Assembly (NCBI GenBank): GCA_018969615.1
Contig: JAGWYA010000001.1
Coordinates: forward strand, 118,567 to 169,140
Direction of reading: 5' to 3'
DNA from: Patescibacteria group bacterium
GTDB lineage: Bacteria; Patescibacteriota; Minisyncoccia; UBA6257; 02-FULL-45-10c
Length of the DNA stretch: 50,574 bases
Positions within the stretch are counted from its first letter, which is position 1; every line of letters starts with the position of its first letter. Both the position numbers and the translations under genes were made by a program. Below are positions 1 to 50,574 of this stretch, piece by piece. The notes under the pieces were generated by a model that searched no databases, had not been told where the DNA came from, and saw only the letters and a program-made list of their open reading frames with translations.

Positions 1-1274
<1,274 letters not shown>

Positions 1275-1278
<4 letters not shown>

Positions 1279-2387
1279 ATATAGCGCGATATATTAACCA
1301 TTATACCCGAAATCGCCATAAAAATGGCGAGAGCCGTTCCGCCGTAGCTGATGAACGGCAGCGGGACGCCGGTCAGCGGGACCATGCCCGTGTTCGAAGC
1401 GATATGGACCGCCGCCTGGACCGCGATCAGAACGCCGAAGCCGACCAGTAACAACTGCCCGAACGAATCCGGCGCCCGGCTCGCCAGGATAAAACTTCTC
1501 AGAATGAGGATCAAGAACAGTCCGATGATAAAGAGCACGCCGATGAATCCAAGCTCTTCGGCAACGACCGCAAAGATCGAATCATCGATCGGCTGCGGAA
1601 GCGAATGGAGCTTTGAGGTCGATTGTCCGTATCCGACGCCCCACCATCCGCCGGAGCCGATCGCGATGAGCGCCTGATTCAGCTGATAGGAAGACCCCTG
1701 GGTATTCGCATTCGGATGCAGGAACGTCATAACGCGCTGGAGCCGATACGGCGTCGTGATCAAAAGAGCCCCTAAGATCAGGATGCCGACGGCGAAGGTC
1801 CCGGCGATATACGAGACCCGCGCGCCGCTCACGAAATACATGACCAGTGCAACGACCGTCAGCATCGCGGCCGTACTGGTCGACGGCTGGAAGACCAATA
1901 AACCGCACGTGATGCCTAAGATCACCAAAAAAGGTATGTATCCTCCCATAAGGTCCTGATTGCGTTTTTTCTGCGAGCTCAGCCAAGAGGCGAGATACAC
2001 AATGAACGATATCTTTAAAAGCTCGGATGGCTGGAAAGCGATCGGGCCGAGCTGCAGCCAGCGGGTCGAACCGCCGGACGCAACGCCAAAATGCGTAAAG
2101 ATCATGCCCAGCAGTACAAAGTTAAAGATCAATAACGGCGTCGCGATCTTTTCCAGCTGGCGGTAATAACCGCCTGCCGCGGCGAAAAAAAGGACGATGC
2201 CGATGCTCAAGCCGTACAGGATCTGATGCTTCAGATAAAAATAACTGTCCTGAAAATGAAGCTGTCCGAGGTCGGATGAGGCGCTCGTCAGCATGACCAA
2301 CCCGATCACCACCAGCAGGAACGTGCACACCACAATGACATAATCAGGGGCGTGCGCACGGGGAGGATGGGAAAAAAACTTTTTCAT
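1275..2387 (-). CDS. ftsW: SEDS-family lipid II polymerase/flippase FtsW-like
   Basis: Polytopic; STRWLQLGPIAFQPSELLKISFIVYLASWLS, PLPFISYGGTAL SEDS motifs. Confidence 0.93.
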
Positions 2388-2399
2388 ATGAATGAACCG

Positions 2400-3884
2400 T
2401 TACACGAAAGTACCCGGGAGCTCGCGCAGAGTCTGCTTATCACGCAGCACAAAGGATCCGTTCACGAGCACGTGCTCGATGGCGGCGTCCTTATGGATCA
2501 CGATATCGGCCGCGGCGCCTTCCGTAATGACCCCCCGCTTTTCGAGGCCGAAGGCCTTTGCCGGAACCGATGTCAGGCGCGCAATGGCGTCTTCCGGAGA
2601 GACCCCCCGCTCATGCGCAAGTTCAAGAAAGCGCGAGAAGGTCTGCGTGGACCGCTCGGTACGGATACCGGAACGGATCTCGCCGAAGCTTGCCGCGTTC
2701 GATCCGATCAGGGCCTTTGGATGGAATAAAAGATCGTTCAGGAGCGACCCGTCGATGTTCTCCGCCTCAAGCAACCCCTTCATTCTCGTCCGCTCCATCA
2801 ACGCCAGCAACGCCTCGGGGATCGATGAAAGATCCCGGGATCCGGCGAAGTCCTTCAGCGTCTTGCCGACCAATGCACCGGCTCCTTTTGCGTCAACGAT
2901 GCGGTACGAAGCAAGGTCGGCGGCGGACGCCTTCAGCTCGGCAAGGATCCGCGGACGCTGAAGATCGTCATAAAGCAATGCCAGCATCTCTTCGAATCCC
3001 CCGTATTGCGCCCAATCGGGCAGCAGCGTATAGAGCGGAAGGATACTGAATGCAAATGGACTGACATCGAAATACGCCCCGGACGGTCCCTGATCGATCG
3101 CCGCAAGCGCCCGCCGGAATTCGTTCTCATTCCCGCGGAACGGACGCAGGTGGCTGATCACGGTCCGCGCACCGGTGTCTTTTGCGACCGCCAGCACCTC
3201 CCGGACGCTCTCCGCGACCCCTTCCCGTTCATTCCGCAGATGGGTCGTGTAAACGCCGCCGAGCTTCTGCGCGACCGAAACAAGTTTCCGCACTTCCGCA
3301 TAAGAAACATGGCTTGCGTGGACATATCCCAAGCCGGTCGACAACCCGCGGGCACCGTCATTCATTCCTTTTCGGATCGTCGCAAGAAAAACATCCAATT
3401 CGGGATCGGTAAGGTCCCGGAACGATTCGCCGATCAGGTCGCGGCGGACCGTCGAATGACCGATCAGCGTCGCAAAATTGACCCCGATCCCCCGGGTGCG
3501 CAGCATGGCCCGGAACTCTTTCACCGTATGCCAATCAACGTTCACCGTATCCGGATCCCCCCACTTGCGGATCGACTTCAGCGAACCGTAAAACAGCGGA
3601 GCAAGCGATGAACCGCAATGGCCGCCGATGATCGTCGTCACGCCCTGGCGGACGCTGTCTTCCTGCTGCGGATCGCTCAGTAGCGTCAGATAATGGTCGG
3701 AATCGCTGTGCGCATCAATGAACCCCGGCGTGACCGTACGCCCCAGCCCGTCGATAACGACTGAAGCGGTCTTGGGCGAAAAATTGCCGATCGCCGAGAT
3801 CAGCCCTCCTTTGATAAGAATGTCCGCGCGGTATGCCGGCTTTCCCGTTCCATCGATAATGTTCGCCGCCTTGATAAGGATCAT
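2400..3884 (-). CDS. N-acyl-D-amino-acid deacylase / D-aminoacylase-type amidohydrolase
   Basis: ADILIKGGLISAIG, VTPGFIDAHSDSDHYLTLLSDPQQEDSVRQGVTTIIGGHCGSSLAP, YTTHLRNEREG. Confidence 0.88.
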   Translation of the reverse strand: MILIKAANIIDGTGKPAYRADILIKGGLISAIGNFSPKTASVVIDGLGRTVTPGFIDAHSDSDHYLTLLSDPQQEDSVRQGVTTIIGGHCGSSLAPLFYGSLKSIRKWGDPDTVNVDWHTVKEFRAMLRTRGIGVNFATLIGHSTVRRDLIGESFRDLTDPELDVFLATIRKGMNDGARGLSTGLGYVHASHVSYAEVRKLVSVAQKLGGVYTTHLRNEREGVAESVREVLAVAKDTGARTVISHLRPFRGNENEFRRALAAIDQGPSGAYFDVSPFAFSILPLYTLLPDWAQYGGFEEMLALLYDDLQRPRILAELKASAADLASYRIVDAKGAGALVGKTLKDFAGSRDLSSIPEALLALMERTRMKGLLEAENIDGSLLNDLLFHPKALIGSNAASFGEIRSGIRTERSTQTFSRFLELAHERGVSPEDAIARLTSVPAKAFGLEKRGVITEGAAADIVIHKDAAIEHVLVNGSFVLRDKQTLRELPGTFV

Positions 3885-3896
3885 CGCAACAAGAGA

Positions 3897-6233
3897 TTAA
3901 TGGCGCGGTACGCCGTAGGTCATCCGAGAGCGCTCTTTGAGCGTCGCCGCCCGCTGCGGATCGCTTTTCGGCGCCGGCAGGACATGGACGTTGAACGGCT
4001 TGGTCGTCTGGCCGCCGATCAATAATTTCACGATCGCATTGAAGTTATCGATATTGATCAGATCGTTCTTCGTAAACACCGGCTCTACCTGTTTCACCAG
4101 CTCATCCGCATCCTTTGCGCCCACGCGGAAGATCACCAGCGACCCGACGTTCCCGAACACCGCATCACGCACCTTATCGATCAGCTGCGCGATGAACTGA
4201 TGCGCGATGACGAGGTTCAGCCGGTACTTTCTCGCTTCCGATAAGATCACCGAGATGGAATCCGTCGTCACGTTCTGGAACTCATCGATATAGAGGTTGA
4301 AATCGCGCCGCTGTTCCTGCGGAACGTCTTCGCGCGAAAGCGCCGCCATCAGCAGCTTCCCGACGATGATCATGCCGAGTAAATTCGCGTTCAGATCACC
4401 GATCCGCCCCTTGGACAGGTTCACCAAAAGGATCTTGCCGCTGTCCATGATCTCGCGGAACTTGAGCGCGGACTGCGGCTGGTTGATGATCGGCCGCATA
4501 TAATCGTTCGCGATAAAATTATTGAACTTTGAGGTAACGTACGGAGTGATGTTCTGGAGCGATGCTTCGCCGCCGACCATGACGGCTTCGCGCTCCCAGA
4601 AGTCCTTCACGACCGGGTTCTGGCAGCGGGACAGTTTTCGGGTGCGAAACTCCGAATCCGTAAAGATCCTCGGCACGTCCATGAGCGTCGGCGGTTCGTT
4701 CTTTGCATCATCCATCAGTAGCAGTAACGCGTTCCGCATGTACTGCTCGAACATCGGGCCCATGGTCTCCTGCGAGAACAGCTTGTTAAAAATTCCCTGG
4801 ATCTCGTTCACGATGAAGGTTTTTTCCTCCGGACGGGACAGGTCATATTCAAGCATGTTCAGGCCGATCGGATACTGCAGATCGCCCGGATTGAACACGA
4901 TCACATCGTTCATGCGTTCCGGCGGGATCAATCCAAGAATGCCCTCGATCAGTTCGCCGTGCGGATCAATGACGGCAACGCCCTTGCCTCTCGCGATATC
5001 GCTGATCGCAAGGTTGGTAATGAAATTCGTTTTACCGGTACCCGTCTGTCCGATGACATACACATGACGGCGGCGGTCGTCATCGCTCAGCATGACCGGG
5101 CGCGATTCACCGCGGAACCTGCTCTCACCGAGGAGCGTCCCCTCTTTCGGCATAACCGCCGGCGGCGGGGCTTCACGGGACTTCAACCACTTCAAACGCG
5201 GAACCTCCGTCGTCGCGGTCGGCAGATGGAAAAGGCTTATCAGCTCGTCCGTTCCCAGCAGCATCTGCTGGGACGGCTCAAACATGCGAAAAATATAATT
5301 GAACAGAAACTCCTTCTGGCTGCGGGGCTTCACGGCCTTGAGGCCGTTCCGCAGCGGCGCCTCGAACTGATCGAACGATCCCGCAAAACTTCCCGACAAT
5401 TCATCGGCGCGCATCTGGTTCGGCGCCGAAACGATCAGACGGACATTGACGGCGAAAAGCTGTTTTGCGACCTTCTTCTCAAGCGCTTTGATCGTCTCTT
5501 CCTCCAGCACCGGATGCGCGCTCTGCTTCTCTTCTTCAGCCTTCTTATTCCCCGCCAGCGCCTTTTGGATATCGCCGAACGTGATCATTTTGCTTGTATG
5601 CAGCGCTTCCTCAAGCTTCTTTCCTTTTTTCAATTGATAAATAAGCTGCGTGATCGATCGTTTCAGCGACACCGGCGCCGGCTTGATCAGGACCTGGATC
5701 GCCGCGCCCTCGCCGAGCTCCTGGATCTTGGACAGCGTGCTGAGGATCGGCAGGAACGTATCAACGCCGGCCTCTTCATAGGTGCGGACCGGCAGCGCGA
5801 ACGTTTCCTTCTGCTTCAAATAGATCCCCTGGCTCACGCCCTGATGATTGAAAATATTGTAATCGTCCACCTCTTCGATCACCGCATCGCTCCATAGGCC
5901 GTTGATCTGGCGCATCACGAACTGGATCGCATCCATCGGAACGCATACATAAAAATGGATCTCTTCGCCGACCGAGTGCACTGCGGCCTCGAACGAGAAC
6001 GGGATGGCAAGCTGGCTCAATGCACTTAAGAGCTGACCGGACAGAGCGACCTCTTTCAACGGATCATCCTTGACCTCTTCTTTTGTTTTTGCGGAAAGAC
6101 GGATCAGGAGCGGACGCAATTTCAGCGTGCTCAAAAAATATTTTCTGCGGGTCCGGCGGTGGACCAACGCAATGACGAAACCCAAAAGGATCGCCGCAAG
6201 AAAGAAATAACCGAACAGCAACGGAGTATCCAT
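3897..6233 (-). CDS. VirD4/TraG-like type IV secretion/conjugation-family ATPase (DUF87-like)
   Basis: N-terminal TM; Walker A VIGQTGTGKTNF; VAVIDPHGELIEGIL; Walker B-like LYIDEFQNVTTDS. Confidence 0.85.
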   Translation of the reverse strand: MDTPLLFGYFFLAAILLGFVIALVHRRTRRKYFLSTLKLRPLLIRLSAKTKEEVKDDPLKEVALSGQLLSALSQLAIPFSFEAAVHSVGEEIHFYVCVPMDAIQFVMRQINGLWSDAVIEEVDDYNIFNHQGVSQGIYLKQKETFALPVRTYEEAGVDTFLPILSTLSKIQELGEGAAIQVLIKPAPVSLKRSITQLIYQLKKGKKLEEALHTSKMITFGDIQKALAGNKKAEEEKQSAHPVLEEETIKALEKKVAKQLFAVNVRLIVSAPNQMRADELSGSFAGSFDQFEAPLRNGLKAVKPRSQKEFLFNYIFRMFEPSQQMLLGTDELISLFHLPTATTEVPRLKWLKSREAPPPAVMPKEGTLLGESRFRGESRPVMLSDDDRRRHVYVIGQTGTGKTNFITNLAISDIARGKGVAVIDPHGELIEGILGLIPPERMNDVIVFNPGDLQYPIGLNMLEYDLSRPEEKTFIVNEIQGIFNKLFSQETMGPMFEQYMRNALLLLMDDAKNEPPTLMDVPRIFTDSEFRTRKLSRCQNPVVKDFWEREAVMVGGEASLQNITPYVTSKFNNFIANDYMRPIINQPQSALKFREIMDSGKILLVNLSKGRIGDLNANLLGMIIVGKLLMAALSREDVPQEQRRDFNLYIDEFQNVTTDSISVILSEARKYRLNLVIAHQFIAQLIDKVRDAVFGNVGSLVIFRVGAKDADELVKQVEPVFTKNDLINIDNFNAIVKLLIGGQTTKPFNVHVLPAPKSDPQRAATLKERSRMTYGVPRH

Positions 6234-6237
6234 GGTG

Positions 6238-6627
6238 TTACAGAAGCTTGCGGGACTTTAATTCATCGTAAAGCTTCGCCGTCAGGGTATCGTGAAGCGC
6301 ATCCAACATGAACGGGTCGTATCGTTTCGCTTCAGTGATCGCCGCATCGATCCCCTTCTCAAAGGCAAGATCGGCGAGCTCTTCCACTTTAAGCTGGATC
6401 TCCGGCGATTCGGCGGAAAGATAGCGCGGAAGGACTTGGGACTCCGATTCGGAAGGAGTCGCCGGAGCGGGAGCCGGCTGCGCCTGCTGCATGCGCGCCT
6501 GAAGGACCGATCCGAGCAGATCGCGCTCCGATACCGAAGGCCGCGGAACGGATTCCTGCTTATTGCGGACCTCCTGGGAAAGCCGGAGGATATCCCTTTC
6601 GAGCGAAGAATGGAAATTTTGTTGCAT
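6238..6627 (-). CDS. Conserved hypothetical protein, first gene of the murG/ftsW-containing unit
   Basis: Ends 4 bp upstream of the ATPase ORF on the same strand; full ORF. Confidence 0.6.
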   Translation of the reverse strand: MQQNFHSSLERDILRLSQEVRNKQESVPRPSVSERDLLGSVLQARMQQAQPAPAPATPSESESQVLPRYLSAESPEIQLKVEELADLAFEKGIDAAITEAKRYDPFMLDALHDTLTAKLYDELKSRKLL

Positions 6628-6647
6628 GATACAATGAAGAAAACGCT

Positions 6648-8174
6648 ATGGATAAAAAACGGGTCCTCTTTGCCCTCCTCTCTATCCTTATTATAGCCTC
6701 CTTCCTGCGCCTCTACAATTTGGCGCCTGCGGATAAATCAGGCTCGTTCAGTCCTCCCGGCCTTTACGCCGATGAAGCAATGAACGGGAACAATGCGCAG
6801 CGGACGTGGGATACGAAGGACTTCAAGATCTTCTATCCCGAGAACTTCGGAAGGGAGGGGCTGTTCATAAATATTGAAAGCCTCTCCGTCGCCGCGTTCG
6901 GAAACCAGCCGTGGGCACTTCGGCTGCCCAGCGCGCTCTTCGGGATCGCGACCGTCCTCGGTATTTTCTTCCTCGCGCTCACGCTTTATGACGACCCGGC
7001 GGTCGCCCTCATGGCGGCGTTCTTTCTCGCAACCAGTTTCTGGCACGTTGATTTTTCCCGGATCGCGTTCCGCGCCATTATGGCGCCGTTCTTCCTGGTT
7101 TGGGGGCTCATGTTCTTTCTCAGAACACTGAAACGGGATGGTACCCGCACGCAAGCGATCCTTGGCGGCGTGGTCTATGGCCTCGGCTTTTACAGTTATA
7201 TCGCATACCGCATCACTCCCCTTCTGATGATCATCACTGGGATCGGTGCGCTCCTAACCCTTCCGCGGCCGGAACGAAAAAACTCTCTCAAACGCTTCTG
7301 GCTCTTCACCGGGACCGCCGTTCTGGTCGCCCTGCCCATCGGCGTCTATTTCCTCCAGCATCCGGCGGATTTCTTCGGCCGCACCACGGGGCTTTCGATC
7401 ACAACAACAGCCGCTCCCCTTCAGGACCTCATGATGAACACCGTGAAAACGCTGGGCATGTTCAATTTCATCGGCGACGGGAACTGGCGGCATAACTTCG
7501 CCGGGCGCCCCGAGCTTTCATTCGGCGTCGGCATCTTCTTCCTGATCGGCATCATCCTTTCGCTTTGGACGCTCTGGAAAAACCGTTCGGCTTCGCTCAC
7601 GGCAAGCCCTTCCGATAAACTCAGGGCAAATCAAAAAAAGAACGCCGCGGCGGCGCTCATTACCGGATCATGGTTCATCCTGCTTCTTTTCCCGAGCACG
7701 CTTTCGAACGAAGGGATCCCGCACGCGTTGCGGTCGATCCTTCTGCTTCCGCCGGCGATGCTCTTCGCCGCACTTGGCGCGGCCGCAACTTATCGGTGGC
7801 TCCGGGCGCATGGCTCCAAACCGATCGTCGACGGGGCTGCGATCTTTTTCTTCATCCTTCTGGTTGCGGAAACGTATACGCTTTATTTTGTCGCCTGGAC
7901 GAACCGGCCCGAAGTGCAAGCGGCGTTCGATTATCACGATTATATGATCGGCTCGCAGCTCGCAACACTGCCTGATCAGTTAAAAAAATATGTGGTGGTA
8001 CCCGATACCACCGGAACCATCCGGCAGGATTATCCGATCTCACTGCAGCCGATCCTTTTCATGACCGGTACCTATACCGACCAGCAGCGCACGATAAAAA
8101 ATATCACCTATCTCACCCCGGAGCAGTTCGCTTCATTCCAACAGCCGCAAGGCAGTATTGTGATCAAGCTCTAA
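6648..8174 (+). CDS. Membrane glycosyltransferase, GT39/ArnT-PMT-like
   Basis: Polytopic; GLYADEAMNGNNAQRTWDTKDF (periplasmic D/E loop), HVDFSRIAFRAIM. Confidence 0.85.
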   Translation: MDKKRVLFALLSILIIASFLRLYNLAPADKSGSFSPPGLYADEAMNGNNAQRTWDTKDFKIFYPENFGREGLFINIESLSVAAFGNQPWALRLPSALFGIATVLGIFFLALTLYDDPAVALMAAFFLATSFWHVDFSRIAFRAIMAPFFLVWGLMFFLRTLKRDGTRTQAILGGVVYGLGFYSYIAYRITPLLMIITGIGALLTLPRPERKNSLKRFWLFTGTAVLVALPIGVYFLQHPADFFGRTTGLSITTTAAPLQDLMMNTVKTLGMFNFIGDGNWRHNFAGRPELSFGVGIFFLIGIILSLWTLWKNRSASLTASPSDKLRANQKKNAAAALITGSWFILLLFPSTLSNEGIPHALRSILLLPPAMLFAALGAAATYRWLRAHGSKPIVDGAAIFFFILLVAETYTLYFVAWTNRPEVQAAFDYHDYMIGSQLATLPDQLKKYVVVPDTTGTIRQDYPISLQPILFMTGTYTDQQRTIKNITYLTPEQFASFQQPQGSIVIKL

Positions 8175-8181
8175 AAAAGCC

Positions 8182-9198
8182 CTACCCGTGGCGGATCTCC
8201 ATGACGTCGCCGTCTTTGACGACATAGTCCTTCCCTTCCAGGCGCAGAACACCCTTCTGCTTCGCTTTTGACCATGAGGTCGCCTCCAAAAGCTTATCCC
8301 AGGAAACCACTTCGGCGCGGATGAACTTCTTCTCAAAATCACTGTGGATCGCACCCGCGGCTTCCGGAGCCTTGGCGCCGTTCCGGATCGTCCAGGCGCG
8401 CGTTTCATCTTCGCCGGTCGTAAAGAAACTGATCAGCCCGAGCACCTCGTACGCTTTTTTGATCAAACCGGACAGATCGGGATTTCCCGCAAGGTCCACC
8501 ACGACATAATCCGCACCCGACGCCTTGATCTTTTCCGTCAGCGCCGCCGGCACATCATCCGGCGTACCGTTCAAAAGATACAGCTGCGGCTTTGCGGTCA
8601 GTAAGTTCAGAAGCCGCACCTTCTCATTCGCGCGCACATCCGCAAACTCTTCTGTGAACAGCATCTTTCCCTGCTCAAGCGCGGTCTTCGCCTTCGTCAG
8701 CATTTCCAGGTCCTTATCGGCGCCTTTGATCCCGCTGCGCGCTTCGCCTTCCGCTTTCTTGAAGTTCTTCTCCACGGTATCGAGGTCCTTCAGCGCAAGC
8801 TCGGCATTGATGATGTCCATATCCCGCATCGGATCAACCGAGTTCTCCACATGAATGATCTCATCGGACGGAAAACAGCGGAGCACTTCCACGACCGCAT
8901 TCGTCTCACGAATGTGGGTTAAAAATTGGTTGCCCAACCCTTCGCCTGCGCTCGCGCCTTTTACCAAGCCTGCGATATCATAAAACTCGACGATCGCCGG
9001 GATCTTCTTTTTTGAACTGCTCATTGCCGCAAGCTTGTCTACCCGCTCATCCGGAACCGTCACAATGCCGACGTTCGGATCGATCGTGGCGAACGGATAG
9101 TTCGCGACCAAAATATCGTTCTTTGTCAGCGCTTTAAAAAGGGTCGACTTGCCGACGTTCGGCAATCCGACGATACCCATAGAGAGTTTCATATGCAC
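8182..9198 (-). CDS. ychF: Redox-regulated ATPase / ribosome-binding GTPase YchF (OBG family)
   Basis: MGIVGLPNVGKSTLFKALTKN, NYPFATIDPNVGIV, GLVKGASAGEGLGNQFL, C-terminal TGS-like domain. Confidence 0.97.
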   Translation of the reverse strand: MHMKLSMGIVGLPNVGKSTLFKALTKNDILVANYPFATIDPNVGIVTVPDERVDKLAAMSSSKKKIPAIVEFYDIAGLVKGASAGEGLGNQFLTHIRETNAVVEVLRCFPSDEIIHVENSVDPMRDMDIINAELALKDLDTVEKNFKKAEGEARSGIKGADKDLEMLTKAKTALEQGKMLFTEEFADVRANEKVRLLNLLTAKPQLYLLNGTPDDVPAALTEKIKASGADYVVVDLAGNPDLSGLIKKAYEVLGLISFFTTGEDETRAWTIRNGAKAPEAAGAIHSDFEKKFIRAEVVSWDKLLEATSWSKAKQKGVLRLEGKDYVVKDGDVMEIRHG

Positions 9199-9237
9199 CT
9201 AAAAATAACACGCTACCGATAAAAAATCAAAAAACTT

Positions 9238-9765
9238 TTATACGCGATGTTTTCGTACAAACCGATATTTCTTTTTGCTCCACACCGGACCGGCATAAGC
9301 GACACCGATGCGCGGTGTGCGGATGATATCCTTCTTCCGCGGCGGATCGTTCAGGACCAGCCAAAGACCGGACTGCGGCGACGCGGATCGGCCATTCAGC
9401 GCACCAGTGATATGCAGTTGCTTGGTCAGCCGCGCCGGTCCGGAAATATCGCCCGCGCCGCGGATCAGGACCGCCGCCGGATAGTCCTTCGGTCCGGTCA
9501 CGATATTGAGCATCCAGTGCATACCGTAGGTGAAATAAACATACCAGTGCCCCGCTTTCCCGAACATGAGTGCATTGCGTTTCGTCCTGCCGCGGGATGC
9601 ATGCGACGCGAGATCATCAAAACCATCATAGGCCTCAACCTCCGTGATCGGATAAACTGTGGTCTTTCCATGCCATCGGCGGACCAACGAGGCACCTAAA
9701 AGCCTCTGCGCGATCGCCGGGGTATTCCATTTCCGTAATAAAGCAGCTGGTGAGCGGCGGCGCAT
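9238..9765 (-). CDS. DNA-3-methyladenine glycosylase (MPG/AAG family)
   Basis: LLGASLVRR, ITEVEAYDGFDDLASHASRGRTKRNALMFGKAGHWYVYFTYGMHWMLNIV. Confidence 0.92.
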   Translation of the reverse strand: MRRRSPAALLRKWNTPAIAQRLLGASLVRRWHGKTTVYPITEVEAYDGFDDLASHASRGRTKRNALMFGKAGHWYVYFTYGMHWMLNIVTGPKDYPAAVLIRGAGDISGPARLTKQLHITGALNGRSASPQSGLWLVLNDPPRKKDIIRTPRIGVAYAGPVWSKKKYRFVRKHRV

Positions 9766-9769
9766 ACGA

Positions 9770-10117
9770 TCACAAATTATCCTTCAGGTCCTCCCAGACA
9801 TCCTCGGGGATCGGCACGGCGCGGTCCTTCGGACTGACCCCGGGATACCGCCAGGTCGAAATGACCACGGTCTTTGCTACGCCCTTATCCTTCTTCTTTT
9901 GTTTCTTGAACATCACCCAAAGCTCTTCTTTCCTTTTCGGGGTATCATTGCGCTTCATTGATGCGGTCGTATCAGGCGCGATCCCCTCTTCAATGCGTTC
10001 CGGCGCGCGCAAAATGACCTTGATCTTCTGCTCCGAGATCCGGTACTGAAGCATCTTGCGCTTCACATGGCTCGTCCACGAAAAGGTTTTGTCGTCTTTG
10101 GGAAAGCGGAACAGCAT
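9770..10117 (-). CDS. Conserved hypothetical protein, possibly DUF4258-like
   Basis: FSWTSHVKRKMLQYRISEQKIKVILRAPERIEEGIAP; close spacing to MPG gene. Confidence 0.6.
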   Translation of the reverse strand: MLFRFPKDDKTFSWTSHVKRKMLQYRISEQKIKVILRAPERIEEGIAPDTTASMKRNDTPKRKEELWVMFKKQKKKDKGVAKTVVISTWRYPGVSPKDRAVPIPEDVWEDLKDNL

Positions 10118-10156
10118 AGGGGTTTATTTTGCTATACTTAAATCATATCTTTATTT

Positions 10157-12043
10157 ATGGAGATGCAAAAGCTCTCTCTCTATCTGCAGCGCGGTATCGT
10201 CGCGCTTATCATTCTCACCGCAGCGGCGCTTATGATCAATGCCGCGCGCGGAGATTCGGCGATCTTTGATGAGACCGCGCACATCGTTTCCGGCTACGAC
10301 TACGTCCATAACCTGGACGCCCGCTTCAATCCGGAACATCCGCCGCTCGTCAAAATGCTTGCGGCGCTTCCGCTTGAATTCCAAAATATCTCCTTTACCG
10401 CCGGCGGCGACTATTGGACGGGCACGAACCAGGAATGGACCGCGGGGAAGGCGCTCCTCTATGGATCAGGTAACGACGCGAACCGGATCATTTTCTCAGC
10501 GCGGCTTGCGCCGATCCTCATAACGCTTCTTTTGATCCTGATGACCTATCTGCTCGCGCTGGAGGTCGTCGGCCGATGGTGGGCGCTGCTGCCGACCTTC
10601 CTGGCGGGCTTTTCGCCGATGATCCTTGCGAACGGGCATTATGTGACCACGGATACCGGAGCCGCCTTCGGGATCCTGCTCGCGCTCTTTTATTTCATCC
10701 GATTCACGCTGACCCGGAACCGCACCAATCTCATCACGACCGGTCTCGCGTTCGGTATCGCGCAATCCATTAAATTCTCCGCGCTGATCCTCATTCCCTT
10801 CTTTCTGCTCGCGCTCGCGGCCTTCCTGATCGTGCCGCTTATTCGCGAATGGCCGTCGCTCTCGCCGCAGCGAAAGCAGCGGAGGCTCTGGCGATCGCTC
10901 ACAACCTATGTCATTTCGCTCGCGGGTATTTTCGTGATCGGCTATGCCGGCATCATCTATCCGCTGTACCGCGCCGCGACCTGGAACTATCCTGCGGAAA
11001 AACAAATTGCCGACACCGGACTGCTCCTCCAAAGCTCCTCCCATCGCATTACGGCCGATCTGACGATCTGGGCCGCGGGCAACCCGGTCCTCCGGCCGTT
11101 CGCCGATTACTCGCTCGGCGTTCTGATGGATATCCAGCGGGAAGACCAGGGAAACACCGCGTTCTTTCTCGGACAGCTGTCGAACCGCGGCTGGCATGAT
11201 TACTTCCCGATCGTCTACAGCATGAAAGAATCGCTGCCGGCGCTCATCCTGGTGCTTCTCGGCTTATTCCTCGGATGCTGGCACATCGCCGACCGGGCGC
11301 GCGGAACGATGCGTGAGATCCTGTCCCGGATCGGCGAGTTCATCGAGGTGCAGTTCGCCGAATTTTGCATGATCCTCTTTATTGTGTTGTATTGGGCCTT
11401 CAGCATCTCCAGTCCGCTCAATATCGGCATTCGGCACATCCTGCCGACCGTTCCGCTTTTTTATATCCTCGCCACCGGCGCGGTGAAAAAATGGTTCGCT
11501 GCGGAACCGAAACTTATCCCGCATACGCGTATGGAAAAAGCAAGCAATGCCTCCCATGCGTTCTTCGGCACCGGAGGCAAGATAGCGCTGATCGCCGGGA
11601 TCGTCCTCTGGGCCGCGACAGAGACCCTCAGCGCTTCTCCTTATTTCCTCTCTTACTTCAACGAGCTCTTCGGCGGTACGACCGGCGGATACGCCTATGT
11701 CGCCGATTCGAACTTTGACTGGGGGCAGGACCTTCTCAGGCTTCGCTTATGGACGGACGCGAACCTTTCTCCGTCCGATAAGATCGCCGTCGATTATTTC
11801 GGCGGCGGGGATCCGCACTACACCCTGGGAGACCAGGCGGTGCCGTGGACCTCTGCAGACGGAGATCCGTCCGCTGAAGGGATCCACTGGCTCGCCGTAT
11901 CAGCGAATACGCTTCAGGAAGCAAAGGCGGCGCTGACTGCTGACGCATCCCGCAACCCGACCGATGAATATATCTGGCTGAGCGATCCCTACCATCCGTA
12001 CGCAAAAGCAGGCACCTCGATCTTTATCTACAAGCTTCCGTAA
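10157..12043 (+). CDS. Phospholipid-carrier-dependent (GT39-like) membrane glycosyltransferase
   Basis: Polytopic; DSAIFDETAHIVSGYDYVHNLDARFNPEHPPLVKMLAALPL; DSNFDWGQDLLRL. Confidence 0.85.
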   Translation: MEMQKLSLYLQRGIVALIILTAAALMINAARGDSAIFDETAHIVSGYDYVHNLDARFNPEHPPLVKMLAALPLEFQNISFTAGGDYWTGTNQEWTAGKALLYGSGNDANRIIFSARLAPILITLLLILMTYLLALEVVGRWWALLPTFLAGFSPMILANGHYVTTDTGAAFGILLALFYFIRFTLTRNRTNLITTGLAFGIAQSIKFSALILIPFFLLALAAFLIVPLIREWPSLSPQRKQRRLWRSLTTYVISLAGIFVIGYAGIIYPLYRAATWNYPAEKQIADTGLLLQSSSHRITADLTIWAAGNPVLRPFADYSLGVLMDIQREDQGNTAFFLGQLSNRGWHDYFPIVYSMKESLPALILVLLGLFLGCWHIADRARGTMREILSRIGEFIEVQFAEFCMILFIVLYWAFSISSPLNIGIRHILPTVPLFYILATGAVKKWFAAEPKLIPHTRMEKASNASHAFFGTGGKIALIAGIVLWAATETLSASPYFLSYFNELFGGTTGGYAYVADSNFDWGQDLLRLRLWTDANLSPSDKIAVDYFGGGDPHYTLGDQAVPWTSADGDPSAEGIHWLAVSANTLQEAKAALTADASRNPTDEYIWLSDPYHPYAKAGTSIFIYKLP

Positions 12044-12046
12044 GCC

Positions 12047-12823
12047 TTACTTATAGTACAAACGGTTCTCCACGCGCAGATCGACCGTGGAAAGCTTCGC
12101 CACATCCTTAGTCCCCTCGAGGGTCTGCAAGGATGAAATGTTCGCCGTCGGATCGAAGCGGATACTGAACAGTAATTTCGTACCGCTGTACGTTTCCGCA
12201 TGCAGTTCCTCCAAATGGCCGTCATAGCTCAGCGAACGGATCGGAAGATGCAACGACGGAAGCTCTTTCAGGATCAAGATCAGATTCCCCAAAAAACGCT
12301 GGCCGATCACGAACTCGCCCGGAAGGATATGCACCTGATCAAGGTCATTGACCGTCAAAATAAGCGATCCTTCGGTCTGAGGAGCGTCCTCGAACGCCAT
12401 GCCGGTACTGTCGATCCAATTGCATGACTGATAGCTATCGCACCAGATGGCAAGCCGGTCCCGTTCCTGCACGGCGATCGTGATCGATTGATGGAGCCAG
12501 CTCCGATCCACGGTGGCGGCGGCAAAAGCGCTCTTTGAAATGTCCGGATGATCGTTCCCCCAAGAAAGAAGGTTATGCGGGCCGAGAAGGTTCCAAAGCC
12601 AGCCGTGGATCTCCAGCGGTTCGATAATGCGGAGCACTTCCTGATCGGAATGATAGGTCGCTCCGGTGATCACGAACGAGTGGACCCGAAAGACCGGTGA
12701 ATCCAAGACCGTGTACGCCGCAAGAATGCCCAAGAGAATAAGAACACCGATACTGCCGTAGATCTTGATCCGAAAGCGGCGGCCATATCGCTTGGTCTGG
12801 AATTGTCTGAAATAAGGGTCCAT
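12047..12823 (-). CDS. ftsQ: FtsQ/DivIB-like POTRA-domain cell division protein
   Basis: Single N-terminal TM followed by VFRVHSFVITGATYHSDQEVLRI (POTRA-like); adjacent to alr. Confidence 0.7.
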   Translation of the reverse strand: MDPYFRQFQTKRYGRRFRIKIYGSIGVLILLGILAAYTVLDSPVFRVHSFVITGATYHSDQEVLRIIEPLEIHGWLWNLLGPHNLLSWGNDHPDISKSAFAAATVDRSWLHQSITIAVQERDRLAIWCDSYQSCNWIDSTGMAFEDAPQTEGSLILTVNDLDQVHILPGEFVIGQRFLGNLILILKELPSLHLPIRSLSYDGHLEELHAETYSGTKLLFSIRFDPTANISSLQTLEGTKDVAKLSTVDLRVENRLYYK

Positions 12824-12824
12824 C

Positions 12825-13952
12825 TTACATGATCTTCCGCTCGATCAGCGGGTTAATGCGCGTGAGGAACTCGTAATGCGTAGTTCCGCTTTTTCGGGCC
12901 ACGGCGTCGGCTGACAGTTCGGCGGTTTTTTGCCGGCCGATCAGCGTCGCGGTATCGCCCACGGCGCAACGGATACCGCTCACATCAACGATCAGAAGGT
13001 CCATGGAAACCCTTCCGAGGACCGGCGCGTGTTTTCCGTTGATCAATACTTCGCCGGCGCCGGAAGAAAGCGAGCGCGGAAATCCGTGCCAATAGCCGAT
13101 CGGAACGATCGCGACCTTCGCGGACCGATGCAGGCGGTCAACCAGGTCGTAGCCGACATAATCGCCTTTTTTTAAAGACTTCACTTCGCTGACCAATGCG
13201 TGCCACGACAAGACCGGGGCCAAACGGATATCCTTCTTTTGCATCTCCAGCTCCTTTGACGGCCAGAGCCCATAGAACCCGATCCCGATGCGCACCGCAT
13301 CCAGATGATATTTTTTGCTTACCAGCATGCCGCCCGTCGCCGCCGTATGTCGGATCAAGTCTGTGAACCCGGCTTTCCGGAACAGGTCCGCCGCCTGCAT
13401 GAACGCATCGAACTGCAGATCCGTATAGGTCGGGTAATTAATGTCTTTCGCCGAGGCAAAATGGGTGAATATACCTTTGAGCTTTGCGGAAAGCTTTTTA
13501 TTTTTTTTGATCGTCCGGATCGCCGACGGCAGCTCGCTCAACAAAAATCCCTGCCGGTGCATGCCCGTATCGATCTTGATATGAAATTCAGGGATCCGCC
13601 TGCTTTTTGCCAAAGTACGCAAGGCCGCTGCATTCGAAATACTGATCGTGATGTTATTTTCCGTCGCCGGACCGAACAGTTCGAGTAAGGTGGGTCCCAA
13701 CACTAAAATAGGCTTCGTAATGCCGGCGGCGCGCAATTTAAGCCCCTCAGGAACGCTGTCCACGCAAAACCCGTCAACGAAAGGGTCGGCAATCTGCGCG
13801 AACGCGACAAGGCCATGTCCGTAGGCATTGGACTTCACTACCGACCACAAGCGCACTTTCGGCGAGATCAGCCGACGGATCACCCGCGCATTGTTTCGGA
13901 CCGCCTTTCGGCTAATAGATACAAAGGTCTTTTGTCGGGCCATTACATACAA
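12825..13952 (-). CDS. alr: Alanine racemase
   Basis: SVVKSNAYGHGLVAFA (PLP Lys), IKIDTGMHRQGF, VRIGIGFYGL, GRVSMDLLIVDV; start may be M4 at 13943. Confidence 0.94.
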   Translation of the reverse strand: MYVMARQKTFVSISRKAVRNNARVIRRLISPKVRLWSVVKSNAYGHGLVAFAQIADPFVDGFCVDSVPEGLKLRAAGITKPILVLGPTLLELFGPATENNITISISNAAALRTLAKSRRIPEFHIKIDTGMHRQGFLLSELPSAIRTIKKNKKLSAKLKGIFTHFASAKDINYPTYTDLQFDAFMQAADLFRKAGFTDLIRHTAATGGMLVSKKYHLDAVRIGIGFYGLWPSKELEMQKKDIRLAPVLSWHALVSEVKSLKKGDYVGYDLVDRLHRSAKVAIVPIGYWHGFPRSLSSGAGEVLINGKHAPVLGRVSMDLLIVDVSGIRCAVGDTATLIGRQKTAELSADAVARKSGTTHYEFLTRINPLIERKIM

Positions 13953-13994
13953 TTTAATATAAATAAGGCCTCTTTTCCACCGGAACCCATCCCA

Positions 13995-14024
13995 AAAATA
14001 AAAAACAGCTCATTCCTGAGCTGC
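13995..14024 (-). terminator. Rho-independent terminator
   Basis: Minus-strand CAGCTCAGGAATGAGCTG followed by TTTTTTATTTTT, at the end of the metalloprotease ORF. Confidence 0.75.
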
Positions 14025-14804
14025 TGTGCATGCCTCGCGGGCACGCTGCCATATTTTATTTTCCTGGATGAGGAGCGTTCGCGATCTCTCGTCGAACTGC
14101 ACTTTCGGGCCGCCGAGATAATCGAGATTCGCCTTCATGATCGAATACGGCATCGGCGAATGAGGCAATCCGTAGAGATGCCCCTGTTCATGAAGGAGCA
14201 GCTGAGCGAACCGGCGAGTAAAGAACCGTCGGGCTACCGCATTCGTCCGCGGACGGTCCAGAAAACGATTCGGCGCCATGCCGATGTTCATCACGATCGT
14301 GCCGTTCCCCTGCGTCGTATTGAAATACGCTTTTCCGGAAAGGTCCTGCGCCCCGGTCGCGGTGATAAAAACCAGGACATCGGGATCGCTTATCTTCCGC
14401 TCGCGGACATAGCGCGGACGCAATTCGTCTACGAAACAGCCCTGCTCATTCGTGAAACCGGCATTGAAGAATTTGCACTCGCTCCGGGATGAATCCCACG
14501 ACTCGAGTCTGAGCCGTGAAATATCGTAGCGGAACGGAAGCTTATTCTCTGCAAACACGCGATTCGCTTCAATGACCAGGTCGGTGGGCGCGATCCCGAG
14601 CGTATGCAATTCCTTTGTCGCCCGCTGATCAAGGAAAACCGTCACGGTTTTCTGATCGGAATAGGCGCACGCCGATTTGGTGATATAGAGATCGGACAAC
14701 GCTGCTTCATAGCGGATCGTCCTCACCAGCCACCACAGTGACCCGGCAAGGAGAAGGCACGCCAGTGCGACCGGTCCCTTTCGCTGCGCCAAGGCACGAG
14801 TCAT
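14010..14804 (-). CDS. Membrane-anchored metzincin-type (archaemetzincin-like) metalloprotease
   Basis: N-terminal TM; HEQGHLYGLPHSPMPYSIM = HExxHxxGxxH plus Met-turn with archaemetzincin spacing. Confidence 0.75.
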   Translation of the reverse strand: MTRALAQRKGPVALACLLLAGSLWWLVRTIRYEAALSDLYITKSACAYSDQKTVTVFLDQRATKELHTLGIAPTDLVIEANRVFAENKLPFRYDISRLRLESWDSSRSECKFFNAGFTNEQGCFVDELRPRYVRERKISDPDVLVFITATGAQDLSGKAYFNTTQGNGTIVMNIGMAPNRFLDRPRTNAVARRFFTRRFAQLLLHEQGHLYGLPHSPMPYSIMKANLDYLGGPKVQFDERSRTLLIQENKIWQRAREACTAAQE

Positions 14805-14874
14805 AGAGAACTCGCAGGATGTTGTTCAGTACTGTTTTCAGTATAGCGCCGGACCTAAAGGAAATCCATGCTTT

Positions 14875-16113
14875 TTACGCGATCTCCTCGATGCCCATGG
14901 ACCCCTGCAATGCCTTCGGAACTTTGATCGTCCCTTCCGGGGTCTGATAGTTCTCAATGATGGCGATCAGCATGCGGCCGATGGCGAACGCAGTACCATT
15001 CAGCATATGAACGAACTCCGGCTTCCCGTCAGCGGTCTTATATTTAATGTTTAACCGGCGCGCCTGGTAATCGGTCGTGTTCGAGGTCGAATGGGTCTCG
15101 CGGTATTCCCCTTTCCCTCCGTTCTGTCCCGGCATCCACGCTTCGATATCGTACTTCGCCGCAGCAGGATCACCCAGATCACCCGAACAAATATCCAGCA
15201 CGCGATACGGCAGTTCCAGCGTCTGCATCAATTTTTCTTCTAACGAAAGCAGAAGCTTGTGTTCGTCCTCGGAGCGCTCCGGCGTGGTGATGCTGAACAT
15301 CTCCACTTTATCAAACTGGTGAACGCGCAAAATGCCTTTCGTATCCTTGCCATAGGATCCGGCCTCGCGGCGGAAGCAAGTTGAGAACGAGATATAGCGG
15401 CGCGGAAGATCTTTCTCGGCGAACGTTTCATCCATATGCATCGGACCGATGGATTGCTCCGAAGTTCCGACCAAATACAGGTTATCAGCGGGAAGATGAT
15501 AGATCTCATCGCGTCCCCGGTCCAAATACCCCATCGCCCACATCGATTTCTCATTGATCAAAACCGGCGGAACCACGGGAATGAATTCCTCAGCCATCGC
15601 CGTCCGCATCGCGAGGTCCACCAGCGCGAATTCCATTCGCGCCAAAGCTCCTTTGATGTACCCGAATCGGCTGCCGGAGATCTTTGCCGCGCGGTCCGTG
15701 TCGATCAGCCCCAATCGTTCAGTGATCGTCATATAATCCTGCGGATGCGCGAGATCAGGCTTGGTGCCGACCTCCCGAAGGGTCTTATTCTCTTTTTCGT
15801 CCTTCCCGGTCCGCACCCAGGCAAGCGGCGGATTCGGCATCGTATAGAGCAGCTCCTGGCGCTTTTTCGCGAGGTCCGCGAGATCGGCCTCGATCTTCTT
15901 GACCTCCTCCTTCATTTTTTTCGCCTCCTCAACCTTTTTCGCCTCGCCAAGCTTTTTCTGTTCCGCGCGCGTTTCATCGAACTTTTGCGTCAACGTGCGC
16001 CATTGCGCATCAACGGCCAAAAAAGAATCAACCACTGCCGGATCGACATTCTTTGCCGCCAAACCCTTTTTGATCTCGTCGGGATTATTTCTGATCTTAG
16101 CTACATCAAGCAT
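14875..16113 (-). CDS. serS: Serine--tRNA ligase
   Basis: MLDVAKIRNNPDEIKKGLAAKN start (internal Met of the 16143 ORF), coiled-coil arm, TSEQSIGPMHMDE, FRREAGSYGKDTKGILRVHQFDKVEMF. Confidence 0.96.
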   Translation of the reverse strand: MLDVAKIRNNPDEIKKGLAAKNVDPAVVDSFLAVDAQWRTLTQKFDETRAEQKKLGEAKKVEEAKKMKEEVKKIEADLADLAKKRQELLYTMPNPPLAWVRTGKDEKENKTLREVGTKPDLAHPQDYMTITERLGLIDTDRAAKISGSRFGYIKGALARMEFALVDLAMRTAMAEEFIPVVPPVLINEKSMWAMGYLDRGRDEIYHLPADNLYLVGTSEQSIGPMHMDETFAEKDLPRRYISFSTCFRREAGSYGKDTKGILRVHQFDKVEMFSITTPERSEDEHKLLLSLEEKLMQTLELPYRVLDICSGDLGDPAAAKYDIEAWMPGQNGGKGEYRETHSTSNTTDYQARRLNIKYKTADGKPEFVHMLNGTAFAIGRMLIAIIENYQTPEGTIKVPKALQGSMGIEEIA

Positions 16114-16145
16114 GTAATACAGTATACGACAGTTTTTTCGCAAAA

Positions 16146-16168
16146 AAAAGCTCCCTTTCGGGAGCTTA
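16146..16168 (-). terminator. Rho-independent terminator
   Basis: Minus strand AAGCTCCCGAAAGGGAGCTTTTTTTTG. Confidence 0.85.
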
Positions 16169-16504
16169 GAGAACGTTCGGATGCAAAGTCAGAAGCCGCG
16201 CCGGAATGACAACGGCCCTGCCGATATACCTCCGATCGATCTCCACGCCTTTTGACTCATCGATCCTCACCAACGGACCGCTATCACAGCGGCACCCTGA
16301 AGAGGAGCATTTGTCTTCGACCGCGCAGAACATCTGCCGGTCGTCGACCAAAGTCAGGCCAAGACCCGCTTTCAGCTCGACCCTTTCGGGATCATCGCCG
16401 TAACGGGCGATCAAGACAAGCGTGACATCCTGGATCAACTGAAGCTGGCAGGTAAGATGGATGGTCCGTTCAGCAGGCTTGTACTCCTCTTCTTTGCCTC
16501 CCAT
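16166..16504 (-). CDS. Hypothetical Cys-containing small protein
   Basis: ORF with upstream GGAGGAAC SD; CAVEDKCSSSGCRC cluster; followed by terminator. Confidence 0.5.
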   Translation of the reverse strand: MGGKEEEYKPAERTIHLTCQLQLIQDVTLVLIARYGDDPERVELKAGLGLTLVDDRQMFCAVEDKCSSSGCRCDSGPLVRIDESKGVEIDRRYIGRAVVIPARLLTLHPNVL

Positions 16505-16690
16505 AACCGTTCCTCCACACTCTTGATTCGGAAAAGAAAAAGACGCTTCACTATTCGGCTGCTATCTCAAAGATCGCGCCGGCGTATGCCGGAAAGATCC
16601 TTAGGGATAGAGTCGATAGACGAAACGTCCTTGCCCTTTCCTTTTCGGGATTATTTCCATCATAAACCCGGTCATCAGAGGATGCAAGGG

Positions 16691-18151
16691 TTATTTCTCC
16701 TCTTTTTTCGGGCGCATCAGCGGGAAGATCTGCGTATCCCGGGCGCTCTTGTTCATCAGAAAACTAAACACGCGTTCGCTCATGCCGAATCCGCAGGTCG
16801 GCGGCATGCCGTACTGCAATGCTTCCACGAAATCCTCATCTTTCATCTGCGCTTCTTCATCGCCCTCTGCGCGCAGCTTCATCTGCGCGTTAAAGCGCTC
16901 TTCCTGGTCCACCGGATCGTTCAGCTCGCTGTAGCCGTTCCCCAATTCCGAACCCGCGATAATGACCTGGAACCGCTGCGTCAGTTTCGGATCGGACGCG
17001 ACTTTCTTTGCCAGCGGAGAGACCTCCACCGGAACACCGGTCAAAAAGCCAGGACCGGCGATCTGCTTGCGGCAGTATTTCCACAGATTATCGATCGCCC
17101 GCGTGATATTGAATCCCTTCTTGTCATACGGCACTTTCAGCTCATGAAGCTTCGCCTCCATCTCCGGAAGCGTTGCGGACAGAATATCGATCCCGGTATG
17201 TTTCTTCACGGTCTCGCGATAATCATACCGCTCCCACGATTTACCCAGATCGACGGAAAATTCACCGATCGTGAACTTAAGCGTACCGAACGCCTGGAGC
17301 GCCACTGACTTAAAGAGCTCTTCCACGAGCTTCATGCCCTTCTCATAATCGGCGTACGCCCAGTAGAACTCCATCTGCGTATAATCCTGCAAATGCTCGG
17401 CATCCATACCCTCATTACGAAATTGCCGCCCTATCTCGAACGTCTTTTCAAAGCCGGCGACCATCAATTTCTTCTGCCAGAGCTCGCCCATCGAGATCCG
17501 GAGGAACACGTCCATATCCAAAGCGTTATGATGCGTCACGAACGGACGCGCATCGGCGCCTCCCGGCAATACTTCAAGAACCGGCGTTTCCACTTCCAAA
17601 AATCCGCGGGTAAGCAAAAATGTGCGGACCGCGTTCCAGAAACGAGCCTTCTTCTCTACCATTTCTTTAACCTCAGGATTGAAAAGAATATCCAAATACC
17701 GCTTGCGGAGCCGTTCTTCCTCATCATGAAAACCATACCAGGTCGCCGGCAGCGGGCGCAGGCTCTTTGCGGCCATGACCAGCGTCTCAGCCTTGATGCT
17801 CTTCTCGCCCTTCTTTGTTTTAAAAAGCGTACCGGTCACGGACAAAAAATCGCCGATGTCGATCGTCTCTTTCCATAAGGCGAAATCCGCGATCTGTTTC
17901 TTGTTCGCAACGATCTGGATCTTTCCGCTCTCATCTTTCAGATCAAGGAACATAACACCGCCCTGGGCGCGCTTACCCATCACCCTGCCGGCTACCGAGA
18001 TGCGCTTTCGCAATAATGACCAAACAAAAAAATGCCGGAGCGCCGAGATCGCCGTCTGGGTCCGGGCAACCGCAGCCGGATACGGATCCTTCCCCGCGGC
18101 AAGCAGCGCTTCACGCTTCTTGATCCGCTCTTGGATGATGTCGTCGAGCAT
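16691..18151 (-). CDS. lysS: Lysyl-tRNA synthetase (class II)
   Basis: FRNEGMDAEHLQDYTQMEFYWAYADYE; FVEALQYGMPPTCGFGMSERVFSFL. Confidence 0.96.
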   Translation of the reverse strand: MLDDIIQERIKKREALLAAGKDPYPAAVARTQTAISALRHFFVWSLLRKRISVAGRVMGKRAQGGVMFLDLKDESGKIQIVANKKQIADFALWKETIDIGDFLSVTGTLFKTKKGEKSIKAETLVMAAKSLRPLPATWYGFHDEEERLRKRYLDILFNPEVKEMVEKKARFWNAVRTFLLTRGFLEVETPVLEVLPGGADARPFVTHHNALDMDVFLRISMGELWQKKLMVAGFEKTFEIGRQFRNEGMDAEHLQDYTQMEFYWAYADYEKGMKLVEELFKSVALQAFGTLKFTIGEFSVDLGKSWERYDYRETVKKHTGIDILSATLPEMEAKLHELKVPYDKKGFNITRAIDNLWKYCRKQIAGPGFLTGVPVEVSPLAKKVASDPKLTQRFQVIIAGSELGNGYSELNDPVDQEERFNAQMKLRAEGDEEAQMKDEDFVEALQYGMPPTCGFGMSERVFSFLMNKSARDTQIFPLMRPKKEEK

Positions 18152-18160
18152 AGGTTCGAT

Positions 18161-18619
18161 CTAACCGATCGAAACGATCGTATACGAAACTTTTCCTTTC
18201 GGGATAGCCACCACAACCGTATCGCCGACCTTCTTGCCCAAAAATGCGCGTCCCAGCGGCGATTCGTTCGAGATCATGCCCGCGGTCGGATTCGCTTCAT
18301 TCGAACCGACGATCGTAAACTGCATGGCTTTCCCGTCCTTTTTCACTTCAATGGCGGAACCGACGGAAACGTTCGTGGTCGATGCCGATTTTTCGATGAT
18401 CTGGGCGTTCTTGATAAGCTCTTCCAATTCGCCGATACGCGCTTCCACCTGCGCCTGCTCCTCACGCGCCTCAAAATATTCCGAGTTCTCGGAAAGGTCC
18501 CCCAGCTCTTTTGCGCGCTTCAAGCGCTCGCCCACTTCGATACGGCGACGGCCCTTCAGATCAGCCAGTTCATTCTTCAGTTCTTCCAGTTTTTCTTTGG
18601 ATACGTATTGTTTTTCCAT
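18161..18619 (-). CDS. greA: Transcription elongation factor GreA
   Basis: MEKQYVSKEKLEELKNELADLKGRRRIEVGERLKRAKELGDLSENSEYFEAREEQ; SPLGRAFLGKKVGDTV. Confidence 0.97.
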   Translation of the reverse strand: MEKQYVSKEKLEELKNELADLKGRRRIEVGERLKRAKELGDLSENSEYFEAREEQAQVEARIGELEELIKNAQIIEKSASTTNVSVGSAIEVKKDGKAMQFTIVGSNEANPTAGMISNESPLGRAFLGKKVGDTVVVAIPKGKVSYTIVSIG

Positions 18620-18624
18620 AGATA

Positions 18625-19371
18625 TTAAAATTGATTAGGAGGAGTGATCGCGTACTCCTTTCGCCACAACCACCACCGTATTTTAACAGTTTCGAGGAGA
18701 ACTTGTAAATACGCCGAAGCCTCCACATGGGTCCGCGTATCGTTCACCCAAAAGACCGGCATTTCCTTGATCCCGTAGCCGCATTCCTTGGCGAGCGCAA
18801 GCGCTTCCGCATCGAACCCCCACCGGTCGATCTTGGTAACGCCAAAGATGCGCTGAGCGGCCTCATCGGAAAAACATTTGAACCCGCACTGCGTATCCCA
18901 GACGCGGGGAACGAGCAACGCCTGAATGATCAGATTGCCGATGCCTCCTAAGAGCTGTTTATGGAATGGCTGTGGCGGCTGCATATGCGCTCCCCTGATA
19001 CGGCGCGATCCGATGACCACTTCGTATCCTTCCTTGAAATACGGAATCATTTTGTTGAACTCCACGACCGACGTGGAATTATCCGCATCCATCATCAGCC
19101 GCCAGGTTCCTTTTGCGGCAAGCATGCCCTGCCGCACCGCAGCGCCTTTGCCTTTGTTCTCTTTGTTATCGATCAATTTCAGATTGTCGATCAGCGGCTC
19201 AAAACGCCGCACGATCTCCGCGGTCTCGTCCGTCGATCCGTCGTTCACGACCAGGATCTCATAGGAATATTCCTGCTGCTGAAGATGTCGGTCAATATCA
19301 ATAAGCGTCAGCGGAAGACGCTTCGCCTCGTTATATGCCGGAATGACAACCGAAAGAAAAGGGCGGGCCAT
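18625..19371 (-). CDS. GT2 glycosyltransferase (dolichyl-phosphate glucosyltransferase-like)
   Basis: LSVVIPAYNEAKRLPLTL, VNDGSTDETAEIVRRF, GKGAAVRQGMLAAKGTWRLMMDADNST. Confidence 0.92.
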   Translation of the reverse strand: MARPFLSVVIPAYNEAKRLPLTLIDIDRHLQQQEYSYEILVVNDGSTDETAEIVRRFEPLIDNLKLIDNKENKGKGAAVRQGMLAAKGTWRLMMDADNSTSVVEFNKMIPYFKEGYEVVIGSRRIRGAHMQPPQPFHKQLLGGIGNLIIQALLVPRVWDTQCGFKCFSDEAAQRIFGVTKIDRWGFDAEALALAKECGYGIKEMPVFWVNDTRTHVEASAYLQVLLETVKIRWWLWRKEYAITPPNQF

Positions 19372-19397
19372 GAAGAAATATACCTTCAGTATATCAA

Positions 19398-19422
19398 AAA
19401 AGGCGGCTTCACGCCGCCGTAC
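19398..19422 (-). terminator. Rho-independent terminator
   Basis: Minus strand GGCGGCGTGAAGCCGCCTTTTTT downstream of map. Confidence 0.8.
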
Positions 19423-20180
19423 TATTTCGTCAGGATCTCCGGACGCTTGTCTGTGATCAGGACCGTATGCTCAAAGTGCGCCGAGAGGCTTTTATCCCGC
19501 GTGGCATAACTATCATCGGACAACTGCGTGATATACGGATCGCCCGCGCTCACCATCGGCTCAAGCGCCAAGACCATACCGGCTTTCAACGGCATGCCCG
19601 TATTCTTCTGTCCTTCATTGAACACCGGCGGATCTTCGTGCAGCTCGATCCCGACGCCGTGCCCGCTCAGCCCTTTCACCACCTTGAACCCCCGGGCGCG
19701 GACATACGCATTGATCGCATACCCGATATCGCCAAGCGTTTTCCCGGGCACGCATTCTTTAATACCGAGAAGCAACGCATGGTGGGTCGCCTCCATTAAT
19801 TCGCGCGCCTCCTTCGTGATCTTCCCGACGCCGATCGTGAACGCGCCATCGGCAATATATCCTTTGTAGGTCACGCCGAAATCAAGCGACAGGATATCAC
19901 CCGGCTTCAACGCATAATCGCCCGGTACCCCATGGACGACCACTTCATTCACTGATGCGCAGATCGAGGCCGGGAACGGCTTATCCGCTCCATACGGCTG
20001 ATAACCGAGAAAGGTCGGCTCAGCGCCCGCAGCTTCGATCCGTTGGCGCGCCAGCGCATCCAGTTCCTTCAGGGTCACTCCTTCCCGTACCGCAAGACGG
20101 ACGTCTCGCGCGACGCTCGCAAGGATCTTTCCCGCGTTCCGGATCAGCTTGATCTGCTCCGGCGTCTTGATCATCCCCAT
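19422..20180 (-). CDS. map: Methionine aminopeptidase type I
   Basis: MGMIKTPEQIKLIRNAGKILA, ICASVNEVVVHGVPG, LSLDFGVTYKGYIADGA, GHGVGIELHEDPP. Confidence 0.97.
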   Translation of the reverse strand: MGMIKTPEQIKLIRNAGKILASVARDVRLAVREGVTLKELDALARQRIEAAGAEPTFLGYQPYGADKPFPASICASVNEVVVHGVPGDYALKPGDILSLDFGVTYKGYIADGAFTIGVGKITKEARELMEATHHALLLGIKECVPGKTLGDIGYAINAYVRARGFKVVKGLSGHGVGIELHEDPPVFNEGQKNTGMPLKAGMVLALEPMVSAGDPYITQLSDDSYATRDKSLSAHFEHTVLITDKRPEILTK

Positions 20181-20182
20181 TC

Positions 20183-20878
20183 CTACAGATTACGCAATTT
20201 TAATTTCTTCAGGATCTCGTGATGCACTTCATACGGCATCGGACGGCCGTTGATCTCCGTGATCCCATAGTGCTTTGTGCGAAGCGCCTCCAGGATCGGT
20301 TCGGTGCGCTCGTGATATTCTTTAATGCGCGTATCGAAGACCTTCGGATTATCCACGGTACGGCGCACCAGCTTTCCGCCGCAGAGCGGACACATCGTGT
20401 GCTGATGACTTTCGTCGGTGAAGAGCAGGCCGGTTCCGCATACTTCACACACCATCCGGCGGCTGTTGCGGGCGATCGATTCTTCAGGATCGATCTTCAA
20501 ATAGAGGAAAATCAGATTTTCCTTCCCGTATTTTTCCTCCAACACCTTGATCAATCCCTTATGCTTGGAATCGCCGAACGCCTCATACATCGTCCGCGGC
20601 GAGCCGCTGAACACGATCCCGAACTCCGCCTTGGAAAGGCGGGCGACGTGCTGCTTCGTGACATCCAGCACCCAGGTCGGCGTGCAGAGCGCGCCTGAAT
20701 CGAAGATCACGCGTTCCCGCTGGATCTCAGGATCATCCTTATATTGCGGATCGTGCACGAGATGTTCGATATATTTCCCCGTATCCAAATGATACAAACC
20801 GAACCGCGCTGCAAGAAGATTCGCCTGTGTTCCCTTCCCCGCTCCCGGCGGACCATAGATGATAAATGCTTTTTTCAT
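20183..20878 (-). CDS. adk: Adenylate kinase with zinc-type LID
   Basis: IIYGPPGAGKGTQANLLAARFGLYHLDTG; CEVCGTGLLF...CPLCGGKLVRR. Confidence 0.93.
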   Translation of the reverse strand: MKKAFIIYGPPGAGKGTQANLLAARFGLYHLDTGKYIEHLVHDPQYKDDPEIQRERVIFDSGALCTPTWVLDVTKQHVARLSKAEFGIVFSGSPRTMYEAFGDSKHKGLIKVLEEKYGKENLIFLYLKIDPEESIARNSRRMVCEVCGTGLLFTDESHQHTMCPLCGGKLVRRTVDNPKVFDTRIKEYHERTEPILEALRTKHYGITEINGRPMPYEVHHEILKKLKLRNL

Positions 20879-20904
20879 ATTATGGATAGTATATCACAAA
20901 AAGA

Positions 20905-20934
20905 TAAAAAAAATCCCCTTTCGGGGACCTTTTT
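20905..20934 (-). terminator. Rho-independent terminator between secY and adk
   Basis: Minus strand GGTCCCCGAAAGGGGATTTTTTTT. Confidence 0.85.
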
Positions 20935-20942
20935 ACGAGCGG

Positions 20943-22211
20943 TTAAAATCCTTCGTACTCGCGCAGAACCATCTGCGATTCGATCTGCTGCATAACCTCG
21001 AGAGCGACCGCGACGACGATCAGAAGCGCCGTACCGCCGATCGAGAGCAGCTGGATACCCGTAAAGATCTGCGTCAGTCCCGGCAGGATCGCGATCACGC
21101 CAAGGAAGAGCGCGCCAAACAGCGTAATACGGTTGATCACCTTCTCGAGATACTCGCCGGACGGCTGGCCCGGACGGATGCCCGGAATGAATCCGCCGCT
21201 CCGCTGGAGGTTCTTCGAGATCTCCTGAGGATCGAACGTGACCGCAGTATAGAAATACGTGAAGAGCACGACCAGCAGGAAATAGATCGAATTGTACGTT
21301 ACCTGGTTGCTGAGGAACTGATTGACCATATCATGCAGCTTCAGCGAAAGGGACGGAGAAAAAAGCGCCGAGATCTGGGCGATGAATTGCGGGAAAAGCA
21401 GCAGCGAGATCGCGAAGATGATCGGCATCACGCCCGCCTGATTGACCTTCAGCGGCAGATAACTTGAAGCGCCGCCGTACACCTTGTTCCCGCGCACGCG
21501 CTTCGAATACGATACCGGGATCTTGCGCTCGCCTTCACTGATGAAGACCACGCCGGCAACGACGACCACGCCGAGAACGAGGAATGCGAGATAGGTCGGC
21601 AACTGGCCCGGGTTGTAGGTCACCAGCATCTGCTGGACCGCCCCCGGAAGCCGACTCAAAATACCCGCAAAGATGATCAGCGAAATGCCGTTTCCGATAT
21701 TCTCTTCAGTGATCAGCTCGCCGATCCACACCATGAACATGGAACCGGCGGTCGCCACCAAAACGTCCTGCAGCGTGCCGAACAGCGACAACTGCGGCAG
21801 TACATTCTGCGAAAGGAGCAGATTCAAAAAACCGTATGCCTGAAGAGCGGCAAGCGGCACGGTCACATACCGGGAAATGCGGTTGAATTTCGCACGGCCG
21901 AGATCACCCTGTTCGTAATAGATCTCTTTCAAGCTCGGAACGATCATGGTCAGCAACTGCATGACGATCGTCGCCGTGATGTACGGGCCGACGCCCAGCA
22001 TGACGATAGACAGATTGGAAAGTCCGCCGCCGGAAAAGATATTAAAGAAGCTGAACAGCTGGTTCGAAGAAAAGAATTGGCTGAGCTTTGCCGCATCAAT
22101 GCCCGGGACCGGAACAGCCGCCATAAGACGGGTGACGGCAAGCATGCCGATCACCATCAGGATCTTTTTCCGTAATTCCGGAGTTTTGAACAAAAGCTCA
22201 AGCTTTTCCAT
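20943..22211 (-). CDS. secY: Preprotein translocase subunit SecY
   Basis: RKKILMVIGMLAVTRLMAAVPVPGID; VSYSKRVRGNKVYGGASSYLPLKVNQAGVMPIIFA; SGGFIPGIRPG. Confidence 0.97.
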   Translation of the reverse strand: MEKLELLFKTPELRKKILMVIGMLAVTRLMAAVPVPGIDAAKLSQFFSSNQLFSFFNIFSGGGLSNLSIVMLGVGPYITATIVMQLLTMIVPSLKEIYYEQGDLGRAKFNRISRYVTVPLAALQAYGFLNLLLSQNVLPQLSLFGTLQDVLVATAGSMFMVWIGELITEENIGNGISLIIFAGILSRLPGAVQQMLVTYNPGQLPTYLAFLVLGVVVVAGVVFISEGERKIPVSYSKRVRGNKVYGGASSYLPLKVNQAGVMPIIFAISLLLFPQFIAQISALFSPSLSLKLHDMVNQFLSNQVTYNSIYFLLVVLFTYFYTAVTFDPQEISKNLQRSGGFIPGIRPGQPSGEYLEKVINRITLFGALFLGVIAILPGLTQIFTGIQLLSIGGTALLIVVAVALEVMQQIESQMVLREYEGF

Positions 22212-22223
22212 AAAAAAGTAAAT

Positions 22224-22610
22224 TTACGCAACCACTTTGCCGCCCGCTTTTTCGATCTTAGCCTTTGCGGATGCGGATACCGCCAATCCCTGAACGGTCA
22301 CGGCTTTCTTCAATTCACCGCCGCCGAGGACCTTTGCATTTCCTAAATTCTTCTTCGAGAACTCGGTTCCCTCTTTGCGTTCGAGGTCGCCGACGTTCAC
22401 CGCGTGCGCCTTCGCACGGATGCTCTTGTTCCGATAGCCGCGCAACTTCGGCAAGCGGATCAAAAGATCTCGCTCCGCCGGACGGATACGATGTCCGCTG
22501 CGGGACCCCTGTCCTTTGGTACCGCGACCCGAGGTCGTTCCCCGTTTTCCGCCGCGGCCGATGCGCTGGGCGCGTTTATTCTTTTGTCGTGAATGAGTAA
22601 AAAGTTCCAT
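22224..22610 (-). CDS. rplO: Ribosomal protein uL15
   Basis: KRIGRGGKRGTTSGRGTKGQGSRSGHRIRP. Confidence 0.95.
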   Translation of the reverse strand: MELFTHSRQKNKRAQRIGRGGKRGTTSGRGTKGQGSRSGHRIRPAERDLLIRLPKLRGYRNKSIRAKAHAVNVGDLERKEGTEFSKKNLGNAKVLGGGELKKAVTVQGLAVSASAKAKIEKAGGKVVA

Positions 22611-22618
22611 AAAAATGA

Positions 22619-23230
22619 TTAGCGTTCTTTAGAAGCGCTCAGTTGCTGCAGCGCCTGGATCGTTGCCATCGCGTTCGTCAGTTTGTTCGGCGTCCGGCCA
22701 AGGCACTTGGAGGTCGCGTCTTTCACGCCCGCCAATGCAAGTACGGTACGGACCGCACCGCCTGATTTCAAACCATGACCCTGCACTGCCGGCTTGATCA
22801 CCACTTCAGCGGCGCTGAACTTCGCATAGACCTCATGCGGGATCGTCCGGCCCTTCAGCGGGATCTTGATCATGTTCTTCTTTGCCGCGGTCTTCGCTTT
22901 TTCAACCGATGCCTGCACATCGACGCCTTTCCCGACGCCGAGGCCTACGGTCCCCTTCTCATCGCCCAAAATGATCGTGGTGCGGAAGCGCATTCTCTTA
23001 CCTCCGGCGACGACACGGGTCACCCGGCGAAGATCGAGGACTTTTTCCTTATAGGCGTCACGCTCCCCTTCCTGACGGCCTCGTCCTCCCGGACGACGCC
23101 CTCCGCCGCGAAACGGACGCTGTCCGCCGCGGCCGCCGAAACGCCGCTCCTGCGGCTTACCCGCTATCGGTGCCCCCGGAGCTCCCGCTCCGTTCGGCTG
23201 TGCTGTGTTTTGTGTTGGTTGTTCGTTCAT
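22619..23230 (-). CDS. rpsE: Ribosomal protein uS5 with Gly/Arg-rich N-terminal extension
   Basis: KVLDLRRVTRVVAGGKRMRFRTTIILGDEKGTVGLGVGKG; GGRGGQRPFRGGGRRPGGRGR N-terminal tail. Confidence 0.96.
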   Translation of the reverse strand: MNEQPTQNTAQPNGAGAPGAPIAGKPQERRFGGRGGQRPFRGGGRRPGGRGRQEGERDAYKEKVLDLRRVTRVVAGGKRMRFRTTIILGDEKGTVGLGVGKGVDVQASVEKAKTAAKKNMIKIPLKGRTIPHEVYAKFSAAEVVIKPAVQGHGLKSGGAVRTVLALAGVKDATSKCLGRTPNKLTNAMATIQALQQLSASKER

Positions 23231-23242
23231 AATCGTACGATA

Positions 23243-23596
23243 TTATAATGCAAGACCTTTTGCCCGCGCTCCCTCCGCGACCGCTTTGACGCGGCCGTGG
23301 TACTGGTACGGACCTTTATTGAAGACCGCCGATGCGATCCCCAATGCTTTCGCTTTTTCTCCGATCGCCTCGCCGAGCAAGCGGGACTGCTCCACTTTGT
23401 TCTTCGCTTTCTTCGCGAACTCTTTCGAAGACGCGGAAAGGATCGTATGCCCTTTTTCGTCATCGATCATCTGCGCCATAATGAACTTATTACTGCGGAA
23501 CACGGAGAGGCGCGGACGCGCTGCGGTCCCGAAGATCTTCGCGCGGTTGCGCTTTTTCCGCCGATCACGCAATGTATTTTTTTGAGTCAGTTTCAT
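23243..23596 (-). CDS. rplR: Ribosomal protein uL18
   Basis: RPRLSVFRSNKFIMAQMIDDEKGHTI; position in spc operon. Confidence 0.95.
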   Translation of the reverse strand: MKLTQKNTLRDRRKKRNRAKIFGTAARPRLSVFRSNKFIMAQMIDDEKGHTILSASSKEFAKKAKNKVEQSRLLGEAIGEKAKALGIASAVFNKGPYQYHGRVKAVAEGARAKGLAL

Positions 23597-23614
23597 AGAG
23601 AGAGATTCGTATTA

Positions 23615-24166
23615 TTATGCGGCACCGGTCGCTCCGGCAACTTTCTTACCCGCCTTCATCTTCACGACCTCGCCTTTATAGCGGATACCCTTGCCCTTGT
23701 ACGGCTCCGGCTTCTTATAGGCGCGGATCTGCGCAGCGACCTGGCCGACCAAATTGCGGTCAGCGCCGGCGATCTTGATCGTGCTCTTTTCCACCGAGAT
23801 CTTGATGCCCGCAGGCGTTTCGAACTTCACCGGATGAGTGAATCCGAGACTGAGGACCAAATTATTCCCTTCCATAGAAGCGCGGAAACCGACGCCCTGG
23901 ATCTCGAGCTCTTTCGTGAAGCCGGCGCTCACGCCGTTCACCGCGTTCTGCGCCAATGCCCGCATCGTCCCCCAGTTCGCCCGAGCCTGAAGATCAGTAC
24001 CGGTCGAGGTAACGGTCAATGTCGTATCCTTCACTTCAACAGCAGTGTGCGGCAACACCGGGAGCGACAAGGTTCCTTCCTTTCCTTTGACCTGCAGCAT
24101 GCCGCCGTCAACAGTGACGGTAACGCCTTGCGGGATCATGATCGGTTTTTTTCCTACTTTTGACAT
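23615..24166 (-). CDS. rplF: Ribosomal protein uL6
   Basis: MSKVGKKPIMIPQGVTVTVDGGMLQVKGKEGTL; EPYKGKGIRYKGEVV. Confidence 0.97.
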   Translation of the reverse strand: MSKVGKKPIMIPQGVTVTVDGGMLQVKGKEGTLSLPVLPHTAVEVKDTTLTVTSTGTDLQARANWGTMRALAQNAVNGVSAGFTKELEIQGVGFRASMEGNNLVLSLGFTHPVKFETPAGIKISVEKSTIKIAGADRNLVGQVAAQIRAYKKPEPYKGKGIRYKGEVVKMKAGKKVAGATGAA

Positions 24167-24184
24167 AATGTATTGATAATAAAA

Positions 24185-24568
24185 TTACCAGATCTGGAAT
24201 AAGAGCTGACCTCCCAGCTTCTGCTGCTTCGCCGACTTTCCATCCATGACACCTTTCGGCGTTGAAAGGACGAGCATTCCATATCCCTGGCGGACCGGGT
24301 GAATATCCTTATACCCGGCATACACGCGGCGGGACGGACGGCTCAGCACGAGCACGCCCTGGATCGCACCTTTCCCTTCTTTGTCATAGCGGAGCTTCAC
24401 ATCAAGTACGCGCTTTGGTGCGCGGCCCTTCTTGAACGCGGCGTCAACGAACTTGAACTTCGCAAGCAGTTCGGCGACGGCAAAATCCATCTCGGAGTAC
24501 GGCATTTTGACGCTCTCCTTTTTGACGACCTGTCCGTTCTTTATTTTAGTTAAGAGATCGAGATACAT
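24185..24568 (-). CDS. rpsH: Ribosomal protein uS8
   Basis: Position in spc operon; LSRPSRRVYAGYKDIHPVRQGYGMLVLSTPKGVMDGKSAKQQKLGGQLLFQIW. Confidence 0.95.
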   Translation of the reverse strand: MYLDLLTKIKNGQVVKKESVKMPYSEMDFAVAELLAKFKFVDAAFKKGRAPKRVLDVKLRYDKEGKGAIQGVLVLSRPSRRVYAGYKDIHPVRQGYGMLVLSTPKGVMDGKSAKQQKLGGQLLFQIW

Positions 24569-24583
24569 AGTAGAATAAGTAAT

Positions 24584-24769
24584 TTACCAGGATGCTTTTT
24601 TCACGCCCGGGATCTGGCCGCGAGTCGCCATCTCACGGAAGCAAATACGGCACAGCTGGAAATCCCGGATATATCCATGCTTGCGCCCGCAGCGGAAGCA
24701 GCGGTTTACAGAACGGACCCCATATTTCGGTTTTTTGTTCGCTCGCGCGACAACAGATGTCTTTGCCAT
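24584..24769 (-). CDS. rpsN: Ribosomal protein uS14, zinc-binding type
   Basis: [38 protein letters not shown]. Confidence 0.96.
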
Positions 24770-24773
24770 ATTC

Positions 24774-25262
24774 TTATTTCTTAAATGGTATGCCTAATTC
24801 CCGATAGAATGCAACCGCTTCGGCATGCGGTGCGATCGGCAATTTCGGAACGATGGTGATCTCCATACCGAAGTTCACCTTGGATGTTTCCGGGGTAACC
24901 TCCGGGAATACCACATGCTCCTTGATGCCGACGGTCAGATTACCGGCGGTGTCGATCGCCGTATCGCTGATGCCGCGGAAATCGCGGATACGCGGCAACG
25001 CCGTGTTGATCAGCTTCTTCAGGAACTGCTGCATCTTCTGGCCGCGAAGCGTGGTCTTCAAACCGACGACCGTCCCCGCGCGCAACTTGAATCCTGCGAT
25101 CGATTTCTTGGCCGAGCGCCGCTGCGCCTTCTGGCCGGTGATCGAAGCAAGCTCTTCTTCAACAGCAGGAAGAAGACGGTCCTCAAAGTTCGTCAATGCC
25201 GACATGCGGCCCAATCCGATGTTCACAACCACTTTTTCTATTTGAGTGAGTTCAGCTTTCAT
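24774..25262 (-). CDS. rplE: Ribosomal protein uL5
   Basis: [54 protein letters not shown]. Confidence 0.96.
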
Positions 25263-25268
25263 ATGAGT

Positions 25269-25580
25269 TTATTTGCCTAACGGCGCATCGCAATTCTTGC
25301 AATAGCGGACCTTTGTTTCGCCATCCATCCGGGCGCCGACGCGAACCGGCTTTCCGCACGATGCGCACACCAAAGCGACGTTCGAGATATTGATCCCGCG
25401 CGGCAAGGTCACCACTTCGCCTTTTTCGCCTTCATTGCGCGGCTTGCGGTGCTTCTTGATCAAATTTACGCCTTCCACCACGATGCGGTCTTCGGCGCGG
25501 TCCACGCTCAAAACCTTCCCCCGCTTTCCGCGGCTGGATCCGGCAATGATCGCTACTGTGTCTCCTTTTTTAATACGCAT
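25269..25580 (-). CDS. rplX: Ribosomal protein uL24
   Basis: IKKGDTVAIIAGSSRGKRGKVLSVDR; VEGVNLIKKHRKP. Confidence 0.96.
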   Translation of the reverse strand: MRIKKGDTVAIIAGSSRGKRGKVLSVDRAEDRIVVEGVNLIKKHRKPRNEGEKGEVVTLPRGINISNVALVCASCGKPVRVGARMDGETKVRYCKNCDAPLGK

Positions 25581-25601
25581 ATAAATGAATGAATAGTGGT
25601 G

Positions 25602-25970
25602 TTACACGATCTCTTCCGCCATTGAAAAGACGGTCTCGTAGCCTTTCTCTTTGATCTCGCGCGGGATCGGGCCGAAGATACGGGTTCCTTTCGGCTCTTT
25701 TTTGTCATCGATGATAACGACTGCGTTCTCGTCAAAACGGATCACCGAACCGTCCGGGCGGCGCAGCGGATGATGCTGGCGAACCAGCACGGCCTTCACG
25801 ACATCCTTCTTCTTGATCGGTTTGCGCGGTTCCGCAACCTGCACTGATGCAATGATGATATCGCCGATCGTCGCATAGCGCTTCCGGCTTCCGCCTAATA
25901 CGCGGAAACAGCGGACAGTCTTCGCTCCGGAGTTATCGGCAACCTTTAAAATGGATCGTTCTTGGATCAT
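25602..25970 (-). CDS. rplN: Ribosomal protein uL14
   Basis: [43 protein letters not shown]. Confidence 0.97.
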
Positions 25971-25979
25971 AAAAATGGA

Positions 25980-26270
25980 TTATGCTTTACCGACGACCAC
26001 CCAGCGCTTATCCCTGCTGAGCGGGCGGGTTTCGCGGATCACGACCTTATCGCCGACATGATAGGTATTCTCTTCGTCATGCGCCTTGAAGCGGGTCGTC
26101 AGCGTGAAGTACTTCTGGTACTTCCCGTGCTTGCGGGCATGAGAGACCGCAACGACCACCGTCTTTTTCATTTTATCGGAGACCACAACACCGGTAAGCT
26201 TTCGTCCGCTTGCCTGCATCGCTTTCTTTTCCGGAGCCTCAGCTCCTTTGTCTTTGAACATACCGAACAT
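25980..26270 (-). CDS. rpsQ: Ribosomal protein uS17 (start at MFGMFKD rather than the longer ORF start)
   Basis: [33 protein letters not shown]; the longer ORF start would overlap rpmC. Confidence 0.92.
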
Positions 26271-26280
26271 AGTGTGTGTA

Positions 26281-26475
26281 TTATTTCGCTTCGTTAAGAA
26301 TGGTCTTGGTGACCGCGATCTGCTTTTTGACCTTCCGGATCTCCCGGACATCCTTCACCTTGCCCTGGGAAACCTCCTTGCGGAGCTTCCACAGTTTATC
26401 AGCGGCAAGCGTGAGGTCATTGAGCAGCTCCTCTTTCGCCTTCGATCGAATTGTGTCTAATTCAGTCTTTTTCAT
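26281..26475 (-). CDS. rpmC: Ribosomal protein uL29 (start at [10 protein letters not shown])
   Basis: [33 protein letters not shown]; the longer ORF start overlaps rplP out of frame. Confidence 0.92.
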
Positions 26476-26479
26476 AATA

Positions 26480-26893
26480 TTATTGTTCGGTGACGATCTT
26501 CGTGCGCACCGGCAATTTGAAGCTTGCATGGCGCAGCGCTTCCTTCGCAACCTCGGGCGCCAGACCGTCCAATTCGAACAGGATGCGTCCCGGACGGACC
26601 GGAAACACGTACTCCCGCACATCGCCTTTTCCGCCGCCGAGCGTGACGCCCTCGGCTTTCTGGGTCACCGGCTTATCAGGGAAAATACGGATCCACAGCT
26701 TTCCTTCGCGCTTCACGTAATTCGAGATCGCGCGGCGGGCGGCTTCGATCTGGCGGGCGTTCATCCACGAACCAGACATCGCCTTCAAGCCGACGGTGCC
26801 GTAAGCAAGCGTCGTACCGCGGGTCTCAACGTTCCGTCCTTTGGAACGTCCCTTTTGCCACTTTCGATGTTTTACTTTTTTTGGAACTAACAT
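26480..26893 (-). CDS. rplP: Ribosomal protein uL16
   Basis: MLVPKKVKHRKWQKGRSKG; GKLWIRIFPDKPVTQKAEGVTLGGGKGDVREYVFPVRPGRILFEL. Confidence 0.97.
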   Translation of the reverse strand: MLVPKKVKHRKWQKGRSKGRNVETRGTTLAYGTVGLKAMSGSWMNARQIEAARRAISNYVKREGKLWIRIFPDKPVTQKAEGVTLGGGKGDVREYVFPVRPGRILFELDGLAPEVAKEALRHASFKLPVRTKIVTEQ

Positions 26894-26914
26894 AGTGTAC
26901 TGAAAAAATATGAT

Positions 26915-27577
26915 TTATGCAACTTCGCCTTTATAGATCCAGACCTTAATGCCGATCGTGCCGTAGGTCGTGTACGCGGTTGCTTCGCCGTAATCGATGT
27001 TCGCACGCAAGGTCGTCAATGGAAGCTTTCCTTTTGCGAGCCATTCGCGGCGCGCGATCTCGTTCCCGTCCAGACGGCCGGCAACCTGCACCTTCGCACC
27101 CTGCACATCGCGGTTCTGCATCGCCAAACCAAGATACCGCTTGATCGTGCGGCGATACGGCATACGCTTCTCGAGGTCCCAGGCGATCTGCTGGGCGGTC
27201 ACGTTCGCGGAAATATCCATGCGGCGGATCTCTTCCACGTTCACGCTTAAGCGAACCGCCATTTTCTTATCGCGCTTCTTATCCTTAGCAAGCGCTGCGT
27301 TCAATGCCTTGTTCAGATCTTCGATCCCTTTTCCGCCGCGGCCGATCACCAATCCCGGCTTCATCACCCGCACGGTCACCCGGCACGTGTTCATATTCCG
27401 CTCGATATCGATGCTGTCGATCCCCGCCTGGCTGATCATCTTGCGAACCACGTCGCGAATGACCATATCATCCTTCAAAAGCTGCGCGACCAATTTTCGG
27501 TCCGCAACGAACCAGCGAGAGGTCCACCGTTTATTGATGCCTAAGCGATATGCGTTTGGATTGATCTTATGGCTCAT
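26915..27577 (-). CDS. rpsC: Ribosomal protein uS3
   Basis: MSHKINPNAYRLGINKRWTSRWF; VIGRGGKGIEDLNKAL; YGTIGIKVWIYKGE. Confidence 0.97.
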   Translation of the reverse strand: MSHKINPNAYRLGINKRWTSRWFVADRKLVAQLLKDDMVIRDVVRKMISQAGIDSIDIERNMNTCRVTVRVMKPGLVIGRGGKGIEDLNKALNAALAKDKKRDKKMAVRLSVNVEEIRRMDISANVTAQQIAWDLEKRMPYRRTIKRYLGLAMQNRDVQGAKVQVAGRLDGNEIARREWLAKGKLPLTTLRANIDYGEATAYTTYGTIGIKVWIYKGEVA

Positions 27578-27585
27578 AGGAATAG

Positions 27586-28125
27586 TTAGACGCTCTTATT
27601 ACGATTGAACATTCTCTTCACGATCCCGCCCTTCTTCGCCTTCGCCTCTTTCGGGGCGTTGGTCGCTGCGGTGATCTCCTTCTGAGAAGGCTTCGTTTCG
27701 GCTTTCGGAGCCGCTTTCCGTTCTTCATGTTCTTTTTTCGGTTTCTTGGCTTTAGTGGCGATCGTAAAACGAGCCGCCTTCGGTTTCGCTTTCGATTCAA
27801 GAACGATCGAGACATGGCTCATCTTCTTATGGATCGGCGTTGCCCGGCCCTGTGCGCGCGGAAGGAAACGCTTGATCATCGGACCCTGATCGACGCGCAC
27901 TTCTTTGATAATGAGCGTCTCCGGATCGAGCTTGAAATTATTTTTCGCGTTCGCAACAGCGGAACGGAGCAATTTCAGCACCGGCTCGCTCGAGCGCTTT
28001 GCGCGGAACAACAGCTGCGCCTCCGCCTCATTGACGGACAGCCCCTTCAAAGCGTTCACAACCAGACCCACCTTGCGGGGTGCGATATGGAGATAACGAA
28101 GTTTTGCGGTAACAAGCTGTGACAT
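27586..28125 (-). CDS. rplV: Ribosomal protein uL22 with long Lys/Ala-rich C-terminal extension
   Basis: AKLRYLHIAPRKVGLVVNALKGLSVNEAEAQL; RAQGRATPIHKKMSHVSIVLE; then KKPKKEHEERKAAPKAETKPSQ tail. Confidence 0.95.
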   Translation of the reverse strand: MSQLVTAKLRYLHIAPRKVGLVVNALKGLSVNEAEAQLLFRAKRSSEPVLKLLRSAVANAKNNFKLDPETLIIKEVRVDQGPMIKRFLPRAQGRATPIHKKMSHVSIVLESKAKPKAARFTIATKAKKPKKEHEERKAAPKAETKPSQKEITAATNAPKEAKAKKGGIVKRMFNRNKSV

Positions 28126-28134
28126 AAGTGATTA

Positions 28135-28461
28135 TTATTTTGCGGCCGGTTTTGCTGCTGCTGCGGCAGGAGCTGCGGTCGTTGACGCTTCAAGATCGCG
28201 CTGCATCTTACCGCCATGGCGCGTAAATTTGCGGGTCAGCGAAAATTCGCCGAGACGATGACCGACCATCTCTTCTTTGATCGTTACTTCGATGAAGTTC
28301 TTCCCGTTATGGATACCAAACGTGTATCCGACCATTTCAGGCGCAACCTCGGAGTCCCGGGACCACGTCTTAATGACCGTCTTGCCGTCGGGTTTCACTT
28401 TCGAGATCTTCTTCAGAAGTTTTGGATCCACGTACGGACCCTTTTTGCTTGAGCGTGACAT
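28135..28461 (-). CDS. rpsS: Ribosomal protein uS19 with Ala-rich C-terminal tail
   Basis: [53 protein letters not shown]. Confidence 0.96.
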
Positions 28462-28471
28462 AGTATGAGTA

Positions 28472-29299
28472 TTATTTCTTTACACGGCGGCTCATGATGA
28501 GCTTGTTGGACCATTTCTTCGGATGACGAGTCTTGTGTCCGCCGGTCACCTTACCCCACAGGGTCTTCGGGCGCTTCGTACCGCGCGGCTGGCTTCCTTC
28601 ACCGCCACCATACGGGTGATCAACCGGGTTCATTGCTTTACCGCGAACGGTCGGACGAATACCGAGCCAGCGGGAACGTCCCGCCTTTCCGATATTCACC
28701 AAGTTCCAATCCTCGTTCGATACCTGGCCGATGGTCACCAAGCCGTCTGACGGCACCTGGCGCACTTCACCGGAAGCAAGCTTCACGACGGAATATTTCC
28801 CTTCATGACCGAGCACTTCCACGTACGAACCTGCGGAGCGGGCCATTTGGCCTCCTTTTCCGAGGGTCATTTCCACGTTGTGAACCTGATAGCCGATCGG
28901 AACGTTCTTGATCGCCAAACGATTCCCTACTTTCAACGGCGCCTGGACCGAAGTGACGATCATATCGCCGACCTTCAGATCTTTCGGGGCAAGCATATAT
29001 ACGCGCTCGCCGTCATTGTAAACGACGCGGGCGATGAACGCCGTACGATACGGATCATATTCCAACGTTTCCACGCGGCCCGGAATATCCATTTTCGCCT
29101 GACGGAAATCCACCATGCGATAGGTCTTCTTATTGCCGGATCCCTGATGGCGCGTTGTAATACGGCCGAAACTATTGCGGCCTCCGCGTGCCGGAACGTT
29201 CATGGTCAGCGACTTGAACGGGCGCTCTTTGCTGAGACCCGAGTAGTCGACCGTGGTCATTTGCCGGCGGGATGGAGTTGTTGGTTTATAATGTTTCAT
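28472..29299 (-). CDS. rplB: Ribosomal protein uL2
   Basis: [69 protein letters not shown]. Confidence 0.97.
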
Positions 29300-29324
29300 A
29301 AGTATCTCTAGTGAGCTTGCCGAA

Positions 29325-29603
29325 CTATTGCGGTAAGATATCCAATTTCTGGCCCTTTTGCAAGGTCATAATGACCTTTTTATAGCCCGGCTTCGAGCCG
29401 AGGCGGTTCCCGATGATGCGTTTTTTCGGTTTCGTATTGATCACGTTCAGCTTCACCACCTTGACCGAATACTCGGTCTCGACGATCTTCTTCGCTTCAT
29501 TCGCGGTGGTACCCCGATCTACCAAAAACACATACTTCCCAACCTTGCCCATATCGGTGGATTTTTCGGTCACGATCACGTTTTTGACGAGTGCTTTGTT
29601 CAT
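29325..29603 (-). CDS. rplW: Ribosomal protein uL23
   Basis: VIVTEKSTDMGKVGKYVFLVDRGTTANEAKKIVETEYSVKVVKLNVINTKPKKRIIG. Confidence 0.94.
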   Translation of the reverse strand: MNKALVKNVIVTEKSTDMGKVGKYVFLVDRGTTANEAKKIVETEYSVKVVKLNVINTKPKKRIIGNRLGSKPGYKKVIMTLQKGQKLDILPQ

Positions 29604-29610
29604 ATGAAAA

Positions 29611-30225
29611 TTAGTTCAGTTCCGTGAGCGCTTTTTGTTCGATGACAACCACCGTGTGCGATGCGACCGCATGCACGTTCATATTCTTCGCAAGGACCGG
29701 GGTCACGCGCGCGATATTCTTCGCTGCACGCATCGCGGCGGCGTTCTCGTTCGCCAGAACCAAAAGGACCGACTTTGCGCCGGCAAGATTCTTAAGCGCG
29801 TGGGCAAGCACTTTCGTTTTTGCCCCCTCAGCGGAAAAACCGCTGACCACCTTCAACTGCTCATCCGCAGCTTTCCGTGATAAGACGCTCTGCAATGCCA
29901 TATCTCCCATTCCCCGATTCACTTTTTGAGAACGGTCGGTCGTATTGCGCGGACCGAAGCTGACGCCGCCATGTCGCCACAACGGAGAACGGATCGAACC
30001 GTGACGCGCACGGCCGGTTCCTTTCTGTCTCCACGGCTTAATGCCGCCGCCGCTTACTTCACCGCGGAATTTCGTATGCGCGATCGGAGTGCGCTTGTTG
30101 GATGCGATCGACTTATACACCTGATGGACCAATGACGGATTCCATGCAGCCGACAAAAACGCCGGCGCCTGCATATCGCCTGAAACATTGCCGTCCTGAT
30201 TGTATACTTTGATCGTCGTTGCCAT
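29611..30225 (-). CDS. rplD: Ribosomal protein uL4
   Basis: KPWRQKGTGRARHGSIRSPLWRHGGVSFGP. Confidence 0.96.
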   Translation of the reverse strand: MATTIKVYNQDGNVSGDMQAPAFLSAAWNPSLVHQVYKSIASNKRTPIAHTKFRGEVSGGGIKPWRQKGTGRARHGSIRSPLWRHGGVSFGPRNTTDRSQKVNRGMGDMALQSVLSRKAADEQLKVVSGFSAEGAKTKVLAHALKNLAGAKSVLLVLANENAAAMRAAKNIARVTPVLAKNMNVHAVASHTVVVIEQKALTELN

Positions 30226-30234
30226 ATAAATGTG

Positions 30235-30663
30235 TTATGCCATCTTTACCAATTTCACTTTCGCCCGCGTCTTTCCCGGAACGGAACCGTTCAGGAGGAC
30301 CAAGCCCTTTTCTTTATCTACCTCGATGACGAGGAGGTTCAGGATGGTCTTCTTGTTGGTACCCATGTGTCCCGCCATTTTTCTTCCCGGAACAATGCGC
30401 TGCGGAGCCGTGCTGCCGATGGAACCCGGCGCGCGATAGCGGTTCTTCTGACCATGGGTCTTCGGGCCGCCGGCAAAGCTGTAGCGCTTCACGCCGCCCT
30501 GAAAACCATGCCCCTTGATGTTCCCGGACACTTTCACCAGATCTCCCGCCTGCAGCTGTTCCGCATCCGCGCGGTCAGCCAACTGCAACGGAGACACCGC
30601 CATCAAAGCGTTGTCTTTCCAGAGCTGGGTCATTTTCAGTTTTGTTGCGGATATTTTTTTCAT
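30235..30663 (-). CDS. rplC: Ribosomal protein uL3 (short form)
   Basis: KKISATKLKMTQLW; GHGFQGGVKRYSFAGGPKTHGQKNRYRAPGSIGSTAPQRIVPGRKMAGHMG. Confidence 0.94.
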   Translation of the reverse strand: MKKISATKLKMTQLWKDNALMAVSPLQLADRADAEQLQAGDLVKVSGNIKGHGFQGGVKRYSFAGGPKTHGQKNRYRAPGSIGSTAPQRIVPGRKMAGHMGTNKKTILNLLVIEVDKEKGLVLLNGSVPGKTRAKVKLVKMA

Positions 30664-30673
30664 AGCGTTTGCT

Positions 30674-30708
30674 GTAAAAAACAGCCGGATTAGCCGGCTG
30701 TTTTTTAC
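30674..30708. terminator. Perfect bidirectional hairpin terminator between rpsJ and rplC
   Basis: GTAAAAAACAGCCGG-attag-CCGGCTGTTTTTTAC: 15-bp perfect stem with T-tract in both orientations. Confidence 0.88.
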
Positions 30709-30746
30709 AAAACATCTTTGGCTAAATCCTTACGATGTGATAGAGC

Positions 30747-31073
30747 TTACACCATCTTGATCTCTATATCAACACCTGCAGGCAGATTCAGTGACGAGAG
30801 CGATTCAATGATCTTCTGGCTCGGATTGAGAATGTCCACCAATCGCTTATGCACCCGAAGTTCGAACTGCTCGCGGGAATCTTTATGAACGAACGTGGAA
30901 CGATTCACCGTATACTTCTTGATCTCGGTCGGTAACGGGATCGGTCCGAGGACCTCGGCATCGTTGCGCTTCGCCGTATCAATGATCTGCCGGCACGAGC
31001 TGTCGATCAGCTTGTGGTCGTAGGCCTTGATGCGCAAGCGTAATTTTTCTGAAGGAAGTTCTTTTTTCGCCAT
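30747..31073 (-). CDS. rpsJ: Ribosomal protein uS10
   Basis: [62 protein letters not shown]. Confidence 0.97.
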
Positions 31074-31092
31074 AAGGATTCAATAAGAGGGA

Positions 31093-32292
31093 CTATTTGA
31101 CGATCTTCAAGACCACACCGGCACCGACGGTCTTGCCGCCTTCGCGGATCGCGAAGCGCTGCTTTTCCTCGAGTGCGACCGGAGCGATCAACTTCACCGT
31201 GATCTTCACGGTATCGCCAGGCATAACCATTTCCATACCGGCCGGCAACACAACCTCACCGGTCACGTCAGTCGTACGGATATAGAACTGCGGCTTATAT
31301 CCCTTGAAGAACGGAGTGTGGCGGCCACCTTCATCCTTGCTCAAAACATACACCTCAGCTTCGAACTCAGTGTGCGGGGTAACGGATCCCGGCTTCGCCA
31401 AGACCTGACCGCGCTCCACGTCTTCTTTCTTCGCACCGCGGAGAAGGATACCGACGTTATCACCGGCCTGGCCTTCATCGAGCAGCTTGTTGAACATTTC
31501 AATACCGGTCACAACCGTCTTCATAGTCGGTCTCAAACCGATGATCTCAATTTCTTCGTTCACTTTGACCACACCGCGCTCTATACGGCCGGTCACGACG
31601 GTACCGCGGCCTTCAATGGAGAAAATATCCTCCACCGGCATCAAGAACGGCTTCGAGGTCTCACGGACCGGATCCGGGATGAACTCATCAAGTGCGTTCA
31701 ACAGATCAATGATCGGCTTTGCGGCCGGTTCATCGGCTGACTTCGCTTCCAATGCTTTCAAGGCTGAACCACGGATCACCGGAGTCGTATCACCCGGGTA
31801 TTCGTATTTCTTCAAGAGCTCGCGCACCTCGGATTCAACGAGGTCGACAAGTTCCGGATCATCAACCATATCAACTTTATTCAAGAACACGATAAGGGTC
31901 GGCACACCGACTTGGCGGGCCAACAAGATGTGTTCACGCGTCTGAGGCATCGGACCATCCGCTGCGGACACGACCAAGATCGCACCGTCCATCTGGGCGG
32001 CACCGGTGATCATGTTCTTAATATAGTCAGCGTGACCAGGAGCATCCACGTGAGCATAGTGGCGCTTTTCGGTCTCATACTCCGAGTGGTGCAACGCGAT
32101 CGTGATACCGCGCGCTTTTTCTTCCGGAGCATTGTCGATCTGATCGACTTTCTCTTCTTTCGACGCCCATCCCTTCAAAAAGGCAACGTGCGTGATCGCC
32201 GCGGTCAAGGTCGTCTTGCCGTGGTCAACGTGACCAATGGTACCGACGTTGAGGTGAGGCTTTTTGCGCTCAAATTTCGCTTTTTCTGCCAT
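31093..32292 (-). CDS. tuf: Elongation factor Tu
   Basis: [83 protein letters not shown]. Confidence 0.99.
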
Positions 32293-32359
32293 ACGATTTA
32301 TTAATTATTTTTAGTTACTTATTTTTATAATAATTACTGCTCGACGCGTAATAAACAAT

Positions 32360-32389
32360 AGTATATACGAAATGAGAGTTTTATGTCAA
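32360..32389 (-). promoter_or_regulatory. Sigma70-like promoter upstream of tuf
   Basis: Minus strand TTGACA-N18-TATACT; ~60 nt leader to tuf ATG. Confidence 0.8.
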
Positions 32390-32510
32390 TAGGACCTCCT
32401 GTTCATGGCGCCTATCACCTTGCACTAGGACCACATGCGTCCGCCACCGTTGAAACTTTGGTGGACAAGCAGTAAGCTGAGGTCAGTTACTTGGAATCCA
32501 AAGGTGGCCC

Positions 32511-33149
32511 GTGAACCCACTTCTCGAAGTGGCAACGGTGTTCGTCCTTGCGGAATGCGCGATCTGGACATCGGTCCTTTCGCGCGGCATCTCGATCGCC
32601 TGCGGCGTGATCGCGGGGCTTCTCGTTCTGATCCACTGGATCGAAGCCTACTCGCCCGCTGAGATTCGCTCATTTTGGAAACCGAACGGGATGCGGTCGG
32701 CTTATGCGGAATTCGGCGCGCTCGTCGTGCTATTCTCGGCACTGATCGCGCTCATCGGATTCTATGCAAACCCGCATGTCTTTTCAACGCCGCATCTGGT
32801 GAAGCGCTTCGCGATCTCGGTCGGCTGCTACCTCGGCAACGCGCTGTGGCAGCAGCTCCTGGTGCTCGGCTACTTCCTCCCCCGACTGGAGAAAGGAGTC
32901 GATCACGAATGGACCGCGTACGCTGCGCTCGGCTGCATGTTCGCGCTCGTGCATATCCCCAATCCGGTCCTCGTGCCCGTCACGCTGATCGGCGGAATGC
33001 TCTGCGCGTACTACTACCGGAAGACCCGGAACATCTATCTCATCATCCTCGCGCACTCCGTGCTCGCGGTGGGGATCATGTACCTCTTCCCCGCGGCGTG
33101 GCACCACCACCTGCGCATCGGCCCCGGCTTCTGGCGCTGGCACCCGTAA
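32511..33149 (+). CDS. CPBP-family-like integral membrane protein with substituted motif 1
   Basis: GTG start after AAAGGTGG SD; polytopic; WQQLLVLGYFL where EExxxR is expected, FALVHI (FxxxH), LAHSVLAV. Confidence 0.65.
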   Translation: MNPLLEVATVFVLAECAIWTSVLSRGISIACGVIAGLLVLIHWIEAYSPAEIRSFWKPNGMRSAYAEFGALVVLFSALIALIGFYANPHVFSTPHLVKRFAISVGCYLGNALWQQLLVLGYFLPRLEKGVDHEWTAYAALGCMFALVHIPNPVLVPVTLIGGMLCAYYYRKTRNIYLIILAHSVLAVGIMYLFPAAWHHHLRIGPGFWRWHP

Positions 33150-33155
33150 AAAGCG

Positions 33156-33188
33156 ATCGCTCCGACATTCCATCGGAGCGATTTTTTT
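33156..33188 (+). terminator. Rho-independent terminator of CPBP-like gene
   Basis: ATCGCTCCGA-N7-TCGGAGCGAT followed by TTTTTT. Confidence 0.9.
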
Positions 33189-33202
33189 ATTTCAAATAAA
33201 AA

Positions 33203-33227
33203 GTCCCCGCCTGTAAAGCGCGGGGAC
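33203..33227 (-). terminator. Rho-independent terminator of small membrane protein gene
   Basis: Minus strand GTCCCCGC-N9-GCGGGGAC-TTTTTATTT. Confidence 0.85.
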
Positions 33228-33232
33228 GAAAA

Positions 33233-33484
33233 TCATACCGCTCTCTTTTTCTTGCCTTCAGTAGAATACAACCTACACAGGAGAACGATCCATATGGCGT
33301 AAACCACAGCTGCGATGATCGAAGACAGCATTGAGTGACAGCTATGATCGAGCACATAACCTAATCCAAGAGCCTCAAGGCTCCCCTGAAGGAACGCATT
33401 GCGGTCCTTCGATCTCTTAAAAATGAGGAGCATTAAAGACAATACGACAACCACCCCTACCCATAGCAACCACTTCGGAATCAT
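33233..33484 (-). CDS. Small (83 aa) two-TM membrane protein
   Basis: AAGGAGGGATCTG-ATG SD; LLWVGVVVVLSLMLLIF; own promoter and terminator. Confidence 0.7.
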   Translation of the reverse strand: MIPKWLLWVGVVVVLSLMLLIFKRSKDRNAFLQGSLEALGLGYVLDHSCHSMLSSIIAAVVYAIWIVLLCRLYSTEGKKKRAV

Positions 33485-33525
33485 CAGATCCCTCCTTATT
33501 CAGATTGAAACAAACAACTGAAAAT

Positions 33526-33554
33526 ATATTAACCTAAAGTATACTTCCTGTCAA
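33526..33554 (-). promoter_or_regulatory. Sigma70-like promoter for the 83-aa gene
   Basis: Minus strand TTGACA-N17-TAATAT. Confidence 0.8.
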
Positions 33555-33560
33555 TAAACC

Positions 33561-33587
33561 AAAAACCGCCTTTAAGGCGGTTTTTTA
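33561..33587. terminator. Bidirectional terminator closing the fusA transcript
   Basis: AAAAACCGCC-tttaa-GGCGGTTTTT perfect stem. Confidence 0.88.
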
Positions 33588-33679
33588 TTCTTCTTTTACC
33601 CGACGAGGACTTTCGGTCCTGAGGAAGCTATCGGAGCGCTCTTCTTTTTTTATTCTACGACAAGGCGAGAACTGCTTTC

Positions 33680-33801
33680 GTTCGAGAAACTTTGAGCGCC
33701 GCTGCGCTCGGTATCGCTGAAAGCGATGCGGCGGCGCGAAACGTAAGAGACTGTTGCCGCAGGAGCAACAGTCTCTGGTTCTCGAACAAAAACAGTTCGA
33801 G
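33680..33801 (-). ncRNA. Candidate structured RNA / structured 3'UTR of fusA (cloverleaf-like)
   Basis: Nested perfect inverted repeats: GTTCGAGAA/TTCTCGAAC closing stem (33680-33688 / 33779-33787) enclosing hairpins 33694-33709, 33713-33727 and 33746-33776 (12-bp stem). Confidence 0.55.
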
Positions 33802-33802
33802 C

Positions 33803-35905
33803 TTATTTGCGGCCCTCAATGACCTGCTTCGCCACGTTCGCCGGAACCTCTTCGTAGTTCGAGAATTCCATCGTGAAGTTACCGCGGCCCTGGGACATCG
33901 AACGGAGCTTCGTCGCATAGCCGAACATTTCGGAGAGCGGCACTTTCGCGTCGATCACCTTGATATTGCCGCGATCGCTCATCGCTTCGATGCGTCCGCG
34001 CTTCGAGCTGATATCGCCGGTCACATCACCCATGAACTCTGCCGGAACGAGCGTCTGCACTTTCATGATCGGTTCGAGGATCACCGGCTTTGCGCGCTTG
34101 GCGCCTTCCTGTAATGCCATCGATGCCGCGATCTTGAACGCCGCTTCGGACGAGTCAACTTCGTGATACGAACCGTCATACAGCGTTACTTTTACGTCGT
34201 TCAATGGATAACCGGCGACCACACCTTTCTGCATCGCTTCAATGATACCTTTCTCGATCGGCTTAAAGAATTCCTGCGGGATCGCGCCTCCTTTGATCTC
34301 ATTGACGAACTCGAATCCTTTTCCGCTCTCCATCGGCTCAACGCGAATACGCACATGGCCGTACTGACCCTTGCCGCCTGACTGCTTGATATACTTTCCT
34401 TCCGCCTCCGCTTCGCCTTTGATCGTTTCACGGTATGCCACCTGCGGACGGCCGACGTTCGCTTCCACATTGAACTCGCGCTTCATGCGGTCCACGATAA
34501 TTTCCAAGTGCAATTCACCCATACCCCAGATGATCGTTTCGCCGGTCTCGGCGTCGCCGGTCACCCGGAAGGTCGGATCTTCATCAGCCAAACGGCGCAA
34601 CGCCAGACCCATCTTTTCCTGGTCGGCTTTCGTTTTCGGCTCAATGCGGAGCGAAATAACCGGTTCAGGGAATGTGATCTTTTCAAGGACGATCGGGTTC
34701 GCCTCATCGCAGAGCGTGTCGCCGGTCGTCGTGTCCTTCAAACCCACCAGTGCGCCAAGGTTGCCCGCGCCGATCTCTTCCACTTCTTCACGATGGTTCG
34801 CGTGCATACGCACGATACGGCTGACGCGTTCTTTTACGCCTTTCGTTGTGTTCAAAATGTAGGTTCCGCGCTTCAATGTTCCGGAATAGACACGGAAGAA
34901 GGTCAAGCTGCCCACAAACGGATCGGAAGCAACCTTGAACGCCAACGCCGCAAGCGGCGCATCGTCCTTCGGTTCGCGGGCAAGCTCGGCGCCCGTCTTC
35001 GGGTCGGTTCCTTTCGTCGGCGGAAGGTCCAGCGGCGACGGGAGATAATCCACGACGGCATCAAGCATGAGCTGCACGCCCTTGTTCTTCAATGCCGATC
35101 CGCACAGGACCGGAACAAGCGTGTTCGCCAGCGTCGCTTTGCGCAACACTTTCTTCAGCTTATCAACCTCAGGTTCTTTGCCGTCGAGATACTGCGCCAT
35201 CAGGTCATCATCCTGTTCCACGATCTTTTCCACCAAGGCATGGCGGCGCTTTTCCGCATCAGCCTTCAGTGATTCCGGAACTTCGCCTTCGATCACCTTC
35301 TCGCCCATATCGCCTTCAAAACGATAGGCTTTCATTTTCAAAAGATCCACCACGCCTTCAAAGGATCCTTCAAGGCCGATCGGGATCTGTACCGGGATCG
35401 CGTTCGGGGTCAACCGGTCCAAAATGGACTGGTAGCTGTTGTCGAAGGACGCACCCATGCGGTCCAATTTATTGATAAAGCACAAACGCGGAACGCTGTA
35501 TTCGTCCGCATAGCGCCAGTTCGTTTCAGACTGCGGCTCCACGCCGGACACGCCGTCGAAGATAACGCAGGCTCCGTCGAGCACACGCATAGAGCGCTTC
35601 ACCTCAACGGTAAAGTCGATGTGGCCCGGAGTATCGATCAGGTTGATGCGATATTCGTGCTGCTTGTCTCCGTTATACACCGTCGGCACCCAGAAGCAGG
35701 TCGTCGCGGCTGAGGTAATGGTAATACCGCGCTCGCGCTCCTGTTCCATCCAGTCCATAACGGTCTCCCCTTCGTGCACTTCACCGATCTTATGGGACAC
35801 GCCGGTATAAAAAAGAACACGCTCCGAAACGGTCGTCTTTCCTGCGTCGATATGGGCGATGATCCCGATATCTCGTGTATTTTCCAGTGAATATTCGCGT
35901 GCCAT
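33803..35905 (-). CDS. fusA: Elongation factor G
   Basis: [48 protein letters not shown]; full-length EF-G. Confidence 0.99.
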
Positions 35906-35908
35906 AGA

Positions 35909-36343
35909 TTATAAATATGTTTTTATTTCATTGACCAGATCGACGACCTCCTGCACATCTTCTTTTACGAACGGTCGAGAACCTACATCGGTGATATGTT
36001 TCTCTGCTTCTTTTATTCGCGCCCGCAGTTCTTCCTTCTTATCTTGAGGGATCGCGTCAGCAGCAGGAGATTCTAAGAACATTTCTGACGCAAGCAATGG
36101 AACATAAAGTGTATTTCTTCGATACTTTGTCCCGTGCTTATGAAGATTCCACTGCTTCTCCGCCTCAGAACCTTTGACCGCATTCCGAGAAAGCTCAAAC
36201 TCCTGCTCATCAGTAAGAACCGGCCCAGGTTCATCAGACAAAGCAAGAAACTTTTCAATCATCTGCTTCGTGGTAGAACGAGGATCGAATCTTTCAAGTT
36301 TTTTTTCCGGCCCTTTTTCAGATTTGGGAGGTACTTCGGTCAT
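35909..36343 (-). CDS. Hypothetical 144-aa charged protein inserted between rpsG and fusA
   Basis: Intergenic gaps of 7 and 3 bp to rpsG and fusA; no recognised family. Confidence 0.75.
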   Translation of the reverse strand: MTEVPPKSEKGPEKKLERFDPRSTTKQMIEKFLALSDEPGPVLTDEQEFELSRNAVKGSEAEKQWNLHKHGTKYRRNTLYVPLLASEMFLESPAADAIPQDKKEELRARIKEAEKHITDVGSRPFVKEDVQEVVDLVNEIKTYL

Positions 36344-36350
36344 GGCGCGA

Positions 36351-36824
36351 TTATCTCGAGAAGTGAGCGAATGCGCGGTTCGCTTCTGCCATACGGTGCG
36401 TGTCCTGCTTTTTCTTCACGGCAGCGCCGTCGTTCTTCGAGGCAAGGATCAGCTCTTCGGCAAGTTTGTTCGCCATCGGCTTCCCCTTCTTTTTATTTGC
36501 AGCATCAATGATCCAGCGTGCGGCAAGCATGAACTTGCGCTCCTGGCGCACTTCGCGCGGAACCTGATAGTTCGCACCGCCGATACGCTTCGTCGCAACC
36601 TCCACCAACGGGGTCACGTTCTCGAACGCTTTATCAAAAACCTGCAAGGCATCGCCGCTTTCGCCCGCCTCTTTCTTCATGAGGTCCATGGCATCGTACA
36701 TGATCTTTTCCGCAACGCGCTTCTTACCGTCTTCCATCAGATAACTGATAAAGCGGCCGACAGCGACATTGCTGTAGACACGGTCAGGATGATGCGGACG
36801 GGCGTAGTTTCTCTTTTTTCTCAT
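36351..36824 (-). CDS. rpsG: Ribosomal protein uS7
   Basis: VGRFISYLMEDGKKRVAEKIMYDAMDLMKK; VATKRIGGANYQVPREVRQERKFMLAARWIIDAANKKKGKPMANKLAEEL. Confidence 0.97.
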   Translation of the reverse strand: MRKKRNYARPHHPDRVYSNVAVGRFISYLMEDGKKRVAEKIMYDAMDLMKKEAGESGDALQVFDKAFENVTPLVEVATKRIGGANYQVPREVRQERKFMLAARWIIDAANKKKGKPMANKLAEELILASKNDGAAVKKKQDTHRMAEANRAFAHFSR

Positions 36825-36850
36825 AACGTAATAAAAATGAAAAGCGATTA

Positions 36851-37261
36851 TTATTTTTGTTTCTTGGCTCCGTACTTGCTGCGCTGCTGATGGCGAGCAT
36901 CAACACCGGACGTATCCAATACGCCGCGAACGATGTGATAGCGGACACCCGGAAGGTCCTTAACCTTTCCGCCGCGGATCATCACCACCGAGTGTTCCTG
37001 GAGGTTGTGTCCCTCGCCCGGAATATACGCGGTCACCTCCATGCCGTTCGTCAAACGTACGCGGGCAACTTTCCGCAACGCTGAGTTCGGCTTTTTCGGA
37101 GTCGTCGTGAAAACTTTCAAGCACACACCGCGCTTGAACGGTGAGTTCGATTTTACCGGACGGTTCAGAATGTAATTAAAATAACGCCCAAGCGCCGGCG
37201 ATTTTGTTTTTGAGCGATTGACCTTGCGGCCCTGCTTTACAAGCTGTCGTATCGTTGGCAT
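36851..37261 (-). CDS. rpsL: Ribosomal protein uS12
   Basis: [82 protein letters not shown]. Confidence 0.98.
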
Positions 37262-37276
37262 AGATTGATAGGTAAA

Positions 37277-37306
37277 AGTATATCAAAAAGACCTGCAAAA
37301 TGTCAA
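37277..37306 (-). promoter_or_regulatory. Sigma70-like promoter of the str operon, very short leader
   Basis: Minus strand TTGACA-N18-TATACT; ATG lies ~15 nt downstream of the -10. Confidence 0.8.
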
Positions 37307-37318
37307 CTGAGCTCGGAC

Positions 37319-37370
37319 AGTCTTTCCCAGTCTTTCCCGGAAACGTAACTCACAGTTTCCGGGAAAGACT
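37319..37370. other. 16-bp perfect hairpin plus tandem half-site upstream of rpsL
   Basis: AGTCTTTCCCGGAAAC-N10-GTTTCCGGGAAAGACT with an extra AGTCTTTCCC copy directly adjacent. Confidence 0.8.
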
Positions 37371-37417
37371 ATCCTCACTTAAAAAGTATAAATTCAAATA
37401 AAAATAGGCATTGCTGC

Positions 37418-37903
37418 CTATTGTGCGACGCTCGGAGCAAGCTTCAGGAGCTTTGGCGTCGGCTTCAGATGAATCACGCGGTCGTTCCGCTGAACCACCA
37501 CATCCAACGGATGATCAAGCGAAGCGCTGTTGCAGATGGCCCTCAGGTCATCCACCAGAAAAATTTTCCGCGGACCCACGGCAACGATCGTATCACCAAC
37601 ACGGAATCCAGCATCTGCCGCGGGGGTATGCGGATACACATCCGTTACCGTAAGCGAAGACCCGTCGAATCCGAGTCCGAGTCCTTCAAAAAGTCCCTTG
37701 CGGGCCAGATCGATGTGATCGACGAGTTGATGGCGCAAGCCATCCATCTGATTCTGCAGCAAGAGATTTTTCGAGTACAGCTTCACTGACAGACCCGCGA
37801 GGGCTGCGGATGCCATGACCAAAAGAAAGATCACGATGCCGAACACGTCATGTAAAGTCGACGACTTCTTGTCGGGCACCTCGGACTTCATGTCGTTCTC
37901 CAT
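37418..37903 (-). CDS. Membrane-anchored PDZ-domain protein
   Basis: AAGGAGG-TCGG-ATG start (MENDMKSEV); TM; GLGFDGSSLTVTDVYPHTPAADAGFRVGDTIVAVG. Confidence 0.8.
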   Translation of the reverse strand: MENDMKSEVPDKKSSTLHDVFGIVIFLLVMASAALAGLSVKLYSKNLLLQNQMDGLRHQLVDHIDLARKGLFEGLGLGFDGSSLTVTDVYPHTPAADAGFRVGDTIVAVGPRKIFLVDDLRAICNSASLDHPLDVVVQRNDRVIHLKPTPKLLKLAPSVAQ

Positions 37904-37945
37904 CCGACCTCCTTCCTTGTTAAGTTGTAGCAACGACCTGAATAT

Positions 37946-37975
37946 ATCCTACTTCTTTTGAAACCATTTGGTCAA
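37946..37975 (-). promoter_or_regulatory. Promoter of PDZ gene
   Basis: Minus strand TTGACC-N18-TAGGAT. Confidence 0.6.
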
Positions 37976-37981
37976 TAAAAA

Positions 37982-38006
37982 ATCTCCCGACACGTTGTCG
38001 GGAGAT
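37982..38006 (-). terminator. Terminator of S41 protease gene
   Basis: ATCTCCCGACA-cgt-TGTCGGGAGAT then T-tract on minus strand. Confidence 0.9.
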
Positions 38007-38012
38007 ACCTTT

Positions 38013-39263
38013 TTACTTCGCCAGCTTCACCGCTTCCTGAATGGCGCGCTGGAGCTGAAGGTCGTCCTTCGGGCCGTTGACGACCTTCGGATTTTTCACC
38101 GGGATCGTCGGCGAGATGCCGATGTGATGGACCTTGATCAGCTTCGGACCGATGAACCACTCGGCGCTGGTCAGATGCAACTCCCCTCCGTTCGGAAGCG
38201 AAAGAAGGGATTGCATGATGCCTTTGCCGAAGCTCTTCTGTCCGACGATGACCGCGTGCACCACGTACTTCAGGTATCCCGAGAAGATCTCGGAAGCGCT
38301 GGCGCTGTTTCCATTAATGAGCACGACCACGTGCTCATGCCGGAAGACGCCGACCAGTGGGCTGATGACCGTCATATCGTGAACCGGATCGTCGCGCCAC
38401 CGCGTGTACAGGATCGTCGCATGCCACTTGGCAGGAGCGAACCAGGAACACATGTTGAGCGCCGCGCCGACCTTGCCGCCGCCGTTGTTTCGCAGATCGA
38501 TGATCAGCGAACGGGCGCCGGAGTGCCGGAGCTTCTGTACGGCAGCGTAGAACTGCTGAGCGACATCGCCGCCGAAGGCGGTGACCCTGACGTAGCCGAC
38601 GTTCCGCCGGACCATCTTCACGCCCCTTACGAACGGGATCATGATGAGTGCACGGGTAAGAACGTACAGATCCCTTCCCTTATTGTTCTTCAGGATCAAA
38701 CCGACTTTCGTGCCGGGTTTCCCGAGGATCAGCTGGACCGTATCCCGAAGCTTCGTTTCTTTCGCCATGCCCTGAAGCATCGTCCATCCGGACGTACCGG
38801 CGGACGAAACCTCCACGACCACATCGCCTTTCCGCATTCCCGCTTTTTGAGCGGGAGATCCGGGAATGACGTCAACAACCTTCACGTCGCCGCTCTTGTC
38901 GAGCTCCATAGTGGCGCCGATGCCGGCATACTTGCCGTCCATGAACGAACGGTCCTCCTGGCGATGAGCCGCAGGCGGAAGGTACATGCTGTACCGGTCC
39001 GTACATGCGGACACGCCGCCCTCAAGGATATCCTCGAGGCATTTCGCCTTGTCGACCGGCTTGTAATACTCGTCGTGGATCATCTGAACGATCTGGAGAA
39101 GCAGGCCGAGGCTCTTTCCTTCGCGTGCCATATCGGCATCGACGGAATGAGCGTATGAAGGCGCTTCAGGATCGAGCGTCGGATTCCCCTGCCGGTCCAT
39201 ACCGGCGGCAGCAAACGACGCGGACGTCAACGCAATGACCATCGCGAGAGCGATGCGCTTCAT
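38013..39263 (-). CDS. S41 family C-terminal processing peptidase (CtpA/Prc-like) with signal peptide
   Basis: Start MKRIALAMVIALTSASFAAA with AGAGGA SD; PDZ GIGATMELDKSGDVKVVDVIPGSPAQKAGMRKGD; LIDLRNNGGGKVGAA; NGNSASASEIFSGYLK...VGQKSFGKGIMQ. Confidence 0.92.
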   Translation of the reverse strand: MKRIALAMVIALTSASFAAAGMDRQGNPTLDPEAPSYAHSVDADMAREGKSLGLLLQIVQMIHDEYYKPVDKAKCLEDILEGGVSACTDRYSMYLPPAAHRQEDRSFMDGKYAGIGATMELDKSGDVKVVDVIPGSPAQKAGMRKGDVVVEVSSAGTSGWTMLQGMAKETKLRDTVQLILGKPGTKVGLILKNNKGRDLYVLTRALIMIPFVRGVKMVRRNVGYVRVTAFGGDVAQQFYAAVQKLRHSGARSLIIDLRNNGGGKVGAALNMCSWFAPAKWHATILYTRWRDDPVHDMTVISPLVGVFRHEHVVVLINGNSASASEIFSGYLKYVVHAVIVGQKSFGKGIMQSLLSLPNGGELHLTSAEWFIGPKLIKVHHIGISPTIPVKNPKVVNGPKDDLQLQRAIQEAVKLAK

Positions 39264-39367
39264 TGTTTTTCCTCTTATGTCATTTTCAAGGTGTACATTC
39301 AGTACATCACACGGCAAACCCAAATACAATAGAAAAATCGCTCTTTTTCTTTACCAGCCGTGAGATC

Positions 39368-39994
39368 TTAGTGGCCGGCAAACAACAGATACAATCCGTT
39401 CACGATCGGCTGTAAAAATCCAAGTCCAAAAAAGATAAAAAAGAACAAAATGAGGAGCCCGTACTGCTCCAGGAACCGCTGCAGATTCCCGTATCGGTCA
39501 GGAAGCACGGCGAACAAAAGTTTCGAACCGTCGAGCGGCGACACCGGGATCAGATTGAAGATCGCCAGAATGATATTGATATAGACGATCATACCGAAGA
39601 ACATCGCCAGGGTTCCCACCGCCGCGGTTGCGGGAACGAAATTCAGTGCGCGGATGCACAGGCCGAACACCAATGCCAATCCGAGATTACTCAGCGGTCC
39701 CGCCGCGCCGATCAGCGCCGCGCCCTTTTTCGGCTCCTTCAAATTGTACGGATTATACGGCACCGGTTTCGCCCAGCCGAACAGGATCGGGCTCTGCATC
39801 AGGAAGAGCAGCCCTGGCAGAATAATGGAGCCGACCGGATCGATGTGGTTCAACGGATTCAAGTTCAGCCGGTTCATATTCTTCGCGGTGTCGTCGCCGA
39901 GATGGTACGCCATCAAGCCGTGCGACACTTCATGCACCATGACGGAGAAAATAAAAACAATGAATTGAAAAACAAGGATAAGGACGTCGTTCAT
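39368..39994 (-). CDS. Site-2 protease family (M50) membrane metalloprotease
   Basis: FSVMVHEVSHGLMAY (HExxH); NLIPVSPLDGSKLL. Confidence 0.92.
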   Translation of the reverse strand: MNDVLILVFQFIVFIFSVMVHEVSHGLMAYHLGDDTAKNMNRLNLNPLNHIDPVGSIILPGLLFLMQSPILFGWAKPVPYNPYNLKEPKKGAALIGAAGPLSNLGLALVFGLCIRALNFVPATAAVGTLAMFFGMIVYINIILAIFNLIPVSPLDGSKLLFAVLPDRYGNLQRFLEQYGLLILFFFIFFGLGFLQPIVNGLYLLFAGH

Positions 39995-40009
39995 ATACCG
40001 TACAGAATA

Positions 40010-40957
40010 CTACAAGATCGGCTTCGGCGGGAGCTGGTTCTGATAGAGCTGCGGATCGATCGTGCGCGTGAAGCACTGCTGCCCGCTCTCATGGTTCCAA
40101 TTCTGCATCGTACGGTCCGAAGACATCGGAACCGCTTGCGGGAACGAGATCGCCGCATCGGATGCAAGATCGAACTGCGCGCAGAGCGTGAATGACAGCG
40201 GACCGTTCGTGCTATAGCCGTACGCCGCGCCGGTCTCAGGATCCGTCGGGATCTGATAACCGCTGATATCGTTATTGAGCGCGGTCAGGTCCTGGGGAAG
40301 CGCCTGCTTCTGGACCCAATAGGAAACCAGCTGCGACTGGACGCCCTGCAGATCGCTTACCCGCTGTTCATCGAACCGGTACAACCGCGCCTTGAACGGC
40401 GATCCCGCCGTAAAAAATCCGAAAATAATGCTCACCGCAACGACCGCGGACGTGATCCAGAGGAACAGCTTTTTCCTTTTTTCAGAAAGCCCGTGGCGCA
40501 GGTCAAGCAGATAATACGCAAAGATCGCGGAAACCACCGCCAGCACGATCAGCACCTTCAAAATAAACCGCACGGTCAGATCGCCGCCGAGAAAATTAAA
40601 CACGAGCGTCACGAGATCGCCGATGATAATAACCGATGCGAGGAACAGCGTGAAATAGACCAGCCACTTTCTGATCTTCAGCTCGCGCGCTTCCGGGATC
40701 TCGGCATATTCACGGTTGAGCATGTGCATCACCCAGGCGTACACCGGAAACACGATCACCAGCGACGCCATCGCCCAACGGATCCCATTCGCTACGCCGG
40801 AATAATAGATCGGCGACAGCGGGTCGGGAAAGAAAAGGTTCACATACTGGAACAGCAGCGTCATCAATCCGGCCGCGCTCATATACAGCGCGATCATCGA
40901 AAGAAGGTGCATGAACACATCCTTCGGAACATTCACCTTTTTTTCGTGGAAAAACAT
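40010..40957 (-). CDS. DUF5671-like membrane protein
   Basis: Multi-TM: VPKDVFMHLLSMIALYMSAAGLMTLLFQYVNLFFPDPL. Confidence 0.7.
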   Translation of the reverse strand: MFFHEKKVNVPKDVFMHLLSMIALYMSAAGLMTLLFQYVNLFFPDPLSPIYYSGVANGIRWAMASLVIVFPVYAWVMHMLNREYAEIPEARELKIRKWLVYFTLFLASVIIIGDLVTLVFNFLGGDLTVRFILKVLIVLAVVSAIFAYYLLDLRHGLSEKRKKLFLWITSAVVAVSIIFGFFTAGSPFKARLYRFDEQRVSDLQGVQSQLVSYWVQKQALPQDLTALNNDISGYQIPTDPETGAAYGYSTNGPLSFTLCAQFDLASDAAISFPQAVPMSSDRTMQNWNHESGQQCFTRTIDPQLYQNQLPPKPIL

Positions 40958-40997
40958 GGTTTTAAAAATATTTTTTTAATCGAGAGCGAGAATATTT

Positions 40998-41963
40998 TTA
41001 TTTGATCAGTTTTTTAAATTCCTCAACCAGCGGCACCGGCTCCGGGTCGATCCCGTATTCCTTGGCGAGATGATACGCCGTCCAATCGGCGATCAGCGTG
41101 GACGAAAAGATCTTATGGACCGGGCTCTTGCCGTTCACGATCACGACCTCCACCGGCAATCCCCGCTCGCGGTACAGACGCTCCGTCACGTTCATGCGCT
41201 TCAGGATCCGCGGATGATCGTTCGCGTCCTTCAAAAAGACGAAGAAGAATCGCTGCGACAGTTCGCGCGTTTTTTCCTTCACGTCGAACCCGTTCATCTC
41301 ATTATGGTTCAGTTCCGGCAGCAAACCGGAGAACGCCGGAACCTTGCCGGTCTCGTTCAAACGGATCTTCCAGTTATACGCGAGCGCGCCGTTCCGCTCC
41401 GAGGCGTAGATGATCGGTACATTCCCCTTCAGTTTCTTCGCAAGCGTTTTTCCCGCCCGTTCGTATTCGGTCGACTTCAATAAATGCGCCAGTGCGCCGG
41501 CTTCGCGGAGCCTGGCCGTATCGCCGGTCATTTTCAAAAGCGCCATGAACGCATAGCCGACCGCCGTGCGCGGCTGGATGCCGTGCGGCAGCTGGATATA
41601 CGGCCTCTTGTTCTTCCGCGCAAGATCAAGCAGCTTCCCGCCCGCCGCGATCACCGCCACCGGCAGCTTCGCCTTGAGCGCCTTATGGAACCCGTCGAGC
41701 GTCTCTTCGGTGTTCCCCGAATAGGAGCTTGCGATGAACAGACTTTGTTTCAAAGTCTTCTTTGGAAGGTTCGGCAGTCCGTAATCGCGATGCGAATAGA
41801 TCTCCGCCGAGGGGTTCCAGATCTCAACCAGACCGGCCGCCAGGTTCGAACCGCCCATCCCGCCGATCACAAAAGAAGAGGTCTTCTTCAATCCCTTCGC
41901 GTTCTCCACCACCGGAACGAACTCGAACTGCTTATGAAAATTCTTCAAAGATTCGTACATCAT
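40998..41963 (-). CDS. SIS-domain bifunctional phosphoglucose/phosphomannose isomerase-like
   Basis: GGMGGSNLAAGLV, SSYSGNTEETL, YKIRLNETGK/ELNHNEMNGF. Confidence 0.85.
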   Translation of the reverse strand: MMYESLKNFHKQFEFVPVVENAKGLKKTSSFVIGGMGGSNLAAGLVEIWNPSAEIYSHRDYGLPNLPKKTLKQSLFIASSYSGNTEETLDGFHKALKAKLPVAVIAAGGKLLDLARKNKRPYIQLPHGIQPRTAVGYAFMALLKMTGDTARLREAGALAHLLKSTEYERAGKTLAKKLKGNVPIIYASERNGALAYNWKIRLNETGKVPAFSGLLPELNHNEMNGFDVKEKTRELSQRFFFVFLKDANDHPRILKRMNVTERLYRERGLPVEVVIVNGKSPVHKIFSSTLIADWTAYHLAKEYGIDPEPVPLVEEFKKLIK

Positions 41964-42026
41964 ATATCTTTAGTATAGCCGAGACGGTGATCCGGTTCTG
42001 TGCACATGCGCCGATCGTCCGCCGTC

Positions 42027-42446
42027 CTATTGGCCCTGGCCGAGGTCGATCGTCACGTTCGTCGTCATTCCCTGCGTGATCGTCACCTGCTTTTGGATGT
42101 TCGCGGAGCTTTGCGGATAGGCTTTCGGGAACGTATACGGATTGAAAAAGACCGTCCAGCTGCCGACCGGAACGTTCACGAACGTCGCCGTACCCGTGTC
42201 ATCGGTTTGCATCACCGTCTTCCGCCCGCCCGGCGTACCAACATCCACTTCCACGCCCGCCGGCGACAGACCGAACCCCGTCACCGAAACCTGCAGCTCT
42301 CCGAACTCGGTCGCATGATCGTTCAGCTGATACGGCGCGACCCGGTCGCCGCCGATCACATAAAAATTACGCACCAACGGAACGGCGACGAAGCCGATCG
42401 CGATGCATCCTATGACAATGGCGATGCTCAGTGCGATATTTTTCAT
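42027..42446 (-). CDS. Membrane-anchored protein with carboxypeptidase-regulatory/Ig-like fold
   Basis: N-terminal TM; EVDVGTPGGRKTVMQTDDTGTATFVNVPVGSWTV. Confidence 0.65.
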   Translation of the reverse strand: MKNIALSIAIVIGCIAIGFVAVPLVRNFYVIGGDRVAPYQLNDHATEFGELQVSVTGFGLSPAGVEVDVGTPGGRKTVMQTDDTGTATFVNVPVGSWTVFFNPYTFPKAYPQSSANIQKQVTITQGMTTNVTIDLGQGQ

Positions 42447-42453
42447 AGCAGTC

Positions 42454-43389
42454 TCAACGGATCCCGCTGTCGCAGGAAAGCGTTGCGTACGTAAATTGGT
42501 CCGCGGTCACGGTGAATTCTTTTGACGTGCATCGCGGCAGCGGCGTTCCGCTGGCCGGCGTCACCAGATAAGTTCCCGCGGCAAGATCGGCTTTGAACGC
42601 GCCGTCGGCGTCGCTCTTTTCGGTCGCAAGCGGCGCAGGATCGCCGGCGCGCGAGATAACGACGTCGGTCTTATACGGCTTCGGAGCGCAGTTCGGGTCC
42701 GGCGGCATTTTTTCAACCGGGCAGGTCGGTGAGATCGTAACCACTCCGATGATCCCGCTTCCCGTCTGAGAGGTGAAGGTGAACGAATCCACGATCGAAC
42801 GGAGCGTTGCGGAAAAAGCCGCCTGATCGAATTCCTTCACCGCACCGTCGGGATAATTATGGATATTCCCCGAATGTAAAAGCGCGACGATCTCGTAGCA
42901 GCTGCCGTGCTTGATCGTCCGCCAGGTCGTCAGGTCGTAGTAATTCCCCGCGCCGACGCCCAATGAATGGAATTCAGAAAAGGTCGTCCCATTGATCTGG
43001 ACCGTGCTCGATGCCGTTTCGCCCTGGACCGTCACCAGACAATTCCCGACCGCCACGGGAGCCGGGTTCACGCCGATGAACACGCCCGCCTCGGACAGGT
43101 TCGTTCCCTTCATCATGTCTGACGGCAATACGACGGCCGCGACCGGCGCAGCCGTCTCCGGGAGATATCCGGACGAGAACGACTGCTCGATGGCTGCGTT
43201 CCGCGGATACCACAGTGAAAACCCGTATTCCGTATTCGTATACAACGCCGACTTGACCCCCTGGACGATCACCGGCTGATTGTTATCTTCCAGCGAATGT
43301 TCCGTGACCGTGTCCACCGCAACGGATACGACAGCGGCGATAAGAAGGACCTCAAGGAAGATGATCCAGTGTTTCAGAACGAATCGCAT
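42454..43389 (-). CDS. Secreted/membrane-anchored hypothetical with C-terminal carboxypeptidase-regulatory-like domain
   Basis: N-terminal TM; GFSLWYPRNA; GIIGVVTISPTCPVEKMPPDPNCAPKPYKTDVVI...DADGAFKADLAAGTYLVTP. Confidence 0.7.
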   Translation of the reverse strand: MRFVLKHWIIFLEVLLIAAVVSVAVDTVTEHSLEDNNQPVIVQGVKSALYTNTEYGFSLWYPRNAAIEQSFSSGYLPETAAPVAAVVLPSDMMKGTNLSEAGVFIGVNPAPVAVGNCLVTVQGETASSTVQINGTTFSEFHSLGVGAGNYYDLTTWRTIKHGSCYEIVALLHSGNIHNYPDGAVKEFDQAAFSATLRSIVDSFTFTSQTGSGIIGVVTISPTCPVEKMPPDPNCAPKPYKTDVVISRAGDPAPLATEKSDADGAFKADLAAGTYLVTPASGTPLPRCTSKEFTVTADQFTYATLSCDSGIR

Positions 43390-43394
43390 AGGGA

Positions 43395-43628
43395 TTAAGC
43401 CGAATGATGATGCGCGCTCTTCGCGTGCTCGGCCTGAGCCAGCCGCTTGCTGAAAACGAAGATATAGAGGATCTCAAGCAGTCCGAGCGTGTTGATGATC
43501 AAAAGCGCGATAAACCATTTTTGATCGCCGCGACGGGCCGAGGTCCATAACGCTACGCCCTTCCACGGGAGCGTCCATAATGCTGCAAGCAGGATCCAAA
43601 CCGACTCATTCGAAAGAAATGTATTCAT
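43395..43628 (-). CDS. DUF5652-like small membrane protein
   Basis: TLPWKGVALWTSARRGDQKWFIALLIINTLGLLEILYIFVFSK. Confidence 0.75.
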   Translation of the reverse strand: MNTFLSNESVWILLAALWTLPWKGVALWTSARRGDQKWFIALLIINTLGLLEILYIFVFSKRLAQAEHAKSAHHHSA

Positions 43629-43660
43629 AATTATAGTATACCTTATTTTGTCTTTTTGTT

Positions 43661-44029
43661 TTAGCGCTCACCGAAAAAGTTGTAGTGGAACACCACCGCA
43701 AGATAGATGCCCGCCAGGACGAAGAACGTCAGCAAACCGGCGCCGATCGCCGTCCGCGTTCCGTATTTCGGCGCAAGCCAGGAGACCACCAGCATATACG
43801 GCACCCAGGAAATGATCGTGCCGACGAGCACGAACAGCGCATGCTGCGCCACTGCCGCTCCCCCGCGCGATTCGCCGATAAAAATATACGCCACCAGCGT
43901 GAACACCGGCATCAGCGTCGCGAACCCGGACGCAAGCCGGAAACCGCTTTCTTCCAGCGCCACAATAAGGACCGTGAAGATCCCGCCGGTCAGGAAATAA
44001 ATGAGATAGTTTTTAATGAGTGGGGGCAT
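43661..44029 (-). CDS. Four-TM membrane protein (GlpM/DUF3147-like)
   Basis: MPPLIKNYLIYFLTGGIFTVLIVALEESG... hydrophobic throughout; start at internal Met probable. Confidence 0.55.
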   Translation of the reverse strand: MPPLIKNYLIYFLTGGIFTVLIVALEESGFRLASGFATLMPVFTLVAYIFIGESRGGAAVAQHALFVLVGTIISWVPYMLVVSWLAPKYGTRTAIGAGLLTFFVLAGIYLAVVFHYNFFGER

Positions 44030-44090
44030 AGATATTAGTATACTCTCTTCGATCAATTAGTAATTATAGTAGTTAATTACAAGATAGCTA

Positions 44091-44564
44091 TTAATCCTCA
44101 GGAAAGGTTATCTTATTTAAAGCAATAAAATTTCTCCACTCCTCGATACATTCGGATGCTAATTTAAATGCATTATATTTCTTATTACTAATCGTCAATT
44201 CCAGCGTTGACGAAGCAACCAAACCCCTTGGCGTAAAATTAATTTTAATATGGGTATTTATTTTTTCTAGCCTCTTATTTGATCTCGCCGCTTGCCAGCC
44301 AGCATGCTTAAAAGCGTTACAATAATCAGCGGCAAGAGATAAAGATTGACTCTCACTAATATATCTCTCGACATCTAAAAGAAGATCTATATCCTTATCT
44401 TTCTTCAGCCAATCTTTAAAATGATAGCATTGATTAAAGAAATCTTCGGCGGCATCTCTGGAATCGGTATTACTAATCGTATTCCCGTTATCAGTTTCTA
44501 TCTTCTTTAATCTGACATATGATCGCAACATACTGCGATATTTATCTACGGCATTAAATTCCAT
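44091..44564 (-). CDS. HEPN-like helical protein (start MEFNAVDKYRSML; the longer ORF extends to 44702)
   Basis: DAAEDFFNQCYHFKDWLKKDKDI...LSLAADYCNAFKHAG pattern; AT-rich. Confidence 0.55.
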   Translation of the reverse strand: MEFNAVDKYRSMLRSYVRLKKIETDNGNTISNTDSRDAAEDFFNQCYHFKDWLKKDKDIDLLLDVERYISESQSLSLAADYCNAFKHAGWQAARSNKRLEKINTHIKINFTPRGLVASSTLELTISNKKYNAFKLASECIEEWRNFIALNKITFPED

Positions 44565-44685
44565 AGTACGACATCGTATCCAATGCCAATTAAAAATTAA
44601 TTGGCTTATTTTTAAAAATGATGATGACTTTAGATAATTTTTAAAGCCGAATATTGCAAAGTTAAAAATCTTTCCGAAATAAATT

Positions 44686-45219
44686 CTAAACCTGCTTTGC
44701 AAAAGGAAGCTTTTCTAGAATTTCATGAACGAGCCCTAACTCTTTTGCCTTTTCAGCAGTTAAGACTGTACTTTCTTTAAATAAATCGATAATTTTTTCC
44801 TCCTTCGCACCAGTTTCTTTTGAAAGAATATTTACGTGCTTTTTATATAATTCTTTAAAAAGAAGTAGAGCCTCTTCATGATTGTGTAGCGGCGCTGTTT
44901 GTGCTCCCGTCGTAAACGTCCCTTCGTGCAGAAAAAATCGACAACCTTTTATAGCTATCCTCTTAGCGCCAGCGGCATAAATTATATTTGCCGCGGAATC
45001 AATTTGGCTAAGCGCAATAGTTTCAACCTCAATTGATAAAGCTTTTAAGTAAGAAAAAATTCTAATTGCGGAATCAACATCACCGCCTGAAGAAGATATG
45101 AGTATCCTCAATTTTTTAATATTAGAGTTATAAAGTTGAGTATTTACATATACAATCAAATTATGCGCAGTATTGATGTCAATTCCTCCCGTTATTGTAT
45201 ACCATTGTTCTTCTAACAT
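44686..45219 (-). CDS. ClpP-like serine protease
   Basis: LRILISSSGGDVDSAIRIFSYLKAL; IDSAANIIYAAGAKRIAIKGCRFFLHEGTF; LTAEKAKELGLVHEIL. Confidence 0.82.
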   Translation of the reverse strand: MLEEQWYTITGGIDINTAHNLIVYVNTQLYNSNIKKLRILISSSGGDVDSAIRIFSYLKALSIEVETIALSQIDSAANIIYAAGAKRIAIKGCRFFLHEGTFTTGAQTAPLHNHEEALLLFKELYKKHVNILSKETGAKEEKIIDLFKESTVLTAEKAKELGLVHEILEKLPFAKQV

Positions 45220-45323
45220 ATTACTTAGTTTTTCTTAATAATTAATCTTTCTCCAAATTCAATATTTCCCTTACGATATATTAAGTATAACCTCTTAATC
45301 CTTCAGCGAAATAACCTGGATCA

Positions 45324-45343
45324 CCTGCCTACCGGCAGGCAGG
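45324..45343. repeat. Short palindromic repeat unit
   Basis: CCTGCCTACCGGCAGGCAGG near-perfect palindrome. Confidence 0.6.
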
Positions 45344-45368
45344 CCTTTCCGTCCCTATCCTGCCTCAG

Positions 45369-45457
45369 TCGGAAAAAAAGGATAATTTAACTCTATCCCT
45401 TTTCCGATCAGAAATGAAGCCGCTCCGGCTTCACCCCGCCGTTGGCGGGGTTTTATT
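45369..45457 (+). terminator. Cluster of three adjacent hairpins, last with T-tract
   Basis: TCGGAAAA..TTTTCCGA; TGAAGCCG-CTC-CGGCTTCA; CCCCGCC-GTT-GGCGGGG-TTTTATTG. Confidence 0.75.
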
Positions 45458-45519
45458 GTTTGTAGCCGAAAAGATCATTGATCCTATAAACCAATGACTT
45501 CTTCGGACAAACAATAAAA

Positions 45520-45539
45520 AAGGCGCCGCAGGGCGCCTT
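45520..45539 (-). terminator. Terminator overlapping the stop codon of the 45538-45855 gene
   Basis: Minus strand AAGGCGCC-CTGC-GGCGCCTTTTTTATTG. Confidence 0.9.
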
Positions 45540-45855
45540 AAGAGTTTTTCTTCCGGTTCTTGCGGATAACGGCGTCCGCAATGAACTTATTGTAGATCTT
45601 CTGATCTTCCGGCGAGAGGTTCTTCTTCGGCTCAAAAAGCTCGATCGTAACGAAGACCCGGCTGGGATCATACAGGTCAGCTCCCGCCTGCCACTGAATC
45701 ATAAATCCCATAGATTCGATCTCGTCTCTGATCTCGGCGACACGCTCGGCCGCCGCATCGGTCAACGCCGGGTTCTTAAGAAAATTCTCCTTGAGAATAT
45801 CCCGCATCTCAGCCGCAAGCTTTAACACAAGCTCCTTCGCCTCATCGTCGGTCAT
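45538..45855 (-). CDS. Hypothetical protein (105 aa)
   Basis: ORF ending on a terminator; insulated. Confidence 0.65.
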   Translation of the reverse strand: MTDDEAKELVLKLAAEMRDILKENFLKNPALTDAAAERVAEIRDEIESMGFMIQWQAGADLYDPSRVFVTIELFEPKKNLSPEDQKIYNKFIADAVIRKNRKKNS

Positions 45856-45956
45856 CAGACGCTCCGCTGGGTTATTCGGTACTGCTTATAGTTTGGAATA
45901 AAACTGCAAAGCACACAAGCCGGCAAGATCTCCTCGTCCGGGAAATAAAAAACCGC

Positions 45957-46139
45957 TCAGGGAGCGGTATACGATCGATCGTTGAGCCAATGCTCGAACT
46001 CTTCTTTGTTCAGGCCGTGTTTCTTCGACAATTCCCTCACCAGCTTATCGTAAGACATTTTCGTCGGCGGATGCTTCCGCAATTCCTTTCGCACTCGCGT
46101 AAGCTCGCGCTCCAATTTCACGCCCAGTCCTTTGGCCAT
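45957..46139 (-). CDS. Hypothetical 60-aa basic protein
   Basis: AAGGAGG-ACGGTG-ATG SD; LERELTRVRKELRKHPPTKMSYDKLVRELSKKHGLNKEEFEHWL. Confidence 0.6.
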   Translation of the reverse strand: MAKGLGVKLERELTRVRKELRKHPPTKMSYDKLVRELSKKHGLNKEEFEHWLNDRSYTAP

Positions 46140-46265
46140 CACCGTCCTCCTTCTCGCAATTTACTATTCGCATCCTACCCCACCCGCGCGCAAAAAGGCA
46201 AGAATCAGGGCCCTGGTATAAAATGAAGAAGAAAGGTCGGTGAACGTTTTACTTTCATACATCAT

Positions 46266-46421
46266 ATGATCCGAGGAAATTTTATCGGCGCAGCCATCGT
46301 TGCGGTCATCTATACGGTCTACATCCTTGCCCGCCCGCTTCCTACAAAGCCGCAAACGGTGATCGCGCTCGTCATTCTCAACGCCCTGACCATCGTCCTG
46401 CTCAGCTTTGCGTTTAAATAG
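46266..46421 (+). CDS. 51-aa two-TM micro-protein (not in ORF track)
   Basis: MIRGNFIGAAIVAVIYTVYILARPLPTKPQTVIALVILNALTIVLLSFAFK*, followed by strong palindromic terminator. Confidence 0.6.
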   Translation: MIRGNFIGAAIVAVIYTVYILARPLPTKPQTVIALVILNALTIVLLSFAFK

Positions 46422-46434
46422 ATCTGCTCGAACT

Positions 46435-46472
46435 AAATACCCCCGCTATGCGATCGCATAGCGGGGGTATTT
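46435..46472. terminator. 38-bp perfect palindrome, bidirectional terminator
   Basis: AAATACCCCCGCTATGCGATCGCATAGCGGGGGTATTT between convergent genes. Confidence 0.88.
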
Positions 46473-46489
46473 TATGTGCGGAAAGATCT

Positions 46490-46990
46490 CTACGGCTTCG
46501 CCACGTACCACACTCCGCCAACGCCCTGCCCGGTCGTGTCGCCCGGCTTCGTATCATTTTTCCAGAAATAAACCGGTTCGCCATTGTACGTAAGCTGCAT
46601 CGTCCCGTCATCGCGGGTGATCGTTGCTAACTTCCCCGTAACGCCATCCGCGGCAAGCAACGGCTCATTTTGTACCGGCTGATACGGCGGCCAATTCACC
46701 GCGCAGACGCCGGAACAATTTGAAACCCCGGCAGCGTCTTTTGCATAAACATAAAGCGTCATGCCATTTGATGCCACAAGATAATTCCCTAAACTCGTTG
46801 ATGATGCAACCGATAGCACCGGCGACACCGCCCGGCCCATATTTGTTTGATCGGCCCCACCGTTCAAGCCCATAGCGGTCGAGGGCATAGCCGCAGGCTC
46901 CGACGGTACGCTCAACGATGCAACATACCAATAAAGACCCGCTACGATCGCCGCCGCGATCACAGCCGCAATTAATAATTTTTTCTTCAT
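46490..46990 (-). CDS. Secreted-repeat (COG4315-like) membrane-anchored protein
   Basis: N-terminal TM; GMTLYVYAKDAAGVSNCSGVCAVNWPPY; LTYNGEPVYFWKNDTKPGDTTGQGVGGVWYV. Confidence 0.85.
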   Translation of the reverse strand: MKKKLLIAAVIAAAIVAGLYWYVASLSVPSEPAAMPSTAMGLNGGADQTNMGRAVSPVLSVASSTSLGNYLVASNGMTLYVYAKDAAGVSNCSGVCAVNWPPYQPVQNEPLLAADGVTGKLATITRDDGTMQLTYNGEPVYFWKNDTKPGDTTGQGVGGVWYVAKP

Positions 46991-47026
46991 AAATGTAATG
47001 GTAGGATAATTTTATTGAATATATTT

Positions 47027-47062
47027 ATTATACACCAATAACATATCGCCTGTTAGCGATAT
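47027..47062 (-). promoter_or_regulatory. TATAAT -10 plus inverted-repeat operator covering the -35
   Basis: -10 at 47027-47032; ATATCGC-N6-GCGATAT at 47043-47062. Confidence 0.6.
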
Positions 47063-47087
47063 CTTTCATTTGCGGAGACTAGGATCT

Positions 47088-47120
47088 AAGTTTCGCTCGC
47101 AGCTGGTTCGAATCCTGTAC
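47088..47120 (+). pseudogene. tRNA 3'-half fragment in inverted orientation to tRNA-Ser
   Basis: AAGTTTC...GGTTCGAATCCTGTAC; the 16-nt T-arm is identical to the neighbouring tRNA on the opposite strand. Confidence 0.55.
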
Positions 47121-47121
47121 A

Positions 47122-47159
47122 AAATACAAAAGCAGTCCCTTAGGACTGCTTTTGTATTT
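47122..47159. terminator. 17-bp perfect-stem bidirectional terminator downstream of tRNA-Ser
   Basis: AAATACAAAAGCAGTCC-ctta-GGACTGCTTTTGTATTT. Confidence 0.9.
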
Positions 47160-47160
47160 G

Positions 47161-47247
47161 CGGAGGGTACAGGATTCGAACCTGTGATCCCCTTTCGGAG
47201 AAACTTGCTTTCCAAGCAAGCGCACTAGACCACTATGCGAACCCTCC
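47161..47247 (-). tRNA. tRNA-Ser(GGA); CCA not encoded
   Basis: Minus: GGAGGGT...CTTGC-TTGGAAA-GCAAG anticodon arm, long variable arm, ACAGG-TTCGAAT-CCTGT T arm, ACCCTCC-G. Confidence 0.95.
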
Positions 47248-47329
47248 TTCTAGTGATGGCTCGGCGAATGCCGAGACCTCTACTACGATATACCACCCGC
47301 CGATATTTTTCAATTGCAGAAAAAATCTA

Positions 47330-47358
47330 TTGACAAACAAGGCGATATTTGTTATTAT
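47330..47358 (+). promoter_or_regulatory. Consensus sigma70 promoter
   Basis: TTGACA-N17-TATTAT. Confidence 0.85.
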
Positions 47359-47431
47359 TCTACCCGCAACGTCGTGAACGAGAAGGTTCACCGTTGGTAC
47401 GTTAAAAACACCAAGAAGGAGACAACGAGAG

Positions 47432-48013
47432 ATGAGCCACAGAAACAGACACCGCCGGACCATCCGGGTGATGCAGGGCTACGTGCGCGACAACCGGCCG
47501 TTCAGGAACATGACGATCGGCGTGACCGTGGAAACGGCGCGCGATCGGTTCCTGATGCTGGAGCTGCTGCGCGGCGGCGTGATCGCCGAGAGGAAGACCG
47601 AGAAGCTCGTGGTCAAGACGCAGTACCCGGGCTACATCGGGAGACTCGAGCTCGACGGGCCCTACGACCAGATGAAGCCGCTGTGCAACTTCGCGGCCCT
47701 CTGGGAGGAAGCCTCCCGGCATCCGGCGTCGGTCACGGTCGTCGAAGAGATGCAGAAGCGGCAGAACGTCATCAGCCAGAGAGACCTCTCCCCGCTGCCG
47801 TTCGTCAGCACGATCGAGGCGAGCAAGCTCGTGATGATCCGCCTGAAGATCGCGGCGATGCTGGACGCGGGATTCGATCGCAAAGCGATCGAGTACGGTC
47901 TCGTGATGTCCGATGCGAGCCTCGAGGAGGCCATCCGGGACGCGAAAAAGAGCGGGAAGGTTCCGCTCTTCAGCGAGCCGGCGCCCACGCCCGCGCTCGC
48001 GACGGCGTCGTAA
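47432..48013 (+). CDS. Hypothetical 193-aa protein (ORFan-like)
   Basis: AAGGAG SD before ATG, strong upstream promoter, downstream hairpins; no family recognised. Confidence 0.75.
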   Translation: MSHRNRHRRTIRVMQGYVRDNRPFRNMTIGVTVETARDRFLMLELLRGGVIAERKTEKLVVKTQYPGYIGRLELDGPYDQMKPLCNFAALWEEASRHPASVTVVEEMQKRQNVISQRDLSPLPFVSTIEASKLVMIRLKIAAMLDAGFDRKAIEYGLVMSDASLEEAIRDAKKSGKVPLFSEPAPTPALATAS

Positions 48014-48054
48014 TGCAATAAAAAAGCGCGATCTCACGAACGCGCTCGGGGTAC

Positions 48055-48087
48055 CCCGGCTGCTCTGCTAAAAGCAGAGCAGCCGGG
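48055..48087 (+). terminator. 14-bp perfect hairpin
   Basis: CCCGGCTGCTCTGC-taaaa-GCAGAGCAGCCGGG; followed by C/T-rich tract rather than clean T-run. Confidence 0.6.
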
Positions 48088-48146
48088 CCCCTCCCCTCCT
48101 CTCATTTCTCCTTCTGCTTCCTTGTTCTTTCCAGTTTTCAAACCAA

Positions 48147-48178
48147 TCCCTCCGACATTCGGAGGGACTTTTTATTTT
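48147..48178 (+). terminator. Rho-independent terminator
   Basis: TCCCTCCGA-cat-TCGGAGGGA-CTTTTTATTTTT. Confidence 0.88.
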
Positions 48179-48296
48179 TGCCTGCTATGCTATCGCATAG
48201 CACTTACTGTATTTCAAAATGGATCCGCCCACTGCCTAAGCCGACCCTTGTCGGCTCCCCGACTGTGGTCGGGGCTGCCTACTCACCACTGCCTGT

Positions 48297-49205
48297 TTAC
48301 TTGATCTTCAAACCTTTCAATGCGGCTATCCTCTCTTTAATGGGAGGATGTGTCAGGAACAGGTTATGCATCCACGAATCTTTCTGCTTCCCCTTGAACG
48401 GATCGGCGATCCACAGATGAGCGGTCGTATTGTTCGCGCCGGGCATCGGCGTCGGATCGGCGGAGATCTTCTCAAGCGCGCTGATCAATCCCTCTGGATA
48501 CCGCGTCAGCAGCGCGCCGGATGAATCCGCAAGCAGTTCACGCTTGCGGGAGATCGCAAGCTGCATCAGCGTTCCGGCGATCGGCGCCAGGATCGCGAAT
48601 ATGATCCCTAAAACCAACATGAGTCCGCCCATGCCGTTCTCATTGTCATTCCCCCGGCGCCCCCCGCCCCACCAGAACGATTGCATAAAAAAGTTCGAGA
48701 CCAAGGAAAGAAAACCGACCAATACCACCGCGACCGTGGACACCAGCATATCGCGGTTCCCGATATGGGAAAGCTCATGCGCGATCACGCCTTCCAGCTC
48801 GGTCCGGTCAAGGCGCTCCAGGAGGCCGGTTGTCACCGCAACGACGGCATGCTGCGGATCACGGCCTGTTGCGAACGCATTCGGCGCCGCCGTCCGGATA
48901 ATATAGATCTTCGGCACCGGGATCCCGGCCGTGATCGCAAGATTTTCAACGACATTGTACAGCTCGCGCGCATTCTCCCGGCTCACCGGCTGCGCATTCG
49001 CCATCTGCAAAACGATCTTATCCGAATACCAATAGCTCGTAACGCTCATACCGATGCTAAAGACCACCGCGAAGACCAGGATCGAAGAATTGCCGTAGAT
49101 CTGCGCGAAGACCCAGCCGATGCCGATCACCACCATCAAAAAGACCGTGAACAAAAGCCACGTCTTCCGGATGTTCGCTGTTTTATTGGTATATAAATTC
49201 GGCAT
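48297..49205 (-). CDS. htpX: M48 zinc metalloprotease HtpX
   Basis: GVIAHELSHIGNRDMLVSTVA; FATGRDPQHAVVAVTTGLLERL. Confidence 0.95.
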   Translation of the reverse strand: MPNLYTNKTANIRKTWLLFTVFLMVVIGIGWVFAQIYGNSSILVFAVVFSIGMSVTSYWYSDKIVLQMANAQPVSRENARELYNVVENLAITAGIPVPKIYIIRTAAPNAFATGRDPQHAVVAVTTGLLERLDRTELEGVIAHELSHIGNRDMLVSTVAVVLVGFLSLVSNFFMQSFWWGGGRRGNDNENGMGGLMLVLGIIFAILAPIAGTLMQLAISRKRELLADSSGALLTRYPEGLISALEKISADPTPMPGANNTTAHLWIADPFKGKQKDSWMHNLFLTHPPIKERIAALKGLKIK

Positions 49206-49216
49206 AGGGAGGAAAA

Positions 49217-49259
49217 GTTCTACTTGTTCTAACGTTCTAATGTTCTAATTGTTAGCATG
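49217..49259 (+). repeat. Tandem GTTCTA-type 8-9-mers (left flank of 4HB gene)
   Basis: GTTCTACTT GTTCTAAC GTTCTAAT GTTCTAATT GTTAGCATG. Confidence 0.85.
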
Positions 49260-49631
49260 ATTATCCTTTGTTAGATATTTATCAAGGGCAATAAGTTTAA
49301 AATACAGTTCCTGGATAAGCTTTTCGAGATCGTGATACTTTTGAGTATTTATATATTTTTGACCAAGACTTATTTCGAGACATGTGAGAACTTCCATAAG
49401 CGACCCAAGTGCGATCCTGACAAAAGATGCAAAATCCTTTTTTGTCCTTCGATTACTCCCCTCGGCAATATTGAGCGGGATCGATATTGCCGCTCTGCGA
49501 ACCTGCGAAGTAAGGGCGAACTTTTCATCAGAAGGAAACTGCCTGGTAAGATCGTAGATCTTATTCACAAGATCCATTCCCAACTTCCAAACAGTCAATT
49601 TCCGAAAGCTATAATCAGCGTACTGATCCAT
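49245..49631 (-). CDS. Four-helix bundle protein (S23/IVP family)
   Basis: FRKLTVWKLGMDLVNKIYDLTRQFPSDEKFALTSQVRRAAISIPLNIAEGSNRRTKKDFASFVRIALGSLMEVLTCLEIS. Confidence 0.95.
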   Translation of the reverse strand: MDQYADYSFRKLTVWKLGMDLVNKIYDLTRQFPSDEKFALTSQVRRAAISIPLNIAEGSNRRTKKDFASFVRIALGSLMEVLTCLEISLGQKYINTQKYHDLEKLIQELYFKLIALDKYLTKDNHANN

Positions 49632-49642
49632 AGATCATTCCT

Positions 49643-49678
49643 CACTACAACATCTACAACAACTGGAACATCTAGAAC
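49643..49678 (-). repeat. Four exact-period 9-mers (right flank of 4HB gene), inverted relative to left flank
   Basis: Minus strand GTTCTAGAT GTTCCAGTT GTTGTAGAT GTTGTAGTG. Confidence 0.85.
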
Positions 49679-50226
49679 TTCACTTTGACCGGCTCGCGTT
49701 CCGTCTCCGTCGTCTCGAAATACTTCTGTGCCGTGAAATGGAACATGCCGGCAAGCATATTCGTCGGGAAGCTCTGGATCTTCGTATTGAGGTCCATCAC
49801 CATCGTGTTATAGAACCGGCGGGACGCCTGGATCTTGTTCTCGGTGTCCGCAAGCTCGCGCTGGAGGTCCAAGAAGTTCGCGTTCGCTTTCAGGTCCGGA
49901 TAGTTCTCCGATACCGCGAAAAGCGTTTTTAATGTGTTCGAAAGCTGATTCTCCGCCTGATCGCGCTCGAGCGGAGTTCCGTTCGCCTGCATAGCCGCCG
50001 TCCGAGCCTTGGTGACATTTTCAAGCACGCCCCGCTCATGCGCCATATAGCCCTTCACCGCCTCCACGAGGTTCGGGATAAGGTCATACCGGCGCTTCAA
50101 CTGCACATCGATATCTGAAAGCGCCTCCTGGGCACGATTACGCAAACGAACCAGACTGTTGAACATTGCGATCACCCACAAGACCAGCACGACAACTACT
50201 GCGAGAACAATAAAAAGTGTATTCAT
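49672..50226 (-). CDS. lemA: LemA family protein
   Basis: MNTLFIVLAVVVVLVLWVIAMFNSLVRLRNRAQEALSDIDVQLKRRYDLIPNLVEAVKGYMAHE; start at internal Met. Confidence 0.95.
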   Translation of the reverse strand: MNTLFIVLAVVVVLVLWVIAMFNSLVRLRNRAQEALSDIDVQLKRRYDLIPNLVEAVKGYMAHERGVLENVTKARTAAMQANGTPLERDQAENQLSNTLKTLFAVSENYPDLKANANFLDLQRELADTENKIQASRRFYNTMVMDLNTKIQSFPTNMLAGMFHFTAQKYFETTETEREPVKVKF

Positions 50227-50283
50227 ATTTCTTAGTATATACCTCCTTATACGAAAGATAAAATGTCCGTGGTGCAAGAAAAA

Positions 50284-50305
50284 CTCCCCGATCTTCATCG
50301 GGGAG
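50284..50305 (-). terminator. Rho-independent terminator
   Basis: Minus strand CTCCCCGAT-GAAG-ATCGGGGAG-TTTTTC. Confidence 0.88.
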
Positions 50306-50311
50306 CTTGAA

Positions 50312-50569
50312 TTAATTGGAGGTCAGACCGAGCTTCGGATCATCGTCTTTCAAAAGACCAAGCGAGCGGGCCTTTGCGAGAAACTCTTCCGTCTCCCGCT
50401 TGTTCTTGAACCGTTCCGAGGCCGCCTGTTCAAGTGATCCCTGAAGAGTTCCTGAGATCACCGCAGAAAGCAGCTCGAGCTCGGGGCCGGAGAATTGCTT
50501 CGCATTCAACTGATAGTCCTCAAACGCGGCATACGCGATCGGAAACGCATCCTTCACGATCTGCGCCAT
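50312..50569 (-). CDS. Hypothetical protein, possibly continuing beyond window
   Basis: ORF reaching within 5 nt of window end, followed by terminator. Confidence 0.55.
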   Translation of the reverse strand: MAQIVKDAFPIAYAAFEDYQLNAKQFSGPELELLSAVISGTLQGSLEQAASERFKNKRETEEFLAKARSLGLLKDDDPKLGLTSN

Positions 50570-50574
50570 CGCTT

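Follow-up and report, generated by a model that had tools for sequence, protein, structure and literature searches.

Rickettsia palindromic elements (RPEs) and the protein-coding palindromes of Wolbachia are folded repeats of 105-150 bp, present in many copies in small-genome, host-dependent bacteria, both between genes and in frame within conserved genes, and the mobility of RPEs is unexplained (PMC2229807, PMC10969869); RPEs have been described as losing their repeat identity over time (PMC6649704). REPs are shorter palindromes of 20-40 bp (PMC3733652). Mitochondrial double-hairpin and other repetitive hairpin-forming elements (Allomyces, sponges) are mobile, contain several hairpins, in some cases have no flanking duplications, and lie in coding and rRNA genes without causing frameshifts (PMC2800124). 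The coding palindromes of nematomorphs are perfect inverted repeats without mismatch, for which template switching has been proposed (PMC6649704).

The structure following fusA in the window (the whole stretch of 50,574 nucleotides from a Patescibacteria group bacterium that was analysed) is a member of a dispersed family of repeats, and not a private EF-G switch. It is probable, if well short of certain, that this family is a dispersed, non-coding palindromic repeat of Patescibacteria that spreads as a non-autonomous mobile element of small size and is maintained as a DNA fold-back. The repeat is similar to RPEs in size class (100-150 bp), in its many copies per genome and in its in-frame presence in conserved genes (MnmA, cysteine desulfurase, PGM/PMM), a likeness drawn from behaviour; it differs in its host, which belongs to another phylum, in its three-way junction with fixed loop bases and in its locus-specific outer inverted repeats, and its stems change sequence yet stay Watson-Crick, whereas RPEs lose repeat identity (PMC6649704). 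With REPs and BIMEs (GTAG/CGTC tags) it shares dispersed intergenic palindromes, a short unpaired foot and proposed topological or 3'-end roles, but its foot reads CTCG/CTCGC instead of GTAG/CGTC and its core is branched and about 100 nt long; unlike in REP/RAYT systems, Y1/RAYT genes are not associated with the copies, and carriers need not hold a Y1 gene. The mitochondrial elements, compared here by description, are likewise multi-hairpin structures found also within coding genes without frameshift, but they are organellar, and those of sponges keep their stems and vary their loops, the reverse of the Patescibacteria repeat. Nematomorph palindromes share the perfect inverted repeats and template switching as a proposed origin; we know of no conserved core or dispersed family among them.

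The element and its immediate surroundings comprise the following features:

33665-33801, minus strand: whole element, foot to foot (CTCG ... CTCGC), from structure and homologues
33684-33783, minus strand: core, matched by covariance model R2 (79.8 bits, E-value 9.5e-21)
33798-33801, minus strand: 5' foot, the unpaired motif CTCG, on the strand that also carries the 3' foot (sequence and flank enrichment)
33779-33797, minus strand: outer stem P1, 5' arm (AACTGTTTTTGTTCGAGAA)
33746-33776, minus strand: P2 hairpin, 12 bp, conserved loop TCCTGCG
33738-33745, minus strand: conserved junction strand (TACGTTTC; family consensus TACGCCTC)
33696-33737, minus strand: P3/P4 arm, GCGCCGC/GCGGCGC around ATCGCT-TTC-AGCGAT, with the conserved ACCGAGC strand
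33670-33688, minus strand: outer stem P1, 3' arm (TTCTCGAACGAAAGCAGTT)
33665-33669, minus strand: 3' foot motif CTCGC (sequence and flank enrichment)
33803-35905, minus strand: fusA (EF-G), neighbouring gene, outside the element
33585-33560, minus strand: ordinary intrinsic terminator downstream, outside the element (read by eye)

The helices listed in the preliminary description of this region, placed right after the fusA stop on the minus strand, were all recovered: the closing helix (GTTCGAGAA, 33787-33779, with TTCTCGAAC, 33688-33680), P2 (AGAGACTGTTGC, 33776-33765, with GCAACAGTCTCT, 33757-33746, and the loop TCCTGCG between them) and the hairpin ATCGCT-TTC-AGCGAT (33727-33713). P2 of this copy is without the T bulge present in nearly all others. 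In the minimal-energy fold, which is common to the homologues, GCGCCGC (33737-33731) pairs with GCGGCGC (33702-33696) around the ATCGCT hairpin, and because this pairing encloses the hairpin the core is a three-way junction (P1 closing stem, P2 hairpin, P3/P4 arm) and not the cloverleaf of three hairpins first envisaged, of which GAGCGC-AGCG-GCGCTC exists only as an alternative. The 9-bp closing stem is real, but extends to about 19 bp, including two G-U pairs (AACTG...GTTCGAGAA with TTCTCGAAC...CAGTT). The preliminary description was right that the region is more than a simple terminator. Its fold energy exceeds chance by a wide margin (-68.5 kcal/mol over a 133-nt stretch, against -40.0 +/- 3.7 kcal/mol for dinucleotide shuffles; z = -7.7, with 0 of 200 shuffles as good), its homologues show massive compensatory change, and the separate canonical terminator noted about 100 nt downstream is present at 33585-33560. 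The proposed competing stem, a CTCGAAC/GTTCGAG hairpin, does exist, but enforcing it gives -57.5 instead of -73.8 kcal/mol, a cost of 16 kcal/mol, which makes two exclusive folds unlikely; a two-state switch was accordingly rejected. The core at 33684-33783 is the only copy detected in the window by model R2. A further stretch on the minus strand at 33621-33639 (GCGCTCCGATAGCTTCCTC) looks like the core's 3' end (GCTCCG-AG-TT-CC) and, judging from these letters, is perhaps a decayed half copy just 3' of the main one; the covariance model did not detect it.

A first covariance model, built from five copies and searched across 100 related genomes (one genome per species), identified the family in 53 of them, with a best E-value of 1.8e-10 or lower in all carriers but one (G018, 0.03). 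A second model, built from 96 copies and applied to 382 genomes across the phylum with stricter filters, at which weak matches were lost, found it in 24. By a more sensitive search, the genome of the window (G000) contains six clear copies and one weak copy (E-value 0.1), while others contain 33 (G007), 18 (G006 and G011), 17 (G004) and 13 (G002); within one family of genomes, copy number ranges from 0-1 up to 33. The core measures about 100 bp, or about 135 bp with the outer stem. A second copy in the same genome, on contig C11 and recovered by DNA search, has other stem letters and the same junction letters, and precedes a gene read as rpoB, in antisense orientation to it. Homologues with compensatory changes, on which the preliminary description had made its case depend, thus exist, among them the post-fusA regions of G001, G002, G004 and G008, where the same architecture is built from other stem sequences. 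Within the family of the window, five genomes of four genera (G000 included) carry a copy after fusA, and five genomes of four other genera (G003, G007, G010, G011 and G013) do not, G007 having its copies at other loci. Rfam covariance models, at gathering and relaxed thresholds, gave no family match and only tRNA and rRNA matches elsewhere, a G007 copy found no match in plasmid and phage collections, and no published description of the family was found in literature searches.

Several variants were observed in passing. In another lineage, Candidatus Zambryskibacteria, a distant copy lies just after fusA (L148:3660-3850), and its inverted repeats are nested (AAATTTCAAAATCTC...GAGATTTTGAAATCTC); a hot spot may exist at fusA 3' ends. 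Copies also occur in oppositely oriented pairs separated by 50-215 bp, at L273 and L295 (G101), G022 C2:47651-47917 and G390 C18:6370-6623. Two copies in the genome of the window (L085, L086) have lost the P4 hairpin and most of P3 and kept loops and feet, forming a shortened subtype.

Standard pairs filled 95.8% of the pair cells in an alignment of 93 distinct copies, compared with 59.4% after shuffling and 35-49% with slid partners, and double changes were present in 31 of 31 pairs (1002 double-change cells in total); as support for a mobile element these counts are to be read in the light of the alignment behind them, which had been fitted to the covariance model. Many loop and bulge bases are constant in 90-100% of copies. 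Over 96 copies, near-fixed unpaired bases include the C before P2 (96), the P2 bulge T (92), the junction T (95) and the T and CCG 3' of P3, and the P2 loop TCC-[AT]-GCG is kept at 88-94 and CCAAGC in the P3 arm at 68-93. Stems contain few wobble pairs: G-T(U) accounted for 20 of 2681 pairs (0.7%) in the family, compared with 48 of 921 (5.2%) in the tRNA stems of G007 (ARAGORN), a deficit for which the Fisher p-value (about 5e-15) is a guide only, the copies being non-independent. Departures from Watson-Crick pairing were A-C in 56 cases (37 sequences) and G-T in 20 (18 sequences), the opposite of what is expected for a folded sense RNA. Model fitting is an unlikely cause of the G-U deficit, since a covariance model tolerates G-U more than A-C. 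The scarcity of G-U points to upkeep at the DNA level and not the RNA level, and speaks against selection on an RNA fold. Near wobble-free pairing could derive from selection for a DNA fold, or from arm-to-arm copying by template switching. Such copying could not by itself preserve the conserved bulge and internal loops, so the structure must be under selection as well and is presumably also recognised by something.

The flanks and arms of the copies bear directly on mobility. Near-identical cores occupy separate loci in G002 (five) and G003 (two). The G002 subfamily (L105, L106 (twice), L107, L109, L110, L111) combines near-identical cores, in two versions, with about 40 nt of constant flank, and four of its copies are each enclosed by a perfect inverted repeat of 25-28 bp, with a sequence wholly different from locus to locus (AAACAGCTCTATACTATTTTTGATAC, GAAATCAGAAAGAGTATTTTCTTTAGAC, AACCACCAGAACCTATTTCAGCTGC and AGGAAAACCATGCTATTTCCGGACA); the repeat around L110 is imperfect. 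Similar nesting is seen in G003 (L058, L067) and in other families (L030, L038, L148). Across 96 copies, the median pairing score was 14 for a copy's own outer arms and 6 for swapped arms, and own-arm pairing exceeded the 95th percentile in 78. The same P2 and P3 arms reappear in other combinations from genus to genus (GGAGTCCGCTTGC, for example, in three genera with four P3 arms), and arms are therefore exchanged as units. Outer stems in most copies provide the terminal inverted repeats of a MITE. On the same strand and within 45 nt, CTCG was present in 28 of 95 5' flanks and 31 of 95 3' flanks (control, 9 of 95 in each case), with no enrichment of its reverse complement. Since the motif, found at both ends of many copies, is identical across unrelated loci and genomes, it probably belongs to the element; CTCGC was dropped as a target duplication for the same reason, and visual inspection of the flanks showed no direct duplication specific to a locus. 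An identity with attC sites was provisionally set aside on the basis of their consensus.

Copies also lie inside protein genes. In MnmA they are in frame in G002, G006, G008 and G015 (sense) and in G007 (antisense), always in the loop after ATGHYV, where the proteins of G010 and G003 are insert-free. G007 has further in-frame copies in a class-V aminotransferase (cysteine desulfurase) and a PGM/PMM protein; the cysteine desulfurase homologue of G004 is insert-free. A second repeat type, with GTTCTA/TAGAAC arms, was observed in frame at the MnmA and cysteine desulfurase loops where relatives carry the fold-back element or nothing (in G000/G001, L220 and L221 for MnmA, L212 and L214 for cysteine desulfurase).

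A mobile fold-back element could account for these observations as follows. One strand would fold, as a cruciform or when replication exposes it as single-stranded DNA, and its conserved loops and feet would be recognised by a host or mobile enzyme acting in trans. Snap-back template switching, with the folded 3' end copying its own flank, would create or repair the outer arms and give rise to site-specific inverted repeats and to stems without wobble pairs; for the locus-specific inverted repeats, such extension of a folded 3' end on its own flank is more likely than entry into existing palindromes. Once inserted, copies would be tolerated next to promoters, just behind stop codons, or in protein loops, where they are read in frame as peptides, and some may later have been kept for local use (insulation, supercoil absorption, 3'-end protection). 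Against the mobile element stands the failure of a survey limited to Y1 transposases to find a mobilising enzyme, and the sampling of one genome per species, so that no occupied and empty version of a locus is available within a species. The post-fusA copy with intact pairing in four genera could moreover mean local selection, or alternatively concerted evolution within the genome. A bolder version, which we put forward only tentatively, is that the family represents a new class of mobile DNA, whose loops and feet would be read on the folded single strand, whose insertion would copy the neighbourhood back on itself to produce the locus-specific inverted repeats, and whose arms would be exchangeable cassettes renewed by DNA copying and not by RNA selection.

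Local use, as boundary or topological elements, is a serious possibility for some copies. That the family as a whole consists of cis-acting boundary elements of DNA or RNA, once mobile and now retained by selection for a use at essential or highly expressed genes (as insulator, 3'-end protector or gyrase/supercoil site), seems rather unlikely. BIMEs in enterobacteria are proposed gyrase/supercoil sites. Copies often start 20-45 nt 3' of a stop codon. In the genus of the window, 5 of 10 examined copies adjoin a strong outward promoter (TTGAC..TATAAT-like) with a shared CGCCCCTTGAC or near variant; these promoters (beside L083, L054, L085, L086 and L059) serve 16S rRNA, rpoB, 23S rRNA (two) and one further unit, which together with the copy after fusA favours a boundary role, as does the retention of the fusA-site structure in four genera and a Zambryskibacteria genome. 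Copies in G007 adjoin ftsZ, secA, secY, gyrA, gyrB, rny, S1 and H+-pyrophosphatase, a list that also supports the boundary role, but housekeeping genes are the majority in a genome of 0.7-0.8 Mb. The orientation of G007 copies merely tracks that of genes: 21 of 28 copies run along the leading strand, and since 430 of 612 genes do so in like share, there is no separate replication-strand effect. Copies within coding genes mark no boundary, and a range of 0-1 to 33 copies within one family also weighs against this role.

Derivation from the end of an IS200/IS605- or REP/RAYT-type element, or a MITE-like derivative of one, with a Y1 HUH transposase moving it as single-stranded DNA, would fit the strand-specific CTCG foot, the conserved unpaired bases, the imperfect hairpins and the lack of a visible classical target duplication. 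It is nevertheless improbable: Y1 genes showed no association with the element (15 of 53 carriers, 12 of 47 non-carriers, p = 0.82), none was found in G000, G002 or G007, the last being the richest genome, the foot is unlike GTAG/CGTC, and no autonomous copy was seen. The least probable account, to which we give very little credence, is a structured RNA, either a small RNA or a riboregulator as first considered, that controls EF-G or works in trans. Although the fold on the fusA sense strand is strong, the covariation is extensive and five genomes carry the structure directly after fusA, copies lie mostly elsewhere (up to 33 in a genome, in either orientation, next to unrelated genes and also within coding sequences), five genomes have none after fusA, wobble pairs are near zero, A-C mismatches outnumber G-T, Rfam gave no match and the alternative fold is too costly.

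The structure after fusA adds to the described repeats a family absent from Rfam that roughly half of the relatives sampled in one Patescibacteria order carry, where abundant repeats were unexpected in streamlined genomes, and protein-tolerated palindromic insertions are now seen outside Rickettsiales. Its nearly wobble-free covariation is a warning that compensatory change is by itself no proof of a functional RNA. Near-identical cores set in inverted repeats that differ by locus provide a concrete and testable clue to the movement of small palindromic elements, RPEs among them.
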